DNA from: Phyllobacterium myrsinacearum
GTDB taxonomy: Bacteria > Pseudomonadota > Alphaproteobacteria > Rhizobiales > Rhizobiaceae
Assembly: GCF_014138285.1 (NCBI RefSeq)
Contig: NZ_JACGXN010000002.1
Coordinates: 186,001 to 250,000 of the forward strand
Length of the DNA stretch: 64,000 bases
Direction: 5' to 3'
Shown: positions 1 to 64,000 of the stretch, piece by piece
How positions within the stretch are numbered: position 1 is the first letter of the stretch
Layout of the letters: every line of letters begins with the position of its first letter
Translations under genes and position numbers: made by a program
The notes under the pieces: generated by a model
What the model was told of the DNA's origin: nothing
Database searches by the model: none
What the model saw: only the letters and a program-made list of their open reading frames with translations

Positions 1-480
1 TTTTTCTATGCCGGAGCGGTCGCACAGCGCCGCCCAATCCGCGATGCTTTTGCCGTTGACCACAAGATCAGGCGCAATATCGTTGAGTGGAACCAGCACA
101 AATGCCCGCTCTGTCATACGTGGATGAGGCAGGGTCAATGACTGGCTATCGAAGCTTTCCATGCCTTCATATGTGAGAACATCGATATCAATGATGCGCG
201 GGCCCCAGCGCTCGATTCGCTCCCGTTTCATCTCTTTCTCGATATCCAGACACGCGGCCAGCAGTTCCTCCGGCAACATCGATGTTTCCACCTGTGCGCA
301 GGCATTGTGGAACCAGGCCTGATCGGTCTTGCCCCATGGCGGGGTCCGATAAACCGGCGAAACAGTGGCGACGCGCGTATCATCGCGCCGGTGCAGCGCC
401 TGCAAGGCGTCCGCCATCGATTGAGTCGGATCGCCGATATTGCCGCCGAGACCCAGCCATGTCCTGTACCTGATAGTCAT
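1..480 (-). CDS. folK: 2-amino-4-hydroxy-6-hydroxymethyldihydropteridine pyrophosphokinase, 3' end outside window
   Basis: This enzyme transfers pyrophosphate from ATP to 6-hydroxymethyl-dihydropterin, the step before dihydropteroate synthase in folate synthesis. I translated the minus strand by hand from the ATG at 480 and got 160 open residues up to the window edge. The glycine-rich N-terminal motif LGLGGNIGD lies at residues 9-17, the family signature RWGPRIIDIDVL at residues 91-102, and the HPRM motif at 119-122. Its ATG overlaps the folP stop codon in an ATGA arrangement, so the two genes are probably translationally coupled. The C-terminus is cut by the window. No aldolase gene (folB) lies between folP and folK. 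Confidence 0.93.
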   Translation of the reverse strand, partial: MTIRYRTWLGLGGNIGDPTQSMADALQALHRRDDTRVATVSPVYRTPPWGKTDQAWFHNACAQVETSMLPEELLAACLDIEKEMKRERIERWGPRIIDIDVLTYEGMESFDSQSLTLPHPRMTERAFVLVPLNDIAPDLVVNGKSIADWAALCDRSGIEK

Positions 481-1316
481 GTCTTCGCGCTCCGCTGCTG
501 GAGGATGACATCAACCACGGCCAAGGCATCCCTGTTGGTTCTCACATCATGCACGCGGAAAATATCCGCCCCGGCCAGCCGCAGAATCGCCGAGGTCGCG
601 GCCGTCACCGCATCGCGCTGGTCCGCATCGCGCCCCGTCACCGCGCCAAGAAAGCGTTTGCGCGAGGTGCCGGCCAGAAACGGATACCCGAAAGCCTGCA
701 ACTCGCCAAAACGGTCGATCAGCGCCAGATTCTCCTCAGTCTCCTTGGCAAAACCAAATCCCGGATCAAGAACAATCTGATCATGCGCCACCCCCGCAAG
801 GCTGGCGATTTCCAATGAGCGGTTAAGGAAAGCGAATTGGTCAACAATGACGTCGGGATCGCGTTCTCTCTCCCGGCCCGTATGCATGATCACAAGTCCC
901 GCGCCGGTTTCCGCGGCAAGGTCCGCGATCGCCGGTTCACGTTGCACACCCCAAACGTCATTGACGATATGCGCGCCGGCAGCAACAGCAAGCCGTGCGG
1001 TCTCCTCGCGATAGGTATCGACGGAAATCAGTACGTCGGTCTCCCGTGCGAGAGCATCGATGACTGGAAGCACCCGCGACTGTTCGGTTTTGGGATCAAC
1101 ACGGGTTGCGCCAGGACGGGTCGACTCACCACCGACGTCGATGATGGTTGCGCCTTCGGCGATCATCGCCCTTGCTCCCTCAATCGCCTTGTCCAGAGCG
1201 AGATGCACACCGCCATCGGAGAACGAATCCGGCGTGACATTCAGAACACCCATGATGACAGACACCGGTCCGAGCGTCAGGGATCGTCCATGCGCCAGAC
1301 GCCACTCTCTTTGCAT
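477..1316 (-). CDS. folP: Dihydropteroate synthase
   Basis: FolP condenses 6-hydroxymethyl-dihydropterin pyrophosphate with p-aminobenzoate to make dihydropteroate, and it is the sulfonamide target. The 279-residue protein has the classic first signature MGVLNVTPDSFSDGG at about residues 22-36, the second signature GGESTRPGA near residue 62, and the late DPGFGFAK motif near 186. All are expected for a TIM-barrel pterin-binding enzyme of normal length. The ATG at 1316 has a good ribosome binding site (AAGGAG) just upstream on the minus strand. It is the first gene of a folP-folK unit reading toward the left edge. Confidence 0.96.
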   Translation of the reverse strand: MQREWRLAHGRSLTLGPVSVIMGVLNVTPDSFSDGGVHLALDKAIEGARAMIAEGATIIDVGGESTRPGATRVDPKTEQSRVLPVIDALARETDVLISVDTYREETARLAVAAGAHIVNDVWGVQREPAIADLAAETGAGLVIMHTGRERERDPDVIVDQFAFLNRSLEIASLAGVAHDQIVLDPGFGFAKETEENLALIDRFGELQAFGYPFLAGTSRKRFLGAVTGRDADQRDAVTAATSAILRLAGADIFRVHDVRTNRDALAVVDVILQQRSAKT

Positions 1317-1472
1317 GGGATACTCCTTTCAAGACCGTTCTGCTCCAGTTGTTTTTGAACAGAACGGCCGTCACGTCAATTCATCCGCAACGTTTTTGCC
1401 CCTACAGTGTTACGCGATAGACTTATAAGCTGGATCAGGCAGGCTCCGGCAGAAAACGAAGGACGAATCCCC

Positions 1473-2093
1473 ATGAAGAATATTGTCAGAACGGCGGCTT
1501 TCGCACTCGCATGCCTGCTCGCGGGTGAAAGCGCCAATGCGGCGGTTGTCCTGCGCACATACGAATATTTCACCTTGTCGGGCAGAACCGCTGCCGATCT
1601 TGATCGCGAACTGAGCCGGCGCGGTCCGCAGATACACAAGACCGGGCAGCGCCACCCCGGGGCAACGCAGATGCGCTTCAACACGAAAGTCAAATACGGA
1701 TCGGACAGCAAAAGTTGCCGTATCGTTGCAGCGGACATCACCATTCGTGCGCGCGTGCATCTGCCACGCTGGAAGCAGCGCCCATCGGCAAAGCCCGATC
1801 TTGCCCTCATCTGGGATACGCTTTCGGCCGATATCAAACGCCACGAAGAGAGCCATATCATTATCGCCCGTACGGCTGCATTCGATATGGAGCGGTCCCT
1901 GAAGGCCCTGCCCTGGCGCAGCAATTGCGATGAAATGAAAACGGATGCTGCAGCGCTCATGACCAAACTGATGACGGAGCAGGATGCAGCACAGGTTCAA
2001 TTTGACCGCGTAGAGGGAAAGAATTTTGAACGTCGCTTCGAGCGGCTGCTCATATTCCGGATCCAGCGCGAGATGGAAAAGAAAAAGGAATAG
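1473..2093 (+). CDS. DUF922-family secreted putative zinc-dependent peptidase
   Basis: This 206-residue protein starts with a clear Sec signal peptide (MKNIVRTAAFALACLLAGESANA), so it is probably periplasmic. The body resembles the DUF922 family of predicted secreted zinc proteases. An HEESH sequence near residue 127 fits the HExxH metal-binding motif and is followed by a helical Lys/Arg-rich tail. I chose the ATG at 1473 because the signal peptide begins there; an in-frame start 22 codons upstream would bury it. It converges with the ferredoxin reductase gene. The substrate is unknown, and catalytic activity is inferred only from the HExxH motif. Confidence 0.75.
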   Translation: MKNIVRTAAFALACLLAGESANAAVVLRTYEYFTLSGRTAADLDRELSRRGPQIHKTGQRHPGATQMRFNTKVKYGSDSKSCRIVAADITIRARVHLPRWKQRPSAKPDLALIWDTLSADIKRHEESHIIIARTAAFDMERSLKALPWRSNCDEMKTDAAALMTKLMTEQDAAQVQFDRVEGKNFERRFERLLIFRIQREMEKKKE

Positions 2094-2097
2094 CCCC

Positions 2098-2117
2098 ACC
2101 GGCGCTCACGCGCCGGT
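2098..2117. terminator. Hairpin between convergent genes
   Basis: An 8-bp perfect stem (ACCGGCGC/GCGCCGGT) with a 4-base loop sits in the 40-base gap between the convergent DUF922 and ferredoxin reductase genes. The run of T after it is weak, so it may act as a shared transcription barrier or 3'-end stabiliser. Confidence 0.5.
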
Positions 2118-2133
2118 TCAAAGGTTCATTTTC

Positions 2134-3225
<1,092 letters not shown>

Positions 3226-3268
3226 CTAATCGGTCGGTGAGAAAATATCAGGCTAAATATGCGAAATA

Positions 3269-3589
3269 TTAAGCCTGACGTTCCGGAACGTGAACCACGA
3301 GGCCATCGAGTTCATCGGATACGCGGATCTGGCAGGACAGCCGCGAACTTGGACGCACATCATAGGCAAAGTCCAGCATGTCCTCTTCCATTGCTTCCGG
3401 CTCGCCCGTCACTTCTTGCCAAGCGTCATCCACATAGACGTGGCAGGTGGCGCACGCACAGGCACCGCCGCACTCTGCGTCGATACCGGGAACAGCATTG
3501 CGGATGGCACTTTCCATCACGGTCGAGCCGTTTTCAGCATCCGCCTCAATCCGGACGCCATCGAAAGTGACAAACGTAATTTTTGCCAT
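3269..3589 (-). CDS. [2Fe-2S] ferredoxin, adrenodoxin type
   Basis: This 106-residue soluble electron carrier has the cluster-binding cysteines of adrenodoxin/ferredoxin VI proteins: CGGACACATC near residues 40-49, and the fourth cysteine in the [10 protein letters not shown] segment near residue 86. The many acidic residues between and after these motifs are typical of surfaces that dock a reductase. It lies upstream of the ferredoxin-NADP reductase gene on the same strand, about 110 bases away, and probably supplies or receives electrons from it. The downstream acceptor cannot be told from this window. Confidence 0.93.
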
Positions 3590-3678
3590 GTAAAAGCCCC
3601 AAGCAGAAAAGTTACCGCTGAAATAGGGATTTGAGCAGGGAAGTCAATTGCACTCCCTGACGCAGCCCGGAAGCAGGC

Positions 3679-4053
3679 CTAGCGCGTGATCGCCGCTATA
3701 TAGTCACGCACATCATCGATTTCAGGACGAAGCTCGTTCACCAACTTTGCATTGCTGGGGGACTGTTCGATCGATTCGGCCATATCGGCAACCCGGAAGG
3801 CACCGACGGCGCGGGCCGAACCCTTGAGTGATCTGGCAAGACGAACCCGCTCATCTGCATTCGCCTGGCTCAACCGATCAACGATTGTGCAAATCTGCCG
3901 GGAAAAGAGGCTGAGGATTTCTGTCTCAAGGGCTCTGTTGCCAAATGTCTCGCGGGTAAGGTGCACGAGATCGATAGGTCGTTTGCGTGATGGTATGGAC
4001 GTTTCGCCGCCCGGCAACGCAAATGCCATTGACGCTTGTTGTGGCAGTGCCAT
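3679..4053 (-). CDS. Hpt-domain-like protein lacking the phospho-acceptor histidine
   Basis: This 124-residue protein has the shape of a histidine-containing phosphotransfer domain: a helical bundle with the conserved LKGSARAVGAF segment. In active Hpt domains the motif reads H-x-x-K-G. Here the corresponding stretch is ARSLKGSA, with arginine where the histidine should be. It is therefore probably unable to carry phosphate and may act as a docking or inhibitory protein. It is divergent from the giant repeat protein gene, with a shared 300-base upstream region. The family call is good; the function is unknown. Confidence 0.75.
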   Translation of the reverse strand: MALPQQASMAFALPGGETSIPSRKRPIDLVHLTRETFGNRALETEILSLFSRQICTIVDRLSQANADERVRLARSLKGSARAVGAFRVADMAESIEQSPSNAKLVNELRPEIDDVRDYIAAITR

Positions 4054-4355
4054 TGTACTCTCCTGAACACAGACTCGAATGAATGCACAAGTTTAATCAA
4101 TTGCCGGGTATTCTGGGTTAAAGCATGGCGGCTACCCCCGGAATTGGCCCGACGTGGTGAACGAACAGTTAATTAAGGCACTCGGGCAAAATTTGGATCA
4201 GCCCAAAAAAAATTAACCTTGTGTTTAAACTTTTAAGCATTTCCCGAATCCATTGTTTCTTTCCAATCCATGTGCCAGTACGATACACTTAAGGCGTAAA
4301 GAGTATGGCGCAGTCGGCTCCACATGTGGTCGCTGCCCAATATTGCGAGGTAAAC
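4054..4355. promoter_or_regulatory. Divergent upstream region with clustered TTAA motifs
   Basis: This 302-base gap separates the Hpt-like gene from the giant protein gene and should hold both promoters. It is unusually A/T rich near 4165-4235. It contains several TTAA tetramers, including TTAACC at 4213 and a second TTAA at 4225, spaced by 8 bases. The CtrA cell-cycle regulator consensus has two TTAA elements 7 bases apart, so this is a near match only. No other gene or RNA was recognised here. Confidence 0.35.
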
Positions 4356-7300
4356 ATGGCCACAGCCCCGAAGAACAAAGCAGCGAAAGCCGAAGATGAA
4401 CTTGGCGAAGCTCTTGAAAAGGCTCTAGAAATTGATTTCGATGAGTCGACACTCGGCATGGATATGGATCTTTCGCCGATCGACGACGATCTGATCTCTT
4501 TTAATGATCTTGAAGCCCAGATTTCTCAGGCCGCACAGGAACTGGCAGCGGAAAAGCACACGCCGCCGGTGATGCCTGAACCTGTGAAACCCGTGGAAAT
4601 CAGGGAAAGCCTTGCAGCGGACAACACGATTCCGCTTCCTGCGCCCAAGCCGCAGATCATGGCTGCCAACCCGATTCCCGCCGCTCCGCCCGCGCCCCCC
4701 AAAGCGCCCGCCGTGCCGCCACAGACTTTCAAGCCGGCAAATGATGATTTGCTGCAAAACACCCAATCCGCTGTTCGCTCGACGAGTCCGATCCAGGCAC
4801 CGCGCTCCTATGGTCTCGTCACAGCCGTCGTCAGTGTTCTCTGGGCTGCCGCTGTCATCGTGCTAGGGCAGGCACTCTATGGACCATCCCTATGGTCAGT
4901 TCGTTCTTTCTCTGACTTTGCTGCCGCCCCTCACGCCATTGCTCTCGCCGTTGCGATTATCGTGCCGATCATGTTGTTCTGGGCTTTTGCCCTGATGGTC
5001 CGCCGCGCACAGGAAATGCAGTACGCTGCCCGCTCCATGGCCGAAGCCGCAATGCGTCTTTCCGAGCCGGAAATGCTCTCTTCCGACCGTGTAACGTCAT
5101 TGGGTCAGGCTGTTCGCCGTGAAGTTGCAGCCATGAGCGAAGGCGTGGAACGCACCCTCGCCCGTGCCGTCGAACTGGAAACACTGGTGCAGACCGAGGT
5201 CAACCAGCTCGAACGCGTCTATACGGACAATGAACATCGTATCCGCACACTTGTGGATCGCCTCGGCGGTGAACGCGAATCGGTCATCGGCCATGCCGAA
5301 CGGGTTCGCGCTTCGATCTCGAGCGCCCATGAGCAGCTTAAGGATGAATTGTCCCTGGCCGGCGATTCGCTGCGTGACAATCTGCTCAACGCTTCGACCA
5401 ACCTGACCATGTCGATCAGCCAATCGGGCGAGACGCTCATTGATCGCCTGACCCAGAGCGGCCAGACGATCGCCGAATCGATCGGCTCCCGCTCCGATGA
5501 TATCTCGGCCAAGATCACCACATCAGGCGAAGCCTTTGCAAATCTTCTGGAAATGCGGATCGCGGCGCTCTCCGAACAGACAGATTCGGTTACCATGAAG
5601 CTGGCGGATACGCTGGACGGCCGCACCAACAGCATGCTTTCGCTGCTGGGGAACGCTACCCAGACGCTGGTGGGTGAATTTGACACGCGCCTCGCCGGAT
5701 TGGACACCACGATCAACGAACGCGGCCGCTCCCTGCTTGCCGAGTTCGAAACCCGCGCCCAGTCACTGGATGCCAGCACCGAGCGCCTGAATTCGGCACT
5801 TGAAGCCCGCGCACGCCAGATCAACGAACAGCTGATCGAACGTACCCGTGACATCGCCAAGACCTTCACCGACGGCCGTGCCTCGATCGACGGTATTGTC
5901 GACGAAACAAAGGCCAAGATCGGCAATGATCTGTCGAGCCTGTCGGAATCGGTCGGAAGCCTGCTGTCGGCCAATACGACCCTCTTTGCTGACAAGCTTG
6001 CAGAAAGCCGCGAAGCGCTTGCGACGACTCTGTCGGGTGAGACAGAGCGTGCAGCCTCGATCATTCGCGATCAGGCCGGACAGCTTGGCGAACATACATC
6101 GAGCCTCCGCTCCGTTCTCGAAACCAGCACGGCTGCCATTGGCCAGATCATTGACGGTCATACCGCATCGATCGACGATCGCGCGGCTGGTCTGCGTGCA
6201 GCGCTTGCGGACAATGACGCCCGCATCGGAGCAACGCTCGATTCGCATGCCAAGGCAATCGAAGACCGCACGTCGGGCATGCACGCTGCATTCTCCGATA
6301 CGGATGAAAAGATTCGCCAGACTCTGGATGAACACGTTCGCAGCATCGATGCCCGCAGTGCCGGCGTTGAGGCAGCGATCCTGGCCGGCGATGCCCGCAT
6401 CGGCCAGACACTCGAGGCCCATGGCAAGATCATGGACGACCGCACATCCGGTATGCGCGCCGCCTTTGTCGACACCCATGCCAAGATTGCCCAGACTCTT
6501 GACCACCATGCCAAGAGCCTTGACGAGCGCAATCAGGACATCCAGCTGGCTCTGGCTGGCAGCGATGCCAAGCTCGGTGACACATTGGCTGCCCATACGC
6601 AGGCTATCGACGCCCGCAACGCGGAAATCCAGTCCACCCTGCTCAACAGCGGCGCCCGCATCGACGGTACGCTCAGCGGCTTCATTGAATCCGTTGATGG
6701 CCGTACAAGCCGCATCGAAAGTGCCCTGACGAGCAGTGACGAGCGCATCAGCAATGTGCTGGCATCCCACGCCAGCGCCATTGAGGATCGCACGGCCGGT
6801 ATCGAACAGGCGCTTGCCAACAGCGATACGCGCATCGGCAATACGCTTTCATCCCATGCCTCGGCGTTGGATGAGCGTACGGCGGCCATCCAGGCTGCGC
6901 TTGAAAACACCCATGCGCAGATTGGCCAGACCCTTGCCGGTCACGCATCGGTTATCGATGAGCGCACCGCCGGAATCCGCTCTGTTCTCGACAGCAGCAA
7001 TGCCCAGATTGGCAATGTGCTCACTTCACACGTCACAGCCATCGACGAACGGGCCGCAGGAATTCGGGCCACGCTCAACGATAGCAACACTCAAATCGGT
7101 GATACGCTTGCCTCACACGTCAATGCGATTGATGAACGGGCGGCGGCAATTACCTCAGCGCTTTCGAACAGCAATGCGCAAATCGGTGACACACTCGCCT
7201 CGCATGTTGGCGCAATTGATGAGCGGGCAGCGACAATCACAGCGACGCTCGCCAACAGCAACGCCAAGATCGGCAATACACTTGCCTCGCATGTCAACAC

Positions 7301-9593
7301 GCTCGACGAGCGTGCGGCGGCAATCCAGGCAACACTTGCCGACAGCAACGCCGGTATCAGCGACACGCTCGCTGCCCATGTCAACACGATCGACGAACGT
7401 GCTGCGGCCATCGCGGCAACGCTCGCCGACACCGATTCTCGCATCGGTGACACGCTGAACAGCCATGCCAGCGTGCTGGATGAGCGCATCAGCAGCATCC
7501 GGGCGGCCATGGAACAGGGCAATGCCATCCTCAGCCAGACCCTCGATGGTCAGGCTGGCGCGATCAGCGACCGCACTGTTGCCTTGCAGGCAGTTCTGCA
7601 GGATAGCGCCGATGTGCTCGCCAAGGCGTTTGAAAACCATGGTGGTACGATCGACGAACGCACGACAACCATGCAGAGCGCGCTCGCCATGGGCGTTGAC
7701 AATGTCCGCAAGTCGCTTGAACAGAGCGCCTCGGTCGTTGCCCGCACCCTGCGCGACAAGATCACCGAAGCCGCTTCCACCCTTACAGGTGAGGCGCAGA
7801 AGGCTGGTGAAGCGCTCGATGGTCATGGGGAGGCATTCAGCCTGCGCATGAATGAGAGTCTTGCAGAAACCGAAAAGCGTCTTGGCCAGCGTGCTACAGA
7901 AGCGGCTGCCAATCTGGAAGCTCTGGAAGCCCGCTTCACGGCAGCCACGGATTCGACGGCATCCAAGCTGGCCGAAAGCACCCGTGAACTCAATGAAGTG
8001 CTCGCAGCCCGCTCGCAGGAAATCATCAGCATTCTCGACAACACGGCCCAGCCGCTCGTCGAAAGCCTTGCTGACAATGGCCGCACACTCGCGTCGCAGC
8101 TTGTCGAAGCCACGACGGCAGCCACGGAACGTCTGCGTGTTGAAAATGCAGCCCTGATCAATGCCATCGCCAGCCGGACAGCGGAAACCATCACCGCTGT
8201 TCAGGAAGCCAAGGCAGGTCTCACCGATGATGTCAGCAACCTGATCGACCGCCTCTCCTCTTCCAATGCGAAGCTGGGCGAGCTGATCGACATGGCCACC
8301 AAGAACCTTGGTGACATCGACGGACGTCTTCTGGACACGACAACCACCTTTGCCGAAAACGCAACACGTGCTGCCGAGTCTTTCCAGTCCTCGACACTTC
8401 TCATCGATGGCAATATCGGCAAGCTCTCACAGCTGTCGAACACGACACTCGTCGACATTGCTTCCATCGCCAAGCGTTTCGACGAGCATGGCAAGATGCT
8501 GAGCTCTGCATCCGACCTGATCAATTCGTCTCAGTCGAACCTTGCTTCGACCTTCGACGAACGTCAGGCTGCCCTGCAGAATCTCGCAACGGGTCTGGTG
8601 GAGAAATCCGAGAATATCGAAAAGACCATGCGGTCGTTCGAATCCCTCGTCTCCTCCGCTTTCGACCGGGCAGAAGGACGCGCCACGCAGACAACCGAAC
8701 AGATCCGCAATTCGATCTCGGAAGTTGTCGAACAGGCATCACAGAAGTTCGCCAATGCGACGGACGAAATCCGCCGTTCCTCGGCTGCCATCCGTGCGGA
8801 ACTCGAAGAGACCCGTTCGGAACTGCAGCGCGGTGTCATGGACATGCCGGAAGAAGCCAAGCAGTCGACGGCGCAGATGCGCAAGGCTGTCTCCGAGCAG
8901 ATCAATGCGCTGAAGGAACTGTCTGACATCGTGCAGAAGTCCGGACGTCTGACAGACGTCGGTGAGGCACGTGCAGCCCGTGCGCCGGCTCCAGCCCGCG
9001 TGGCAACAGCTGCTGCACCGGCCCCACAGCCGCAGCGCAGCGAACCAGTTGCCGCCCCTCGGGCAGCAGCGCCAGCTCCGGCAGCTGTCGCGACCGCACC
9101 AGCCATGCGTGGCACCCTCGACACGCGCGGCAATGCTGAACAGCCAAAGCAGGGCAATGGCTGGGTTTCCGACCTGCTCCGCCGCGCCTCAAGCGACGAA
9201 GCACCCGCCGAACCGAAGGCGAAGGCTCCAGAGCCTCGCTCTCCCGGTCAGGTGGTTGAATCGTTGAACTCGCTTTCGGTCGACATTACCCGTGCGATCG
9301 ACCACGAGGCTTCTGTTGAACTGTGGCAGCGTTACCGCGCCGGTGAACGCAATGTGTTCACCCGCCGCCTCTACACGCTGAAGGGTCAGCAGACGTTTGA
9401 CGAGATCAAGCGCAAGTACCAGGCAGACAGCGAATTCCGTCGTGCCGTCGATCGCTACATGGAGGACTTCGAACGCCTGCTGGAGGACGTTGCCCGCAAC
9501 GATCGCGACAATGTCGTCACGCAGAATTACCTCACATCGGACACGGGCAAGGTCTACACCATGCTGGCCCACGCGAGTAACCGCCTGCGCTAA
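4356..9593 (+). CDS. Giant membrane-anchored repeat protein, growth pole ring (GPR)-like
   Basis: This 1745-residue protein has an acidic, proline-rich N-terminal region (residues 1-150) and two membrane segments at about 153-175 and 194-216. A very long alpha-helical region follows, then an Ala/Pro linker near 1544-1585 and a compact C-terminal domain (about 1629-1745). Within the helical region, 18 tandem units of exactly 29 residues, each marked by an I-D-E-R-like motif, run from about residue 598 to 1119. The architecture matches the apolipoprotein/kinesin-like annotated giant proteins of Rhizobiales. One of these is Agrobacterium GPR, which forms a ring at the growing pole and is needed for polar growth. 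Orthology is inferred from architecture. The start at 4356 has a GAGGT ribosome binding site. Confidence 0.7.
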   Translation: MATAPKNKAAKAEDELGEALEKALEIDFDESTLGMDMDLSPIDDDLISFNDLEAQISQAAQELAAEKHTPPVMPEPVKPVEIRESLAADNTIPLPAPKPQIMAANPIPAAPPAPPKAPAVPPQTFKPANDDLLQNTQSAVRSTSPIQAPRSYGLVTAVVSVLWAAAVIVLGQALYGPSLWSVRSFSDFAAAPHAIALAVAIIVPIMLFWAFALMVRRAQEMQYAARSMAEAAMRLSEPEMLSSDRVTSLGQAVRREVAAMSEGVERTLARAVELETLVQTEVNQLERVYTDNEHRIRTLVDRLGGERESVIGHAERVRASISSAHEQLKDELSLAGDSLRDNLLNASTNLTMSISQSGETLIDRLTQSGQTIAESIGSRSDDISAKITTSGEAFANLLEMRIAALSEQTDSVTMKLADTLDGRTNSMLSLLGNATQTLVGEFDTRLAGLDTTINERGRSLLAEFETRAQSLDASTERLNSALEARARQINEQLIERTRDIAKTFTDGRASIDGIVDETKAKIGNDLSSLSESVGSLLSANTTLFADKLAESREALATTLSGETERAASIIRDQAGQLGEHTSSLRSVLETSTAAIGQIIDGHTASIDDRAAGLRAALADNDARIGATLDSHAKAIEDRTSGMHAAFSDTDEKIRQTLDEHVRSIDARSAGVEAAILAGDARIGQTLEAHGKIMDDRTSGMRAAFVDTHAKIAQTLDHHAKSLDERNQDIQLALAGSDAKLGDTLAAHTQAIDARNAEIQSTLLNSGARIDGTLSGFIESVDGRTSRIESALTSSDERISNVLASHASAIEDRTAGIEQALANSDTRIGNTLSSHASALDERTAAIQAALENTHAQIGQTLAGHASVIDERTAGIRSVLDSSNAQIGNVLTSHVTAIDERAAGIRATLNDSNTQIGDTLASHVNAIDERAAAITSALSNSNAQIGDTLASHVGAIDERAATITATLANSNAKIGNTLASHVNTLDERAAAIQATLADSNAGISDTLAAHVNTIDERAAAIAATLADTDSRIGDTLNSHASVLDERISSIRAAMEQGNAILSQTLDGQAGAISDRTVALQAVLQDSADVLAKAFENHGGTIDERTTTMQSALAMGVDNVRKSLEQSASVVARTLRDKITEAASTLTGEAQKAGEALDGHGEAFSLRMNESLAETEKRLGQRATEAAANLEALEARFTAATDSTASKLAESTRELNEVLAARSQEIISILDNTAQPLVESLADNGRTLASQLVEATTAATERLRVENAALINAIASRTAETITAVQEAKAGLTDDVSNLIDRLSSSNAKLGELIDMATKNLGDIDGRLLDTTTTFAENATRAAESFQSSTLLIDGNIGKLSQLSNTTLVDIASIAKRFDEHGKMLSSASDLINSSQSNLASTFDERQAALQNLATGLVEKSENIEKTMRSFESLVSSAFDRAEGRATQTTEQIRNSISEVVEQASQKFANATDEIRRSSAAIRAELEETRSELQRGVMDMPEEAKQSTAQMRKAVSEQINALKELSDIVQKSGRLTDVGEARAARAPAPARVATAAAPAPQPQRSEPVAAPRAAAPAPAAVATAPAMRGTLDTRGNAEQPKQGNGWVSDLLRRASSDEAPAEPKAKAPEPRSPGQVVESLNSLSVDITRAIDHEASVELWQRYRAGERNVFTRRLYTLKGQQTFDEIKRKYQADSEFRRAVDRYMEDFERLLEDVARNDRDNVVTQNYLTSDTGKVYTMLAHASNRLR
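6147..7712 (+). repeat. 18-unit tandem 87-bp coding repeat
   Basis: These in-frame repeats encode 29-residue helical units, with approximate outer limits given here. The I-D-x-R codons recur from 6171 to 7650, which is exactly 17 intervals of 87 bp with no insertion or deletion. Units between about 7020 and 7460 are most alike at DNA level, suggesting that part expanded or was homogenised most recently. Confidence 0.85.
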
Positions 9594-9615
9594 GACAGAG
9601 ATTTCTCAGAACTGA

Positions 9616-9644
9616 AAAACGCGGCCTTGAGCCGCGTTTTTTAT
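9616..9644 (+). terminator. Rho-independent terminator of the giant protein gene
   Basis: A 10-bp stem (AAAACGCGGC/GCCGCGTTTT) with a CTTGA loop runs into a T-rich tract, 23 bases after the stop codon. Confidence 0.9.
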
Positions 9645-9675
9645 TGCCCGTTTGTTTGGGATCAATAGATGATGC

Positions 9676-9866
9676 CGGGTATCTCTCCCCCTTGCGGGAG
9701 AGAAAGCGATTTTGGCATCTTAGCGAGCGTAGCGAAGCTCAAGTGCCTGAAATCGCAAGAGAGGGGATATTCTCCGGCCTAGCAAATCCCCTCTCTTGAA
9801 TTTTCTAAGGATTTAGCCAGCGCTAAATCCAAGAAAATTCTTTCTCCCCCGCAAGGGGGGAGATAA
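9676..9866. repeat. Mosaic palindromic intergenic repeat (RIME/REP-like)
   Basis: This roughly 190-base non-coding element consists of several inverted repeats. They include TCTCTCCC/GGGAGAGA at 9682-9703, a stem joining GCGATTT and AAATCGC around 9706-9755, a long imperfect hairpin at 9798-9840, and TCTCCCCC/GGGGGAGA at 9843-9863. The outer hairpins resemble each other in inverted order. The arrangement recalls the Rhizobium-specific intergenic mosaic elements, but membership was not tested. Confidence 0.6.
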
Positions 9867-9879
9867 GCGGAGATATTCC

Positions 9880-10881
9880 TCATGCAATCTTCACCCTCTT
9901 CTCTTCACCAAACATCTCCCGATATGCCGTAGGTGTCGTTGCCAGTTGCTGACGAAAATGATGACGCAGGGTTGCAGCCGTACCGAACCCGGTAGCCTCC
10001 GCAATCAGTTCAATGGATAGCCCAGATCGCTCAAGCAGTTCCCTCGCCTTGGCGAGGCGTTCTGACAGAAGCCATTTTGCCGGCGTCGTGCCGGTAGCGG
10101 CCTCGAAGCGGCGTAGAAACGTGCGCGGACTCATCCCGGCTGCTTTGGCGAGTGCGGCAATCGAAAAATCGTTCTGAATCTCGTTACGCATCCGCTCGAG
10201 CAGCGGTGACAGACGTATGCCTTCATGCGGTGGTGGTACGGCTCTTTCAACAAACTGCGCCTGGCCGCCTTCGCGATGCGGCGCAACCACAAGCCTGCGC
10301 GCGACTTTGTTGGCGGCTTCTGTGCCGAAATCCCGGCGGATCAGATGCAGACAGAGATCAATCCCCGCCGCACTTCCGGCCGATGTCAGGACGCTGCCCT
10401 CGTCTATATAGAGCACATTCGGCTCAACCGCGATATCGGGATAGCGCTCTGCCAGAAGATCGGCATAGCGCCAATGCGTTGTTGCCCGGCGGCCGGACAA
10501 CAGACCGGCGGCGGCCAGAACAAACACACCGGAACAAATGGACAGAATGCGCGCACCATTGGCATGGGCCCGCCGCAACGCCTCAGACAGTGCCTCGGGG
10601 ACAGTATGCTCAACACCCCGCCAGCCCGGCATGATGATGGTTCCGGCCTGTTCGAAGAGGTCGAGGCCGCCATCGGCAAGGATGCGTACACCACCAGTCG
10701 CACGCAGTTCGCCCGGTTCAATGCTGGCCACAGCAAACTTGTACCAGCCATCACCCATCTCAGGTCGCGGCAAGCCGAACATTTCCACGACCAGACCAAA
10801 TTCAAACGTGCAGAGCCCGTCATAGGCAACGGCGACCACGAGCGGATTATCAAGGCGAGAAGCAATGGATGAGTTTGACAT
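9880..10881 (-). CDS. ftrA: GlxA-family transcriptional regulator, FtrA-like
   Basis: This 333-residue regulator joins an N-terminal DJ-1/PfpI-like domain (VVAVAYDGLCTFEFG near residue 15, and ICSGVFVLAAAGLL with the nucleophile-elbow cysteine near 122) to a C-terminal AraC-type double helix-turn-helix domain (about 230-325). The sequence fits the FtrA subgroup of cytosolic AraC activators. It is divergent from a rhodanese gene, a common pairing for this regulator, so it may control that gene. The ATG at 10881 was chosen over a TTG ten codons upstream; neither has a strong ribosome binding site. Its effector is unknown. Confidence 0.85.
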   Translation of the reverse strand: MSNSSIASRLDNPLVVAVAYDGLCTFEFGLVVEMFGLPRPEMGDGWYKFAVASIEPGELRATGGVRILADGGLDLFEQAGTIIMPGWRGVEHTVPEALSEALRRAHANGARILSICSGVFVLAAAGLLSGRRATTHWRYADLLAERYPDIAVEPNVLYIDEGSVLTSAGSAAGIDLCLHLIRRDFGTEAANKVARRLVVAPHREGGQAQFVERAVPPPHEGIRLSPLLERMRNEIQNDFSIAALAKAAGMSPRTFLRRFEAATGTTPAKWLLSERLAKARELLERSGLSIELIAEATGFGTAATLRHHFRQQLATTPTAYREMFGEEKRVKIA

Positions 10882-10967
10882 GATATTGACGATATATGGC
10901 AATCTTGCCAACTACCAGAGTCTTGCTGCCTGCCGTATGCATGGGACATCAACACAGGAGAAGCCCC

Positions 10968-11393
10968 ATGAGCTATGTCACCGAAACGCCCGCTGCCTCT
11001 TCCCAGACTGTCATCGAACATTTTTCAAAGCGCCTGTCGTTAGAGACCGACTGCGCTGATGTGGCTGCATCCTTGAAGGCAGGCGATCAGGATTTTGTCC
11101 TGCTGCATGTGGTGGGAACACCTGCTGCCTATGAACGCCGCCATGTGCCTGGCGCGATCCATCTCCCGCACCGGGAAATCTCCGTCGAACGCATGGCCCA
11201 GTGGCCGGACGGCACATTGTTTGTCGCCTACTGCGCCGGACCGCACTGCAACGGCGCGGATCAGGCCGCGCTGAAACTCGCGAAGCTCGGTCGGCCGGTT
11301 AAGATCATGATCGGTGGAATTACCGGCTGGGCCGACGAGGAGCTGCCCTTCGCAACGGGTCCGGCAGCGGGCGAACTCAAAAGGGTCGCCTAG
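10968..11393 (+). CDS. Rhodanese-like sulfurtransferase domain protein
   Basis: This 141-residue single-domain rhodanese has the HVPGAIHLPH motif near residue 60 and a putative active-site loop YCAGPHCNGA near residue 86 that supplies the persulfide-forming cysteine. A GGITGWADE segment closes the domain, as in typical rhodaneses. Such proteins carry sulfane sulfur in the cytoplasm; the acceptor is unknown. It is divergent from the ftrA-like regulator, with about 86 bases between the starts, and is the obvious candidate target. The ATG at 10968 follows a GGAGAAG ribosome binding site; an in-frame upstream start would overlap the promoter. Confidence 0.9.
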   Translation: MSYVTETPAASSQTVIEHFSKRLSLETDCADVAASLKAGDQDFVLLHVVGTPAAYERRHVPGAIHLPHREISVERMAQWPDGTLFVAYCAGPHCNGADQAALKLAKLGRPVKIMIGGITGWADEELPFATGPAAGELKRVA

Positions 11394-11402
11394 GTCTCAA
11401 TT

Positions 11403-12002
11403 CTAGATAACCGACAGCGTCCAGGTGACAATATCATTTGCGGCGCTGTCGAAAGCGCGATCGAGCGCTGTGACATAGGCCGCATTGCCCTGCCCGCTGA
11501 CCGGCGATGTCGAGCGGAACACGCGTGTCGCACGTACCGTGCCATTCTTGTCGTTGAGGATCTTGATGGCGATCTCGACAACAGCAGTCTCCTTGCCCGA
11601 CGCATCGATATCGAACGTGCGGATATTGCTGATGACCTGATAGTCGATGGCAAGGCCTTCACCGGGACGGCCAACACCGCCAAAGCGTCCGGAGCTTTCG
11701 TAGGCCTGCACGAGCCGCGTCTGCACAATGTTCGGCAGACGGTCAGACCATTGCGCACCCTTCAGGAAGGAAATCGCGTTGGGTCCGGAACGCACGACGA
11801 CATTCTCGCTATCAAGTGCTTTGAGCGCCGACGGCGCCGCTATCAAAATCTGGCGACTACCATGCTTTCTGGCCGTGCTGTCCGACAGAGACGGGCTGGA
11901 AAGATCAAATGTATCAAGCTTCTTGGTTCCAGCGCAGGCGGAAACGGACAAAGCCATCAGCAGAGCGGCAATTGTCGTTCTTGAATTCACCAATGGTCTC
12001 AT
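11403..12002 (-). CDS. ABC-type transport auxiliary lipoprotein (PqiC/MCE-associated)
   Basis: This 199-residue predicted lipoprotein has a short charged N-terminus, a hydrophobic stretch and a lipobox (VSAC) around residues 20-23. The mature part has the beta-rich pattern of the auxiliary lipoproteins that accompany MCE transport systems. It probably sits in the periplasm and helps pass phospholipids between membranes. It is the last gene of the mlaF-mlaD-lipoprotein cluster on the minus strand. I prefer the ATG at 12002 because it gives a normal lipoprotein signal peptide; a GTG seven codons upstream is also open. It converges closely with the rhodanese gene. Confidence 0.82.
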   Translation of the reverse strand: MRPLVNSRTTIAALLMALSVSACAGTKKLDTFDLSSPSLSDSTARKHGSRQILIAAPSALKALDSENVVVRSGPNAISFLKGAQWSDRLPNIVQTRLVQAYESSGRFGGVGRPGEGLAIDYQVISNIRTFDIDASGKETAVVEIAIKILNDKNGTVRATRVFRSTSPVSGQGNAAYVTALDRAFDSAANDIVTWTLSVI

Positions 12003-12060
12003 CCCTGTCACGCAAAGCTTCACGATTCATTAACCTTCATGCGATGCAGCATTGCTAAAG

Positions 12061-13053
12061 TCAACGGCGTGTGCGGCCGTCATACTCCGGCACATTGCCA
12101 CTGCCGCCGAAAATCACCCGCTGCGGATTCTTTTCGAGATCGGTGATAGCGCGCTCGATGCGCTGCACCGACTGACGACTCTCCGTTACCAGCGCCTGCA
12201 CGTCCCGCAGCCCCTGACCGGAGAAGCGGTTGAGATTGTCCGTGATAGGCCCCAGTCGCGTGTTCAGATTGTCGGCGACCTCGCGATAGGATTTGAGCGT
12301 GCTCTTGGCCTCGGCAACAACGCTGCCATCCTTGTCGGAAACCAGATTGTCGACCTTCGCCAGCACCCCATCAACGCGAACCGACGCAGCATTGAGACGC
12401 GTCATCATTTCGCGCGCCTCCCGCACCACCGACTGCACGTCTTCGGCGCTCTGGCTGAACTTGTCGATCACGTCGGAATTCTTGGCCAGCGCATCGGTGA
12501 ACTTCTTTGTATTGTTGACCGTATCGACCAGCGGACCCTTCACTTCCGTAATGAAACTTTCAATCGAGCTCATCGCGGTGTTGACGCGCTCCAGAATGTC
12601 CTGCGCTTTCTGCAGAAGGTTGTTGACCACGGACGGATCGGCGTCGATGCGCGCGACAGCCCCATCCTTGTCGGCTTCTTCAAGCAGATTTGGCTCATAG
12701 ACCTTGCCGCCCTTAAGCTCGACAAAGGCCTGCCCCGTCAGGCCGGTAAAGCCCAGGGTCGCCTGGGTGGACCGCGTAATCGGCGTCGTGCTGTCAATTT
12801 CAGCCGTGGCTATAACCGCATCGGGATTGGTCTTGTCGATATTCAGGCGGCGAATCGTGCCGACCTTGATACCATTGAACAGAATCTGGCTGCCCTCGGC
12901 GAGACCGGTCACAGAACCCGCAATGCGGATTTCCAGCGTTGTCATTTCCTGCCTGTCGCCGTAACGGGCAATCCAGTAAACGAAAATGAACGCAGCAAAG
13001 CAGACCGCAAGGGTAAAAATCCCGACCAGAACGTAGTTGGCTTTGGTCTCCAT
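12061..13053 (-). CDS. mlaD: MCE/MlaD-family lipid-transport substrate-binding protein
   Basis: This 330-residue protein has one N-terminal membrane anchor (about residues 7-27) and an MCE domain from about 35 to 120, with the GSVTGLAEGSQILFNGIKVG core. A long alpha-helical C-terminal region follows, as expected for a needle-type MCE protein. In the Mla system this hexamer binds phospholipids at the periplasmic face of the inner membrane. The gene follows the ATPase gene after 3 bases and precedes a lipoprotein gene, so the three are one operon. The partner permease is not encoded next to it. Confidence 0.9.
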   Translation of the reverse strand: METKANYVLVGIFTLAVCFAAFIFVYWIARYGDRQEMTTLEIRIAGSVTGLAEGSQILFNGIKVGTIRRLNIDKTNPDAVIATAEIDSTTPITRSTQATLGFTGLTGQAFVELKGGKVYEPNLLEEADKDGAVARIDADPSVVNNLLQKAQDILERVNTAMSSIESFITEVKGPLVDTVNNTKKFTDALAKNSDVIDKFSQSAEDVQSVVREAREMMTRLNAASVRVDGVLAKVDNLVSDKDGSVVAEAKSTLKSYREVADNLNTRLGPITDNLNRFSGQGLRDVQALVTESRQSVQRIERAITDLEKNPQRVIFGGSGNVPEYDGRTRR

Positions 13054-13056
13054 CGA

Positions 13057-13929
13057 TTAACTCTGTCCCTTCAGCATCTGCCCGGACTGGCGGGCAATTT
13101 GCTCATGATCAGGCTTCCGCCTGTTGCTGCCATTCGGCACAATCTGGCGTGCCCGTTTGCCATGAAAATATTCCTGAACCCACGGATCATCAAACGCCAG
13201 CATATCGTCAATGGTTCCTTCCACCAGAACCCTTTTCTTACCCAATACTGCGATTCGGTCGCAAACCGCGAACAGGCTGTCGAGATCATGGGTGACCATA
13301 TACACCGTCAAACCCATCGTATCGCGCAAATTTGCAATGAGTTCGTCGAAATCCGCAGCGCCGATGGGATCAAGGCCAGACGTCGGCTCGTCGAGAAAAA
13401 CGATCTCCGGATCAAGCGACAGCGCACGCGCCAGTGCAGCGCGCTTGATCATGCCGCCGGACAACTCCGAGGGAAATTTCTCCGCCGTATCGGGTTTCAG
13501 CCCCACCAGATCAATCTTGAGACGCGCCAGTTCATCCATCAGGCTGTGTGGAATATCGAGATATTCGCGCATCGGAACCTGAATGTTTTCCAGGACGGTC
13601 AGCGACGAGAACAGCGCACCATGCTGGAACAGCACGCCCATGCGCATGTCCACGCCGAGCTTTTCCTCGTCAGTCGCGTGGTCGATATCATGGCCGAAAA
13701 TACTGATATTGCCATGCTGCTTCTGGTTGAGACCAAGGATGGTCCGCATGAGCACGGATTTACCGGTGCCCGAGGCACCCACAAACCCCAATATCTCGCC
13801 GCGATAGACATCCAGCGACAGGTCTTCAAGAACCGAGGAACGGCCGAATGACACACTGACGTCCTTGACGGAAAGGATCACGTCTCCGGTTTGCTGCTCG
13901 CTGCTCTGGCCGTTATTTGTTGAATTCAT
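13057..13929 (-). CDS. mlaF: Mla-type ABC transporter ATP-binding protein
   Basis: This 290-residue ATPase has a Walker A motif (GASGTGKS) near residue 53, the signature ELSGGMIKR near 152, and Walker B (VFLDEPTSGLD) near 172, followed by the switch histidine. The GGMIKR signature is characteristic of MlaF-like ATPases in the MCE systems. It drives phospholipid movement together with an MlaE permease. An MlaE gene is normally upstream in the operon, but here only about 190 bases separate this start from an unrelated divergent gene. I chose the ATG at 13929; the frame stays open a further 22 codons upstream. Confidence 0.9.
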   Translation of the reverse strand: MNSTNNGQSSEQQTGDVILSVKDVSVSFGRSSVLEDLSLDVYRGEILGFVGASGTGKSVLMRTILGLNQKQHGNISIFGHDIDHATDEEKLGVDMRMGVLFQHGALFSSLTVLENIQVPMREYLDIPHSLMDELARLKIDLVGLKPDTAEKFPSELSGGMIKRAALARALSLDPEIVFLDEPTSGLDPIGAADFDELIANLRDTMGLTVYMVTHDLDSLFAVCDRIAVLGKKRVLVEGTIDDMLAFDDPWVQEYFHGKRARQIVPNGSNRRKPDHEQIARQSGQMLKGQS

Positions 13930-14117
13930 TCGCCTTGGGCGTCCCTGGGTCTGAAAATCAATACATAAGGCGTCATGAGCGCGGTTGCCATCCACACGTG
14001 ATCGGCATGGCGCCCCGTCGCTGCAGAAGCACTTGAATTGTTTGCTCTATCAGTCAACATCCCACACACATATCGAGTCTCAGACTTGATGTCACTGTAG
14101 CAATTAGGGCGCACATA

Positions 14118-15101
14118 ATGACTATTAATGTGGAGATTAACGTTGAACGCTGGCCCATCGCTGGAACGTTCACCATCTCTCGAGGTTCCAAGACCGAAGC
14201 AGCCGTGGTGGTTTGTACCCTGCGCGACGGGATTCACACCGGACGCGGTGAATGTGTTCCCTATGCACGTTATGGCGAGAGCCTCGAATCCGTCTGCGCT
14301 GAAATCGAAAAATTGCGCGATGCCATCGCCGCAGGGGCAACGCGCGCCGATCTACCCGGCCTCATTGGTGCAGGAGCCGCCCGCAATGCAATTGATTGCG
14401 CTTTGTGGGATCTCGAAGCCAAACGCAGCGGCAAGCGCGTTGCCGATCTCGTCAGCCTTCCCCCGCTCAAAACCCTGACGACCGCTGTCACCGTTTCCTT
14501 TGGCGACGCACAGACCATGGCAACCTCAGCCCGCGCCATGGCAGACAGGCCTGTGATCAAGGTCAAGGTCGGCGGCGAGGATGATGAGGAACGCATATTG
14601 GCTGTCGCAGAAGCGGCGCCAAACAGCCGTATCATTCTCGACGCCAATGAGGGCTGGACCGACGCCAATATCATTAGGCATATGCTGATTGCTGCAAGGG
14701 CCGGTGTCGTGCTCATCGAGCAACCGCTTCCAGCGGGTAAAGATGACATCCTTTCGACAATCCCCCACCCCGTACCCCTGTGCGCCGACGAGAGCGCTCA
14801 CGGCACAGACGATCTGCACACTCTGCTTGGCCGCTATGACAGCATCAACATCAAGCTCGACAAGACCGGTGGCCTGACCGAGGCTTTGCGCATGCAGAAG
14901 CGTGCGCGTGAGCTCGGCTTCGGCATCATGGTCGGCTGTATGGTAGGCACGTCGCTTGCCATGGCACCTGCTGTGCTCGTTGCGCAGGATGCAGACTTCG
15001 TTGATCTCGACGGCCCCCTGATCCTGAAGGAAGATCGCAGCCCCGGCCTCGTCTTTGAAGGCAGCCGCGTATCGCCACCACATCAGGAGCTTTGGGGCTA
15101 G
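14118..15101 (+). CDS. Dipeptide epimerase (L-Ala-D/L-Glu epimerase family)
   Basis: This 327-residue enolase-superfamily protein has the catalytic KVKV lysine motif near residue 152, metal ligands in LDANEGW (about 176), IEQPLP (about 203) and CADES (about 224), and the second catalytic lysine in NIKLDKTGG near 249. These are the features of L-Ala-D/L-Glu epimerases, which rework peptides released during murein recycling. The exact dipeptide specificity cannot be read from sequence. The gene is divergent from mlaF and converges with an MFS carrier, with only 6 bases between their stop codons. Confidence 0.88.
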   Translation: MTINVEINVERWPIAGTFTISRGSKTEAAVVVCTLRDGIHTGRGECVPYARYGESLESVCAEIEKLRDAIAAGATRADLPGLIGAGAARNAIDCALWDLEAKRSGKRVADLVSLPPLKTLTTAVTVSFGDAQTMATSARAMADRPVIKVKVGGEDDEERILAVAEAAPNSRIILDANEGWTDANIIRHMLIAARAGVVLIEQPLPAGKDDILSTIPHPVPLCADESAHGTDDLHTLLGRYDSINIKLDKTGGLTEALRMQKRARELGFGIMVGCMVGTSLAMAPAVLVAQDADFVDLDGPLILKEDRSPGLVFEGSRVSPPHQELWG

Positions 15102-15107
15102 CGCCCC

Positions 15108-16310
15108 TTAATGCTCGCGCTGCTCCAGCTTCAGCGAAACGTTCGCGAGGAAAAACCCGACAGCCGCCAGTGCGACCATGGCGTAGAATCCATAAATGCC
15201 GGTGGCACTGTAAAGCGGGCCTGATACCATCGTTACAATTGCCAGCGAAGTGCCGATAAAGAATGTCGATATGCCCTGCGCCGTACCGCCCCGTTCCTCG
15301 GGGATGGTCATGGCGATCATTTTCTGCATGCCGAGGAACGACAGCGCGAATGAAAAGGAATGCAGACTCTGCACAACGAAGAAACCTGCCACACCAAAGC
15401 CAGCGGGTATGATCAGCGGAAAGACGGTCCAGCGGAATATGGCTACGGCGGAACCGATCATCAGCACCCGTGCCGGGTGCAATCGCCCGAAAAACCGGCG
15501 AAAACAGGTGAACATGATCACTTCCGCCACAACGGCGATGGACCACAGGGCGCCGATGACAGTCTCCTCGATACCAATGGATTTCCAGTAGATAGCCGAA
15601 AAACTGTAGCCATAGGCGTGGCTCGCCTGCGTGATCCCGGTGGCGATGAGAAAAGTCACAAAAGCGGGACGGCGCAGCGCCCTGCCCGCATTGGCCATAT
15701 CGATATCCGACAGCGGCGACAGACGGCGCGGCTTGCCGATCCGCGGCACAACAAAACTCATGCCGCATGCGGCAACCAGCGCACACAGAAGAACCGTTGG
15801 AATGATCCATTCGCCCGTGTGCTGGATCAGGACGCCGCCGGCAAAGGAAGCCAGGAGGAAGGCAATTGACCCCCACACCCGCATCCGGGCAAAATCGGCG
15901 CCATAACGGCGCACGCCTGACAGCGCGATCGTGTCCGCCAGCGGCACCTGCGAAGTCCATGGCGCCGCAAGCAGCAGCGACACCATCAGAATACCGAAGA
16001 AATTGAACGGCAGAAAATAGAATGCTGCAACAATGACCGCCAGAATGGTGGCAATGGTCAGGATATGCGCCCGGTCATTCGACTGGTCGGCGAGAATGGA
16101 GACGAGCGGCGCCGCAATCACGCGGACAAACAGCGGCATGGAGAGCACGATCGATATTTCCGTCGGCGACAGCGAGCGAAATTCCAGCCACAGGGGAAAG
16201 TATGGCAGATGCAGACCGCTTGAGATAAAAATCGCGAAATAGGCCAGTGCAAGCCGCAACTCGAAACGAGACGGTTTGTCCTGAAAAGTGTCCGCTGCAG
16301 CGGCTGTCAT
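15108..16310 (-). CDS. MFS transporter (MFS_1-like, HcaT/nucleoside-symporter-like)
   Basis: This 400-residue protein has about 12 predicted membrane helices and the general layout of the major facilitator superfamily. The first helix region (LALAYFAIFISSGLHLPYFP) and the ADQSNDRAHIL loop after the second helix resemble the MFS_1-like group, which includes the phenylpropionate carrier HcaT and nucleoside-proton symporters. It is a cytoplasmic-membrane carrier; its substrate cannot be assigned from sequence. The gene converges with the dipeptide epimerase, but I see no other link between them. Confidence 0.85.
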   Translation of the reverse strand: MTAAAADTFQDKPSRFELRLALAYFAIFISSGLHLPYFPLWLEFRSLSPTEISIVLSMPLFVRVIAAPLVSILADQSNDRAHILTIATILAVIVAAFYFLPFNFFGILMVSLLLAAPWTSQVPLADTIALSGVRRYGADFARMRVWGSIAFLLASFAGGVLIQHTGEWIIPTVLLCALVAACGMSFVVPRIGKPRRLSPLSDIDMANAGRALRRPAFVTFLIATGITQASHAYGYSFSAIYWKSIGIEETVIGALWSIAVVAEVIMFTCFRRFFGRLHPARVLMIGSAVAIFRWTVFPLIIPAGFGVAGFFVVQSLHSFSFALSFLGMQKMIAMTIPEERGGTAQGISTFFIGTSLAIVTMVSGPLYSATGIYGFYAMVALAAVGFFLANVSLKLEQREH

Positions 16311-16448
16311 GGAGGGACTTTCGGAAGATCGAGGAACGGCGCACTAATATATCAACTAGCCGTATTCCGAATTACCATGATTTGCACCAACTGCCTAGAA
16401 ACACAGGAGGTTTTCCTGCACAATTATCGTAAAAGCAGGAAATACAGC

Positions 16449-17507
16449 CTAGCGCGCAGATACCGCCCGTGCCGTCTTCGTCCGGCGGCTGACGGGCTGC
16501 TTCGTACCAACAATCGCCGTGAGAATATCCTCGAATATGTCGGCGCAGGCCTTCCAGCTGAAGCCCGTCAGTCTGGTGTCAGGATCGACACGCCCCATGG
16601 CAAGGGCGCCGAGCGCAGCCTCGTGCAGATCGGTCGACAAAACGCCTGCGCCCGTCGCGCCAATGACATCCTTCGGACCGGCCACCGGATAGGCGGCAAC
16701 CGGAAGTCCGCAGGCAATCGCTTCCAGCAGCACCAGGCCAAAAGTATCGGTACGGCTGGGAAAGACGAAAACATCGGCACCCGCGTAATGGCGCGCCAGC
16801 TCTTCACCCTCTTTCTTGCCCGCAAAAACAGCGCTGGGGAATTTTCGTTTCAGCTCTTCCATGTCCGGCCCGTCGCCGACAACGAGTTTGGTGCCCGGCA
16901 GATCGAGTGAAAGAAATGCTTCAAGATTTTTTTCCGGGGCAACGCGACCGACACACAGAAACACCGGATGCGCCAGACCGAGATCGACATCGGGTTGGGG
17001 CCGGAACAGGTCACGATCAACGCCGCGCGTCCAAACCCGCAACGTATCAAAGCCCCACCCGGTGAGTTCATCATAGATCGATTGCGTCGGAACAAGACAG
17101 GTCTCGGCTGCATTGTGAAACCGGCGCAGGAACCCATAAGTCCAGGCGAGCGGAATGGGCAGGCGCTCCCGCAGATATTCGGGAAAGCGCGTGTGGAAAC
17201 TTGTGGTGAAACGCCATTTGTTCTTCAGGCAGGCCCGGCGCGCCATGATGCCGAGCGGGCCCTCGGTCGCAATATGGACAAAGGCCGGTTGCAGAGCCTC
17301 GATACGGGCCTTCACTGCGGCTGGATGCGTCAGAGCCAGTCGAATCTCAGGATATGTCGGACACGGCGCCGAGCGATAATCCGCAGGTGAGATAATGGTG
17401 ACTTCGACACCCCGCGCCTCCATCTCCTCGCGCAGTTTGGTCAGGGTGCGCACAACACCATTGACCTGCGGATGCCAGGCATCCGAGACGATAACCAGCC
17501 GTTTCAT
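16449..17507 (-). CDS. agt: GT4-family glycosyltransferase, Agt-like (glycosyl-diacylglycerol synthesis)
   Basis: This 352-residue GT-B fold glycosyltransferase has an N-terminal acceptor half (DAWHPQVNGVVRTL near residue 8) and a C-terminal donor half with CVGRVAPEKN near 190 and the EX7E-type region FPSRTDTFGLVLLEAIACGLPV around 255-275. It resembles the SQD2/alpha-mannosyltransferase-like group. It lies 27 bases after a PlcP-like phosphodiesterase gene, an order also described in Agrobacterium. There Agt glycosylates diacylglycerol to make glucosyl- and glucuronosyl-lipids under phosphate limitation. That role is inferred from context. The ATG at 17507 is used rather than a GTG eight codons upstream. 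Confidence 0.72.
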   Translation of the reverse strand: MKRLVIVSDAWHPQVNGVVRTLTKLREEMEARGVEVTIISPADYRSAPCPTYPEIRLALTHPAAVKARIEALQPAFVHIATEGPLGIMARRACLKNKWRFTTSFHTRFPEYLRERLPIPLAWTYGFLRRFHNAAETCLVPTQSIYDELTGWGFDTLRVWTRGVDRDLFRPQPDVDLGLAHPVFLCVGRVAPEKNLEAFLSLDLPGTKLVVGDGPDMEELKRKFPSAVFAGKKEGEELARHYAGADVFVFPSRTDTFGLVLLEAIACGLPVAAYPVAGPKDVIGATGAGVLSTDLHEAALGALAMGRVDPDTRLTGFSWKACADIFEDILTAIVGTKQPVSRRTKTARAVSAR

Positions 17508-17534
17508 CGGATCATTCCCTGCGGGAGCCACCGC

Positions 17535-18356
17535 TTATGCCGCATTCGCCGCCTTGGGACGCTTGTCCTCAAGTTTGACGACTGGTGCAAAGCCCGCCTT
17601 CTCGCCGATCAGATGGGTCCACGAGATGAGTTCCATCTTGCCGTCGTGATGTTCGGCGATGGCCGTGCAGCTTTCCACCCAGTCGCCCGTATTGATGTAT
17701 TCAATACCGTCGATCTGTTCGATCGTTGCGTGGTGGATATGGCCGCAGATAACACCATCCGCGCCAATGCGCCGGGCTTCGTCGGAAACGACTGTCTGGA
17801 ACGAGCCGATGAAGTTGACCGCCTTCTTCACCCGGAATTTCGCCCAGGCGGAAAACGACCAGTAACGCAGGCCGAGCATGCGCCGAACCTTGTTCATGAC
17901 CGTGTTGATGGCCAGCGCCGCGTCATAGGCCCAGTCGCCGAGATAGGCGATGTGGCGGGCATTGCGCACGACGACATCGAACTGGTCGCCATGGATCACG
18001 AGAAATTTACGTCCATCGGCAGTTTCATGCATCGTGCGATCCATGACTTCGATGCCGCCGAAATGCGTGCCCTGAAAGTCACGCAGGAATTCATCATGAT
18101 TGCCGGCAATGTAGAGGATACGCGCACCCTTGCGGCTTTTGCGCAGAAGCTTCTGCACGATGTCGTTGTGTTCCTGCGGCCAGTGCCAGCTGCGGCGAAG
18201 ACGCCATCCATCAACGATATCGCCGACCAGATAGATCGTATCCGCATCGTGGTACTTCAAAAAGTCCAGCAGGAATGTCGCTTTGGCGCCTTTGGAACCA
18301 AGATGCACATCGGATAAAAAGAGCGTGCGAAAATTACGTGTCTCTGGCTCAACCAT
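17535..18356 (-). CDS. plcP: PlcP-like metallophosphoesterase (phospholipid remodelling; UDP-diacylglucosamine hydrolase-like)
   Basis: This 273-residue calcineurin-like phosphoesterase has the metal motifs SDVHLGS near residue 15, GDIVDGW near 45, GNHDE near 84, VIHGDQFD near 119, and GHIHHA near 200. It resembles LpxH superficially but fits the PlcP phospholipase C-type enzymes of rhizobia. These remove head groups from phosphatidylcholine and phosphatidylethanolamine during phosphate starvation, giving diacylglycerol. The Agt-like glycosyltransferase gene follows directly. A Pho-box-like sequence lies about 65-85 bases upstream. An LpxH-type role is the main alternative. Confidence 0.75.
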   Translation of the reverse strand: MVEPETRNFRTLFLSDVHLGSKGAKATFLLDFLKYHDADTIYLVGDIVDGWRLRRSWHWPQEHNDIVQKLLRKSRKGARILYIAGNHDEFLRDFQGTHFGGIEVMDRTMHETADGRKFLVIHGDQFDVVVRNARHIAYLGDWAYDAALAINTVMNKVRRMLGLRYWSFSAWAKFRVKKAVNFIGSFQTVVSDEARRIGADGVICGHIHHATIEQIDGIEYINTGDWVESCTAIAEHHDGKMELISWTHLIGEKAGFAPVVKLEDKRPKAANAA

Positions 18357-18421
18357 GAGGCTGATCTCCGTTCAGCGCTGGTACACACGGGTACCTTTGG
18401 TCTGACAGAAACCTGATTCAT

Positions 18422-18439
18422 GTCACAGTCTTATGACGC
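18422..18439 (-). promoter_or_regulatory. Candidate Pho box upstream of plcP-agt
   Basis: On the minus strand the sequence GCGTCAT-AAGA-CTGTGAC matches the PhoB consensus of two CTGTCAT half-sites 11 bases apart at 5 of 7 positions in each half. A further CTGTCAG (6 of 7) lies nearer the gene at 18402-18408, but out of the 11-base phase. Confidence 0.45.
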
Positions 18440-18583
18440 CGCTAAAAAGTCTATGGTTTCCTGCGATAAACACTTGTAACAAAATGGACTTCATTTATGG
18501 CTCTTCATGTCATTTATGCATGCTAAAAAGATTGAATCGCAAATCCCAAGATGCGACCAGCCAATATTCGGAGGATCTAATCC

Positions 18584-20881
18584 ATGGCCAAGGACAACAC
18601 GCCCAACCAGTCTGATCTTGAAGAAAGCGCTCTCTTTTACCATCGCTTTCCTCAACCAGGTAAGTTGGAGATCCAGGCGACGAAGCCGCTTGGAAATCAG
18701 CGGGACCTTGCCCTTGCCTATTCCCCAGGTGTGGCGGCGCCCTGCCTTGCCATTCATGCAAACCCGGCAACGGCCGCCGACTATACCAGCCGCGCCAATC
18801 TTGTAGCCGTCATATCGAACGGTACCGCCGTTCTCGGCCTTGGCAATATCGGCCCGCTCGCGTCCAAGCCTGTCATGGAAGGCAAGGCGGTTCTCTTCAA
18901 GAAATTCGCCGATATCGACGTGTTCGATATCGAGATCGACGCGCAGGAGATCAACAAGATCGTTGATGTCGTTGCCGCGCTTGAACCCACCTTTGGCGGC
19001 ATCAACCTCGAAGATATCAAGGCACCGGAATGTTTTGACGTAGAGGAGATTCTCCGCGCCAAGATGAATATTCCCGTCTTTCACGACGACCAGCACGGCA
19101 CGGCGATCATCGTCGCCGCCGCCATCCTCAACGGCATGGAGCTGGCGGGCAAAGACCTTTCCAAGATCAAGATCGTCGCTTCCGGCGCGGGTGCTGCGGC
19201 GCTCGCCTGTCTCAACCTTCTGGTCAAGCTCGGCGCGAACCGCAAGAATATCTGGGTCTGCGATCTCGACGGCGTGGTTTATGACGGCCGCAACACGCTG
19301 ATGGACCGCTGGAAGTCGGTTTACGCCCAGAAGACAGATGCGCGCGTGCTGGCTGATGTCATCGGTGGCGCCGACGTTTTCCTCGGCCTTTCCGCAGCAG
19401 GTGTCCTGAAGCCGGAACTTCTCAAACAGATGGCGCCCAATCCGCTGATCATGGCACTGGCCAATCCCAACCCCGAGATTATGCCGGAAGAGGCGCGCGC
19501 CGCGCGCGCCGACGCCATGATCTGCACCGGACGGTCCGACTTCCCGAACCAGGTCAACAACGTCCTCTGCTTCCCCTATATTTTCCGCGGTGCGCTTGAT
19601 TGCGGTGCACGGGCAATCAACGAAGAAATGAAAATGGCCGCCGTCAAGGCAATCGCAGCACTGGCCCGCGAGGAACCATCCGATGTGGCCGCACGGGCCT
19701 ATTCGGGTGAAACGCCGACTTTCGGCCCCAACTATCTCATCCCCTCGCCCTTCGATCCACGTCTGATCCTGCGTATCGCGCCAGCTGTGGCCAGGGCCGC
19801 CATGGAAACAGGCGTTGCCGACCGTCCCATTGAGGATTTCGACGCCTATCTCGACAAGCTGAACCGCTTTGTCTTCCGCTCCGGCCTCATCATGAAGCCG
19901 ATCTTCACTGCGGCGCGCACCGCCGAAAAGAAGCGGGTCATCTATGCGGACGGCGAAGACGAGCGTGTTCTGCGTGCGGCTCAGGTGGTGCTTGAAGAAG
20001 GCACAGCCATTCCAACATTGATCGGCCGACCGCAGGTCATCGAGACGCGCCTGAAGCGTTATGGCCTAAAAATCAAGGTCGGCACTGATTTCGACATCAT
20101 CAATCCGGAAGACGATCCGCGCTACCGCGACTATGTGGATCTGCTGGTCAATCTCACCGGCCGTCGCGGCACGACCCCGGAAGTCGCGCGCACCATGGTG
20201 CGTGCCAGTGGTACTGTCATCGCGGCACTTGCCCTCGTTCGCGGCGAAGCCGATGCGATGATTTGCGGTCTGGAAGGCCGTTTCGAACGCCATTTGCGCA
20301 ATGTTGACCAGATCATCGGCAAGCTGGAAGGCATACGCAATTTCTCGGCGCTCAGCCTGCTGATCTCGCAGCGCGGCGTCCTGTTCCTGACCGACACCTA
20401 TGTCAGCATCGATCCAACGGCGGAAGAAATTGCCGAAAAGACGGTTCTCGCCGCCAATGAAATCCGCCGTTTCGGTATTGAGCCCAAGGCCGCCCTGCTC
20501 TCGCATTCCAATTTTGGCTCGCGTGATTCCGACAGTGCCGCAAAAATGCGGGCCGCTTCGGAAATCCTGCGCTCCAAGGCACCGGATCTGGAACAGGACG
20601 GCGAAATGCATGGCGACTCCGCCCTGTCGGAAATCCTGCGCGAGCGTGTTCTGCCGCACTCGCGCCTGAGCGGCGAAGCCAACCTTCTGGTTTTCCCCAA
20701 TCTGGATGCCGCCAACATCACGCTCAACGTCGTGAAAACTGTCACGGACGCGCTGCATGTCGGACCAATTCTGCTCGGCGCCAACAAGCCTGCGCATATT
20801 CTGACACCATCAGTCACGTCGCGCGGCATCGTCAATATGACCGCCCTGGCAGTGGTTGAAGCCTCGCAGCGCGTGGAATAG
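18584..20881 (+). CDS. maeB: NADP-dependent malic enzyme fused to a phosphotransacetylase-like domain
   Basis: This 765-residue protein has a malic enzyme domain (about residues 1-430) and a phosphate acetyltransferase-like C-terminal domain (about 440-765). The first carries the [32 protein letters not shown] and [10 protein letters not shown] motifs. The order is that of MaeB-type enzymes, which decarboxylate malate to pyruvate and reduce NADP. In rhizobia the C-terminal part acts in regulation and oligomerisation rather than acetyl transfer. The ATG at 18584 follows a GGAGGATC ribosome binding site. It is divergent from plcP, with 227 bases between the starts. Confidence 0.95.
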
Positions 20882-20970
20882 CGCGCTGCTGTCTTATTGC
20901 TGCCGTACGTTCATGGATGGTTCATGCGCAGTCAGCCAATCTGGCTGTGCGTGATCGTGCAGGGCTACCA

Positions 20971-22080
20971 ATGAAACGGTTCATACATTTTGCGGCACTC
21001 GCCATAGGCACGCTTCTGCTGTCAACGCAGTTTGCGGCGGCCCAATCGGACGTGTGCGTGCGGATGGAACAACGGCTGCGCGAACTCGATAATGATTTTG
21101 TGACCGACGAGTATGAACTCAACCTGCGCCGTGACCGGGTGGAGGCAGCGCTCGACGCCAATAATTGTTCCGCATCCTACGAGCCGGATCGTGAAGTGCT
21201 GCCCCGCGAGGCGGAACCGCGACGACGGCCTTACGAAATTCTCGGTAATGAGCAGCCGGACGACAGTGAACCTGTGGAAAGTACAGCGCCGGTTTATGGC
21301 GGACAGTATCAGACGCTCTGCGTACGTACCTGCGACGGATACTACTATCCCATTTCCTATGCGACCGGCGCGGAAAACTTTGGCCGCGATGAAGCCCAGT
21401 GCCAAGCGCAATGTCCGGGCGCGAAACTGTTTTACCATTCCACCACAGGAGAAACCGTCGACCAGATGATTTCCCTGCGCGGTCAGGCCTATACGGATAT
21501 GCCCTATGCTTTCAAATTCAGGAAGGTTGGCGCCAATGGCACGCCGCAATGCACCTGCCAGCGGACGGCCGGAAACTATACCACCTTGGGAAATCAGAAG
21601 GAAATTGCCAAACCGGTTCCCCGCGTACTGGCACCGCCAACCGTCCAACCGGCAGCCCCTGGGCAATCCGCCGAACCCACGCAACCAGCGGCAACGCTCG
21701 CTCCTGCCGAGCCGATCAAGCCGGTTGCCCCCGTTACGGCAGAACCGTTGAAGCCCGTGGAGCCTGCAGCAACAACCAAACCTGCATCTCCGGTCGAGAC
21801 GAAGGTCGAGCCCGCGCAACCGGTCAAGCCAACTGAGACCAAGGCCGAACCGGTGCCGCCCCCGGCACCACCTGTTGTGGAACCCGAGAAAAAGCCGTCA
21901 TCGATCATTCAGCTGGGCACACCCGCCATACCGAAAGTCGAAGCGGAACAGCCCAAACCGCTGTCGCCGGACAAACCGATCGATCCCAACCGCAAGGTCA
22001 GGGTCGTCGGGCCAACGTTCCTTCCCGACCAAGAAGGGGCAATAAATCTGCGAGTTCCGGGCCAGAAACCAGCCCAGTAA
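20971..22080 (+). CDS. DUF2865 secreted protein with proline-rich tail
   Basis: This 369-residue protein starts with a signal peptide ending near AAAQ (about residue 24), so it is exported. A cysteine-containing domain follows. It includes [18 protein letters not shown] near residue 115 and a CQAQCPG pair near 146, typical of the DUF2865 family. From about residue 215 to 340 the chain is rich in Pro, Ala, Glu and Lys in loose short repeats, perhaps spanning the peptidoglycan. The function is unknown. Its last 83 bases overlap the end of gltX on the other strand. The ATG at 20971 was chosen because the signal peptide begins there. Confidence 0.82.
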
Positions 22081-23371
22081 GCGCAATGCGTAACGGCATG
22101 AACAGCGGCTTACCCTTGCGGCCACTTTGTACCTTTACGGCTTCGGTCCACTGCTTCCATGTCTCGCGGCTCCACGGCTCCGGCGGCAGAACATCGAAGG
22201 CGGCAGACACGAAGGAACGGTCCTCGTCGACCAGCACCTCGTCACTGACGGGGCCGTCCTGAATGATTGTCCACCAGAGCGCCGCATCGGCAACGCGTGT
22301 AAGATTGCCGCGCACTGCAAGCCAGAAGGCTTCGGCCTTGTCACCCGCAATGCCCATCTCACGCAGGCGATCCTCTGCCACATCAAACGGCATGGCATGG
22401 ATCAGCGTGCGGTTCAGCGTATCGAGTTCCGACGGATCAAATTTCGACGATGATTTCGATGTTGCCTTTGGATCGAAAATTTCGGCGAGCGTCGCCATGT
22501 CAGGCATGGCAACCACATTCTCCGACGTGCCGGTCAGCACGGCGAGACTGACCACCGCCATGGGTTCGTAACCATCGCGACGCAGGCTGCCGACAGACAG
22601 GGCGCCCGTCCGCTTGGACAGTCCTTCACCCGAAACAGTCGTCAGCAGATTGTGGTGGCCAAGCTCCGGAGCCTTTGCCCCCAGCGCTTCGAAGATGGAA
22701 ATCTGCACGCCGCTGTTGGTGACATGATCGTCGCCGCGAATGATATGCGTGATGCCCATGTCGATATCATCGACCACGGAGGTCAGCGTGTAGAGATAGG
22801 TGCCGTCTTCCCGCACCAGCACCGGATCGGACAGCGATGCCAGATCAACGGTCTCTTCGCCGCGCACGATATCATCCCAATGGACAATCGTACGCGCCGG
22901 GGCGAACGGATCATCCTTGAAGTTCGGCAGCAGGAAACGCCAGTGCGGACGATGGCCCTCTGCTTCCAGCTTCGCGCGATCCTCCGCCGTCAGTTTCAGC
23001 GCATCGCGGCCATAGACCGGCGGCAGGCGGCGTGCGAGGCGCAGCTTGCGCTTGCGTTCGAGTTCTTCCGACGTTTCGTAGCAGGGATAAAGCACGCCAG
23101 CGGCTTTCAGCTTCTCGACGGCTGCATCGTAAAAGGCAAAGCGCTTGGACTGGTGTTCAACCCGCACCGGTTTGATCCCAAGCCATTCGATATCAGCGGC
23201 TGTCGCCTCGGCATATTCGGTCTTCGAGCGCTCCACGTCGGTATCGTCAAAACGCAGGATCAATTGGCCATTGTGCTTGAGCGCAAACAGCCAGTTGAAC
23301 AGGGCTGTGCGTGTATTGCCAATGTGGATGTAGCCGGTCGGAGATGGTGCAAAACGGACGGTAATGGTCAT
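21998..23371 (-). CDS. gltX: Glutamyl-tRNA synthetase
   Basis: This 457-residue class I synthetase charges tRNA with glutamate. It has the [13 protein letters not shown] segment containing the HIGH-type motif near residue 8, and a KMSKS-type motif read as GLSKR near residue 250. Its length is normal for the bacterial enzyme. Alphaproteobacteria often carry two gltX copies, one of which also charges tRNA-Gln; which one this is cannot be told here. The final 28 codons overlap the DUF2865 gene on the opposite strand. Confidence 0.95.
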
Positions 23372-23407
23372 GCCTCGGGCATATCGGAACGACGCGCGAA
23401 TATCAAT

Positions 23408-23433
23408 ATGGGCCGCGCTTTCACGCGGCCCAT
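23408..23433. terminator. Hairpin between the ABC exporter and gltX
   Basis: A 10-bp perfect stem (ATGGGCCGCG/CGCGGCCCAT) with a 6-base loop lies just upstream of gltX and just past the ABC exporter start side. No T tract follows on either strand, so its role as a terminator is uncertain; it may be a gltX leader structure. Confidence 0.4.
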
Positions 23434-23437
23434 AGGA

Positions 23438-25252
23438 TCAGTCATCAGCCAGAACGAGACCCTTGGTCAGTTCCAGCGCCTGCCGTTCGAACAGGCTGCG
23501 GTAGATACCGCCGCTCAACCGGATCAGGGCCTCATGGTTGCCCTCCTCGGCGATCCGGCCATGGTCGAAGACCAGCAACCGGTCAAGCGCCCGCACAGTG
23601 GACAGCCGGTGTGCAATGACCAGCGTCGTCCGGCCCAGCATCAGCCGTTCCATGGCCTGCTGGATCAGCGCCTCCGATTCCGAATCAAGGCTTGACGTTG
23701 CCTCGTCCAAAATCAGAACCGGAGCATCCGCCAGGAAAGCCCGGGCAATGGCCACACGCTGGCGCTCACCACCCGAGAGCTTCACACCACGTTCACCCAC
23801 CAGTGTGCCATACCCCTTCGGCAGACCCGTGATGAAGTCATGCGCACTGGCCTGCCGTGCTGCCTCCTCGATCTCGCTTTGCGTGGCGGTCGGCCTCGCA
23901 TAGGCGATGTTCTCGGCCAGAGTCCGGTGGAACAGGATCGGCTCCTGCTGCACGATGGCAATCTGCTGGCGCAGGGATGCCTGCGTGACACCGGAAATAT
24001 CCTGGCCGTCGATGAGTATCTGCCCCGCCTTCACATCGTGCAGACGCTGGATCAGCTTGACGAACGTGGTCTTGCCCGAACCGGAGTGACCGACAAGACC
24101 CACACGCTCTCCCGCGCGGATGGTCACAGAAAAGCGGTCATAGAGCGGTGTAAGGTGCGCCCCATAATGGAACGTCACATTATCAAACACGATCTTGCCA
24201 TTGGTAATCTGGATCGGCTTTGCACCGGGCCGGTCATCAATGCCAAGCGGCTGACTCTCAATGTCAACAAGCTCTTCCATATCATTGATCGAGCGCTGCA
24301 AATTGCGGATGTGCATGCCAACTTCACGCAGATAGCCCTGCAGGATAAAGAATGATGTCAGCACGAAGGTGATGTCACCCGCACTTGCCTGCCCCTTGGA
24401 CCACAACCACAGGGCAAAGCCGATGACCGATGCCCGTAGGACAAGCAGCAGCGAGCCCTGCGTCGTACCGTTGCGGTTGCCGCGAACCCACGTGCGGCGC
24501 GTCCGGTCCCGCCACTTGGCAAGAACCTTCAACAGCCGCGCGTCCTCACGCTTTTCCGCACCGAAGCCTTTCACCACCATGTTGCAGCTGACCGCATCGG
24601 CCAGCGAACCGCCAAGCTTGGTGTCCCAGCGATTGGCAAGGCTTGCCATCGGCGCGACATAGCCGAGCGACATCATCACAGTGACGCTGACGAACATGAG
24701 GGATCCCAGACCGATAATGACGCCCATCATCGGCCAGTACCACGCCATCAGCACAGTCGAACCGACAAGCATCACAATTGACGGAAACAGGGCCACCAGC
24801 AGGGTATCGTTCAGGAGATCAAGCGCCCACATGCCGCGCGTGATCTTGCGCACCGTCGAACCGGCAAAGCTGTTGGCGTGCCAGTCTGTCGAGAACCGCT
24901 GAACGCGGAAGAATGCTCCGGAGGCGATATCCGACATCATTTTCAACGTCAGATTGACGATCGTCATGAAGGTGATATGCCGCAGGATGATAGCACCCAG
25001 TGACAGGGCAATAAGCGTCCAGAACGCAGCCATCGCCGCATCCCAGGCAATGGCGTCCGTTGCCGCACCGTTGACCACTGCGTCAACCAGCCGCCCTGAA
25101 TAGAGCGGCGTCAACACGTCGGCCAGCGTCGAGAGCAACACTGCACCAAGTATAACAGTCAGACGCACCGGCTGTTTTTGCCAGTGTAGCCAGGTGAATC
25201 CGAGAACGCTGCGGAAAGCTCCGCCGCGCAAGGCGATACGTAAAAATGCCAT
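23438..25252 (-). CDS. ABC exporter, fused permease and ATP-binding protein
   Basis: This 604-residue half-transporter has a six-helix membrane domain (about residues 25-330) followed by a nucleotide-binding domain. The latter has Walker A (GHSGSGKTT) near residue 400, the signature LSGGERQRVAIARA near 500, and Walker B (VLILDEATSSLD) near 520. It would act as a homodimer or heterodimer exporting a lipid, peptide or drug. No second half-transporter gene is adjacent, so a homodimer is likely. The substrate is not indicated by sequence or context. The gene precedes gltX on the same strand, with a hairpin in the 66-base gap. Confidence 0.9.
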   Translation of the reverse strand: MAFLRIALRGGAFRSVLGFTWLHWQKQPVRLTVILGAVLLSTLADVLTPLYSGRLVDAVVNGAATDAIAWDAAMAAFWTLIALSLGAIILRHITFMTIVNLTLKMMSDIASGAFFRVQRFSTDWHANSFAGSTVRKITRGMWALDLLNDTLLVALFPSIVMLVGSTVLMAWYWPMMGVIIGLGSLMFVSVTVMMSLGYVAPMASLANRWDTKLGGSLADAVSCNMVVKGFGAEKREDARLLKVLAKWRDRTRRTWVRGNRNGTTQGSLLLVLRASVIGFALWLWSKGQASAGDITFVLTSFFILQGYLREVGMHIRNLQRSINDMEELVDIESQPLGIDDRPGAKPIQITNGKIVFDNVTFHYGAHLTPLYDRFSVTIRAGERVGLVGHSGSGKTTFVKLIQRLHDVKAGQILIDGQDISGVTQASLRQQIAIVQQEPILFHRTLAENIAYARPTATQSEIEEAARQASAHDFITGLPKGYGTLVGERGVKLSGGERQRVAIARAFLADAPVLILDEATSSLDSESEALIQQAMERLMLGRTTLVIAHRLSTVRALDRLLVFDHGRIAEEGNHEALIRLSGGIYRSLFERQALELTKGLVLADD

Positions 25253-25439
25253 GACAATCGTCCGGTGCTAAAACGCACCGGCCTCAATATGTATTTCAGA
25301 TGGAAATGCCGCGGTACAAAACTAGGGAATCAATACGGCACAATTGGTTTGGCGACTTGCCTGAGTACAGGAAAGGCCAAGGTCGGCGATGAGTGTTCTT
25401 GACCGGTGAAGTCAATTGAAAAGCCCTGAGGCTTTTCAT

Positions 25440-25570
25440 CATCACGTGTCAGGAACGGACGCCGCCCCGAGGGGACATTGAAAAAGCTGCCATTCTAAAC
25501 CTCCCGGGCTTGATTGCCGGAAAGATGGCTTATAGGTGAATCGCGATCCGGCGCCAAGCGCCTATTTTTT
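25440..25570 (+). ncRNA. Candidate small RNA with CCTCCC motif
   Basis: A plus-strand terminator at 25550-25570 has no coding gene upstream on that strand, which suggests an untranslated transcript. Just before it, a stem pairs GCCAT (25489) with ATGGC (25525), and its loop contains CCTCCC at 25500-25505. That is an anti-Shine-Dalgarno-like motif common in alphaproteobacterial trans-acting RNAs. The 5' end is a guess, and no family was recognised. Confidence 0.4.
25550..25570 (+). terminator. Orphan rho-independent terminator
   Basis: A GGCGC/GCGCC stem with a CAA loop is followed by TATTTTTTG on the plus strand. Both neighbouring genes are on the minus strand, so it does not serve either of them. 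Confidence 0.65.
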
Positions 25571-25654
25571 GTGCATCCGCTTTTCAAAATGGAGTGCGGC
25601 ACGATTGCAACACCAGGCCTTGGGAGTGGTCAAAACATGCTTGCAAGACGATCA

Positions 25655-25796
25655 GTGCGTCGTTCGACAAGCTCACCATGAGAGATATGGATGGGCTGCA
25701 AGGTGATCGAAAAACCCGCGGTATGAGCAATCTTGGAGGATTTGACTCCCTGCAACCCTCCATCTCCCTCATGGCGAGCTTGTCGAACCACGCACA
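25655..25796. repeat. Interspersed palindromic repeat, copy 1
   Basis: The ends are inverted copies of each other (GTCGTTCGACAAGCTCACC and its near complement ending CGAACCACGC). The ends and overall layout recur at 41611-41735, and fragments recur at 42417-42453. Confidence 0.75.
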
Positions 25797-25814
25797 TTGG
25801 TTATGCAATCAGCC

Positions 25815-27488
25815 TTAACTCCGATCGCGAAACCGGTTGGTGATCGGATAGCGCCGGTCGCGGCCGAAATTCTTTCGTGTCACCTTCACACCCGGCGCCG
25901 ACTGCCGGCGTTTATATTCGGCGAGATAGAGCAGGTGTTCGATCCGCTCGACCGTCTTGCGCTCGTGTCCCCGCTTGACGATTTCATCGACGCCCATCTC
26001 GTTCTCGACAAGGCATTCAAGAATGTCATCGAGCACCGGATAAGGCGGCAACGAATCCTGATCGGTCTGGTTTTCCCGCAATTCGGCGGAAGGCGCCTTC
26101 TTGATGATGTTTTCCGGGATAACGATGCCCGATGGACCAAGGCCGCCCGCAGGCACGTTGCTATTGCGCCATTCCGACATGGCGTAGACCTGCATCTTGT
26201 AGATGTCCTTGATCGGGTTGTAGCCGCCGTTCATGTCGCCATAGAGCGTGGCGTAGCCGACCGACATTTCCGACTTGTTGCCCGTCGTGACCACCATCGA
26301 GCCGAACTTGTTGGAGATCGCCATCAGGATCGTGCCACGAGCCCGGCTTTGCAGATTTTCTTCGGTGATACCCTCCTTGGTACCCTCGAACGTTGGTCCG
26401 AGCGCTTTCAGAAAGCCTTCCACCGGCTCGAAGATCGGCACGATGTCGTAGCGGCAGCCCAGCGCCTTGGCACAGTCTTCCGCGTCTTTCAGCGAATCCT
26501 TTGAGGTATAGGTATAAGGCATCATCACGGCGCGCAAACGCTCCTCGCCCAGCGCATCGACGGCCAGAGCAGCGCAGATCGCCGAGTCGATGCCGCCGGA
26601 AAGGCCGAGGACCACATCCTTGAAGCCGTTCTTGTTGACGTAATCACGCAGACCCAGCATGCAGGCACGATATTGCGCCTCCTCGCCCTCCGGGATTTTC
26701 GACATGGGACCTTCCGAACAGGACCATCCCCCCTCGCCGCGCCGCCACGTGGTGACAACAAGCTGTTCCTCGAATTGGGACATCTGGAAAGCAATGGTCT
26801 TGTCCGCGTTGAATGCGAATGACGCACCGTCAAAAATCAGATCGTCCTGACCGCCCAACTGATTGGCGAAAATCAGCGGCAGACCCGTTTCGATGACCTG
26901 ACGCAGCACCACCTGATGCCGCACATCAACCTTGCTGTTGTAATAGGGCGAGCCATTGGGCACGCAGAGTATCTCAGCGCCGCTCTCGGCCAGCGTCTCG
27001 CAAACACCAAGATCGCCCCAGATATCCTCGCAGATCGGAATACCGATGCGAATGCCGCGAAAATTCACAGGCCCGGGCATTGGCCCCTGCTGGAACACGC
27101 GCTTTTCGTCAAACTCGCCATAATTGGGCAAATCAACCTTGAAGCGTTCGGCAATCACCTTGCCGCCATCCAGCACCATGACGGAATTGTGCAGGCCGCT
27201 CTCCCGCCGCAGCGGCGTGCCGATGATAACACCAGGTCCGCCGTCAGATGTATCGGCCGCAAACTCCCTGACGGCCTTCTCACAGGCTTCGATGAATGCG
27301 GCCTTCAGCACAAGATCTTCCGGCGGATAGCCGGAGATAAACAGTTCGGTGAACAGGACAAGGTCGGCGCTCTGCCGCGCGGCATCGGCCCGCGCCTCGC
27401 GCGCTTTGGCCAGATTTCCCCTGATGTCACCCAGGACTGGATTGAGCTGGGCAATGGCGATGCGGAGGATGTCAGTATTTTTGCTCAT
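25815..27488 (-). CDS. nadE: NAD(+) synthase, glutamine-dependent
   Basis: This 557-residue enzyme amidates nicotinate adenine dinucleotide to NAD using glutamine. The N-terminal nitrilase-type amidase domain shows the Glu-Lys-Cys triad in FTELFISGYPPEDL (about residue 46), FKVDLPNYGEFDEKR (about 120) and CEDIWGD (about 152). The C-terminal synthetase domain has the ATP pyrophosphatase loop SGGIDSA near residue 305. The length is normal for the two-domain form. The start is uncertain because neither ATG 27488 nor one three codons upstream has a clear ribosome binding site. Confidence 0.95.
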   Translation of the reverse strand: MSKNTDILRIAIAQLNPVLGDIRGNLAKAREARADAARQSADLVLFTELFISGYPPEDLVLKAAFIEACEKAVREFAADTSDGGPGVIIGTPLRRESGLHNSVMVLDGGKVIAERFKVDLPNYGEFDEKRVFQQGPMPGPVNFRGIRIGIPICEDIWGDLGVCETLAESGAEILCVPNGSPYYNSKVDVRHQVVLRQVIETGLPLIFANQLGGQDDLIFDGASFAFNADKTIAFQMSQFEEQLVVTTWRRGEGGWSCSEGPMSKIPEGEEAQYRACMLGLRDYVNKNGFKDVVLGLSGGIDSAICAALAVDALGEERLRAVMMPYTYTSKDSLKDAEDCAKALGCRYDIVPIFEPVEGFLKALGPTFEGTKEGITEENLQSRARGTILMAISNKFGSMVVTTGNKSEMSVGYATLYGDMNGGYNPIKDIYKMQVYAMSEWRNSNVPAGGLGPSGIVIPENIIKKAPSAELRENQTDQDSLPPYPVLDDILECLVENEMGVDEIVKRGHERKTVERIEHLLYLAEYKRRQSAPGVKVTRKNFGRDRRYPITNRFRDRS

Positions 27489-27529
27489 ATTGAACATATA
27501 TCATTTCGTTGGAGGTTTAACAATGCCAC

Positions 27530-27892
27530 TCACACGCCGCTTCCAGAAAAAAACACGTGCCAAAGCGTATAGAACCAGACGATTGCGACGAGAACAACCG
27601 AGATCAGTACTGCCAGTGACCCGCAATCCTTGGCGATCTGGATGTCACGCTGAAAATCCCGCGAAACCGCATTGCAGGCGGCTTCAATGCCGGTGTTCAG
27701 TACCTCGATCATGATCAGGATAAGTACGGAGCCAGTCAAAATCAGGAAAACCAGGACCGATGGCGCAATAGCTGCCGCGATTGGGATCGACAGGATGAAA
27801 AGGATGAGTTCCTGCTGAACAGCTTTTTCATGCACCGCCAGATGTCTGAGCGCGCGCATGGAATTGACGAATGCCAGTATTAGCCGCTGCAT
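27530..27892 (-). CDS. dgkA: Diacylglycerol kinase
   Basis: This 120-residue membrane protein has three predicted membrane helices and the DgkA signature around NTGIEAACNAVSRD near residue 72, which supplies the catalytic glutamate and asparagine. It phosphorylates diacylglycerol to phosphatidate with ATP at the inner membrane. I chose the ATG at 27892, preceded by GGGAG; the frame is open 60 codons further upstream, but that part does not look like this family and overlaps the GFA gene. It may recycle diacylglycerol made by the PlcP-like enzyme encoded about 10 kb away. Confidence 0.88.
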   Translation of the reverse strand: MQRLILAFVNSMRALRHLAVHEKAVQQELILFILSIPIAAAIAPSVLVFLILTGSVLILIMIEVLNTGIEAACNAVSRDFQRDIQIAKDCGSLAVLISVVLVAIVWFYTLWHVFFSGSGV

Positions 27893-27980
27893 GATTTGCT
27901 CCCGTCCGTCCTCAACGGCAGCTATAAAGCCAGATCGAACGGCGTCAATCCATAACAGGCATTTGGCAATCAACCCGCAA

Positions 27981-28400
27981 TCAGTCGCCCGCCACCACGA
28001 TGCCGCCGCCGCCCGCCACATATTTCGGCAAATCGTCTCTGATCTCGTAGTAATCACCCTTGTCGCCAACAAAAATATGAACTTCGCCCTGCAGATTGGT
28101 CGGCTTGTCGAACGATCCGGCCATTACGGAGATATAATCCAGATCGTGGTGTTTCCAGAACATCACCGAGCCGCAGTTCCGGCAAAAGCCGCGCGCGGCA
28201 TATTCACTGGCCGCATACCATTTGATGTTCTCCTCACCGGTAATGGTGATGGCATCGTTCTGGACATTCGTAGCGGCATAGAAATGGCCGGATTGTTTGC
28301 GGCACTGCGAGCAGTGACAATAGACAATCCCGCGCAGCTTTCCATGGGCCTTGAAGCGAATGCTACCGCACAGGCACGAGCCACTATGCAACTCCGACAT
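27981..28400 (-). CDS. GFA-family protein (glutathione-dependent formaldehyde-activating enzyme-like)
   Basis: This 139-residue protein has the zinc-binding cysteines of the GFA/CENP-V fold: CLCGSIRF near residue 9, CHCSQCRKQSG near 28, and CRNCGS near 73. The founding member was reported to bind glutathione and speed its reaction with formaldehyde, but most members are uncharacterised, so the substrate is open. It lies upstream of dgkA on the same strand with an 88-base gap. The family assignment is firm because all expected cysteines are present and the length is typical. Confidence 0.9.
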   Translation of the reverse strand: MSELHSGSCLCGSIRFKAHGKLRGIVYCHCSQCRKQSGHFYAATNVQNDAITITGEENIKWYAASEYAARGFCRNCGSVMFWKHHDLDYISVMAGSFDKPTNLQGEVHIFVGDKGDYYEIRDDLPKYVAGGGGIVVAGD

Positions 28401-28464
28401 CGGGACGGCCTCCTGTTTAAAACAGCGAAAGATTAGGCTTGCGCCAGCGTCCTTCCTTGCGCGA

Positions 28465-29652
28465 TCACGCCTTTGTCGACCGTGTCAGCGACACGCGCAA
28501 AAGTGCTGCGCCAATGACGGCCGAAAGCACCGACCCGAGCAGAACGCCGAGTTTTGTTTCATCCTGCAACAATGGCGAATTTGCGTATGCCAGAAGACCA
28601 ATGAACAGGCTCATGGTGAAACCGATACCGCACAGCATCGAAACGCCATAAATCTGGAACCAGCTCGCTCCCGCCGGGCGCTCCGCGAGCCGCAATTTGA
28701 TGGCAAGGAATGCAAAGGCAAAGACACCGATCTGCTTGCCGATGAACAGACCTGCGGCCACGCCGAGCGGTACGGGATCGGCCAGATTAGACAGCGACAC
28801 GCCGCTAAAGGAAACACCCGCATTGGCAAAACCGAAGATCGGCACGATGGCAAAGCCGACCCATGGCTGGATAGCATGTTCCAGCTTGAGGAGCGGTGAT
28901 TCGACCGCCCCGCTCTCGTCTTTGGTACCCCGCATCGGGATGGTCAGTGCGAGCAGGACGCCTGCAATCGTGGCGTGAATCCCCGACTTGAACACCAGAA
29001 TCCAGAGGATGACCCCAAGGACGAGATAAGCCCAGAGGCGGACCATGCCAAGGCGGTTCATCAGCATCAGGATAATGAACACTGCCGCGGCACCGCCAAC
29101 GGCGGGAATATTGAGGCCTTCCGAGTAGAACAAGGCAATAATGATGACGGCGCCCAGATCATCGATGATGGCAAGTGCCGTCAGGAAAACCTTGAGGGAC
29201 AAGGGCACACGTGAACCCAGCAAGGACAGAACGCCCAGCGAAAAGGCGATATCCGTTGCTGATGGAATCGCCCAGCCGCGCGCCGTTTCAGTACCCGCAT
29301 TGAAAGCCAGGAAGATTGCCGCGGGGATGACCATACCGCCGACGGCCGCAAATCCCGGAAGCGCGCGTCGCGACCAGCTGGATAGCTGACCGCTGATCAT
29401 TTCACGCTTGATTTCCAGCCCGACCAGCAGAAAGAACACGGCCATCAGCGCGTCATTCACCCAATGAAGGACGCTCAGACCACCGATATAGGTCTTCAGA
29501 AGGCCGAAATAGCCATTACTCAGCGGGGAATTGGCAATGATGAGCGCCAGTGCCGCGACCACCATCAGAATGATACCACCAGAGGCTTCACTCTCGATGA
29601 AGGAACGGAAAGACGATGTCAGACGGATTCGGCGCGAAGGTTTTGTGGTCAT
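28465..29652 (-). CDS. nhaA: Na(+)/H(+) antiporter NhaA
   Basis: This 395-residue inner-membrane antiporter exchanges sodium for protons and supports pH and salt tolerance. It has about 12 membrane helices, and the ion-binding aspartate pair sits in [11 protein letters not shown], about residues 162-172. The ATSTDIAF-type motif of helix IV is present as [15 protein letters not shown] chose the ATG at 29652 because the charged N-terminus [11 protein letters not shown] and the first helix follow directly; the frame is open another 40 codons but that part has no family likeness. Confidence 0.94.
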
Positions 29653-29753
29653 ACAACCTTGATAGAATCCAAACACACAAAATTCCAGCCAAAACGGACC
29701 GATGTTCTGACAGATACGTGATCTGTTCAGAGTTGTTGGCCACTGGCCCTCCA

Positions 29754-29788
29754 AAACAAAGGGCGGCCCCAAAAGACCGCCCTTTTAT
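29754..29788 (-). terminator. Terminator of aroG
   Basis: A 9-bp stem (AAAGGGCGG/CCGCCCTTT) lies about 25 bases past the aroG stop and is followed on the minus strand by TTTGTTTTGG. Confidence 0.75.
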
Positions 29789-29811
29789 TCAGTGAGTATT
29801 GTGCAGTGCGA

Positions 29812-31191
29812 TCAGCCGTTGACGGCGATCTTCTGCGGATGAGCATTGCGTTCCTTCTTGAGAAGTTCTGCAACCAGGAATGCCAGCTCCAATGCCTGAT
29901 CGGCGTTGAGGCGCGGATCGCAATGGGTGTGGTAACGGTCGGACAGATCTTCCGCCGAAATGGCGCGAGCACCACCCGTGCATTCCGTGACATTCTTGCC
30001 GGTCATTTCGATGTGGATGCCACCGGGATAGGTGCCTTCCGCATGATGAACGGCGAAGAAGCCTTCAACTTCTTTCAGGATACGGTCAAAGGGCCGTGTC
30101 TTGTAGCCATTCGCCGTGATGGTGTTGCCATGCATCGGATCACAGGACCAGACGACATCGCGGCCTTCCTTCTGCACGGCACGGATCAGCTTGGGCAGAT
30201 GGTCGCCCACCTTGTCATGGCCGAAACGGGCAATGAGGGTCAGACGGCCGGGTTCGTTCTCAGGATTGAGGAGATCGATCAGCTTGATCAGACCATCGGG
30301 CTCCAGCGAAGGACCGCATTTGAGACCAAGCGGGTTCTTGATGCCACGGCAGTATTCCACATGGGCATGGTCCGGCTGACGTGTGCGATCGCCAATCCAG
30401 ATCATGTGGCCTGACGTGCCGTACCAGTCGCCGGAGGTCGAATCCACGCGGGTCAACGCTTCTTCGTAGCCAAGCAGCAGAGCTTCATGGCTGGTGTAGA
30501 AATCTGTCTCACGCAGCGTATGGTTGGTTTCCGACGTGATGCCAACGGCACGCATGAAGTCCATCGTATCGGAAATCGTGCGGGCCAGAGATTCATAACG
30601 CTCACCCTGCGGACTGTCGGAAACGAAGCCAAGCATCCACTGATGCACGTTCTCGAGGTTGGCATAACCACCCTGCGCGAAAGCACGCAACAGGTTCAGC
30701 GTCGCGGCGGACTGGCGATAGACCATTTCCTGCCGGGCCGGATCAGGGATACGGGCAGCCTCGGTGAATTCCATGCCATTGATGATGTCACCGCGGTAAA
30801 CCGGCAGCTCGATGCCATTCTTGGTTTCAGTATCGGCAGAGCGTGGCTTGGCGAACTGGCCGGCGATACGGCCAATCTTCACTACCGGCTGCGAAGCACC
30901 GAAAGTCAGCACGACGGCCATCTGCAGGAACACACGGAAAAAGTCGCGAATATTGTCCGCGCCATGCTCAGCAAAGCTTTCTGCGCAATCGCCGCCCTGC
31001 AACAGGAAACCCTGCCCCTTGGAGACTGCTGCAAGCTGGCGCTTCAGCTTTCGCGCTTCACCTGCAAAAACGAGCGGTGGATACGTACGAAGACGGCCCT
31101 CGACATCGCTCACAGCCTGAGCGTCCGGATAAAAAGGAGCCTGCTTGATCGGCTTGCCTCTCCAGGAAGTCGGTGTCCAGTTCTTCGTCAT
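29812..31191 (-). CDS. aroG: 3-deoxy-7-phosphoheptulonate synthase, class II
   Basis: This 459-residue enzyme joins phosphoenolpyruvate and erythrose 4-phosphate, the first step of the shikimate pathway. It belongs to the plant-like class II (AroAII) type, shown by [12 protein letters not shown] near residue 65, CDPMHGNT near residue 307, and TECTGG near residue 360. The ATG at 31191 opens the [11 protein letters not shown] motif typical of the family; the longer open frame upstream is not conserved. It is divergent from an alpha/beta hydrolase gene, with 195 bases between the starts. Confidence 0.95.
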
Positions 31192-31354
31192 TATTGCACC
31201 TGTTTTCGATTGTCCGCACTGGGTAGCGGTGGTTGGCGTTTTCCGGTTGCTCCGGAAGGCGCTCATATAGTGGAAATATCCCCAATATACCAGTCCTGTT
31301 AAGGTTTGTGGCGGGAACACGAAATGGATATTGTCGCTAGCGTCATTTTGATTT

Positions 31355-31364
31355 ACGTTAACGT
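31355..31364. promoter_or_regulatory. Palindromic operator-like site
   Basis: A 10-base palindrome ACGTTAACGT inside TTTACGTTAACGTTAAAG lies 22 bases before the start of the alpha/beta hydrolase. It resembles operators bound by MerR-type catabolic regulators in proteobacteria, but the match was made from memory only. Confidence 0.3.
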
Positions 31365-31386
31365 TAAAGTCAAAGTTGGAGCGACC

Positions 31387-32271
31387 ATGCGCGACATCGC
31401 TTTTGAAGCCTCTGATGGTTTTCCCTTGCATGGGACCATGTTTGAAGGAAAAGGCGATGGGCCCGCGGTTCTGATTTCATCCGCTGCCGCGGTTCCCAGT
31501 ACGTTTTATCGTCATTTTGCCCATCAGCTTCTCGCGTCCGGAGCGTCCCGCGTACTCACCTATGATTATCGCGGTGTGACAAAATCCGGCACGCCGAAAG
31601 GGTGGGTTCCGCGTCTGAACATGAAAGACTGGGGCGTTCTCGACTTTCCGGCAGCGCTCGACGTCCTGAAGCGCGCCGCCGGTAACAAACCGCTCGTCGG
31701 TATAGGCCATTCCTATGGCGGCCTTGCTCTTGGTCTGAGCAATCGATCATCTGATTTCGAACGGTATACTTCGCTTGCTTCGCTTTCCGGTTATTATCGC
31801 AATACGGCCGTGCCCTTTTCCGTCTTTGCCAAGATGAATTTCGTTGCGCTGCCGTTGGCCATTTCTCTCGGACGTCTGCCGAAATGGAGCGGCATCGGCG
31901 AGGAACTTCCCGGCAGCGTCTTTCAGGACTGGGCGCGCTGGTGCCGCAATCCCAATTTCCTCTTCGGGGATGCGAAAACACCGGAGTCGGGGCGCTTTCA
32001 GTCGGTCCGCACCCCCCTGCTCGCGGTCGGCGTGACTGATGATCCCTGGGGAACACCCAAGGCAATCGATCATCTGATGGCTCACTACGGAAATGCTCCA
32101 ATCGTCAAACTCTGGCTGTCGCCAAAGCAATCGACGGGCGGAGCGGTGGGCCATCTCGGCTTCTTCCGCAAACATCATGTGGCAACCCTTTGGCCGCCGG
32201 TCATTGACTGGCTTCTGCACGGGACAATTCCGAAGGACGCGACGCAGCAGACAGAGCAGCGTGTCGCCTAA
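31387..32271 (+). CDS. Alpha/beta hydrolase
   Basis: This 294-residue protein has the alpha/beta hydrolase fold, with the nucleophile elbow GHSYGG near residue 103 and a late AVGHLGFF segment near residue 265 that can supply the catalytic histidine. It belongs to the serine aminopeptidase/YheT-like group of predicted esterases, with no signal peptide. The substrate is unknown. I chose the ATG at 31387, preceded by GGAG at a good distance; an upstream in-frame ATG would run through the operator-like palindrome. Its stop overlaps that of the next gene by 4 bases, tail to tail. Confidence 0.82.
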
Positions 32272-32924
32272 GCGATTGCCTCGGGGCCGCTTTCAGCGAT
32301 ATCCAGAAAAGTCACTTCCCTGTCGGCAAGCAGTTGATCAAAGAGCTGCGCTTCGTCGGTGCTCAGACTGACCGCACGCGGATAGGAAGGGACTGTCCGA
32401 TCTTTCCAGACAGGCGTGTCAAAATTGCCCGTCTCAGCAACGAACCGGCGTAGACCCGCCTCTCCGTGCTCGATCAGAAAGCCCTGCATCACCGCATCGA
32501 GATAGGACTGCAGGATCATTGGCGGCTTCGGATGACTTGGAATGTCGTGCTGCGCTTCATAGACATAGATCGGGCAGGTCAGGCGCAACGGCATACTGGT
32601 GTTGATATGCTCAAGCCTGATGGTACGGCGATCATAGTGAACCTCGCGCAGATCGACTGCATCGAGATTATCGCCATGGTCAAACACCAGTAGTCCATCG
32701 ACGCTGGCGCCCTCCTCGCGGGAAACGGAGAGCAGCGCGGCAGGAAAACCGGGCATATCTGGACGCGGACGCCACAACCGGCGCCAGCCCTGCAACCGCG
32801 CCGGGATGGCGGCAATGATATTGGTGCGCAGCGTGTTGCGGTTCACGAGCGAGCCGTAGCCGAAATAGGCGACAATATCGCGCCGCTCGGCCAGCGTTTC
32901 GATATCAATCAATGCGCTCGCCAT
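32268..32924 (-). CDS. Gamma-glutamylcyclotransferase-like protein
   Basis: This 218-residue protein has the substrate-binding loop FGYGSLVN near residue 22 and the LREVHYDR segment near residue 92 that carries the usual catalytic glutamate of the GGCT/ChaC-like fold. These enzymes release 5-oxoproline from gamma-glutamyl peptides, some from glutathione. Its start lies inside the end of the glutathione reductase gene, overlapping by about 20 bases, so the two are likely co-translated. That fits a role in glutathione turnover. The ATG at 32924 is used; a TTG two codons upstream is also open. Confidence 0.8.
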   Translation of the reverse strand: MASALIDIETLAERRDIVAYFGYGSLVNRNTLRTNIIAAIPARLQGWRRLWRPRPDMPGFPAALLSVSREEGASVDGLLVFDHGDNLDAVDLREVHYDRRTIRLEHINTSMPLRLTCPIYVYEAQHDIPSHPKPPMILQSYLDAVMQGFLIEHGEAGLRRFVAETGNFDTPVWKDRTVPSYPRAVSLSTDEAQLFDQLLADREVTFLDIAESGPEAIA

Positions 32925-34296
32925 CGACAATCCGGTAGCTGGGCTTGTACATCGTCACCAGTTCTTCTGCCGCCGTCGGATGAACGGCCATGGTGCGGTC
33001 AAAGTCTTCCTTCGTGCATCCGGCCTTCATGGGAATGGCCAGAAGCTGTGCCATTTCGCCCGCGTCTGGTCCAAGAATATGCGCGCCGACGACTTTCCGG
33101 CTGGCCGCATCAACAATCAGCTTGATCAGCATCTTCTCGGTGCTGCCGGATAGCGTATTGCGCATCGGGCGGAACACAGCACGATAAACGTCGATCCCCT
33201 TGAACTTTTGCGCCGCGTCCTGTTCGGTCAGACCGACCGTCCCGATCTCCGGCTGCGAGAAAACAGCCGTCGCGATCAGTTCGTGGTCAGGCTTTGTCGG
33301 ATTATTCTTGAACACAGTTTCAAGGAAACACATGGCTTCGTGGATGGCTACCGGGGTCAACTGCACGCGGTTGGTCACATCGCCAACGGCCCAGATGTTT
33401 TCCCTGCTTGTCCGCGAATAGTCATCCACCTTGATGGCGCCAAGATCATCGACATCGACCCCGACGGCCTCAAGCCCGAGCGATTTCGTGTTCGGCACAC
33501 GTCCGATGGCCAGCATGACCTGATCGGCGATAATCTGATCGCCACTGGACAGATGTACCAGTTTCCGGCCACCCTCCTGGCGCTCGACCTTGGTGATGAT
33601 CTCTGTGCAGCGGATATGGATGCCCTTCTCCGCCATGGCTGCGTGCAGCATATGACGCAGATCCTGATCGAAGCGTGAGAGTATCTCCTTGCCCCGATAG
33701 ACAAGTGTCGTATCGACGCCAAGACCATGGAAAATATTGGCAAACTCAACCGCGATATAACCGCCGCCCTCGATGACGATGGCTTTCGGCAGTGCATCGA
33801 GATGAAATGCTTCGTTGGAACTGATGCAGAATTCGTTGCCCGGCAATGAGGGATGCGGGCTTGGATGGCCGCCCACGGCAATCAGGATCTGGTCAGCCGT
33901 AACCCGTTTGCCAGTCTTGAGAATTTCGATCGTATGGTCGTCAATCAACACGGCGCGGCTTTCAAAAATCTCCACTTCGGAGTTGTCCAGCCCCTTGCGA
34001 TAGAGACCTTCCAACCGGGTGATTTCACGGTCCTTGTTGGCGATCAGTGTCGGCCAGTCAAACGTTGTTTCGCCAACCGTCCAGCCATAGCCGGCCGCTG
34101 CGTCGAAATGTTCCTGAAACTGCGACGCATAGACAAAGAGCTTTTTGGGCACACAACCGCGGATCACGCATGTTCCGCCCATACGGTACTCTTCGGCAAG
34201 CCCGACCCGCTTGCCCATGGCGCCCGCCAGACGTCCGGCACGCACACCGCCGGAGCCGCCGCCGATGACAAAGAGGTCATAATCATAGGTCGCCAT
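32905..34296 (-). CDS. gor: Glutathione-disulfide reductase
   Basis: This 463-residue FAD enzyme reduces oxidised glutathione with NADPH. It has the FAD motif GGGSGG near residue 12, the redox cysteine pair in GGTCVIRGCVPKK near residue 41, an NADP-binding GGGYIAVE near 175, and the C-terminal HPTAAEE motif that gives the active-site histidine. The length is typical. A gamma-glutamylcyclotransferase-like gene overlaps its 3' end, so both probably belong to one glutathione operon. Confidence 0.96.
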   Translation of the reverse strand: MATYDYDLFVIGGGSGGVRAGRLAGAMGKRVGLAEEYRMGGTCVIRGCVPKKLFVYASQFQEHFDAAAGYGWTVGETTFDWPTLIANKDREITRLEGLYRKGLDNSEVEIFESRAVLIDDHTIEILKTGKRVTADQILIAVGGHPSPHPSLPGNEFCISSNEAFHLDALPKAIVIEGGGYIAVEFANIFHGLGVDTTLVYRGKEILSRFDQDLRHMLHAAMAEKGIHIRCTEIITKVERQEGGRKLVHLSSGDQIIADQVMLAIGRVPNTKSLGLEAVGVDVDDLGAIKVDDYSRTSRENIWAVGDVTNRVQLTPVAIHEAMCFLETVFKNNPTKPDHELIATAVFSQPEIGTVGLTEQDAAQKFKGIDVYRAVFRPMRNTLSGSTEKMLIKLIVDAASRKVVGAHILGPDAGEMAQLLAIPMKAGCTKEDFDRTMAVHPTAAEELVTMYKPSYRIVDGERID

Positions 34297-34365
34297 TCAA
34301 AGCACTCCGAATCTGTTCAATTGCCGACACCCTATATGGGTTTTATATCGCCGCTTTAAAAGAAC

Positions 34366-34391
34366 AAAGCCCGGCGATGGAGCCGGGCTTT
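34366..34391 (-). terminator. Terminator of the DUF2059 gene
   Basis: A 10-bp perfect stem (AAAGCCCGGC/GCCGGGCTTT) with a 6-base loop is followed on the minus strand by TGTTCTTTT. Confidence 0.8.
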
Positions 34392-34416
34392 GCAAACAAT
34401 CAGCAGACGGAATCGA

Positions 34417-35019
34417 TCAAGGTTTTGGCTTGGCAGGAGCTGCCGGCTTTGCCGGTGCTTTGGCTGGAGCTGCAGGTGCCTCAGGCGCCGCCGGAGCAGG
34501 CGTGACAGGAGCGGTTGCGGCAGCAGCAGCGACGACCTTTTCCGCCACGGCCTGGGCGAGATCGCGGGCAATGCCGTTGCGCCAGATGCCGGCTGCCTTC
34601 ATGACTTCACGGGTAGCAATCGGGCCCTCTGAAAGGAGCTTCTTGCCTGCGGCTGAATTGTAAAAGCCGGTGATGGCATTCAGCTCTTCTTCGGTGAACG
34701 AAACAGCATAGGCGCGAGCAGCTTCGTTTTCGAGATCGACACGGCGCGAAGCCAGGGCTAAGGCCTGCTCGTCAACAGCGGTGCTGATGATCGCTTCAAG
34801 ATTGGGATCCTTCTGGATCAGTTCTGCTTTCAGATTCTGCGCGGCATCCGGCAAAATTCCGTCAAACACATCCGTTGCCTTGATTGCCGTTATCGCAGCG
34901 CGTGCCGCAGCAAGATGGGATGGGGTAATTTCCTGCGCCTGTGCGGAATAGAGACCGCCCAGCATGATTGCGACGGACAGAGGTGCAATCAAACGGCGAA
35001 AGCCAGTTGCTCGGTTCAT
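34417..35019 (-). CDS. DUF2059 domain-containing exported protein
   Basis: This 200-residue protein starts with a signal peptide ending near SAQAQE (about residue 29), followed by an alpha-helical DUF2059 domain (about 35-150). In it the segment EEELNAITGFYNSAAGKKL is typical of the family. The last 45 residues are almost entirely Ala, Pro and Lys, a low-complexity tail that may reach into or across the cell wall. The function of the family is unknown. The gene is upstream of gor on the same strand, but a terminator separates them. Confidence 0.85.
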   Translation of the reverse strand: MNRATGFRRLIAPLSVAIMLGGLYSAQAQEITPSHLAAARAAITAIKATDVFDGILPDAAQNLKAELIQKDPNLEAIISTAVDEQALALASRRVDLENEAARAYAVSFTEEELNAITGFYNSAAGKKLLSEGPIATREVMKAAGIWRNGIARDLAQAVAEKVVAAAAATAPVTPAPAAPEAPAAPAKAPAKPAAPAKPKP

Positions 35020-35055
35020 GGATTTATTGCTCCGTTTTTCTCAAGACTTTGCCCG

Positions 35056-35751
35056 TTAGGGCTGTGTTCGTGTTCGTATACCGTCTGCGCCAGCCAAAAT
35101 AGCCACGCGCGCCAGCCCCAGAAATAGTCCATGCTCCACAACGCCCGGTATGGCGTGCAGAGCGCTTGATAACGCTCTTGTATCCGGAATGCGGCCAAAA
35201 GATGCATCCAGGATCAAATGCCCGCCGTCTGTAACAAATGCTTCGCCTCCCGTCATCCTCAATGTAATGGAACCGGAAAGATCAAGGTCAGAAGCTGCCT
35301 TTTCAATCGCAATCGTCGTCGCAGCCAGACCAAATCGGTTGACTTCGATCGGCAGCGGGAACCTGCCCAGCGTATCGACATTCTTTGACTCGTCCGCAAT
35401 TACCACCATCTGCGCCGACGCCGCCGCAACAATCTTTTCGCGCAGCAATGCCCCTCCACCGCCCTTGATCAGGGCAAGCTCCGGACCGATCTCGTCTGCG
35501 CCATCAATGGTCAGATCGAGGACAGGCGTTTCTTCCAGCGTCGTCAGCTTTACACCAAGCTCTTGGCAAAGAGCCGCCGTGCGTTCGGATGTCGGTACAC
35601 CAATGACATCAAGTCCCGCGGCGACTTTTTCTGCCAGCAGCCTTACAAACTCTTCGGCCGTGGAACCGGTGCCTATTCCCAGACGCATACCATCCTTGAC
35701 ATAGGTCAGCGCTTCGGCAGCAGCCTTGATCTTCAATGTTCTGGGATCCAT
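35056..35751 (-). CDS. rpiA: Ribose-5-phosphate isomerase A
   Basis: RpiA interconverts ribose 5-phosphate and ribulose 5-phosphate in the pentose phosphate pathway. The 231-residue protein has the substrate loop [11 protein letters not shown] near residue 26, the catalytic region DGADEIGP near 83, and [13 protein letters not shown] near 95. The length and order of motifs match the family. The ATG at 35751 opens the expected N-terminus. It precedes the DUF2059 gene by 36 bases on the same strand and may be cotranscribed with it. Confidence 0.96.
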
Positions 35752-35940
35752 CCGGCCGCCCCTCCTCGCGTTGAATTAACAGTTGGCTCCCTAACACGTC
35801 ACACAATCGGGTCAAGGCTCGATACTTGATTTCGACCGATACTTGTGCGCGAGTGTCGGGTGCAGGCGGAGAGTGCCACGCCAAAAACGTGTAAATCGGT
35901 CCAAATCTCAATCCTAACGTTAGATACACAGGTCCTTACC

Positions 35941-36624
35941 ATGTCCAAACCCATAGTTGTTTTCGATCTTGATGGCACTCTGGTCGATACCGCACCTGAC
36001 TTGCTCGACAGCTTGAATCACTGCCTCGACGCGGCCGGATTGCAAAAAGTCGACCCGGTCGCACTGCGCCGTTATGTCGGACAAGGCGGGCGTGTGATGA
36101 TTGAACGCGCTTTCGAAGCACAGCAGAAACTCCTCAGCCCCGAACAGCTCGACTGGCTGGTCGGACTGTTCCTGGAAGATTACAGCAAGAACATGCCCGG
36201 CCATTCCGCCCTTTATGAGGGCGTCGAAACCGTCATGGACGAGCTGTCAAAGGCCGGCTATCTGCTTGCTGTCTGCACCAACAAGTTCGAGGGCCTGTCG
36301 GTGAGTTTGTTGACTGCACTTGGCCAAGCATCACGTTTTGCCGCCATTTGCGGATCGGACACATTTGCATTTCGCAAGCCCGACCCTCGTCACCTCTTCG
36401 AGACAATCGCGAAAGCGGGTGGAGACAGAGACCGTGCCTTGATGATTGGCGATAGCCGAACAGATATCGATACGGCAAAAGCCGCTGGTATTCCTGTTAT
36501 CGCCGTCGATTTCGGTTACTCGGACCTGCCGGTATCGAGCTACGAACCCAGCCAGGTCATTTCACACTATCGTGAATTGAGTACCGATCTTGCTGAACGG
36601 CTCATCAGTGCCGTGAATGCCTGA
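35941..36624 (+). CDS. gph: HAD-family phosphoglycolate phosphatase-like protein
   Basis: This 227-residue HAD hydrolase has motif I DLDGTLVDT near residue 8, motif II CTNK near 110, and motifs III/IV KPDP and GDSRTDIDTAKAAG around 145-180. These match phosphoglycolate phosphatase (Gph), which clears 2-phosphoglycolate made during DNA repair or photorespiration. Substrate specificity within this family is hard to fix from sequence. I chose the ATG at 35941; the reading frame is open 32 codons earlier without family likeness. A 10-base palindrome CTAACGTTAG lies about 20 bases upstream. Confidence 0.85.
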   Translation: MSKPIVVFDLDGTLVDTAPDLLDSLNHCLDAAGLQKVDPVALRRYVGQGGRVMIERAFEAQQKLLSPEQLDWLVGLFLEDYSKNMPGHSALYEGVETVMDELSKAGYLLAVCTNKFEGLSVSLLTALGQASRFAAICGSDTFAFRKPDPRHLFETIAKAGGDRDRALMIGDSRTDIDTAKAAGIPVIAVDFGYSDLPVSSYEPSQVISHYRELSTDLAERLISAVNA

Positions 36625-36723
36625 TTTCACTGAAGTTGTAAGGATTTAACCCTTTCTCCCGCTTGCAGCTACCGGAAAGGGCGGCGGAACAATTACTGCA
36701 ATCATGCGTTGCAGTTTTTGATA

Positions 36724-36749
36724 GATACTATGCCAGCTGGTATAGTATC
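36724..36749. promoter_or_regulatory. 26-base palindrome upstream of the BA14K gene
   Basis: The sequence GATACTATGCCAGCTGGTATAGTATC is an inverted repeat around CCAGCTGG with a single G/T mismatch pair. It lies 60 bases before the BA14K start and has the symmetry of a dimeric regulator operator. The regulator is unknown. Confidence 0.45.
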
Positions 36750-36776
36750 CGGTATTTCTTTACTCTTACATGGAAA

Positions 36777-36794
36777 CGAAGATTTCAATCTTCG
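36777..36794 (+). promoter_or_regulatory. Leader hairpin next to the BA14K ribosome binding site
   Basis: An 8-bp perfect inverted repeat (CGAAGATT/AATCTTCG) around two bases ends about 5 bases before the strong AGGAGGAA site, so it could shape translation or mRNA stability. Confidence 0.45.
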
Positions 36795-36808
36795 ATTCAG
36801 GAGGAAAT

Positions 36809-37327
36809 ATGAGAAAGCTTGTTTCGTTATTGACTGCGGCGGTCATGTCTATTGGCATGGTTTCTGCAAGTTCGGTGGCCAGCTACTCCGCTCCAATCGT
36901 GCCACAGTCGATTGAGGGCAATTCGCAGGTTCTGCAAGTCAGAGATCACGGTAACTGGCGGATGCGCCATGGCTGGCGGGGTGGTGGTCATTGGCGCGGC
37001 GACCGAGGTTGGCGTGGTAACAGGGGCTGGCACGGCGACCGGGGTTGGCGTGGCGACCGGGGATGGCGTGGTGATCGCTGGTACGGTGGTCATCGGGGTT
37101 ATCGCTATCATCGTCCGGGCTACCGTTACTACGATGGCGCCTGGTTCCCGCTTGCTGCATTTGCCGGTGGCCTGATTATCGGGAATGCCGTCAACAATGA
37201 TCGAGTTGTCAGGCGTGGATCAAGCTATCACACCCGGTGGTGCTACAACCGGTACCGGTCTTATAGGGCCTATGACAACACTTATCAGCCCAACAATGGC
37301 CCGCGTCGTCAATGCGTCGCCCGCTAA
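36809..37327 (+). CDS. BA14K-family exported protein with Gly-Asp-Arg-Gly-Trp repeats
   Basis: This 172-residue protein has an N-terminal signal peptide (about residues 1-30). Six-residue repeats of the form GDRGWR follow at about 63-95 (five or so copies), then a membrane-like segment [17 protein letters not shown] near 112. The C-terminus is a Cys/Tyr/Arg-rich BA14K-type domain. In Brucella the related protein is an immunoreactive surface antigen with lectin-like activity; that role is only inferred here. A strong ribosome binding site (AGGAGGAA) fixes the start at 36809, and two palindromes lie just upstream. Confidence 0.82.
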
Positions 37328-37354
37328 GGGATAATTGACTGCGAACGATTCCTG

Positions 37355-37387
37355 AACCTGGCTGCCGACGCGGCCGGGTTTCTTTTT
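37355..37387 (+). terminator. Terminator of the BA14K gene
   Basis: A stem pairing AACCTGGC with GGCCGGGTT (one G-T pair) is followed by TCTTTTT, 28 bases after the stop codon. Confidence 0.7.
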
Positions 37388-37567
37388 ACCATTCATTTCA
37401 ACGCTGTATGCCGCCTACGCTTTAGCCGCTCAGCCATTCAACTTGCCTCAAACTTAATATGCCTGCCCATTTTTTGGGCGATTTTCGACGTTGCAGCGTA
37501 AATAGCGGAATGTGCTTGCATTTTTTTCCCAACGCGCTTGAATGACTTTGTCTGAAGGGGATTATGA

Positions 37568-38980
37568 GTGAAGCCATTTGATGAGATGATCAAAACCGGC
37601 GGTCAGGTACGCCCGCCTTATGAACAACTGCAATGCTGGCTTGATACCCAGAACCCGGAAAGGTTTGCGCAGAAGGCGCGCGATGCAGAAAATGTCTTTC
37701 GCAAGACCGGGATTACCTTTGCCGTCTATGGCGATGAAGAAGCGGCAGAACGCCTGATCCCATTTGATATCATCCCGCGCATTATCACCGGAAATGAATG
37801 GCGACGCCTGTCGCAGGGTATCGAACAGCGCGTCATGGCCCTCAACGCATTTCTGGACGACATCTACCACCGTCAGGAAATTATCCGCGCTGGCCGCATC
37901 CCGAGGGAATTGTTCACCCACAACGATGCGTATCTGCCCGAGATGGTCGGCTTCCGGCCGCCCGGCAATGTCTATACCCACATCATCGGTGTCGACATCG
38001 TCAGAACAGAAGAAAACCAGTTCTACGTTCTCGAAGACAATGCGCGCACGCCATCCGGTGTTTCCTACATGCTGGAAAACCGCGAAACGATGATGCAGCT
38101 GTTTCCCGAGCTGTTCCAGCAGATCAAGGTGCGTCCCGTCGAAACCTACCCCAAACTGTTGCGGCAATCGCTGGCCGCCGTTGCCCCACCCGGTTGCAAC
38201 GGCACGCCGACCATCGCGGTCCTGACACCCGGCATCTACAATTCCGCCTATTTCGAACACGCATTTCTGGCGGACCAGATGGGTGTTGAACTCGTCGAGG
38301 GCAGCGACCTCAAGATCGAAAATGGCAAGGTGGTCATGCGCACCACGGAAGGTAATCGCGCCATCGATGTGCTCTACAGACGTGTCGATGATTCTTATCT
38401 CGATCCCCTCACCTTCCGGCGCGATTCAACGCTCGGTGTGGCCGGGATCATGGACGTCTACCGCTCGGGCAATATCACCATTGCCAATGCACCCGGAACG
38501 GGCATTGCCGACGACAAGGCGCTCTATTCCTATATGCCCGAGATTGTCGAGTTCTATACGGGGCGCAAGGCAATCCTGGAAAACGTCCCGACCCATCGCT
38601 GTTCCGAACCGGACACGTTGAAATACGTGCTGGAAAACCTTGCCGATCTTGTCGTCAAGGAGGTTCACGGTTCGGGCGGCTACGGCATGCTCGTCGGACC
38701 GGCGGCCACAAAGAAAGAGCGGGAAGATTTCGCGCTGAAGCTGAAGGCCAATCCGAAGAACTACATCGCCCAGCCGACACTCGCCCTGTCGACCACACCG
38801 ATCATGACGGAAAAGGGCCTGGCGCCGCGCCACGTTGATCTGCGTCCCTTCGTCCTCGTGTCCGATCGCATCCGCATCACGCCGGGCGGGCTGACACGGG
38901 TGGCATTGAAAGAGGGTTCACTTGTTGTCAATTCCAGTCAGGGAGGCGGGACAAAGGATACCTGGGTTCTGGACGACTGA
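37568..38980 (+). CDS. Circularly permuted ATP-grasp type 2 protein
   Basis: This 470-residue protein belongs to the circularly permuted ATP-grasp group (DUF404/DUF407), predicted peptide or amide-bond ligases. Recognisable segments are RIPRELFTHNDAYLPEM near residue 110, the EDNARTPSGVSYMLENR stretch near 155, and VHGSGGYGMLVGP near residue 365. It starts at a GTG at 37568, behind GAAGGGG; an ATG four bases earlier is in another frame and closes after five codons. It leads a four-gene operon with alpha-E, transglutaminase-like and Anbu genes. The product or target is unknown. Confidence 0.88.
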   Translation: MKPFDEMIKTGGQVRPPYEQLQCWLDTQNPERFAQKARDAENVFRKTGITFAVYGDEEAAERLIPFDIIPRIITGNEWRRLSQGIEQRVMALNAFLDDIYHRQEIIRAGRIPRELFTHNDAYLPEMVGFRPPGNVYTHIIGVDIVRTEENQFYVLEDNARTPSGVSYMLENRETMMQLFPELFQQIKVRPVETYPKLLRQSLAAVAPPGCNGTPTIAVLTPGIYNSAYFEHAFLADQMGVELVEGSDLKIENGKVVMRTTEGNRAIDVLYRRVDDSYLDPLTFRRDSTLGVAGIMDVYRSGNITIANAPGTGIADDKALYSYMPEIVEFYTGRKAILENVPTHRCSEPDTLKYVLENLADLVVKEVHGSGGYGMLVGPAATKKEREDFALKLKANPKNYIAQPTLALSTTPIMTEKGLAPRHVDLRPFVLVSDRIRITPGGLTRVALKEGSLVVNSSQGGGTKDTWVLDD

Positions 38981-39052
38981 AAAAGCCGAATGGGTCATGA
39001 GGGCTGCCAGAGACGGCCCCATCAATAAATAAAAGAGGGATACAACCAAAAC

Positions 39053-39994
39053 ATGCTTCTTGGTCGCACCGCGAATGGTCTCTACTGGATGTTCCGCTAT
39101 ATCGAGCGGGCAGAGAATATGGCACGCCTGATTGATGCCGGTTTGCGGATGGCTCTGACGAAAACCTCCGATGCGCCGGAGGAATGGTCATCGGTGTTGA
39201 TGAGTGCCGGTGTCAAGATCGGCTATGACGCAAAATACAGCGAATACAATGCCAGCCTTGTCTCCGATTTTCTGTTGCGCGATCTCGGTAACCCGTCGAG
39301 CGTAATGTCTTGCATCGAGACTGCCCGGTTTAATGCCCGCATGGTGCGCACCGCTCTGACGCGCGAAGCGTGGGAAAGCGTCAATGAAACCTGGATGATC
39401 CTGAAATCCACGCTTGCAACAGCCACTCCCGAGACGGATCTTCCGCGGGTTCTCGACCAGATCAAGCGTGAGACAGCCATTATTCGCGGCGCCTTCCACG
39501 GGACGATGCTGCGCAACGAGATTTTCAATTTTGCCCGCATCGGTACGTTCATCGAACGGGCAGACAATACGGCACGCATTCTCGACGTGAAATATTATGT
39601 GCTGTTGCCCTCGATTTCCTATGTCGGGACGACGCTCGATAATTTTCAGTGGGAGTCGATCCTGCGTTCGGTCTCGGCCCATCGCTCCTACCGCTGGGTC
39701 TATGACGTCGAATATAATCCGGTGAATATTGCGGATTATCTGATCCTCAACTCGCGCATGCCGCGATCCCTGAACTTCTGCTATTCGAATATCGTCGACA
39801 ATCTCAGATTTCTCGCCAATGATTACGGCAAGCGGCATGAGTGCCACGACATGTCGGAAAGCATCATGACAAGGCTCGAAAATAATGAAATTCGAACCAT
39901 TTTCGACAACGGCCTGCACGAATTTCTGAGTGACCTGATCTATCAGACAAACGGCCTAGGCAGTAAAATCGCCGAAGCGTACAATTTTGATTGA
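39053..39994 (+). CDS. Alpha-E domain protein
   Basis: This 313-residue, mostly alpha-helical protein carries the alpha-E (DUF403) domain, recognised by the N-terminal GRTANGLYWMFRYIERAENMAR segment and a second similar motif, GTFIERADNTARILD, near residue 163. Alpha-E proteins are almost always encoded next to circularly permuted ATP-grasp enzymes and transglutaminases and are thought to work with them, but the biochemical role is not known. It starts 72 bases after the ATP-grasp gene and ends 5 bases before the likely start of the next gene. Confidence 0.9.
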   Translation: MLLGRTANGLYWMFRYIERAENMARLIDAGLRMALTKTSDAPEEWSSVLMSAGVKIGYDAKYSEYNASLVSDFLLRDLGNPSSVMSCIETARFNARMVRTALTREAWESVNETWMILKSTLATATPETDLPRVLDQIKRETAIIRGAFHGTMLRNEIFNFARIGTFIERADNTARILDVKYYVLLPSISYVGTTLDNFQWESILRSVSAHRSYRWVYDVEYNPVNIADYLILNSRMPRSLNFCYSNIVDNLRFLANDYGKRHECHDMSESIMTRLENNEIRTIFDNGLHEFLSDLIYQTNGLGSKIAEAYNFD

Positions 39995-39999
39995 AAATC

Positions 40000-40797
40000 A
40001 TGCTTCTGACCATCAAGCACACATCCCGTTATCAGTATGACTATCCGGTGCAGTACGCCGTCCAGCGTCTGCGTCTGCAACCGTCAAGTTCCCCCGGGCA
40101 GAAGGTCATCGACTGGACTGTGGCGGTCGAAGGCGCTGAACAGGAAGCCAGTTACCGCGATGGTTACGGCAACAGGACCCAACTTGTTCGGCTTGATCGC
40201 GACGCGAAAGAGCTCGTCATCGAGGCGACCGGCCAGGTGGAAACCGAAGACCGTTCGGGTGTTCTCGGCAAGGTCTATAATTTCATGCCAACATGGCTGT
40301 ACGAGCGCGAAACGGAGCTGACGAAGCCGGGAGATGCTGTGAGGCAACTGGCAGCAAGCCTCAAGGTGACCGATGACAAGCTGGCAGTGATGCACGAGCT
40401 TATGAGCACGCTGCACCAGGTTGTCGCTTACACGCCGGGAACCACCAATATCACAACGACTGCCGAAGAAGCGCTCACCCTTGGTGCTGGCGTCTGTCAG
40501 GACCACACGCATGTATTCCTCGCAGTGGCCCGCACTCTCAAAATCCCTGCCCGCTATGTCTCGGGCTACCTGATGCTGCTCGACAGCATCGAACAGACTG
40601 CCACCCATGCCTGGGCGGAAGCCCACATTGACGGGCTGGGTTGGGTCGGGTTCGACGCCGCCAATGACATATGCCCGAACGAGCATTATGTCCGCATCGC
40701 CTGTGGTCTCGACTACAATGAAGCAGCGCCAATTTCCGGTATGCGCTTTGGTCCGGGCATGGAATCACTTGCCGTAGACCTCAATGTAGAGCAGTAA
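40000..40797 (+). CDS. Transglutaminase-like protein
   Basis: This 265-residue protein has an N-terminal beta-rich domain (about residues 1-90) and a transglutaminase-like cysteine protease core. The catalytic triad is visible as the cysteine in GVCQDHTHVF near 165, the histidine in THAWAE near 205, and the aspartate in FDAAND near residue 222. Proteins of this group in ATP-grasp operons are predicted peptidases that may reverse or trim the ligase product. I chose the ATG at 40000; a TTG three codons earlier overlaps the previous stop codon. It lies between the alpha-E and Anbu genes. Confidence 0.88.
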   Translation: MLLTIKHTSRYQYDYPVQYAVQRLRLQPSSSPGQKVIDWTVAVEGAEQEASYRDGYGNRTQLVRLDRDAKELVIEATGQVETEDRSGVLGKVYNFMPTWLYERETELTKPGDAVRQLAASLKVTDDKLAVMHELMSTLHQVVAYTPGTTNITTTAEEALTLGAGVCQDHTHVFLAVARTLKIPARYVSGYLMLLDSIEQTATHAWAEAHIDGLGWVGFDAANDICPNEHYVRIACGLDYNEAAPISGMRFGPGMESLAVDLNVEQ

Positions 40798-40829
40798 TCG
40801 CCGAGATTTTTTAGAATTCGGGATTCGCT

Positions 40830-41561
40830 ATGACCTATTGTGTCGGGCTTAAATTGGATCGTGGTCTTGTGTTCATGTCGGACACCAGAACAAATGCCGG
40901 CGTCGACAACATCTCCACCTTCAAGAAGATGTATACGTGGTCGAAGCCCGGTGATCGCGTGATCACGCTTTTATCTGCAGGCAACCTTGCCACGACGCAG
41001 ACCGTGATCAGCATTCTCAATGAGCGCACAAAAATCCCATCCGAGCGAGCGCCATCCATCTTCGATATGCCGTCGATGTTCCAGACGGCGCGGCTGATTG
41101 GAGACACGATCAAGAGCGTTATTCATGACGTGGATTCCGATGGGCAGCGTGCCGATTCATTCGGTGCATCCATCATTCTCGGCGGCCAGATCAAGGGCGG
41201 TGAGCCGCGCCTGTTCCTCATCTATCCCGAGGGTAATTTCATTGAATCATCCCCGGATACACCGTTCTTCCAGATCGGCGAGCACAAATATGGCAAGCCG
41301 ATTATCGTGCGCTCCTACGATCCGGCCATGACGTTTGAAGAAGCCACAAAGCTGTTGTTCGTCTCGTTCGATTCCACGCTGAAATCCAACCTGTCGGTCG
41401 GATTGCCGCTGGATATGCAGTTTTACGAAGTGGATACTCTCAAGCTGGGGTTTCAAAAGCGCATCGAACGCAACGACCCCTACTATGAAGCCATCTCAGA
41501 AGGCTGGTCGCAGGCACTGAAACTCGCATTCCAAAGCCTGCCGACATTCAAGATGGATTAG
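40830..41561 (+). CDS. Anbu-type proteasome-like peptidase
   Basis: This 243-residue protein is an Ntn hydrolase of the Anbu (ancestral beta subunit) type, related to HslV and the proteasome. The start reads MTYCVGL, so removal of Met exposes a threonine nucleophile at residue 2. SDTRTNAG near residue 17 and STFKKM near residue 29 supply the usual Asp and Lys. Unlike HslV there is no unfoldase gene next to it. Co-occurrence with circularly permuted ATP-grasp, alpha-E and transglutaminase genes is the known context of Anbu. The substrate remains unknown. Confidence 0.88.
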   Translation: MTYCVGLKLDRGLVFMSDTRTNAGVDNISTFKKMYTWSKPGDRVITLLSAGNLATTQTVISILNERTKIPSERAPSIFDMPSMFQTARLIGDTIKSVIHDVDSDGQRADSFGASIILGGQIKGGEPRLFLIYPEGNFIESSPDTPFFQIGEHKYGKPIIVRSYDPAMTFEEATKLLFVSFDSTLKSNLSVGLPLDMQFYEVDTLKLGFQKRIERNDPYYEAISEGWSQALKLAFQSLPTFKMD

Positions 41562-41610
41562 TTGCAGACCGCACTCGTCAGCGTTCTGGGAAGTTCCGTT
41601 GCAGGTATAG

Positions 41611-41735
41611 CGTGCGTGGTTCGACAAGCTCACCATGAGGGAGAATGAGGATTGCAGGGAGTCAGGTTCTGCAACCTCTGTGATTGGCATTGCAGCATCT
41701 CTCTCCCTCATGGTGAGCCTGTCGAACCACGCACC
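41611..41735. repeat. Interspersed palindromic repeat, copy 2
   Basis: The left arm (GTGCGTGGTTCGACAAGCTC) and right arm are inverted copies, with CACCATGAGGGAGA and its complement inside them. This matches the copy at 25655-25796, while the centre differs more. It lies 50 bases after the Anbu stop codon. Confidence 0.8.
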
Positions 41736-41842
41736 CGAGGTTTTGCAGCCATCAATGCACAAACTGATGCCCCTAACCCCTTTCACCCACTTCGCTTTCC
41801 CACTATGGTCCATGATGAGACTGGTCGAGACGGATCGGTCTT

Positions 41843-42013
41843 GGGGCTTGATAACCCCTCGAGGGCGGCGTTGTGCTGCCGTACAAATGCACTTCCCGGT
41901 CTTATGGTCGGGGAGGCCTTCGCGTATGTTCAGGGGGCAACCCTAAAGGCGAAGGCGCTCTCCCTCGAGAGTTATCAACTCCCCGGTCACCAGAGGCTAA
42001 ACCTCGGGTGACC
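41843..42013 (+). ncRNA. Candidate structured RNA of unknown class
   Basis: A long outer stem pairs 41843-41865 with 41962-41984 (about 20 of 23 positions). Inside it are three hairpins: CGGC/GCCG at 41866-41881, CTTCCCG/CGGGGAG at 41892-41915, and GCCTTCGC/GCGAAGGC at 41916-41956. A fourth hairpin follows, GGTCACC/GGTGACC at 41985-42013, with an inner GAGG/CCTC pair. It ends 31 bases before a small membrane protein gene, so it may be a stand-alone RNA or a leader. It did not match tmRNA, 6S, SRP, RNase P or a riboswitch that I know. The strand is not certain. Confidence 0.55.
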
Positions 42014-42044
42014 ACTTTCCTCAAGGCAAGAAAGGGAGTGCGGC

Positions 42045-42371
42045 ATGAACGACTACAATTTCTGGCAGGATTTTTTCGATACATACCAGTCATTGTCGGA
42101 CTGGCTCAAAATTCTATGGCTGATCGTTCCGCTCGCCTTCGTGCTAGGGCTGGTAGCATTGACCATGCGGTTTCGCATCGAGAGTAAGCGAGCGGAAAAA
42201 AGGTTGGATGGGGAGTTGGTCTATTCGCTCCACCGCGATGCGCATAACCGGATTCACATTGTCAGCCATGTCGGGCGTGTGGGGCATAACCCATCGCTGC
42301 TTTTTCTCGATCAGGGCGACAGGCACTCCTTTGAACACCAGCAGATCGAACCGCCACCTATAAACCGGTAG
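42045..42371 (+). CDS. Small membrane protein of unknown function
   Basis: This 108-residue protein has one clear membrane helix (about residues 20-42, SDWLKILWLIVPLAFVLGLVALTM), a basic stretch after it (RIESKRAEKR), and a soluble tail. The ATG at 42045 follows GGGAGTGCGGC, a fair ribosome binding site. No domain was recognised, and the last 30 residues look less ordered than the first 70. It lies directly after the structured RNA candidate, which could act as its leader. I believe it is a real gene because of its start signal and membrane helix, but the function is unknown. Confidence 0.6.
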   Translation: MNDYNFWQDFFDTYQSLSDWLKILWLIVPLAFVLGLVALTMRFRIESKRAEKRLDGELVYSLHRDAHNRIHIVSHVGRVGHNPSLLFLDQGDRHSFEHQQIEPPPINR

Positions 42372-42416
42372 CTCTGGAGTGCCTTATCTGCGGTGCGATC
42401 CTGTAAGCTCAGGAAT

Positions 42417-42453
42417 CTCACCATGAGTCCGTGGTTCGACAGGGTTTTGCAGT
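42417..42453. repeat. Fragment of the interspersed repeat
   Basis: CTCACCATGAG and GTGGTTCGACA, two pieces of the repeat at 41611-41735, occur here close together in rearranged order, followed by GGGTTTTGCAG. Confidence 0.5.
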
Positions 42454-42486
42454 CAATGAATACCCACCACCCACCAAACCAATAAC

Positions 42487-44403
42487 TCAGAGCTTTGCAG
42501 TTGTCTGCGTAACGGCGGCCTGGCGCACGGCCGTCGTCTTGACGATGGCCTTTTCCATGTAGAGATCGCGCTGATAGACGTCATCGAAGTACTGAATGGC
42601 GCCCGTCTTGGCATCCGGCCATGCGGTGAAATACGAGACATAAACCGGCAGCTGGTCCTTGACCCGGACGCTGCGTTCATTCTTGCCGAAATACTGGTTC
42701 AGATCCTCGACCGGTACACCAAGCACGGCAGCAGCCATGTCACGCGGACGCTCCAGGCGGATACAACCATGGCTCAACGCACGCATATCCCGTTTGAAAT
42801 AGGATTTCGCCGGCGTGTCATGCATGTAGATATCATGGCTGTTCGGGAACAGGATTTTCAGCTCGCCCAATGCATTGTCGAGGCTTGGCTTCTGGCGAAG
42901 ACCAACACCGCCGCCACTGGAAGCAACCTGTGCCCAGTCGACCGAACTTGACGGAATAACGCGGCCGGACTTGTCATAGACCTCGTAACCGCTGTTCTCG
43001 AGATAGGACGGATTGGCCAGAATTTTCGGCATCATCTCGTTGAGGATGATTGACCGTGGGACGCCCCAGGATGGATTGAACACGACGGTCTGGATCGTAT
43101 TGTCGAAGAAATAGGTTTGGTTGGTCGGCGAACCAACCACGATGTTCATCGCCAGCTTTTCCGTGTTGTCGTCAAAATATTGCGCGCGATAGGCTGGCTG
43201 GTTGATGAATACATAACGCTTGCCGAAATCGTGCGGCAGCCAGCGCAGGCGCTCCATGGAATAGAGAATACGGTCACGCTTGGAGCTGTTCGTCTCCCCC
43301 TGAAGGGAACTGATGGTGTCCCGGCCAATCACACCATCCGGCCTTTTGCCCTGACTGGTCTGAAAATCCTTGATCGCTTCAACAAGACTTTCGTCATAAA
43401 CCGTCGCGGTTTCATGAGCCTGCAAAACGGCTTCGTGTTTGCCAAGAAAATCCTGCGGCGCCTTTGCCTTGATCAGCGCAACGACATTACGAATCTCAGG
43501 GTTTTCTTCGCCCGGACGGATCATGGTGCCGGATGCAACGCGCACGCTCGGCTCGGAGCTGTCTCCGCCAAGTGCATGCAAATTCTGTTTCAGCTCCGCA
43601 TACCATTTGTTCTGCGGCTCGAAGCTCTTCAGCAGCGCAGCGGCATCACTGGTCGATGCAAACTGCTCGATAACCGCACGCGGCTTGACCCGGTCAACGG
43701 CAAAATCATGAAAACCGCTGAGCCGGTTAGGGTTGATACGTCCGTCGCCCTGATCCATCGCATAGCGCAGCGCCCGAGCCGACATGGTGAGTTCAAAATC
43801 AGCCAATTCCTTGAGGCGCGCCGGGATATCAGCTCGGTCATAGTCGTCGCTTGGCAGCTTGACGGCGTAATCCTTTGGATCGAGGCCATCCTCACCCGCC
43901 GCGTTCAACACTGCCGCAACCGCTTTGGCCTTGGCAGAGACGTCATAGGATGCAGTCCAGATTGGCTGCTGCTTCGTTGCGTAGTAGGCAACGATGGCAT
44001 CCGCTATGTCCTTCTCAGCAAGAATGTGCGCTTCCTTGATCTGCTCGATCTTCAAGCCAAACTGCTCAAGCGGAATCTGCGTTGCAGAATCGGCGGGATG
44101 ATTTGCCGAAGCAGTGAGTTGAGGATCAATCTTGGAAAAATCGACCTGAACCAATCCATCAGGCTTGTAGTCATAATTCTTCGGCGCAGTTACCGTCACG
44201 CGCTTGATCGGTGCCGCGCGGGCCACGGGTTGCTGCCTGGGAAGATCAGGCTTCGGCGGATAGACTGGCTGTGACTGTACGCGGCGGCTTCCAAACAGGA
44301 AATCCATCAGATTGTCGGCGGCCAATGCCGGAGACATGGAAATGGCTGTTGCTGACAACATCGCAGCCACAAAAATCGCATGTTTTTTCGAATAGGAATT
44401 CAT
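42487..44403 (-). CDS. L,D-transpeptidase, large YcbB/LdtD type
   Basis: This 638-residue exported enzyme has a signal peptide (about residues 1-29), a long N-terminal scaffold region, and a peptidoglycan-binding-type segment near residue 360 (FQTSQGKRPDGVIGRDTI). The YkuD catalytic domain shows the active-site SHGCIRLERP near residue 545. It should form 3-3 cross-links in peptidoglycan or attach proteins to it in the periplasm. The ATG at 44403 opens the signal peptide; the frame extends 16 codons upstream without support. A second, smaller L,D-transpeptidase gene is divergent from it. Confidence 0.92.
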   Translation of the reverse strand: MNSYSKKHAIFVAAMLSATAISMSPALAADNLMDFLFGSRRVQSQPVYPPKPDLPRQQPVARAAPIKRVTVTAPKNYDYKPDGLVQVDFSKIDPQLTASANHPADSATQIPLEQFGLKIEQIKEAHILAEKDIADAIVAYYATKQQPIWTASYDVSAKAKAVAAVLNAAGEDGLDPKDYAVKLPSDDYDRADIPARLKELADFELTMSARALRYAMDQGDGRINPNRLSGFHDFAVDRVKPRAVIEQFASTSDAAALLKSFEPQNKWYAELKQNLHALGGDSSEPSVRVASGTMIRPGEENPEIRNVVALIKAKAPQDFLGKHEAVLQAHETATVYDESLVEAIKDFQTSQGKRPDGVIGRDTISSLQGETNSSKRDRILYSMERLRWLPHDFGKRYVFINQPAYRAQYFDDNTEKLAMNIVVGSPTNQTYFFDNTIQTVVFNPSWGVPRSIILNEMMPKILANPSYLENSGYEVYDKSGRVIPSSSVDWAQVASSGGGVGLRQKPSLDNALGELKILFPNSHDIYMHDTPAKSYFKRDMRALSHGCIRLERPRDMAAAVLGVPVEDLNQYFGKNERSVRVKDQLPVYVSYFTAWPDAKTGAIQYFDDVYQRDLYMEKAIVKTTAVRQAAVTQTTAKL

Positions 44404-44697
44404 GATGCTCGCCCAGATGGTACAGTCACGCCCGCAATGAATGCAGGCCACGAATGGTGATTCACAGCCAGTTTCGTCTCATCCTATTTACAATCTTTTA
44501 ACAATAACCCGCCCCCTCGATTTATATTCGCACACACCGCTTGAGCACCACGACGACGGCTTTTGGCTCATTTAACGCGATTCACCACAACTTTCATGGC
44601 GATTCGAACATCAAAGCCTTGACCAAATCAATTCTTTTGCAAACCATGCAATAATGTCACAGATCAAGTGACTCGAAACATTGAATTGGGGGATTCG

Positions 44698-45306
44698 ATG
44701 CACAAATATTTCAAAGTAACTTTACTGTTGTTCACCATAGCATGGATAAGTACTTTGAGCACACCTGCAAGTGCAGGTGATAGTCTTCTGAAGAAAATAT
44801 TTCTCGCGGGGAAACCGGAGCGCGCGCAGGGAAAGTTTCCCTCAGACCGCTCACCCATACCGCGCCAATATGTCTCTTTTTCCGAAAGCTATACACCCGG
44901 AACCATCGTCATCAACACGCGGGAGCGCAGGCTCTACCACGTGACAGAACCCGGACGGGCCATGGCCTATGGCATCGGTGTAGGCCGCGATGGTTTTACC
45001 TGGAGCGGCACGAACCGGATTTCGCGCAAGGCAGAATGGCCGGGATGGACGCCGCCAAACATCATGCGAGCGCGTGAAGCCAGGAAAGGCCGCATTCTCC
45101 CCGCCTACATGGCTGGTGGACCGGGCAATCCGCTCGGCGCTCGGGCAATGTATCTCGGTTCAAGCATGTACCGTATTCACGGTACCAACCAGCCGTGGAC
45201 CATCGGGCAGGCCATGTCGTCCGGGTGCATTCGGATGGCCAATGACGATGTGAAAAATCTCTACGACCAAGTCGGCATCGGCACCAGGGTGGTGGTTCTC
45301 AGATGA
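44698..45306 (+). CDS. L,D-transpeptidase, small ErfK/YbiS type
   Basis: This 202-residue protein has an N-terminal signal peptide ending near PASAG (about residue 23) and a YkuD domain. The active-site sequence is HGTNQPWTIGQAMSSGCIRM near residue 160, with the expected His, Ser, Cys and Arg. It is predicted to remodel peptidoglycan in the periplasm or link outer-membrane proteins to it, as described for related enzymes in Brucella and Agrobacterium. The ATG at 44698 follows TTGGGGGATTCG. It is divergent from the larger L,D-transpeptidase gene, with 294 bases between the starts. Confidence 0.92.
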   Translation: MHKYFKVTLLLFTIAWISTLSTPASAGDSLLKKIFLAGKPERAQGKFPSDRSPIPRQYVSFSESYTPGTIVINTRERRLYHVTEPGRAMAYGIGVGRDGFTWSGTNRISRKAEWPGWTPPNIMRAREARKGRILPAYMAGGPGNPLGARAMYLGSSMYRIHGTNQPWTIGQAMSSGCIRMANDDVKNLYDQVGIGTRVVVLR

Positions 45307-45309
45307 GGT

Positions 45310-45690
45310 TCAGTGACGGTGGCGGGTCAAGACGGGCTCGCGGCCTAAACCCTTGGCCGCCAGTTCATCGAGATAGGCCTGCCAGCGCTCGTCCCGGTTG
45401 CGGCCAAGATCGATCAGGTAATCCCAGCTGAACAAGCCGGTATCGTGCATGTCATCGAAGGTGATGCGCACTGCATAGTTGCCGATGGGTTCCATCTTGG
45501 CAATTTCGACGTTCATCTTGCCCGGAACCGTTACACGCTGTTCGGGCGAATGCCCCTGCACTTCCGCCGATGGTGACGCCACACGCAGCAATTCCGCGCT
45601 CAAAGTATAGGTTTCACCCGTATCGAATGCGATCGTCAGCGAACGGCGGTCCTTGCTTACGCGCAATTCCTTGGGCCAGGCGGTGGTCAT
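45310..45690 (-). CDS. DUF971 domain protein (gamma-butyrobetaine hydroxylase N-terminal-like)
   Basis: This 126-residue protein is made of a DUF971 domain, the same fold as the N-terminal domain of gamma-butyrobetaine hydroxylase. The family pattern is seen in WPKELRVSKDRRSLTIAF at the start and FDDMHDTGLFSWDYLIDLG near residue 80. Some relatives are linked to iron-sulfur cluster maturation, but this member's role is unknown. The ATG at 45690, with GGAG upstream, was chosen over starts 21 codons earlier. It ends 3 bases from the convergent L,D-transpeptidase. Confidence 0.85.
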   Translation of the reverse strand: MTTAWPKELRVSKDRRSLTIAFDTGETYTLSAELLRVASPSAEVQGHSPEQRVTVPGKMNVEIAKMEPIGNYAVRITFDDMHDTGLFSWDYLIDLGRNRDERWQAYLDELAAKGLGREPVLTRHRH

Positions 45691-45814
45691 GGCAGATGCT
45701 CCTTTGTGTGACGTCTTGTCTATCCGCATGGTCATAGGGTCGCAAGTGAACAATCCCCACCTGCTATAACCCTATAGTGACTAGACAATATCAGGTCGCC
45801 ACCCTATCTCTTCT

Positions 45815-45830
45815 GGAGGAGGTTTGCTTG
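45815..45830 (+). promoter_or_regulatory. Strong ribosome binding site fixing a TTG start for moaA
   Basis: GGAGGAGG at 45815-45822 lies 5 bases before TTG at 45828. A GTG at 45777 and an ATG at 45873 in the same frame have no comparable signal. Confidence 0.7.
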
Positions 45831-46862
45831 GACCACATCGCATTGCTTGATAGAACCGCTGTACAAACACCGATGATTGATCCTTTTGGCAGGACAATCA
45901 GCTATCTTCGCGTGTCTGTCACCGACCGCTGCGATTTCCGCTGCACCTATTGCATGTCCGAGCACATGACCTTCCTGCCCAAGAAAGACCTTTTGACACT
46001 GGAAGAGCTGGACCGTCTTTGCACCGCCTTCATTGAAAAAGGTGTGAGGAAGTTGCGCCTGACCGGTGGTGAACCGCTGGTGCGCAAGAACATCATGCAT
46101 CTGATCGGTGAATTGTCCCGTCATCTGCGCAGCGGCGCTCTCGAAGAATTGACGCTGACCACGAATGGTTCGCAGCTTGCCCGTTACGCGGCTGAGCTGG
46201 CTGACCACGGCGTGCGCCGCATCAATGTATCGCTCGATACGCTCGATCCGGAAAAATTCCACACGATTACCCGTTGGGGGGATTTGAACAGGGTCATGGA
46301 AGGCATTGATGCCGCGCAGGCTGCTGGTATCCGGGTCAAGCTGAATGCCGTCGCCCTCAAGGGTTTCAACGACCACGAGATTCCGGAAATGATCCGCTGG
46401 GCCCATGGCCGCGACATGGATCTGACCCTGATCGAGACAATGCCGATGGGCGAGATCGATCTGGACCGCACCGATCAGTATCTGCCGCTGTCCATGGTCA
46501 GGGCTGACCTTGCCCGGCAATTCACGCTGGAAGACATTCCCTACAAGACGGGCGGCCCGGCACGGTATTCACAGATTCGCGAAACTGGCGGGCGCATCGG
46601 CTTCATCACGCCGATGACCCACAATTTCTGCGAAAGCTGCAATCGCGTTCGCCTGACCTGCACCGGCACGCTCTATATGTGCCTCGGACAGGAAGATGCC
46701 GCCGATCTGCGCGCACCATTGCGCGCTTCGGAAGGCAATGAACTTTTGAACGATGCCATTGACGAAGCGATTGGCCGCAAGCCCAAGGGACATGACTTCA
46801 TCATCGACCGCCATCACAATCGCCCGGCCGTTTCACGCCACATGAGCGTAACCGGCGGCTAG
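45828..46862 (+). CDS. moaA: GTP 3',8-cyclase
   Basis: MoaA is the radical SAM enzyme that starts molybdenum cofactor synthesis from GTP. The 344-residue protein has the SAM cluster motif CDFRCTYC near residues 33-40, the second cluster cysteines in [15 protein letters not shown] near 266, and the C-terminal Gly-Gly needed for activity. The start is taken as TTG at 45828 because of the perfect GGAGGAGG site 5 bases before it. It heads a moaA-mobA-mobB operon with 2-base spacing and then a 4-base overlap. Confidence 0.95.
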
Positions 46863-46864
46863 TC

Positions 46865-47512
46865 GTGCGCATTGCGGGAATCATTCTGGCCGGTGGCCGT
46901 TCAAGCCGCATGGACGGGCATGACAAGGCACTTCTACCTTTTGGCAAGGCCCGGCTGATCGATTTCATCGTCGAGCGCCTGTCATCCCAACTCGAAACTA
47001 TGGCCATCAACAGCAATGGCGACACGGCTGCCTTTGCCAATCTCGAACGTCCTGTCATTGCAGACAGTGTAAGCGGTTTCGCGGGGCCGCTCGCGGGCAT
47101 CATTGCCGGCATGCAATGGGCCGCCGATGCAGCTGTTCCGTTCACGCACATATTGACAGTTGCGACAGACACCCCCTTCTTTCCCCGCGATCTCGTCACC
47201 AGACTTGGTGGGGCAATCACGGGTGCCCCGGATCACATCGCCGTCGCTGTTTCTGACGCGATATGGCACCCCGTTTTCGGGCTCTGGCCGGTTGCGATGA
47301 GACACGATCTGCAACAGTGGATGCACGATCCGCAGAACCGCCGCGTTCGCACATGGATTGAAAGTCACCCGCATCATGCGGTGGACTTCCCCCTTATTGA
47401 GACGCAGGCAGGCGCTGCGTTTGATCCGTTCTTCAATATCAATCGACCCGACGATCTTGCTCTTGCCCGATCCATGATCACAAAACTGCAGAACCGGGAG
47501 CCAAGTCCATGA
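46865..47512 (+). CDS. mobA: Molybdenum cofactor guanylyltransferase
   Basis: MobA transfers GMP from GTP to molybdopterin, giving the guanine dinucleotide cofactor used by DMSO reductase-type enzymes. The 215-residue protein has the nucleotide-binding N-terminus ILAGGRSSRMDGHDKALLPF near residue 7, the VATDTPFF metal-site segment near residue 100, and an INRPDDL motif near the end. It starts at a GTG 2 bases after the moaA stop codon, and overlaps mobB by 4 bases. The presence of mobA implies the organism makes bis-MGD enzymes. Confidence 0.93.
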   Translation: MRIAGIILAGGRSSRMDGHDKALLPFGKARLIDFIVERLSSQLETMAINSNGDTAAFANLERPVIADSVSGFAGPLAGIIAGMQWAADAAVPFTHILTVATDTPFFPRDLVTRLGGAITGAPDHIAVAVSDAIWHPVFGLWPVAMRHDLQQWMHDPQNRRVRTWIESHPHHAVDFPLIETQAGAAFDPFFNINRPDDLALARSMITKLQNREPSP

Positions 47513-48018
47513 CCCACCGCATCTTTGGCATTACCGGCTGGAAGAATTCTGGCAAGACGACGCTGACGGTGAAGCTCGTCACGGAACTGACGCGGCGCGG
47601 CTGGAAGATCTCCACCATCAAACACGCCCACCATGATTTCGATATTGACAAGGAAGGCACGGATTCCTTCCGCCACCGCAAGGCCGGTGCTGGCGAAGTG
47701 GCAATCGTTTCAGACCGCCGCTGGGCACTCATGCACGAACTGAATGACGAAAACGAACCGGCATTGCAGGAAATTGTTGCGCGTTTTGCCCCGTGCGATC
47801 TTGTTCTTGTCGAGGGCTACAAGCGCGAAGGACATAGGAAGATCGAGACGCGGCGGCGCGAGGGCCGCTCCGGTGAAAGCCTCGCACAGAACGATCCCAG
47901 CATTGTCGCCATCGCCAGCGATTTCCCCATAGAAGGTGAACAGATTCCCGTTTTCGATCTTGATAACACGCAAGGATTGGCTGATTTTATCGAGCACGAG
48001 ATGGGTCTTGCCCGCTAG
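47509..48018 (+). CDS. mobB: Molybdopterin-guanine dinucleotide biosynthesis adaptor protein
   Basis: This 169-residue GTP-binding protein works with MobA in making the guanine dinucleotide form of the molybdenum cofactor. It has a P-loop GWKNSGKTTL near residue 8, the ISTIKHAHHDFDIDKEGTDS segment near residue 37, and VEGYKREGHRKIE near 102. All three are diagnostic of MobB, which is stimulatory rather than essential in E. coli. Its start overlaps the mobA stop codon in an ATGA arrangement, so it is the third gene of the operon. Confidence 0.94.
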   Translation: MTHRIFGITGWKNSGKTTLTVKLVTELTRRGWKISTIKHAHHDFDIDKEGTDSFRHRKAGAGEVAIVSDRRWALMHELNDENEPALQEIVARFAPCDLVLVEGYKREGHRKIETRRREGRSGESLAQNDPSIVAIASDFPIEGEQIPVFDLDNTQGLADFIEHEMGLAR

Positions 48019-48189
48019 GCGTGTCAGGAAATGACGTTTCGCGCGGAGGCTGCGCAACAAAAATATAATCCTGCAACAATTATGTGGTTTTGCCGTCTTG
48101 AATCGCAAGGTAGCAGAAGATTCCCGGTTGCTTTTATGAGAAAACTAGTGGGAATATCGCCGGTCAGGAGCAGTGAAAAAACTGCGACC

Positions 48190-48233
48190 TTGCCCGGAAG
48201 GCTGTCCAAAAGAACAGGGGAACAGCCGGGCCA
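48190..48233 (+). promoter_or_regulatory. Leader hairpin before the amino-acid transporter operon
   Basis: GGCTGT pairs with ACAGCC, and an outer GCCC with GGGC, in the leader about 20 bases before the solute-binding protein gene. No T tract follows, so it may shape translation or stability rather than end transcription. Confidence 0.4.
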
Positions 48234-48251
48234 CAAAAGAGAGGTTGAATA

Positions 48252-49040
48252 ATGCGTATCACCAAGCGTCTCGCACTCGGCGTTGCTGCCGTTGCCTTTG
48301 CATTGTCCATGGGAGCGGCCCATGCAGAGGACGCCCTGAAGCTGACCATTGCTTCAGAGGGAGCCTACCCGCCCTTCAACAACCTGACGCCGGACGGCAA
48401 GCTGGAAGGCTTCGACATCGATATCGGCAAGGCGCTTTGCGAGGAGATGAAGGCACAGTGTACTTTCGTCACCCAGGATTGGGACGGCATGATTCCTGCT
48501 CTGCAGGCTGGCAAGTTCGACGCGATCATTGCGTCCATGTCCATCACGGATGAACGCCTGAAGAAGGTCGATTTCTCCAAGAAGTACTACAACACGCCGC
48601 CCGGCATTGCCGTACCGAAGGATTCCGCACTGAAGGATGTCACACCGGAATCCCTGAAGGGCAAGTCACTGGGCGTACAGGCTTCGACCAGCCACTCCAA
48701 TTTTGCCGAAGCCAAGTATAGCGGTTCGGACATCAAGATGTACCCGACCGCCGACGAATATAAGCTCGACCTTGCCAATGGCCGTATCGATGCAGCCATG
48801 GACGACTCCGTCGTGCTTGGACAGTGGCTCGACAGCGATGCCGGCAAATGCTGCAAGCTTCTCGGCACGATTACACCTGATCCGGTCATCCATGGCCCCG
48901 GCGCCGGTGTGACAGTCAAAAAGGGCAACACCGCCCTCGCCGACAAGTTCTCCGACGCGATTCTCGCGATCCGCAAGAACGGCAAGTACAAGGAAATCAA
49001 CGACAAGTACTTCAAACTTGACGTTTATGGTGCCGAATAA
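48252..49040 (+). CDS. Polar amino-acid ABC transporter, solute-binding protein
   Basis: This 262-residue periplasmic protein has a signal peptide ending near AHAED (about residue 25) and the lysine/arginine/ornithine-binding type fold. The family segments are TIASEGAYPPFNN near residue 32, GFDIDIGKALC near 52, and QDWDGMIPALQAGKFDAIIASMSIT near 76. It probably binds arginine, lysine, ornithine or an opine-like relative; a closer choice is not possible from sequence. It is followed by a strong hairpin and two permease genes, but no ATPase gene is present. Confidence 0.92.
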   Translation: MRITKRLALGVAAVAFALSMGAAHAEDALKLTIASEGAYPPFNNLTPDGKLEGFDIDIGKALCEEMKAQCTFVTQDWDGMIPALQAGKFDAIIASMSITDERLKKVDFSKKYYNTPPGIAVPKDSALKDVTPESLKGKSLGVQASTSHSNFAEAKYSGSDIKMYPTADEYKLDLANGRIDAAMDDSVVLGQWLDSDAGKCCKLLGTITPDPVIHGPGAGVTVKKGNTALADKFSDAILAIRKNGKYKEINDKYFKLDVYGAE

Positions 49041-49069
49041 CTAAGACTAGGCTTCGAAAACGGCCAATG

Positions 49070-49098
49070 ATGGTTGGCGGAGCTATTCCGCCAACCAT
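49070..49098 (+). terminator. Strong intergenic hairpin between binding-protein and permease genes
   Basis: A perfect 12-bp stem (ATGGTTGGCGGA/TCCGCCAACCAT) with a 5-base loop lies 30 bases after the binding-protein gene. It lacks a T tract, so it probably protects the upstream mRNA or partly stops transcription, which would give more binding protein than permease. Confidence 0.65.
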
Positions 49099-49183
49099 TT
49101 CCTGATCTCTGAATTCAAAAATGACAGGCCGGCTCGAAAAATCGGGCACTGGGGAATGGTCTGCAAAAGAATGAAAGAAGCCT

Positions 49184-49894
49184 ATGGGCTCAATTGCGTT
49201 ATTGGGATTTGGTGAAGGCGGCTGGGGCCTGAGTATTGCAAGCGGCATTCTTGTGACTGTCACTCTTGCGCTTGCAACATTGCCCATCGGACTGCTCATC
49301 GGATTTTTCGTGGCCCTTGGCAAACAGGCTGAAGAACCTTCCATCCGACTTGCGGCCAATATGTACACCACGATTTTCCGTGGCCTGCCTGAACTGCTTA
49401 CCTTGTTTCTCGTCTATTTCGGTGCTCAGATCGGCATCCAGAAGCTCGGTGCATTGCTGGGTTTTTCCGGCACCATCGAAATCAACTCCTTTCTGGCCGG
49501 AATGTTCGCCATGGGTGCGGTCTTTTCATCCTATGCCAGCGAAGTTTTCCTCTCCGCATTTCGCGCCATTCCACGCGGCCAGTATGAAGGCGGATACGCC
49601 ATCGGCCTTTCCTATGGCCAGACCATGTGGAAAGTCGTTCTGCCGCAATTGATACGCGTCGCCCTGCCCGGCCTCTCCAATCTCTGGATGATATTGCTCA
49701 AGGATACGGCGCTGGTATCCGCAATCGGACTGGCCGACATCCTGCGCCAGACTGGCGTTGCGGCGCGCGTGACCAAGCATGCTTTCTTGTTCTACGGCAC
49801 GGCTTGCCTGATCTATCTGGTGCTGGCCATTCTCTCATCCTTCGTGATCAATGCCATTGAACGGCGCACGACAGCCAGCGGAGTGAGGCGATGA
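49184..49894 (+). CDS. Polar amino-acid ABC transporter permease (HisQ/OccQ type)
   Basis: This 236-residue inner-membrane protein has about five membrane helices and the typical HisMQ-family motifs. TTIFRGLPELLTLF is near residue 64, and the cytoplasmic EAA-type loop YEGGYAIGLSYGQTMWKVVLPQ is near residue 131, where the ATPase docks. It pairs with the following permease and the upstream solute-binding protein to import a basic amino acid or relative. It overlaps the next gene by 4 bases. Confidence 0.92.
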   Translation: MGSIALLGFGEGGWGLSIASGILVTVTLALATLPIGLLIGFFVALGKQAEEPSIRLAANMYTTIFRGLPELLTLFLVYFGAQIGIQKLGALLGFSGTIEINSFLAGMFAMGAVFSSYASEVFLSAFRAIPRGQYEGGYAIGLSYGQTMWKVVLPQLIRVALPGLSNLWMILLKDTALVSAIGLADILRQTGVAARVTKHAFLFYGTACLIYLVLAILSSFVINAIERRTTASGVRR

Positions 49895-50727
49895 CCGAAA
49901 GCTTCCTCAACGCCCGGACAACGGCGGTGACCCGCCCGCCTGCACCGGTGAAACGCTGGACCAAGACACGGATCATCGGCCATGTGCTCGTCGCCTTCTG
50001 GGCGGCGCTGATCATCGGTCTTCTGCTCGACCTTTACAGTGCTTGGGACATCGTTCTGATCCAGACCTATGGTCCAAAATACTGGCAGGGCCTCGTCACC
50101 ACCCTGACGCTGGTATTCAGTTCCATCATTTTCGGGGCAATCCTGTCGATTCCCGTTGCCTACGGCAGAATGACCAAGAACAAGATCGCCTCTGCAGTCG
50201 CTTATGCCTACGTCTATTTCTTCCGTGGCACACCGCTTATTGCCCAGGTTTTCCTGATGTATTACGGCGTCAGCGAGTTTCGCAGCTTCCTCGAAACGAT
50301 CGGCCTGTGGTGGTTTTTCCGTGAAGCCTGGTACTGCGGCTTTCTGGCATTCGCACTCAATACGGCCGCCTATCAGGCGGAAATATTGCGGGGTGCCATT
50401 CAGAGTGTACCGCTCGGACAATGGGAAGGCGCCGCCTCCCTGGGCGTTTCCAAGTTCGTGACATTCCGCAAGGTGATCCTGCCACAGGCGCTGATCGTTG
50501 CCCTGCGTCCCTACGGCAACGAGGTCATCCTGATGATCAAGGGTTCGGCTATTGTCGCCCTGATCACCGTTTACGATATCATGGGTTATACGAAGCTCGC
50601 CTACTCCAGAACTTTTGACTTCCAGGCATACCTCTGGGCGGCTATCATTTATCTCCTGCTGGTGGAAGTACTGCGTCACATCTGGGACTGGATGGAGCGT
50701 CGTATCACCCGACATCTGATACGCTGA
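49891..50727 (+). CDS. Polar amino-acid ABC transporter permease (HisM/OccM type)
   Basis: This 278-residue protein is the second permease of the importer. It has about five membrane helices, FFRGTPLIAQVFLMYYG near residue 110 and an EAA-type loop GQWEGAASLGVSKFVTFRKVILPQ near residue 173. The cytoplasmic N-terminus is longer than usual (about 35 residues before the first helix). The expected ATP-binding gene does not follow; a glutathione S-transferase gene starts 25 bases later. The importer must use an ATPase encoded elsewhere or shared with another system. Confidence 0.92.
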   Translation: MTESFLNARTTAVTRPPAPVKRWTKTRIIGHVLVAFWAALIIGLLLDLYSAWDIVLIQTYGPKYWQGLVTTLTLVFSSIIFGAILSIPVAYGRMTKNKIASAVAYAYVYFFRGTPLIAQVFLMYYGVSEFRSFLETIGLWWFFREAWYCGFLAFALNTAAYQAEILRGAIQSVPLGQWEGAASLGVSKFVTFRKVILPQALIVALRPYGNEVILMIKGSAIVALITVYDIMGYTKLAYSRTFDFQAYLWAAIIYLLLVEVLRHIWDWMERRITRHLIR

Positions 50728-50752
50728 TTCAATTTACCGAAAAGAAACAATC

Positions 50753-51373
50753 ATGCTGAAAATCTGGGGACGAGCCAACTCGTCCAACGTCAAGAAGGCT
50801 CTTTGGGCCGCCGAAGAACTGTCCATTCCCTATGAAAACATTCCCGCTGGCGGCGCCCATGGCATTGTTGACAGCCCGGAATATCGCGCCATCAACCCCA
50901 ACAGCCGCGTACCCGCCATTGAAGATGATGGCTTCGCCCTCTGGGAAAGCAACACGATCGTCCGCTATCTCGCGGCAAAATACGGCAAGTCTACCTTGCA
51001 TATCGAAGATGCCACGAAACGCGCCAGCGCGGAAAAATGGATGGACTGGACAACGTCCAGCATTGCCGGTCCGTTTCGCGACGTGTTCTGGAACACCGTG
51101 CGTCTCGCACCTGACCAGCAGGACCATGCCGCCAAGGCAAAAGGCCTTGAGGCCTGCGGCGAGATGTTTGCCATCGCCGATGCGGCCCTTGCCGCCGAGC
51201 CCTATCTGTCCGGTTCAGATTTCGGCGTCGGTGACATACCGCTCGGCTGCTTTGCCTATGCCTGGTTCGAAATGCCGATCAAGCGTCCTGATCACCCGCA
51301 TCTGCTTGCGTGGTATGAGCGTCTCAAGGCCCGTCCCGCCTACCAGAAAGCGGTCATGACGCCTCTCACCTGA
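50753..51373 (+). CDS. Glutathione S-transferase family protein
   Basis: This 206-residue protein has a thioredoxin-like N-terminal domain (about residues 1-80). Within it are the glutathione-binding residues NSRVPAIEDDGFALWESNTI near 48-67 and a serine at SSNVKKALWA near residue 10 that could activate glutathione. An alpha-helical C-terminal domain follows. The true substrate is unknown; many such bacterial proteins act on xenobiotics or peroxides. It follows the permease genes closely on the same strand, and may be the last gene of that operon. It converges with the penicillin acylase gene. Confidence 0.88.
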   Translation: MLKIWGRANSSNVKKALWAAEELSIPYENIPAGGAHGIVDSPEYRAINPNSRVPAIEDDGFALWESNTIVRYLAAKYGKSTLHIEDATKRASAEKWMDWTTSSIAGPFRDVFWNTVRLAPDQQDHAAKAKGLEACGEMFAIADAALAAEPYLSGSDFGVGDIPLGCFAYAWFEMPIKRPDHPHLLAWYERLKARPAYQKAVMTPLT

Positions 51374-51377
51374 CACC

Positions 51378-53834
51378 CTATTGCGGCTTCAGCCGCCAGA
51401 TCCCGAGCAAACCATCCTGATAGGCCTTTTCGTCCGTCGGAATGGTGATCGCCTGCGTATCAGCCCATTTCTGTGCAAAATCGCGATAATTGGCTGAAAA
51501 CACGTTTCCGGATTGGCCGGTTGTCTGGATATAAGTCGAGCGATTGAGATCAGCCAGATCAAACAGTCCGCGATAGCTGGTGCCGTGCACGGCGCGGTAC
51601 GGATTGCTTTCATCCGTGAACAGGGATTTTGCCCGGTCCAGCGTGAAAGCGCCACCCGAGGCTGGCACGTCCACATTGAAGATGCGGTCGAGCGGACTGA
51701 CCTGTGCAAAAGGGCGATGCGCGCCATAGGCATAGTGCACGGCGCCCCAGTTCCATTTCGAACGGTCCGGACCAAGACGCCCGTCCAGATCCTTCAGGGC
51801 ATCGCCAAGCGCAAGGGCAAGCACGTCACCGCAGCTTTCCTTTTCCGGAGTGCGCCCGTCATCACACCAGTCACGCGCCGGATTGGGTCCAAGCCAGCGC
51901 AGCATGGCCGACACGCGGCCCTGCCAGTAGGTCGGGAACGCCTCACCCAGATCATCCTCGACGATACGTTTGGTTGCCATGCGCAGCCATGCATTGAAGA
52001 GCAGCGGCTCGATGCGATTGCGGTCCTCGACATAATCCCACTGACTCAACTGCTTGAAAGCGGCCTGATCGACATCCTTGCGCCCTTCAATGAGCTTCAG
52101 CATGACAGGCCCCAGCACCGCATAGGCATTGGAATAGGCATCGCCCTGCGCCTTGCGGTTGGTCTCCATCGATTGCTGGTTTGCACCGTAGAGCAACGAC
52201 TTGATCCGCTCGAAGCGCCAGGCTTCGTCCCAGTCGAACGTCAGGAAATGCGGATAAGCTGCATCGACCATCTTGGTATTGGCGGTGCCGATGACATTCT
52301 CGGCAGGATTGTAGCTGCGCGGCAGTTCCTCATAGGGAATGGTGCCCTTCCAGTCATAGGTCGCGTCCCAGCCCGGAGACGGCGCACGCCCCATGATCCG
52401 GTTGGCCGGATCGCGCACGGGCACCCGGCCCGGTGCGATCAGACCGATATTGCCGTCGACATCGGCAATGACCATCGATTGCATGGGCGTCACGAAATCG
52501 CGCATCCCATTCTGGAAGTCGGTGACGTTGGCAAAATCCCACAGCTTCAGGCCAGCCGATATGGTCTTGTCATCCGATGCAAGCGCAGTCCATGATAAGG
52601 CCGCAACCGTATTCTCAGGCAGGTAATGATCAAGCCCGCGGTAATCAGCCGGCAGCACAGGACCGTGCCGCGTCACCAATCGGTCAAACGTCACGTCGCT
52701 GGCGCCTTTGACCTTGATCGTGACAGGCTGTTTCTGGAACGGCGCAAATCCCTCCGGTGTCTGATATTCATTTGCGTTGGCCGGATTGATGCGCTCGACA
52801 AAGATGTCCTGCACGTCGGAGCCGGTATTGGTAAAGCCCCATGCCAGACGGTCATTGCGCCCGAGCAGCACCAGTGGCGCACCGGGAAGTGTGACGCCGA
52901 CGAGATTTCTGCTGCCGCCATCGGCACCTCGCACCTCAAGATGGGCGAGATACCAGACAGCAGGCGCCATCAGGCCAAGATGCGGATCATTCGCCAGTAT
53001 AGGCTTTCCGGTTTCGGTTCTGGCCCCACCGACAACCCAGTTGTTCGACGCCCCGGTCGACATGATGGCGTTGAGCGAGGCAAATTGCTGCTCGGCTTCG
53101 AGGGCGCCGGTCTTGATCGTTCCGCTCGGCAGACCAAGCAGTTGCTTGAGATCCGGCATGGGTGGCGGCGTATCGCCTTCCACCGGCGGCAGCAGATCGG
53201 TTATTTCGGCATCCGTCATTCCGAGCCGGGCAAATTTCAGCCGGAACACTTCCTGATCGATATTGGCCGCAAGCGTTACTGACATCATCTTCAATGTCAC
53301 AATGACATCGGCTGCAGTCCATTCATCCGGTTTGTAGCCAAGGATGACAAACTCCGGCGAATATTTGGATGCGAACGAACGCCCCTTGCTGTTGATGAAA
53401 GCGTTGATTCCCTTGACATAGGCGTCGACGCGCTTGCGATCGGCCGGATCAAGTGCCGCAGCCGAGGCGACGGCGGATTCATAAACGCCGAGTGACCGCA
53501 GAAACCGGTCTGTCGAAACCGTTTTGTCTCCGAACATCTCCGAGAGGCGCCCCTGCCCGGCCATGCGGGTCACTTCCATTTGCCACAGGCGCTCCTGTGC
53601 GTGGACAAAGCCGAGAGCCGTCAGGACATCATCGACATTGCTGCCGACAATATGCGGCACCGCGTTCTTGTCCCGCGTGACCGTGACGGGCGCGGAGAGG
53701 TCTGCCAGCACCATCTCGCCCGTGGCCGGAGCTACGGAACGTGCCAGCCAGACATAACCGATGCCGCCGGCCAGAAGAGCGAGGGGGATGAGAGAAAAAA
53801 CAATCCACAATAGGCCTTTGATGATCCGCCGCAT
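51378..53834 (-). CDS. Penicillin acylase-family Ntn hydrolase
   Basis: This 818-residue enzyme is a member of the penicillin/acyl-homoserine-lactone acylase family. The N-terminal membrane segment or uncleaved signal (about residues 5-30) directs it to the periplasm. The small subunit carries PHIVGSNVDDVLTALGFVHAQERLWQME near residue 60. The autocatalytic cleavage site precedes the nucleophile serine in GASNNWVVGG near residue 263, followed by the large subunit with NDPHL. Acyl-homoserine lactones, penicillins or other N-acyl compounds are possible substrates; sequence alone does not decide. Confidence 0.92.
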   Translation of the reverse strand: MRRIIKGLLWIVFSLIPLALLAGGIGYVWLARSVAPATGEMVLADLSAPVTVTRDKNAVPHIVGSNVDDVLTALGFVHAQERLWQMEVTRMAGQGRLSEMFGDKTVSTDRFLRSLGVYESAVASAAALDPADRKRVDAYVKGINAFINSKGRSFASKYSPEFVILGYKPDEWTAADVIVTLKMMSVTLAANIDQEVFRLKFARLGMTDAEITDLLPPVEGDTPPPMPDLKQLLGLPSGTIKTGALEAEQQFASLNAIMSTGASNNWVVGGARTETGKPILANDPHLGLMAPAVWYLAHLEVRGADGGSRNLVGVTLPGAPLVLLGRNDRLAWGFTNTGSDVQDIFVERINPANANEYQTPEGFAPFQKQPVTIKVKGASDVTFDRLVTRHGPVLPADYRGLDHYLPENTVAALSWTALASDDKTISAGLKLWDFANVTDFQNGMRDFVTPMQSMVIADVDGNIGLIAPGRVPVRDPANRIMGRAPSPGWDATYDWKGTIPYEELPRSYNPAENVIGTANTKMVDAAYPHFLTFDWDEAWRFERIKSLLYGANQQSMETNRKAQGDAYSNAYAVLGPVMLKLIEGRKDVDQAAFKQLSQWDYVEDRNRIEPLLFNAWLRMATKRIVEDDLGEAFPTYWQGRVSAMLRWLGPNPARDWCDDGRTPEKESCGDVLALALGDALKDLDGRLGPDRSKWNWGAVHYAYGAHRPFAQVSPLDRIFNVDVPASGGAFTLDRAKSLFTDESNPYRAVHGTSYRGLFDLADLNRSTYIQTTGQSGNVFSANYRDFAQKWADTQAITIPTDEKAYQDGLLGIWRLKPQ

Positions 53835-53895
53835 TGTCCTAACCTCTCCCGCAATTCTTCGAACGCATAGCCTATCTGACAGAGGAAATTACGGA

Positions 53896-54765
53896 ATGGC
53901 AACAGTCACATTTATTGGTCTTGGTGTTATGGGTTACCCGATGGCGGGTCACCTGAAGACTCGTGGGGGCCATGACGTCACCGTCTTCAATCGCAATGGC
54001 GAGAAGGCAAAGAAGTGGGCAGCCGAGTTCAATGGCCACCATGCACCAACTCCGGGAGAAGCAGCTGCGGACAAGGATTTTGTCTTCTGTTGCGTGGGAA
54101 ATGATGACGATCTGCGGGCCGTGACCATTGGTGAGAACGGCGCTTTCCATACAATGAAAAAGGGCGCGATCTTCGTCGATCACACCACCGCATCGGCTGA
54201 AGTGGCGCGCGAACTGGATGAAGAAGCACGCAAACGCGGCTTCCATTTTCTTGATGCCCCGGTCTCCGGCGGCCAGGCCGGCGCGGAAAATGGCGTCCTG
54301 ACAGTCATGGTCGGTGGCGAATCAGATGCTTTCGACAAGGCAAAGCCGGTCATCGAATCCTTTGCCAAGATGGTTGGTCTGATGGGTTCTGTCGGCGCAG
54401 GCCAGTTGACCAAGATGATCAACCAGATCTGCATTGCCGGTCTGGTCCAAGGTCTGGCCGAGGGCATTCACTTCGGCAAGAAGGCCGGACTCGATATCGA
54501 GAAGGTGATCGAAGTCATTTCCAAGGGAGCGGCAGGCTCGTGGCAGATGGAAAACCGCCACAAGACCATGAATGCAGGGAAATACGATTTCGGCTTTGCC
54601 GTCGACTGGATGCGCAAGGATCTGGGCATCTGTCTCGACGAGGCCGATCGCAACGGTGCACAATTGCCTGTCACCGCGCTGGTCGATCAGTTTTACAAAC
54701 AGGTGCAGAATATGGGCGGCAAGCGCTGGGATACATCATCCCTGTTGGCACGGCTGGAGAAATAA
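53896..54765 (+). CDS. NAD(P)-dependent beta-hydroxyacid dehydrogenase (3-hydroxyisobutyrate/tartronate-semialdehyde type)
   Basis: This 289-residue enzyme has the Rossmann motif GLGVMGYPMAGHL near residue 7, the substrate-binding signature DAPVSGGQAGAENG near residue 118, and the catalytic lysine region GAGQLTKMINQI near residue 167. It fits 3-hydroxyisobutyrate dehydrogenase or tartronate semialdehyde reductase, which act in valine or glyoxylate metabolism. The family is large and the precise substrate is uncertain. I chose the ATG at 53896, behind AGAGGAAAT; an open frame upstream overlaps the divergent acylase gene. Confidence 0.87.
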   Translation: MATVTFIGLGVMGYPMAGHLKTRGGHDVTVFNRNGEKAKKWAAEFNGHHAPTPGEAAADKDFVFCCVGNDDDLRAVTIGENGAFHTMKKGAIFVDHTTASAEVARELDEEARKRGFHFLDAPVSGGQAGAENGVLTVMVGGESDAFDKAKPVIESFAKMVGLMGSVGAGQLTKMINQICIAGLVQGLAEGIHFGKKAGLDIEKVIEVISKGAAGSWQMENRHKTMNAGKYDFGFAVDWMRKDLGICLDEADRNGAQLPVTALVDQFYKQVQNMGGKRWDTSSLLARLEK

Positions 54766-54795
54766 TCCGGCTGTCAGAATTGGATCGCCAAAGTA

Positions 54796-54824
54796 TCGGG
54801 CTGAGAAATCAGCCCGATTCCTTT
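54796..54824 (+). terminator. Terminator of the dehydrogenase gene, overlapping the Lrp 3' end
   Basis: A perfect 9-bp stem (TCGGGCTGA/TCAGCCCGA) closed by a GAAA tetraloop is followed by TTCCTTTTC. Its 3' arm is also the stop codon and last codons of the convergent Lrp gene. Confidence 0.75.
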
Positions 54825-55288
54825 TCGATGCTCATGTAATCGAGCGGCAGTTCTGTCGTGTATTTGATCTGCTCCATGGCAAATGCCGAGGACACATCGC
54901 GAATGTCGATCTTGGCGATCAGGCGCTTGTAGACGGCATCATAGGCGGCAATATCGGGCACAACCACCCGCAGGAGATAGTCGACGTCACCGCTCATGCG
55001 GTAGAACTCGACCACTTCAGGGAATTCCTGAACCACCTCGGAAAAACGCTTCAGCCACTCGTTGTTGTGAGCGCCGGTGCGGATCGACACGAACACCGTG
55101 ACACGCGTATTGACACGAACCGGATCGAGGATCGCAACACGGCGTTGGATCACGCCATCTTCTTCCAGTTTCTGGATACGGCGCCAGCACGGCGTCGTCG
55201 ACAACCCTACCTTCTTGGCGACGTCAGCCACCGCAAGTGTTGCATCCTCCTGCAGCAGGCGAAGAATTTTTCGGTCGAGTCTGTCCAT
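54809..55288 (-). CDS. Lrp/AsnC-family transcriptional regulator
   Basis: This 159-residue regulator has an N-terminal winged helix-turn-helix (MDRLDRKILRLLQEDATLAVADVAKKVGLS, residues 1-30, then TPCWRRIQKLEEDGVI) and a C-terminal RAM domain that binds amino acids and forms dimers. It belongs to the Lrp feast/famine family, which usually respond to leucine, lysine or related amino acids. Its target is unknown; the neighbouring dehydrogenase and acylase genes are candidates. I chose the ATG at 55288 because it opens the helix-turn-helix; 16 extra upstream codons are open but not typical. Confidence 0.93.
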   Translation of the reverse strand: MDRLDRKILRLLQEDATLAVADVAKKVGLSTTPCWRRIQKLEEDGVIQRRVAILDPVRVNTRVTVFVSIRTGAHNNEWLKRFSEVVQEFPEVVEFYRMSGDVDYLLRVVVPDIAAYDAVYKRLIAKIDIRDVSSAFAMEQIKYTTELPLDYMSIEKESG

Positions 55289-55398
55289 GATCTCTTGTCC
55301 CGTTGGAATGGGATACTTTATGGTCCGTAATTCCACTACCGTACAAGAAAATTATTCTAAACTTTGTAAACTTCAAAAAAATTTCATCCGGAAAGCAG

Positions 55399-56025
55399 TC
55401 AAATTAGAATCTTGACCTTCTCTCGCAGCACAGGAAGAACGTTCTCTCCGAACCAGGGATTCCTGCGCAGCCACCCGCTGTTGCGCCACGACGGATGCGG
55501 CAGGGGTAAAATGGAAGGTCCGGACACTACATTGAAATAATCCTGCCAGTGAAACACCGTATCCGTCATGCTGGCACGGCGGCGGCTTCCCAGATGATAG
55601 GCTTGCGCATACTGGCCGATCGTGAGGATGAGCTCGATCTGCGGCATGGACGCAAACACACTGTCATGCCAGGTCTCGCGGCACTCCCTGCGCGGCGGCA
55701 AATCCCCGCCATGCGCATCATAACCGGGGAAGCAGAAGCCCATCGGTACAATGGCGAACTTGTCCCTGTCGTAGAATGCATCGCGATCCACCCCGAGCCA
55801 CTCACGCAAACGGTCACCGGAGGGGTCATTGAACGGCACGCCGCTGTTGTGAACCCGGATGCCCGGTGCCTGCCCGCAAATGACGATGCGTGCGGTCTGC
55901 GACAGCACGCAGACCGGATTGGGCTCATTCGGCAACGGCGGCAGATAGCGCGGCGCGTCCCGGCAGAGGCGGCATGCCTTGATCTGCGATGACAGCCTAT
56001 CCAGAACCGGGCTCAACGCGTTCAA
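55399..56025 (-). CDS. Uracil-DNA glycosylase family protein
   Basis: This 208-residue protein has the UDG superfamily fold, with motif A GQAPGIRVHNSGVPFNDPSG near residue 51 and motif B PHPSWRNSG near residue 176. It is a cytoplasmic candidate base-excision repair enzyme; its base preference cannot be given. Only a CRLC pair near residue 18 is a possible metal site, so an iron-sulfur cluster as in family 4 enzymes is doubtful. Translation must start at a TTG at 56025, because no ATG or GTG fits, and this lies 4 bases after the preceding GST stop codon. It is the last gene of a nuclease-GST-UDG cluster on this strand. Confidence 0.78.
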   Translation of the reverse strand: MNALSPVLDRLSSQIKACRLCRDAPRYLPPLPNEPNPVCVLSQTARIVICGQAPGIRVHNSGVPFNDPSGDRLREWLGVDRDAFYDRDKFAIVPMGFCFPGYDAHGGDLPPRRECRETWHDSVFASMPQIELILTIGQYAQAYHLGSRRRASMTDTVFHWQDYFNVVSGPSILPLPHPSWRNSGWLRRNPWFGENVLPVLREKVKILI

Positions 56026-56029
56026 TCTG

Positions 56030-56641
56030 TCACGCCTTGGCGCTGGGACGGCTTGAAACAGCTTCGTGCCAGCGTTTTACATGGGTGACGTGATCGGGCA
56101 TCTGGATGCGGGCGGGTTTGAAGAAATCGATGGCGACAAGGCCAGTAATATCGGCAATGGAGTAGTCACCGCCCGCGATGAATGCGTTGTTTTCAAGGTG
56201 TTTGTCGAGAATATCCAGAAATGCCAGAGCCTTCGGTTTGTTTGCCTCGCCCCATTCGGGGATTTGCGGCACTTCCCATTCGATCATGGCGGGATGAATG
56301 TGCCTGAACGCTGCGGCAACACACGCAAGCAGATGCAGTTCGACCCGCCGCTGCCACATCTCCACCAGCGCCTTGCCGAGCGCACCCCGCCCGAACAGGG
56401 CAGGTTCGGGATACAGTTCCTCGAAATACCGGCAGATCGCCACGGACTCGGTGATGACAGTTCCGTCATCCAGTTCGAGAACAGGCAGACGTTGTATTGG
56501 GTTGCGTTCCGTGACTTCAGCCGACCGATGTCCCATTGCGCCCATATCGATGGGCACAAGCGGCACATCGATACCCTTTTCCGCCAGAAATATCCGGGCG
56601 CGCCGCGGGTTTGGCGCGCGTCCTCCATCATACAGTTTCAC
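56030..56641 (-). CDS. Glutathione S-transferase family protein
   Basis: This 203-residue protein has a thioredoxin-fold N-terminal domain, with the glutathione-binding QRLPVLELDDGTVITES near residue 49, and an alpha-helical C-terminal domain with the FIAGGDYSIADITG N-capping motif near residue 154. It is distinct from the other GST in this window, sharing only the fold. The substrate is unknown. Its start overlaps the end of the nuclease gene by 4 bases and its stop is 4 bases before the UDG-like gene, so the three form one operon. Confidence 0.9.
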   Translation of the reverse strand: MKLYDGGRAPNPRRARIFLAEKGIDVPLVPIDMGAMGHRSAEVTERNPIQRLPVLELDDGTVITESVAICRYFEELYPEPALFGRGALGKALVEMWQRRVELHLLACVAAAFRHIHPAMIEWEVPQIPEWGEANKPKALAFLDILDKHLENNAFIAGGDYSIADITGLVAIDFFKPARIQMPDHVTHVKRWHEAVSSRPSAKA

Positions 56642-57279
56642 CAGAGCTCTCCCAATTTCTGATCAATCCAGTCATAGACGCCATTGATCCCGTCGACCAG
56701 CCAGTCGATGAATGAAGGTGGCGTTTCCATGTTTCCCTCATGCACTTTCCGCCAGTCCTGCGGCCTGTCAAAGGAACCCGCCCAAAGGCCTTTTCGTTCC
56801 CCACGAGCCCGCATTTCTTCCGTTTGATAATCTCCATAGCCCGTTGCCTGACCGGCTTCAACCATCGCCCGGTTCAGGTTGGTTTCACTGGCAAAGCAGG
56901 TCCCGAGGTCGCGCTTGTACTTGTCTTTACCGCTTATCGTGCACCGTACCGCTCTGCCGCCGATCAACTTGTCCAACGCGCGCCGCGCAACCTGGCCGCA
57001 AGGGTAATCATCCTGTCCTTCGCCGCAGCGCTGGGCAAGCTCCGGCGCATCTATGCCCTTCAGGCGCACATGCTTGCCCGTCAGGACAATGGTGTCGCCA
57101 TCGATGACATAGGCTTTGCCTGATATCTCCGGCTCATCGCGGGGGATCGACAGCCGCGCTGCCAGAAGGGCGACGAGAGCAAAGAAAACCAGCATCAGGG
57201 TGTAATCGATCAGCTTCCGGCCGAATGATCGCGGCGGCTGAGCCGGGCGCTGCCAGCGCGGGCGATATCGGCCATTCAT
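56638..57279 (-). CDS. Thermonuclease-family membrane-anchored nuclease
   Basis: This 213-residue protein has an N-terminal membrane helix (about residues 27-45) and a staphylococcal nuclease-like domain. The domain shows VIDGDTIVL near residue 58, VRLKGIDAPE near 69, YKRDLGTC near 119, and a GLWAGSFDRP segment near 163. Catalytic arginines and acidic residues are in place, so it may cut DNA or RNA in the periplasm. I use the ATG at 57279; a TTG 13 codons upstream is also open. It leads an operon with a GST and a UDG-like gene and is divergent from the histidine kinase gene. Confidence 0.87.
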   Translation of the reverse strand: MNGRYRPRWQRPAQPPRSFGRKLIDYTLMLVFFALVALLAARLSIPRDEPEISGKAYVIDGDTIVLTGKHVRLKGIDAPELAQRCGEGQDDYPCGQVARRALDKLIGGRAVRCTISGKDKYKRDLGTCFASETNLNRAMVEAGQATGYGDYQTEEMRARGERKGLWAGSFDRPQDWRKVHEGNMETPPSFIDWLVDGINGVYDWIDQKLGELW

Positions 57280-57404
57280 CGCACATTGACTTCCATATCG
57301 GTTGATTCTCCTGCGCAAATTTGAAGTCTTTTAATCATTTATGAATACGCTTGCGATGCAATGCTGCCGAATGAGCAGACAAACGGCGATCTGGAACGAG
57401 GCGC

Positions 57405-58928
57405 ATGGCATTACTCGACGCGGCAAGTGCAGACAAAAACATTGTTGACCGGCGTAAACTGCCGCGCAACAAGGATTTGTCTGTCGTCGTCCGGCGCGCC
57501 CGTGACCGCTTGATGGAACATGCCGGCGTCAAGCATTTCGAGCGCGAATTGCTGTTCATGCATACCCGCGCACTGATCGTCAACGCTGCCACGCTTCCGC
57601 TTTTCATCACCATGATCGCTGTCGCTGGTGTGCTCGCCGGTTTTGGCCGGGACATGGTCGTCTGGGCCGGCATCACCATCGGCCTTTATGTGATCCTCGG
57701 CCTTCTGGCGCGCCGTCTGGAAAAGATCGGCATCACGGACGAGCAGGTCAAGAACTGGCAGGTCATCTATCTCGGCGGCCATTTCCTCACCAGCATGGGC
57801 TGGGCCTATTTTTCCTTTCTGAGCTGCACCACCTGCGGCATCAGCCTGTTTCCGGTCATACAGGCCGTTGTCCTGATCCTGGCCATGGCCATCACCGCCA
57901 TCATCTGTTCGGCCTTGCGGGCAGCCATTCTCGCGGCCTTCACGGTGCCTGTCATCACCTATACGATCCTCGCCACGAGCCATCTTCAGAGCCCGATACA
58001 GGCGACAATGGTCATCATGCTCTTTGCCGGGCTTGCGTTCTTCTATCTCGTCGCCACACGCCTCAACCGTTCCGTTTCCGTGTCGCTCGCCCTGCAGGCG
58101 GAGAAAGACGCGCTGATTGCCGAGCTGGAAACAGCCAATGCCATGTCCGACGAAGGCCGCCGCCGCGCCGAGGAAGCCAATCTTGCCAAGTCGCGTTTTC
58201 TCGCGTCCATGAGCCACGAACTGCGCACGCCGCTCAACGCTATCCTTGGCTTTTCCGAGGTGATGGCCAAGGAAGTTCTCGGCCCCATGCAGAACCCGAC
58301 CTATCGTGATTACGCCAGCGATATCCATACCTCGGGTGAACATCTGCTCAATCTGATCAATGAAATTCTCGACCTGAGCCGGATCGAAGCCGGCCGTTAC
58401 TCCATCAACGAGGAACCGCTGCTTCTGAGCGATATTGCCGACGAATGCATCCACATGATGGATCTGAAAGCGCGCAACAAGGCCATCCGGCTGGTTCCCC
58501 AGTTCGAGACAGGTCTGTGGAACTTGCGGGCGGACGAGCGGTCGATTCGCCAGATCATCCTGAACCTCCTCGCGAATGCGGTAAAATTCACCCCGCAGAA
58601 TGGCCGCATTGACATCAAGGTTGGCTGGACGGCAGGTGGTGGCCAGTACGTCTCGGTGCGTGACAACGGCCCCGGCATTCCGCCGGAGGAAATCCCCGTT
58701 GTCCTGTCGACCTTTGGCCAGGGTTCCATCGCCATCAAGAATGCCGAACAGGGAACAGGCCTCGGCCTGCCTATCGTTCAGGCCCTCGTCCACATGCATG
58801 ACGGCGAATTCCACCTGTTCTCCAAGCTGCGCGAAGGAACAGAAGCCCTCGCCACCTTTCCCCGTGCGCGGGTCCTGCACAATACCGGTTTGAGCGGGAA
58901 AGCCACAAAACCGCGAAAAGTTGCCTAG
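57405..58928 (+). CDS. Membrane-bound sensor histidine kinase, PleC/DivJ/PdhS-like
   Basis: This 507-residue kinase has an N-terminal membrane region with about six helices (roughly residues 60-225), a short coiled segment, and then the transmitter. The phospho-accepting histidine is in FLASMSHELRTPLN near residue 271, followed by AILGFSEVMAKEVLGP. The ATPase domain has ILNLLANAVKF near 388, DNGPGIP near 420 and GTGLGLPI near 450. The H-box sequence resembles PleC, DivJ and PdhS kinases, which act on DivK in the cell-cycle network. No response regulator gene is adjacent. The exact partner is inferred only. Confidence 0.85.
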   Translation: MALLDAASADKNIVDRRKLPRNKDLSVVVRRARDRLMEHAGVKHFERELLFMHTRALIVNAATLPLFITMIAVAGVLAGFGRDMVVWAGITIGLYVILGLLARRLEKIGITDEQVKNWQVIYLGGHFLTSMGWAYFSFLSCTTCGISLFPVIQAVVLILAMAITAIICSALRAAILAAFTVPVITYTILATSHLQSPIQATMVIMLFAGLAFFYLVATRLNRSVSVSLALQAEKDALIAELETANAMSDEGRRRAEEANLAKSRFLASMSHELRTPLNAILGFSEVMAKEVLGPMQNPTYRDYASDIHTSGEHLLNLINEILDLSRIEAGRYSINEEPLLLSDIADECIHMMDLKARNKAIRLVPQFETGLWNLRADERSIRQIILNLLANAVKFTPQNGRIDIKVGWTAGGGQYVSVRDNGPGIPPEEIPVVLSTFGQGSIAIKNAEQGTGLGLPIVQALVHMHDGEFHLFSKLREGTEALATFPRARVLHNTGLSGKATKPRKVA

Positions 58929-59017
58929 AAAACTCAACTTCAATTTATTGTTATTTGCTCGTTACTTAGCGCCTCTCCATTGCTTGTCCGTGCAACAGGT
59001 TCACATGGGGAAGCTTC

Positions 59018-59464
59018 ATGAACGCAAATGGAAATAACCGCCCGCTGATCATTCCCGCCCTAGGCGGCGTCTACAATGGTCTGGCGCAACTCTCTGAAAC
59101 ACTTCTGCGGGTCATCGCCGGTGGGGCGCTTGTCGTACACGGGTCCGGCAAGATCGCAAATCCGTTCGGTGCCGTCGAAATGGTCGAGGGGCTCGGTTTT
59201 TATCCGGGGGTGTTCTGGTCACCGCTGCTGGCGGCAACGGAGTTTTTTGGCGGAATCCTGCTGACACTCGGCTTGCTGACCCGGCCCGCCGCCCTTGCCA
59301 CGACAATCGTGCTGTTGGTGACGGTCTACTTCCACTGGATCGTGCAGGGACAGGGATGGTCAGGCTCGGAGAAATCCATTCTCTGGACCGCGATCCTGTT
59401 TTTCTTTGTCGTCCGCGGCGCCAGCAATTATTCGGTTGACGCCAAAATCGGCAAGGAATTCTGA
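59018..59464 (+). CDS. DoxX-family membrane protein
   Basis: This 148-residue inner-membrane protein has four predicted membrane helices and the DoxX family pattern: LRVIAGGALVVHGSGKI near residue 28, FWSPLLAATEFFGGILLTLGLLTRPAALA near residue 67, and a final helix before the charged tail. DoxX-like proteins occur in many bacteria and are tied to sulfur or redox homeostasis in a few cases; this one has no known role. It begins 89 bases after the histidine kinase gene and converges with a small membrane protein gene, with a strong hairpin between them. Confidence 0.85.
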   Translation: MNANGNNRPLIIPALGGVYNGLAQLSETLLRVIAGGALVVHGSGKIANPFGAVEMVEGLGFYPGVFWSPLLAATEFFGGILLTLGLLTRPAALATTIVLLVTVYFHWIVQGQGWSGSEKSILWTAILFFFVVRGASNYSVDAKIGKEF

Positions 59465-59476
59465 AGCAACGCCGTT

Positions 59477-59505
59477 ATGCTGGCACGCACTCGACGTGCC
59501 AGCAT
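59477..59505. terminator. Hairpin between convergent DoxX and membrane protein genes
   Basis: A perfect 11-bp stem (ATGCTGGCACG/CGTGCCAGCAT) with a 7-base loop occupies the gap between the two convergent genes. The T tract is weak. Confidence 0.6.
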
Positions 59506-59517
59506 TGCCTTCAGCGT

Positions 59518-59871
59518 TCAGGCAAAGAATCGCGCGATCACCATGCAGACAGCAGTGATCGCCAGCAGACCGGCTGCAATACGATGCGACACATCAGGTT
59601 TTCTACGCAGGGCACCCTGTACGCCAGCAGCAGCAATGGCGGCGAATACGCCGATCCCGAGAACCGTCTCGGAGCCTGATAGCCAACTGCCGTGATAAAG
59701 CCCCATCAACGCAGCGCCACTCAGAAATGCTACCGCGGCGGCCCCCATTTGCGGCCGAAAGAATTGCTGGCTTCCCGCTCCACCCATGCGGGCGAGCGTA
59801 AACGTCGACCCCGCCCAAAAAATCGATGACAATATGTGAATGGCGAGCAATATCATCAGAAAGACTGGCAT
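59518..59871 (-). CDS. Small integral membrane protein of unknown function
   Basis: This 117-residue protein has four predicted membrane helices and little else. An N-terminal histidine in the first helix region (LLAIHILSSIFWAGSTF) and another in LYHGSWL near residue 55 recall the CopD-like copper-resistance membrane fold, but the likeness is weak. The ATG at 59871 follows a strong GGAGGTT ribosome binding site, which rules out the longer open frame upstream. It is divergent from a marR gene, with 99 bases between the starts, so that regulator may control it. Confidence 0.75.
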   Translation of the reverse strand: MPVFLMILLAIHILSSIFWAGSTFTLARMGGAGSQQFFRPQMGAAAVAFLSGAALMGLYHGSWLSGSETVLGIGVFAAIAAAGVQGALRRKPDVSHRIAAGLLAITAVCMVIARFFA

Positions 59872-59970
59872 TACGAACCTCCCTGTCCGCGCATCTACGC
59901 GCGTTGGCACCTTGATTGATACGAACGAATAATACATAGATATCTAACAATTCGATGTCAAAGGATTAAA

Positions 59971-60420
59971 ATGGGAATTGCACATACGCCAATCGGATTG
60001 CTGGTGACGCGCACCGCCAAAACCGTCGCCCGTACCTTCGACGACGCTCTGGCTGCGGAGGGCGGTTCGATATCCGTCTGGCTTGTCCTGCTGGCGCTTG
60101 TACGCGGTGGCCACCGAATGCAGTCGGAATTGGCCGACGAGGTTGGCATTCAGGGGCCCACCCTGACGCATCATTTGAATGGCATGGAGGACGCAGGGCT
60201 GCTGGTGCGAAAACGGGCACCGGACAATCGACGTATTCATCTCGTCGAATTGACCGAGACCGGGCGCACGATGTTTCATCGCCTGCGGAACGTCGCCTTA
60301 GCCTACGACGCACGATTGCGTGCAGATGTTACCGAAGATGAAATGAACGTGCTGCGCAGTCTATTGGAACGGTTGGCAGTCAATGCTGTTCGACAGGACG
60401 TGCAGAAAAAAGCAGATTAG
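59971..60420 (+). CDS. MarR-family transcriptional regulator
   Basis: This 149-residue regulator has the MarR winged helix-turn-helix domain. The recognition region MQSELADEVGIQGPTLTHHLNGMEDAGLLVRKR is near residues 50-82, and the wing contains DNRRIHLVELTETG near residue 85. Such dimers respond to phenolic or oxidised ligands and often control the divergent neighbour, here a small membrane protein. The gap between the two starts is only 99 bases, so a shared operator is likely. It converges with cobT, with a 12-bp hairpin between. Confidence 0.9.
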   Translation: MGIAHTPIGLLVTRTAKTVARTFDDALAAEGGSISVWLVLLALVRGGHRMQSELADEVGIQGPTLTHHLNGMEDAGLLVRKRAPDNRRIHLVELTETGRTMFHRLRNVALAYDARLRADVTEDEMNVLRSLLERLAVNAVRQDVQKKAD

Positions 60421-60432
60421 ATCGGGTCAGCC

Positions 60433-60464
60433 GGCCGACCCCGGCAAATTATCCGGGGTCGGCC
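60433..60464. terminator. Hairpin between convergent marR and cobT genes
   Basis: A perfect 12-bp stem (GGCCGACCCCGG/CCGGGGTCGGCC) with an 8-base loop lies between the two stop codons. It could serve both directions, though no T tract follows. Confidence 0.55.
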
Positions 60465-60476
60465 ATTCGACAATCG

Positions 60477-61493
60477 TCAATCCCGGTTGCTGACACCCGC
60501 CTGATCGAATGTCGCCATACCGCTGTGGCAGAGTGCGGCAGCCTTGACGATACCGGCCGCCAGCGCTGCGCCGGTGCCCTCGCCCAACCGCATGCCAAGA
60601 TCCAGCAACGGCTTCTTGCCGAGCTTTTCCAGAACCTTGCGATGGCCCGGTTCTGCCGATACGTGCCCGAACAGGCAATGATCGATGGCCTCGGGGTTGG
60701 CGGCATGCAGAATTGCAGCGGCCGATGTCGCGACATAGCCATCGATAATGACGGGAATTTTTTCGACGCGCGTCGCCAGAATGGCACCGACCATCGCCGC
60801 GATCTCGCGCCCGCCGAGACGGCGCAACACTTCGAGCGGGTCCTTCAAATGCGAGCCATGCAGCGCCACAGCCGTGCGCACGGCATCCGCCTTACGCTTC
60901 ATCCCGTCGCTGGTCGCGCCCGTGCCGGGTCCGACCCACTCTTCCGCCGTGCCGCCATAGAGGGCGTGGAAAATCGCCGCCGCAATGGTCGTATTGCCGA
61001 TGCCCATCTCGCCGATGCACAGAAGATCCGTGCCGCCTGCAATGGATTCCATGCCGAACGCCATCGTGGCCGCACAGGTCTTTTCGTCCATCGCCGCTTC
61101 TTCAGTGATATCGGCGGTCGGATATTCCAGCGCGAGATCGAAGATTTTCAGGCCGAGATCGTTAGCGATGCAGATCTGGTTGATCGCCGCACCGCCAGCC
61201 GCGAAATTTTCCACCATCTGCGCGGTGACTGACGATGGATAGGGCGAAACGCCCTTGGCCGTAACGCCATGGTTGCCGGCAAAAACCGCAACCAGCGGGC
61301 GGGTTACCTGCGGGCGCGGGCGGCCTGTCCATGCGGCAAGCCACTCCACGATCTCTTCCATGCGGCCCAGCGCGCCCGGCGGCTTGGTCAAGGTCGAATC
61401 ACGCTTGCGAACAGCAGCAACGGCAGCCTCGTCAGGTCCAGGCAGGGTTTCGATGAGAGTGCGAAAATCGTCAAATGGCAGGCCAGTGGTCAT
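60477..61493 (-). CDS. cobT: Nicotinate-nucleotide--dimethylbenzimidazole phosphoribosyltransferase
   Basis: CobT makes alpha-ribazole phosphate, the lower ligand of cobalamin. The 338-residue protein has FAGNHGVTAKGVSPYP near residue 72, GEMGIGNTT near residue 160, and the catalytic glutamate in DLGMRLGEGTGAALA near residue 305. The length is normal. I use the ATG at 61493, which opens the MTTGLPFDDF start; a longer open frame extends upstream through the cobS promoter region. It is divergent from cobS, with 156 bases between the starts, and no B12 riboswitch signature was seen in the gap. Confidence 0.95.
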   Translation of the reverse strand: MTTGLPFDDFRTLIETLPGPDEAAVAAVRKRDSTLTKPPGALGRMEEIVEWLAAWTGRPRPQVTRPLVAVFAGNHGVTAKGVSPYPSSVTAQMVENFAAGGAAINQICIANDLGLKIFDLALEYPTADITEEAAMDEKTCAATMAFGMESIAGGTDLLCIGEMGIGNTTIAAAIFHALYGGTAEEWVGPGTGATSDGMKRKADAVRTAVALHGSHLKDPLEVLRRLGGREIAAMVGAILATRVEKIPVIIDGYVATSAAAILHAANPEAIDHCLFGHVSAEPGHRKVLEKLGKKPLLDLGMRLGEGTGAALAAGIVKAAALCHSGMATFDQAGVSNRD

Positions 61494-61649
61494 GATATTC
61501 CTTGCAACCAAGTCTTCATGGCAAATTATCAATGCACGTCCTATAAGCTTTGGAACAGAAAACGCAAAGGCCATCGCACGGCATTGAATGTCGCGCCCGC
61601 GGTCCATTGCTCCTTTGTCAACAGACCCCTTGGTCAACAGGAACATGTC

Positions 61650-62423
61650 ATGGATCTGGTGAAGGAAACGATGCGCGCACTGGCCTTTCTGTCGCGCTGG
61701 CCGGTCTCGCCACAGTGGTTCGAGGGTTACGAGGGCTCGCTGCACGATACTGTCCGCGGCTTTCCGCTGGCCGGCATCCTGATCGCCCTGCCGCCGGCTG
61801 TGGTGATCGCCGCAGGCGCGGCGCTTGATCTGCCCGAATTCGTCACTGCATTGCTGCTGGTCACGGCATCGATCATTGTCACCGGTGCGCTGCACGAAGA
61901 TGGGCTTGCCGACGTCGCCGATGGTTTCTACGGCGGCAAGACCAGCGAGCGGCGCCTTGAAATCATGAAGGATTCGGCAATAGGTTCCTATGGAACGCTC
62001 GCGCTCATTATCTCCGTTCTCCTGCGTATCGCATTCTACATGGATATCCTCAGCGAACTCAGCCCGGCTGCGTCCATTGCCGTTCTGGTGGCAACCGAAG
62101 CAGCAAGCCGCGCGGTTCTCAGCAAATTCTGGCAGACACTACCTTCCGCGCGGTCCGGCGGCGTTGCCGACCGCGCCGGAATACCGACGGCAGACGCTGC
62201 CAATTTTGCCCTTGTTATTGGCGGCATTGTCTTTGTCATCGGTTATGGCGCAGCCGGAGGACCATTTGCCGTGATTGTTCCCGCATGCCTGACCGCATTA
62301 GTCTTTTATGGCTTTTCAGCCCTCTGCCGCGATAAAATCGGCGGGCAGACCGGCGATACGTTGGGCGCCATGCAGCAATTGGCAACGATTTCCCTTTTGC
62401 TCGGGCTTGTCATTGTACTCTAA
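61650..62423 (+). CDS. cobS: Adenosylcobinamide-GDP ribazoletransferase
   Basis: This 257-residue inner-membrane protein joins adenosylcobinamide-GDP to alpha-ribazole, the last step of cobalamin synthesis (cobalamin synthase). It has the acidic motif LHEDGLADVADGFYGG near residue 84, KDSAIGSYG near 110, and a QTGDTLGA motif near residue 230, with several membrane helices. The ATG at 61650 is preceded by AACAGGAAC. The gene is divergent from cobT, which makes its substrate precursor. Confidence 0.93.
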   Translation: MDLVKETMRALAFLSRWPVSPQWFEGYEGSLHDTVRGFPLAGILIALPPAVVIAAGAALDLPEFVTALLLVTASIIVTGALHEDGLADVADGFYGGKTSERRLEIMKDSAIGSYGTLALIISVLLRIAFYMDILSELSPAASIAVLVATEAASRAVLSKFWQTLPSARSGGVADRAGIPTADAANFALVIGGIVFVIGYGAAGGPFAVIVPACLTALVFYGFSALCRDKIGGQTGDTLGAMQQLATISLLLGLVIVL

Positions 62424-62441
62424 CCGTACCAAATCTGGGAT

Positions 62442-62675
62442 ATGAGCATTATCGAGTCACCCTGCATCCTCGTTTGCGCCATCGATATGAAGACCGGTTA
62501 TTGCTTCGGCTGCGGGCGCACGCGCGAGGAAATCGGCGCGTGGTCAGTGATGTCACCGGATAATCGGCGAACCATCATGGCAGATCTCCCCGCCCGCATG
62601 GAAACCATCGAACGCCGCCCCCGCCGCGAAACGCGCCGCGGCCGTATGGCGCGCGAAAAGGAACAGGGTATCTGA
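62442..62675 (+). CDS. DUF1289 small cysteine-rich protein
   Basis: This 77-residue protein has the DUF1289 pattern of four cysteines: SPCILVCAID near residue 7 and YCFGCGRTREEIG near residue 20, followed by WSVMSPDNRRTIM. The cysteines could bind a metal. The C-terminal part is strongly basic (RRPRRETRRGRMAREKE). Its role is unknown. It follows cobS by 18 bases and overlaps the next gene by one base (TGATG), so it is part of a cobS-DUF1289-protease unit. Confidence 0.88.
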   Translation: MSIIESPCILVCAIDMKTGYCFGCGRTREEIGAWSVMSPDNRRTIMADLPARMETIERRPRRETRRGRMAREKEQGI

Positions 62676-63379
62676 TGCCCCGCCTGTTCTGGATTATCAT
62701 TGCCCTTATGGCCGCGGCTTTGTTGCTCCTGATGGCCAACAACGACAGCGGCACGACACTGGGTCTGGCCAATGATCAGTTTGCCCGCCTCGCCTATATG
62801 AGCATCTGGGGTATTGCCCTTGCGGCGGGCCTGCTCGGCTCCGGCATCCCTCTCGGCCATTTCCTGCGCAACATGGCAATGTGGCTGATCATTTTGCTCG
62901 CGCTGGTCGCGGGCTATCAATATCGCTACGAATTGCAGGACATCGGCCACCGCATCACTGCAGGCCTGATCCCAGGCAGCCCGATTTCAAGCAGGGATGG
63001 TGATGGCGCTGTGACCGTGACGCTGGCCAAGGCCGAAAGCGGCCATTTCGAGGTCAATGGATCGGTCAACAACGCGTCGGTCAGCTTCATGGTCGATACG
63101 GGCGCATCGTCCATTGTGCTCTCTCATGACGATGCGCGGCGCGCCGGGCTTGATCCGGACAAGCTTTCCTACAGGACGCCGATCATGACGGCAAACGGCG
63201 CCGCCACCGCCGCCATCGTGACGTTGGATGATATCAGGATCGGCGCCATAGAGCGCCGCAACATCCGTGCCATGGTGGCGCAGGACGGACGCATGGACGG
63301 CAGCCTGCTCGGCATGAATTTTCTCAATACCCTGAGCGGATTTTCTGTGCGCGGCGACCGCCTGATTCTGTCGGATTAG
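62675..63379 (+). CDS. TIGR02281-family clan AA aspartic protease
   Basis: This 234-residue protein has three hydrophobic segments near the N-terminus (about residues 3-20, 40-55 and 65-85) and a retropepsin-like domain. Its single aspartic motif FMVDTGASSIVLS is near residue 137. Single-domain enzymes of this clan must dimerise to be active. A periplasmic location of the catalytic domain is likely from the topology. The substrate is unknown. It overlaps the DUF1289 stop by one base and converges with dusA. Confidence 0.9.
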   Translation: MPRLFWIIIALMAAALLLLMANNDSGTTLGLANDQFARLAYMSIWGIALAAGLLGSGIPLGHFLRNMAMWLIILLALVAGYQYRYELQDIGHRITAGLIPGSPISSRDGDGAVTVTLAKAESGHFEVNGSVNNASVSFMVDTGASSIVLSHDDARRAGLDPDKLSYRTPIMTANGAATAAIVTLDDIRIGAIERRNIRAMVAQDGRMDGSLLGMNFLNTLSGFSVRGDRLILSD

Positions 63380-63386
63380 AAAAAGT

Positions 63387-64000
63387 TCAGGCGGCCTGAT
63401 CGGCCAAAGCAGTCTGCACGGCTTCATAAGCGCGGCGGATAACGCCGCTGTCCGCATCGGGTTTATTGGCCTCGGTCGAGAGTATCTGACGCCAGCGACG
63501 GGCACCGGCGGCGCCATGGAACATACCGACCATATGGCGTGCCACATGCGACACGCGCCCTCCCTGACGGATATGCTCATCCGCGTAGGCACACATATGG
63601 TCGATGATCGCATCAACCGATGCTGCGGGATGCGCGTCGCCGTATATCGCCGCGTCCACGTCGAGGAGCATCGTCGGGTTATTGTAAGCCGCGCGGCCGA
63701 CCATCACCCCGTCCACATGATTCAAATGATGAAATGCTTCATCAAGCGTCTGAATACCACCATTGATCCCAATGAATTGACTCGGGTTTTGCCGTTTGAG
63801 CCTGTAAACACGATCATAATCCAGCGGGGGAATATCCCGATTTTCCTTCGGTGAAAGCCCTTTGAGCCAGGCCTTGCGGGCATGCACCCACAGGGCATCG
63901 GCACCGGCCGCAAACACGCCACCGGCAAGATCATCGAGCGCCTGCTCCACATCCTGGTCATCAACACCGATACGGCATTTCACTGTTACGGGAATGGACA
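63387..64000 (-). CDS. dusA: tRNA-dihydrouridine synthase A, 5' end outside window
   Basis: This is the C-terminal 204 codons of a tRNA-dihydrouridine synthase A, the flavin enzyme that reduces specific uridines in the D-loop of tRNA. Seen here are VTVKCRIGVDDQ near the left of the fragment, the WVHARKAWLKGLSPKENR motif typical of DusA, INGGIQTLDEA with the phosphate-binding glycines, and DGVMVGRAAYNNP. The frame is open to the last base of the window, so the N-terminal half with the catalytic cysteine is missing only because of the window edge. It converges with the protease gene. Confidence 0.93.
   Translation of the reverse strand, partial: SIPVTVKCRIGVDDQDVEQALDDLAGGVFAAGADALWVHARKAWLKGLSPKENRDIPPLDYDRVYRLKRQNPSQFIGINGGIQTLDEAFHHLNHVDGVMVGRAAYNNPTMLLDVDAAIYGDAHPAASVDAIIDHMCAYADEHIRQGGRVSHVARHMVGMFHGAAGARRWRQILSTEANKPDADSGVIRRAYEAVQTALADQAA

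Follow-up and report, generated by a model that had tools for sequence, protein, structure and literature searches.

What might an operon accomplish that places a proteasome-like peptidase behind a ligase? Anbu, which received its name in 2008 and is a minimal relative of the proteasome, is to our knowledge still without a known function, and its operon is found in the window, by which we mean the whole stretch of 64,000 nucleotides of Phyllobacterium myrsinacearum DNA analysed here. We agree with the original prediction that the documented Anbu system has no known substrate, and approach its function through the active sites, the linkage and the promoters of the operon and its relatives.

Layout of the operon and its active sites

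The ATP-grasp, Alpha-E, transglutaminase-like (TG) and Anbu genes follow each other in this order on the + strand, spanning 37568-41561 with intergenic gaps of 72, 5 and 32 bp. The ORF positions and Pfam matches confirm the four-gene, one-direction operon that had been proposed. The operon and its surroundings comprise the following features:

37515..37543, + strand: conserved promoter-like block (CTTGCA at 37515-37520, 16 bp, CTTGAAT at 37537-37543), sigma70-like, not sigma54
37555..37560, + strand: probable ribosome-binding site AAGGGG of the ATP-grasp gene, read from the sequence and conserved in the genus
37568..38980, + strand: circularly permuted ATP-grasp ligase, 470 aa, GTG start
39053..39994, + strand: Alpha-E protein, 313 aa, predicted all-helical
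40000..40797, + strand: TG protein (Bact_transglu_N + Transglut_core), 265 aa, ATG start
40830..41561, + strand: Anbu, 243 aa, assigned to the Anbu-1 type, predicted to have no propeptide
41610..41736, no strand assigned: REP-like palindromic repeat separating the operon from the next gene, outside the system
41800..42420, + strand: dispersed multicopy unit (structured RNA leader + small ORF), outside the system

The Pfam matches are CP_ATPgrasp_2 (E 9e-165), Alpha-E (E 2e-91), Bact_transglu_N with Transglut_core (E 4e-23 and 4e-20) and Proteasome (E 5e-9), respectively. Among solved structures, the ATP-grasp protein aligns with 3n6x along residues 2-470 (E 6e-196), and five Anbu sequences match the window Anbu across at least residues 2-239 (E 1e-63 to 8e-88; best 5loy); the standalone Alpha-E protein, used as query, gave no convincing relative of solved fold. 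Alpha-E carries its ER motif twice (IERAEN 17-22 and IERADN 167-172). Alternatively, the TG gene may start with a TTG at 39991.

The predicted catalytic residues are all in place, as had been claimed from the sequence. Thr2, Asp18 and Lys33 of Anbu are kept in 81/81 aligned sequences and in 34/34 of a further survey. Met1-Thr2 is the first start, in an open frame merely 5 codons longer, and Thr2 is predicted to become exposed once Met is removed. Cys166, His203 and Asp219 of the TG protein all fall in columns at least 98% conserved among 48 sequences, while the ATP-grasp alignment (80 sequences) has 258 columns conserved to at least that level. The ATP-grasp signature of the window copy is intact (Asp143, Glu156, Asn158, Arg160, Lys317, Lys364, Gly370/371/373, Gln402, Asp424, Arg426, Arg444), and is kept by 60/61 standalone ATP-grasps in one survey and by 6/6 in another that includes the window. 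In favour of the module proposed below, phosphate release from ATP has been reported for the Yersinia ATP-grasp (PMC6376114), and Thr1 of P. aeruginosa Anbu is modified by epoxomicin (PMC5666114).

The S1 pocket of the window Anbu consists of T21, F31, S49, L53 and T56 (pre-protein numbering). The published pocket is T20, F30, T48, L52 and S55 in Anbu-1, as in mature P. aeruginosa Anbu, and I20, A29, R46, R50 and T53 in Anbu-2 (PMC5666114); by these residues the window protein is predicted to be Anbu-1 rather than Anbu-2. No pair of 20S proteasome alpha and beta subunits appeared in the same genome when it was searched with PF00227, which gave two matches: Anbu and one frame of 219 aa on another contig, the latter probably HslV because of its length.

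Linkage of the genes and a second locus

Anbu is present in 20/20 genomes of the genus and in 36/59 of all genomes searched (both counts include the own genome). The linkage, which is already in print for the four families (PMC5666114, PMC6376114), also held when checked in related genomes: the four genes are adjacent in the same order in 17/17 of the nearest named loci and in 47/80 named loci. In 32/80 named loci, the TG gene is missing while ATP-grasp, Alpha-E and Anbu stay, so the operon-type TG seems dispensable to the module. The operon is thus complete in the window, as originally described, but it is not an indivisible unit. In a phylum sample of 200 genomes (69 with Anbu, 112 with Alpha-E), Alpha-E accompanies Anbu in 68/69 genomes as against 112/200 overall (Fisher p 6e-22), the single exception being G188. 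A standalone Alpha-E gene lies less than 3 kb from Anbu in 47 of the 69 and at 3-10 kb in 12 more, and is unlinked to it in eight. Conversely, 44/112 Alpha-E genomes have no Anbu, and the ligase would therefore be able to work without it. This comparison suggests that ATP-grasp be co-expressed with Alpha-E, and that TG is non-essential.

The same figures bear on the possibility that Anbu works alone and without ATP, as a protease that clears damaged or surplus proteins, while its neighbours form a metabolic unit of their own and have no more than the promoter in common with it. Its ring-like dodecamer, inhibitor binding and S1 pocket favour proteolysis (PMC5666114), and the eight genomes with unlinked Anbu fit this explanation. 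However, we consider it unlikely, given the near-constant presence of Alpha-E, the adjacency of ATP-grasp, Alpha-E and Anbu when TG vanishes, and a DUF2126 amidoligase domain within 1.5 kb of Anbu in 14/69 genomes; moreover, model substrates were not cleaved by the Anbu proteins tested, according to the available text of PMC6376114.

A second, unlinked locus of the own genome (L116, 8033-14850) encodes a small TG, a fused CP-ATP-grasp/Alpha-E and a TG-DUF2126 amidoligase. It resembles the window operon in its domain families but differs in that the ATP-grasp active site is gone and Anbu is absent (none within the 20 kb read). The fused ATP-grasp has lost its catalytic residues, and Asn158 is kept in 0/25 fused copies surveyed; presumably, DUF2126 has taken over the ligase role. 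The one of the 61 standalone ATP-grasps without the signature was read as part of a fused gene in L186 that is cut off by the contig end. The whole set of active and inactive ATP-grasp, Alpha-E, TG, Ntn peptidase and TG-ligase fusion is reportedly already listed in Pfam's note for Alpha-E. The TG-DUF2126 locus merits consideration as a partner of the Anbu operon. The notion that every TG-less genome borrows its TG from such a second locus is weakened by four genomes without any PF08379 match (G196, G125, G289 and G176), which do carry other Transglut_core proteins; in the 33 named TG-less genomes, the TG matches were distant ones only (best E 4e-24).

Regarding mobile elements, two scans of viral_contigs revealed no relative. 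Four phage records matched the ATP-grasp and may, at a guess, be misfiled bacterial contigs, and 27 records of a plasmid collection matched Anbu.

Promoters and a proposed role in nitrogen economy

The sigma70-like block, so assigned by eye, can be aligned between the window and loci L031-L047, the 17 nearest named ones, and most relatives with a TG gene carry CTTGC[AT] near -50. For sigma54-type sites we used our own scoring of the consensus (TGGCAC-N5-TTGC, -24/-12), with a maximum of 15.5. The best score within 400 bp upstream of the window operon was 10.5; among named relatives no site reached 14 (best 13.5, in L057, L089 and L094), and the eight survey loci with the closest Anbu scored 10 to 12 only. 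A site scoring at least 14 precedes 21/65 standalone ATP-grasp genes of diverse loci vs 2/853 control upstreams (p 5e-24), spread over 16/52 genera and 14/39 families, and is absent from 44/65. A first pass with rough starts had found 13/65 at 14.5 or above before the repeat with better starts and controls, and the cut-offs were therefore picked after a look at the data; at cut-offs from 13 to 15 the p values run from 2e-24 to 3e-4. Anbu belongs to the same locus for 8/21 of the genes with such a site. Large TG genes had a site of at least 14.5 in 0/18, and Anbu genes retrieved separately from the operon had no strong site (best 13.0). The exact NtrC-type palindrome GCAC-N7-GTGC is likewise found in 8/65 ATP-grasp upstreams vs 18/835 controls (p 3e-4), and a looser form (7 of 8 letters) in 26/65 vs 218/835 (p 0.013).

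These sites fit published NtrC/RpoN regulons. In a Burkholderia cenocepacia ntrC mutant under nitrogen limitation, the values listed are -8.2 for DUF404/407, -9.4 for DUF403, -9.4 for TG and -6.0 for the large TG (PMC5491218), probably as log2, since the cut-off is given there as |log2FC| > 2.3. In Bradyrhizobium DOA9, the RpoN site TGGCCCGGCCCTTGC is predicted for a CP_ATPgrasp_1 gene (PMC13207237), and an identical string is carried by L152. Furthermore, PMC5666114 and PMC6376114 cite a rise of Anbu in P. putida when nitrogen is limiting. Comparison with relatives therefore suggests that the module serves nitrogen starvation; since the window copy and its closest loci have no sigma54 site, such a role in the genus rests on more distant relatives. 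The comparison makes the question of the Anbu substrate directly testable in nitrogen-limited cells, in which RpoN/NtrC would be expected to induce the operon in many lineages.

We tentatively interpret the operon as an ATP-driven amide-ligation/hydrolysis module for nitrogen economy, a reading to which we give a little less than even confidence. ATP-grasp, with Alpha-E as dedicated partner, would convert a carboxylate to an acyl phosphate and join it to an amine, and the result would be a peptide, isopeptide or amino-acid conjugate. Transfer, trimming or hydrolysis of the amide bond would then fall to the TG-like cysteine enzyme and to Anbu, whose particle has a Thr nucleophile. We infer these reaction directions, and the ligase product would be the substrate of Anbu. 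The job of the module may be to build an amide-bonded nitrogen store or tag and then release it, because in many members of the phylum a promoter of the sigma54/NtrC type precedes the first gene; in Phyllobacterium, the module has apparently moved onto a housekeeping-type promoter. Against this, the available text of PMC6376114 reports that no tested Anbu protein was active on proteasome substrates and that no specific interaction was found among the operon proteins, while Fuchs 2017 favour protein degradation over peptide synthesis, from inhibitor binding (PMC5666114). Also counting against it are the 44/112 Alpha-E genomes without Anbu, the Anbu genome G188 without an Alpha-E match, the 44/65 survey loci without a site of at least 14, the lack of sites at large TG genes and the missing sigma54 site of the window copy.

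A more elaborate version of this module is possible but rather doubtful to us: a nitrogen-starvation cycle in which RpoN/NtrC-switched ATP-grasp/Alpha-E would store or tag nitrogen and Anbu would release it. Its core would be ATP-grasp, Alpha-E and Anbu, with TG replaceable, and the second locus, with its dead ATP-grasp fused to Alpha-E and its DUF2126 amidoligase, would be the other half of the pathway, split off in Phyllobacterium and forming one cluster with the core in other lineages; the Phyllobacterium core would have been rewired from sigma54 to a housekeeping promoter.

The product could instead be a small amine conjugate, either glutathionylspermidine-like or a gamma-glutamyl polyamine, with TG or Anbu as the amidase. 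The nearest solved structure (3n6x) bears the label of a putative glutathionylspermidine synthase, and the B. cenocepacia NtrC table also contains polyamine transport genes (PMC5491218); the 3n6x label is, however, a prediction of its depositors, and we regard this identity of the product as improbable.

Neighbouring elements and known systems

Returning to the ligation/hydrolysis module, we also looked for a precursor, tag or accessory gene. The gaps in the 17 nearest named loci are 58-81, 5 and 30-38 bp, and being so short they leave no room for a precursor gene inside the operon; no short precursor ORF of the ribosomal-peptide type was found in the gaps of the window operon or of these loci, and a precursor gene within the operon is not supported. 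The Alpha-E/Anbu gaps of nine of the 32 TG-less loci, read by eye, gave no common ORF. Four loci (L048, L049, L050 and L108) have an extra gene between ATP-grasp and Alpha-E, 23S_rRNA_IVP (PF05635; Pfam on the L048 copy), which we take as an inserted mobile gene and not as a substrate. Apart from common families, no recurrent accessory gene emerged near the surveyed loci: when neighbour ORFs of at least 130 aa were clustered and the 30 largest clusters read by eye, those common to more than five loci resembled ABC ATPases, response regulators and SDR enzymes. Protein tagging in the manner of Pup and the bacterial proteasome, with ATP-grasp/Alpha-E attaching a small tag, TG crosslinking it and Anbu either taking it off or breaking down the tagged protein, has two amide-forming enzyme types beside a proteasome homologue in its favour and is already in print (quoted in PMC6376114), but we think it the least likely alternative given the tag-less gaps, the ordinary neighbour families and, in the available text of PMC5666114, no known AAA+ partner for Anbu.

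The RNA candidate and small membrane protein downstream, which had been suggested as extra parts, do not belong to the operon either. The unit, for which covariation is part of the evidence, has an RNA leader at about 41822-42030 and a 108 aa ORF with a hydrophobic segment at 42045-42371. It has five matches in the own genome and occurs in 6/39 genomes searched (own included), with several copies in some. It stands beside the operon in the window and in 2/17 of the nearest named loci (L032 and L033), and most of the genus lacks the unit at this spot; being dispersed, multicopy and mostly absent there, it is therefore placed outside the operon. In 13/17 of these loci, the matches to Anbu and a convergent L,D-transpeptidase end 3-66 bp apart. 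The REP-like half-site (at most 2 mismatches) occurs 91 times forward and 90 times reverse in the own genome, vs 0 for a control pattern. Rfam microRNA-family matches at the repeat, all far below gathering scores, were rejected as fold-back of the palindrome. Both the repeat and the RNA/small-ORF unit are features to ignore.

Iyer 2009 is reportedly a further source on the Anbu operon. Among known systems, glutathionylspermidine synthetase/amidase is similar in pairing an ATP-grasp amide ligase with a thiol amidase, but is not known to have Alpha-E or an Ntn peptidase. The Burkholderia cenocepacia genes I35_5080-83 share DUF404/407 (ATP-grasp), DUF403 (Alpha-E) and TG with the window operon and are NtrC- and sigma54-dependent under nitrogen limitation; they differ in that a large TG protein is listed and Anbu is not, in the available part of the table (PMC5491218). 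The Anbu operons of Pseudomonas aeruginosa, Yersinia bercovieri and Hyphomicrobium share all four families in the printed order, as well as Thr1/Asp17/Lys32-33 (mature numbering). From what is available of these descriptions nothing essential differs, except that the window copy is without a sigma54-type promoter and its genome has an additional, Anbu-less locus elsewhere; the window operon is hence an intact copy of the documented system (Fuchs 2017, PMC5666114; Piasecka 2018, PMC6376114).

The operon and its flanks

The operon, followed by two features that lie outside the system, reads as follows:

37568-38980, +, circularly permuted (CP) ATP-grasp
39053-39994, +, Alpha-E
40000-40797, +, transglutaminase-like (TG) protein
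40830-41561, +, Anbu
41610-41736, palindrome with a half-site repeated genome-wide
41800-42420, dispersed unit, matched 5 times in the own genome

Four forward-strand genes with gaps of 72, 5 and 32 bp and conserved catalytic residues bear out the original observation of a complete operon. The system was already known. Gaps of this size exclude a precursor gene inside the operon. In comparisons with PDB sequences, the ATP-grasp matched 3n6x across residues 2-470, Anbu matched five Anbu sequences and TG matched 3isr in part; for Alpha-E, a sequence search with E up to 1 found no solved relative. All 81 Anbu sequences from the window and the named related loci have Thr2, Asp18 and Lys33 (pre-protein numbering; Thr1, Asp17 and Lys32 once mature), and so do 34/34 Anbu ORFs from the first batch of the survey. 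The S1 pocket of the window Anbu is of the Anbu-1 type as set out in PMC5666114. In an alignment of 48 TG sequences, Cys166, His203 and Asp219 fall in columns with conservation of at least 98%.

The folded RNA and small membrane gene downstream, once proposed as extra parts, are excluded from the system, as they belong to the dispersed unit, which was found in 6 genomes, own included, out of 39 searched. Among the 17 nearest named loci (15 titled Phyllobacterium and two 'Rhizobiales bacterium'), the end of the Anbu match lies 3-66 bp from that of the convergent L,D-transpeptidase match in 13. The palindrome was also ruled out as a system part, its half-site occurring 91 times forward and 90 times in reverse across the genome at up to 2 mismatches (control pattern, 0). 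This REP-like element gave sub-threshold Rfam matches to microRNA families.

The RNA leader of the dispersed unit (41822-42045; copies in loci L216, L218-L223, L225, L226, L032 and L033) looks real in its own right. Its fold has a z of -4.2. In an alignment of 12 copies, which also supplied the structure, 99.5% of cells are paired and two-sided changes affect 15 of 55 pairs, a result above every one of 500 shuffles and every slid version. A search of Rfam with E up to 1 gave no match here. The leader precedes a small ORF of 108 aa with a hydrophobic segment; a few Phyllobacterium genomes carry the pair, dispersed as several copies, and it is possibly an undescribed RNA-regulated mobile gene.

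Company of Anbu and loss of the transglutaminase

The window comes from a Phyllobacterium-type genome, and Anbu is present in 20/20 genomes of the genus, own included. Across a wider named set, consisting of the best 80 of 281 relatives by Anbu similarity and therefore biased towards Anbu, all four genes occur in order in 47 loci and TG is absent from 33, mostly Aurantimonas, Aureimonas and Jiella by record title. All but one of these 33 retain ATP-grasp, Alpha-E and Anbu, with Alpha-E and Anbu spaced by 106-377 bp in 28 and by 1.7-3.8 kb in 4; the exception, L071, has Anbu alone within the stretch read. Whole-genome searches of the 33 TG-less genomes with the window TG found distant paralogues only (best E 4e-24), compared with 5e-171, 2e-111 and 8e-90 for three TG-containing loci used as positive controls. 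Moreover, the operon-type TG (PF08379) was not found in four genomes of the phylum survey (G196, G125, G289 and G176) that have other Transglut_core proteins; Anbu is unlinked in the last two. Since all these genomes keep Anbu, TG is dispensable for its retention, and the minimal core is the operon without TG.

Two further differences were seen among the named loci. Anbu residue 31, in the S1-pocket wall, is Val in 33/33 TG-less loci (within L063-L110) and Phe in 42 of the 48 TG-containing ones, window included, a split that shared ancestry may explain. In four related genomes (L048, L049, L050 and L108), a gene for a four-helix bundle, 23S_rRNA_IVP by Pfam on the L048 copy, is inserted at the same place between ATP-grasp and Alpha-E.

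In 200 genomes drawn across the phylum, Alpha-E was found in 112, Anbu in 69 (counting a partial match in G242 and a weak one in G110) and DUF2126 in 63. By the matches listed, Alpha-E occurs in 68/69 Anbu genomes (p 6e-22) and DUF2126 in 35/69 (p 5e-5); since the genomes are related, both p values overstate the significance. Anbu lies at most 3 kb from a standalone Alpha-E in 47 of the 69, at 3-10 kb in 12 and unlinked in 8, with no standalone Alpha-E listed for G188 and G242; DUF2126 is within 1.5 kb of Anbu in 14 genomes. The Anbu gene at G188:C88:6053-6775 (L197) is the sole case of the 69 without any Alpha-E match in its genome.

A second locus with a fused ATP-grasp

Besides the operon, the own genome encodes a second Alpha-E and two more PF08379 proteins on another contig (L116):

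8033-8911, small TG
8923-11319, CP-ATP-grasp fused to Alpha-E, 798 aa
11518-14850, TG-DUF2126 'putative amidoligase', 1110 aa

Glu156, Asn158, Lys317 and Lys364 are retained in 60 of 61 rows of standalone ATP-grasps, the odd row being read as a contig-cut fragment of the fused gene in L186. Asn158 is gone in all fused copies surveyed (15/15 in one set, 10/10 in another), and judged by sequence the fused ATP-grasp is therefore a dead enzyme. In other genomes, standalone pair, fused protein, TGs and Anbu form one cluster, namely in 6 of 65 loci (L132, L170, L173, L178, L181 and L183); L186, not among the six, is cut short by its end. Beside the second locus we also observed a class V aminotransferase (L116 6624-7751) and a binding protein of family 5 (oligopeptide type; 4994-6820), with ABC transporter genes farther out (by eye), a setting that would be in keeping with nitrogen scavenging.

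Sigma54-type sites and a possible ligation and hydrolysis cycle

Sigma54-type sites scoring at least 14 were found upstream of 21 of the 65 standalone ATP-grasp genes (52 genera, 39 families) versus 2 of 853 control upstreams (p 5e-24), on our own weights (maximum 15.5) and a cut-off set after a first look at the data, with loci that are not independent and controls (other ORFs of at least 250 aa in the same loci) that include some spurious ORFs. Anbu shares the locus in 8 of the 21 positives, which span 16 genera and 14 families. The exact palindrome GCAC-N7-GTGC is present in 8/65 ATP-grasp upstreams versus 18/835, and in five loci of one family (L136, L142, L148, L149 and L153) the palindrome starts 67 bp upstream of the sigma54-type site. 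In agreement with these sites are the B. cenocepacia NtrC/sigma54 regulon (PMC5491218) and a table of predicted RpoN sites in Bradyrhizobium DOA9 (PMC13207237). Also in agreement are an association of these domains with those of urea metabolism in marine metagenomes (PMC3597751) and the induction of Anbu by nitrogen limitation in P. putida, as cited in PMC5666114 and PMC6376114. For the relatives, sigma54/NtrC wiring suggests a link to nitrogen starvation.

The window copy departs from this pattern: upstream of its ATP-grasp there is no strong site, the best score being 10.5 of 15.5. Named relatives all stay below 14 (13.5 at most). The genus instead has a block of CTTGC[AT], 16-17 bp and CTTGAAT, of which CTTGC[AT] is kept near position -50 in most relatives that have TG; we infer that the genus may have switched to a sigma70-like promoter.

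Alpha-E adjoins the active standalone ATP-grasps surveyed, most of them found through Alpha-E, and the dead ATP-grasp carries it as a fusion; the simplest reading is therefore that Alpha-E is a partner of this fold. ATP-grasp chemistry proceeds through an acyl phosphate to an amide, and phosphate release was shown for the Yersinia enzyme (both PMC6376114). The ATP-grasp with its Alpha-E partner would ligate amide bonds, and Anbu would hydrolyse a particular conjugate. Anbu Thr1 is reactive (PMC5666114) and Anbu is inactive on proteasome substrates (PMC6376114), as expected if its substrate is such a conjugate. Fuchs 2017 (PMC5666114) holds the opinion that Anbu degrades proteins, which speaks against this cycle, as do the lack of a known product and of a sigma54 site in this genus. 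Given the chemistry, the Alpha-E partnership, the Anbu reactivity and the wiring in relatives, we nevertheless favour, tentatively and a little short of calling it probable, an amide-bond ligation and hydrolysis cycle serving nitrogen economy.

As for the known system, Pfam's note on Alpha-E, which follows Iyer 2009, reportedly already lists active and inactive ATP-grasps, and our inactive fused form is therefore a confirmation and no discovery. What the present comparison gains is that the downstream features and a precursor within the operon are clearly excluded, together with the TG-less minimal core and a statistically strong sigma54 signature, which makes the old Anbu question testable.
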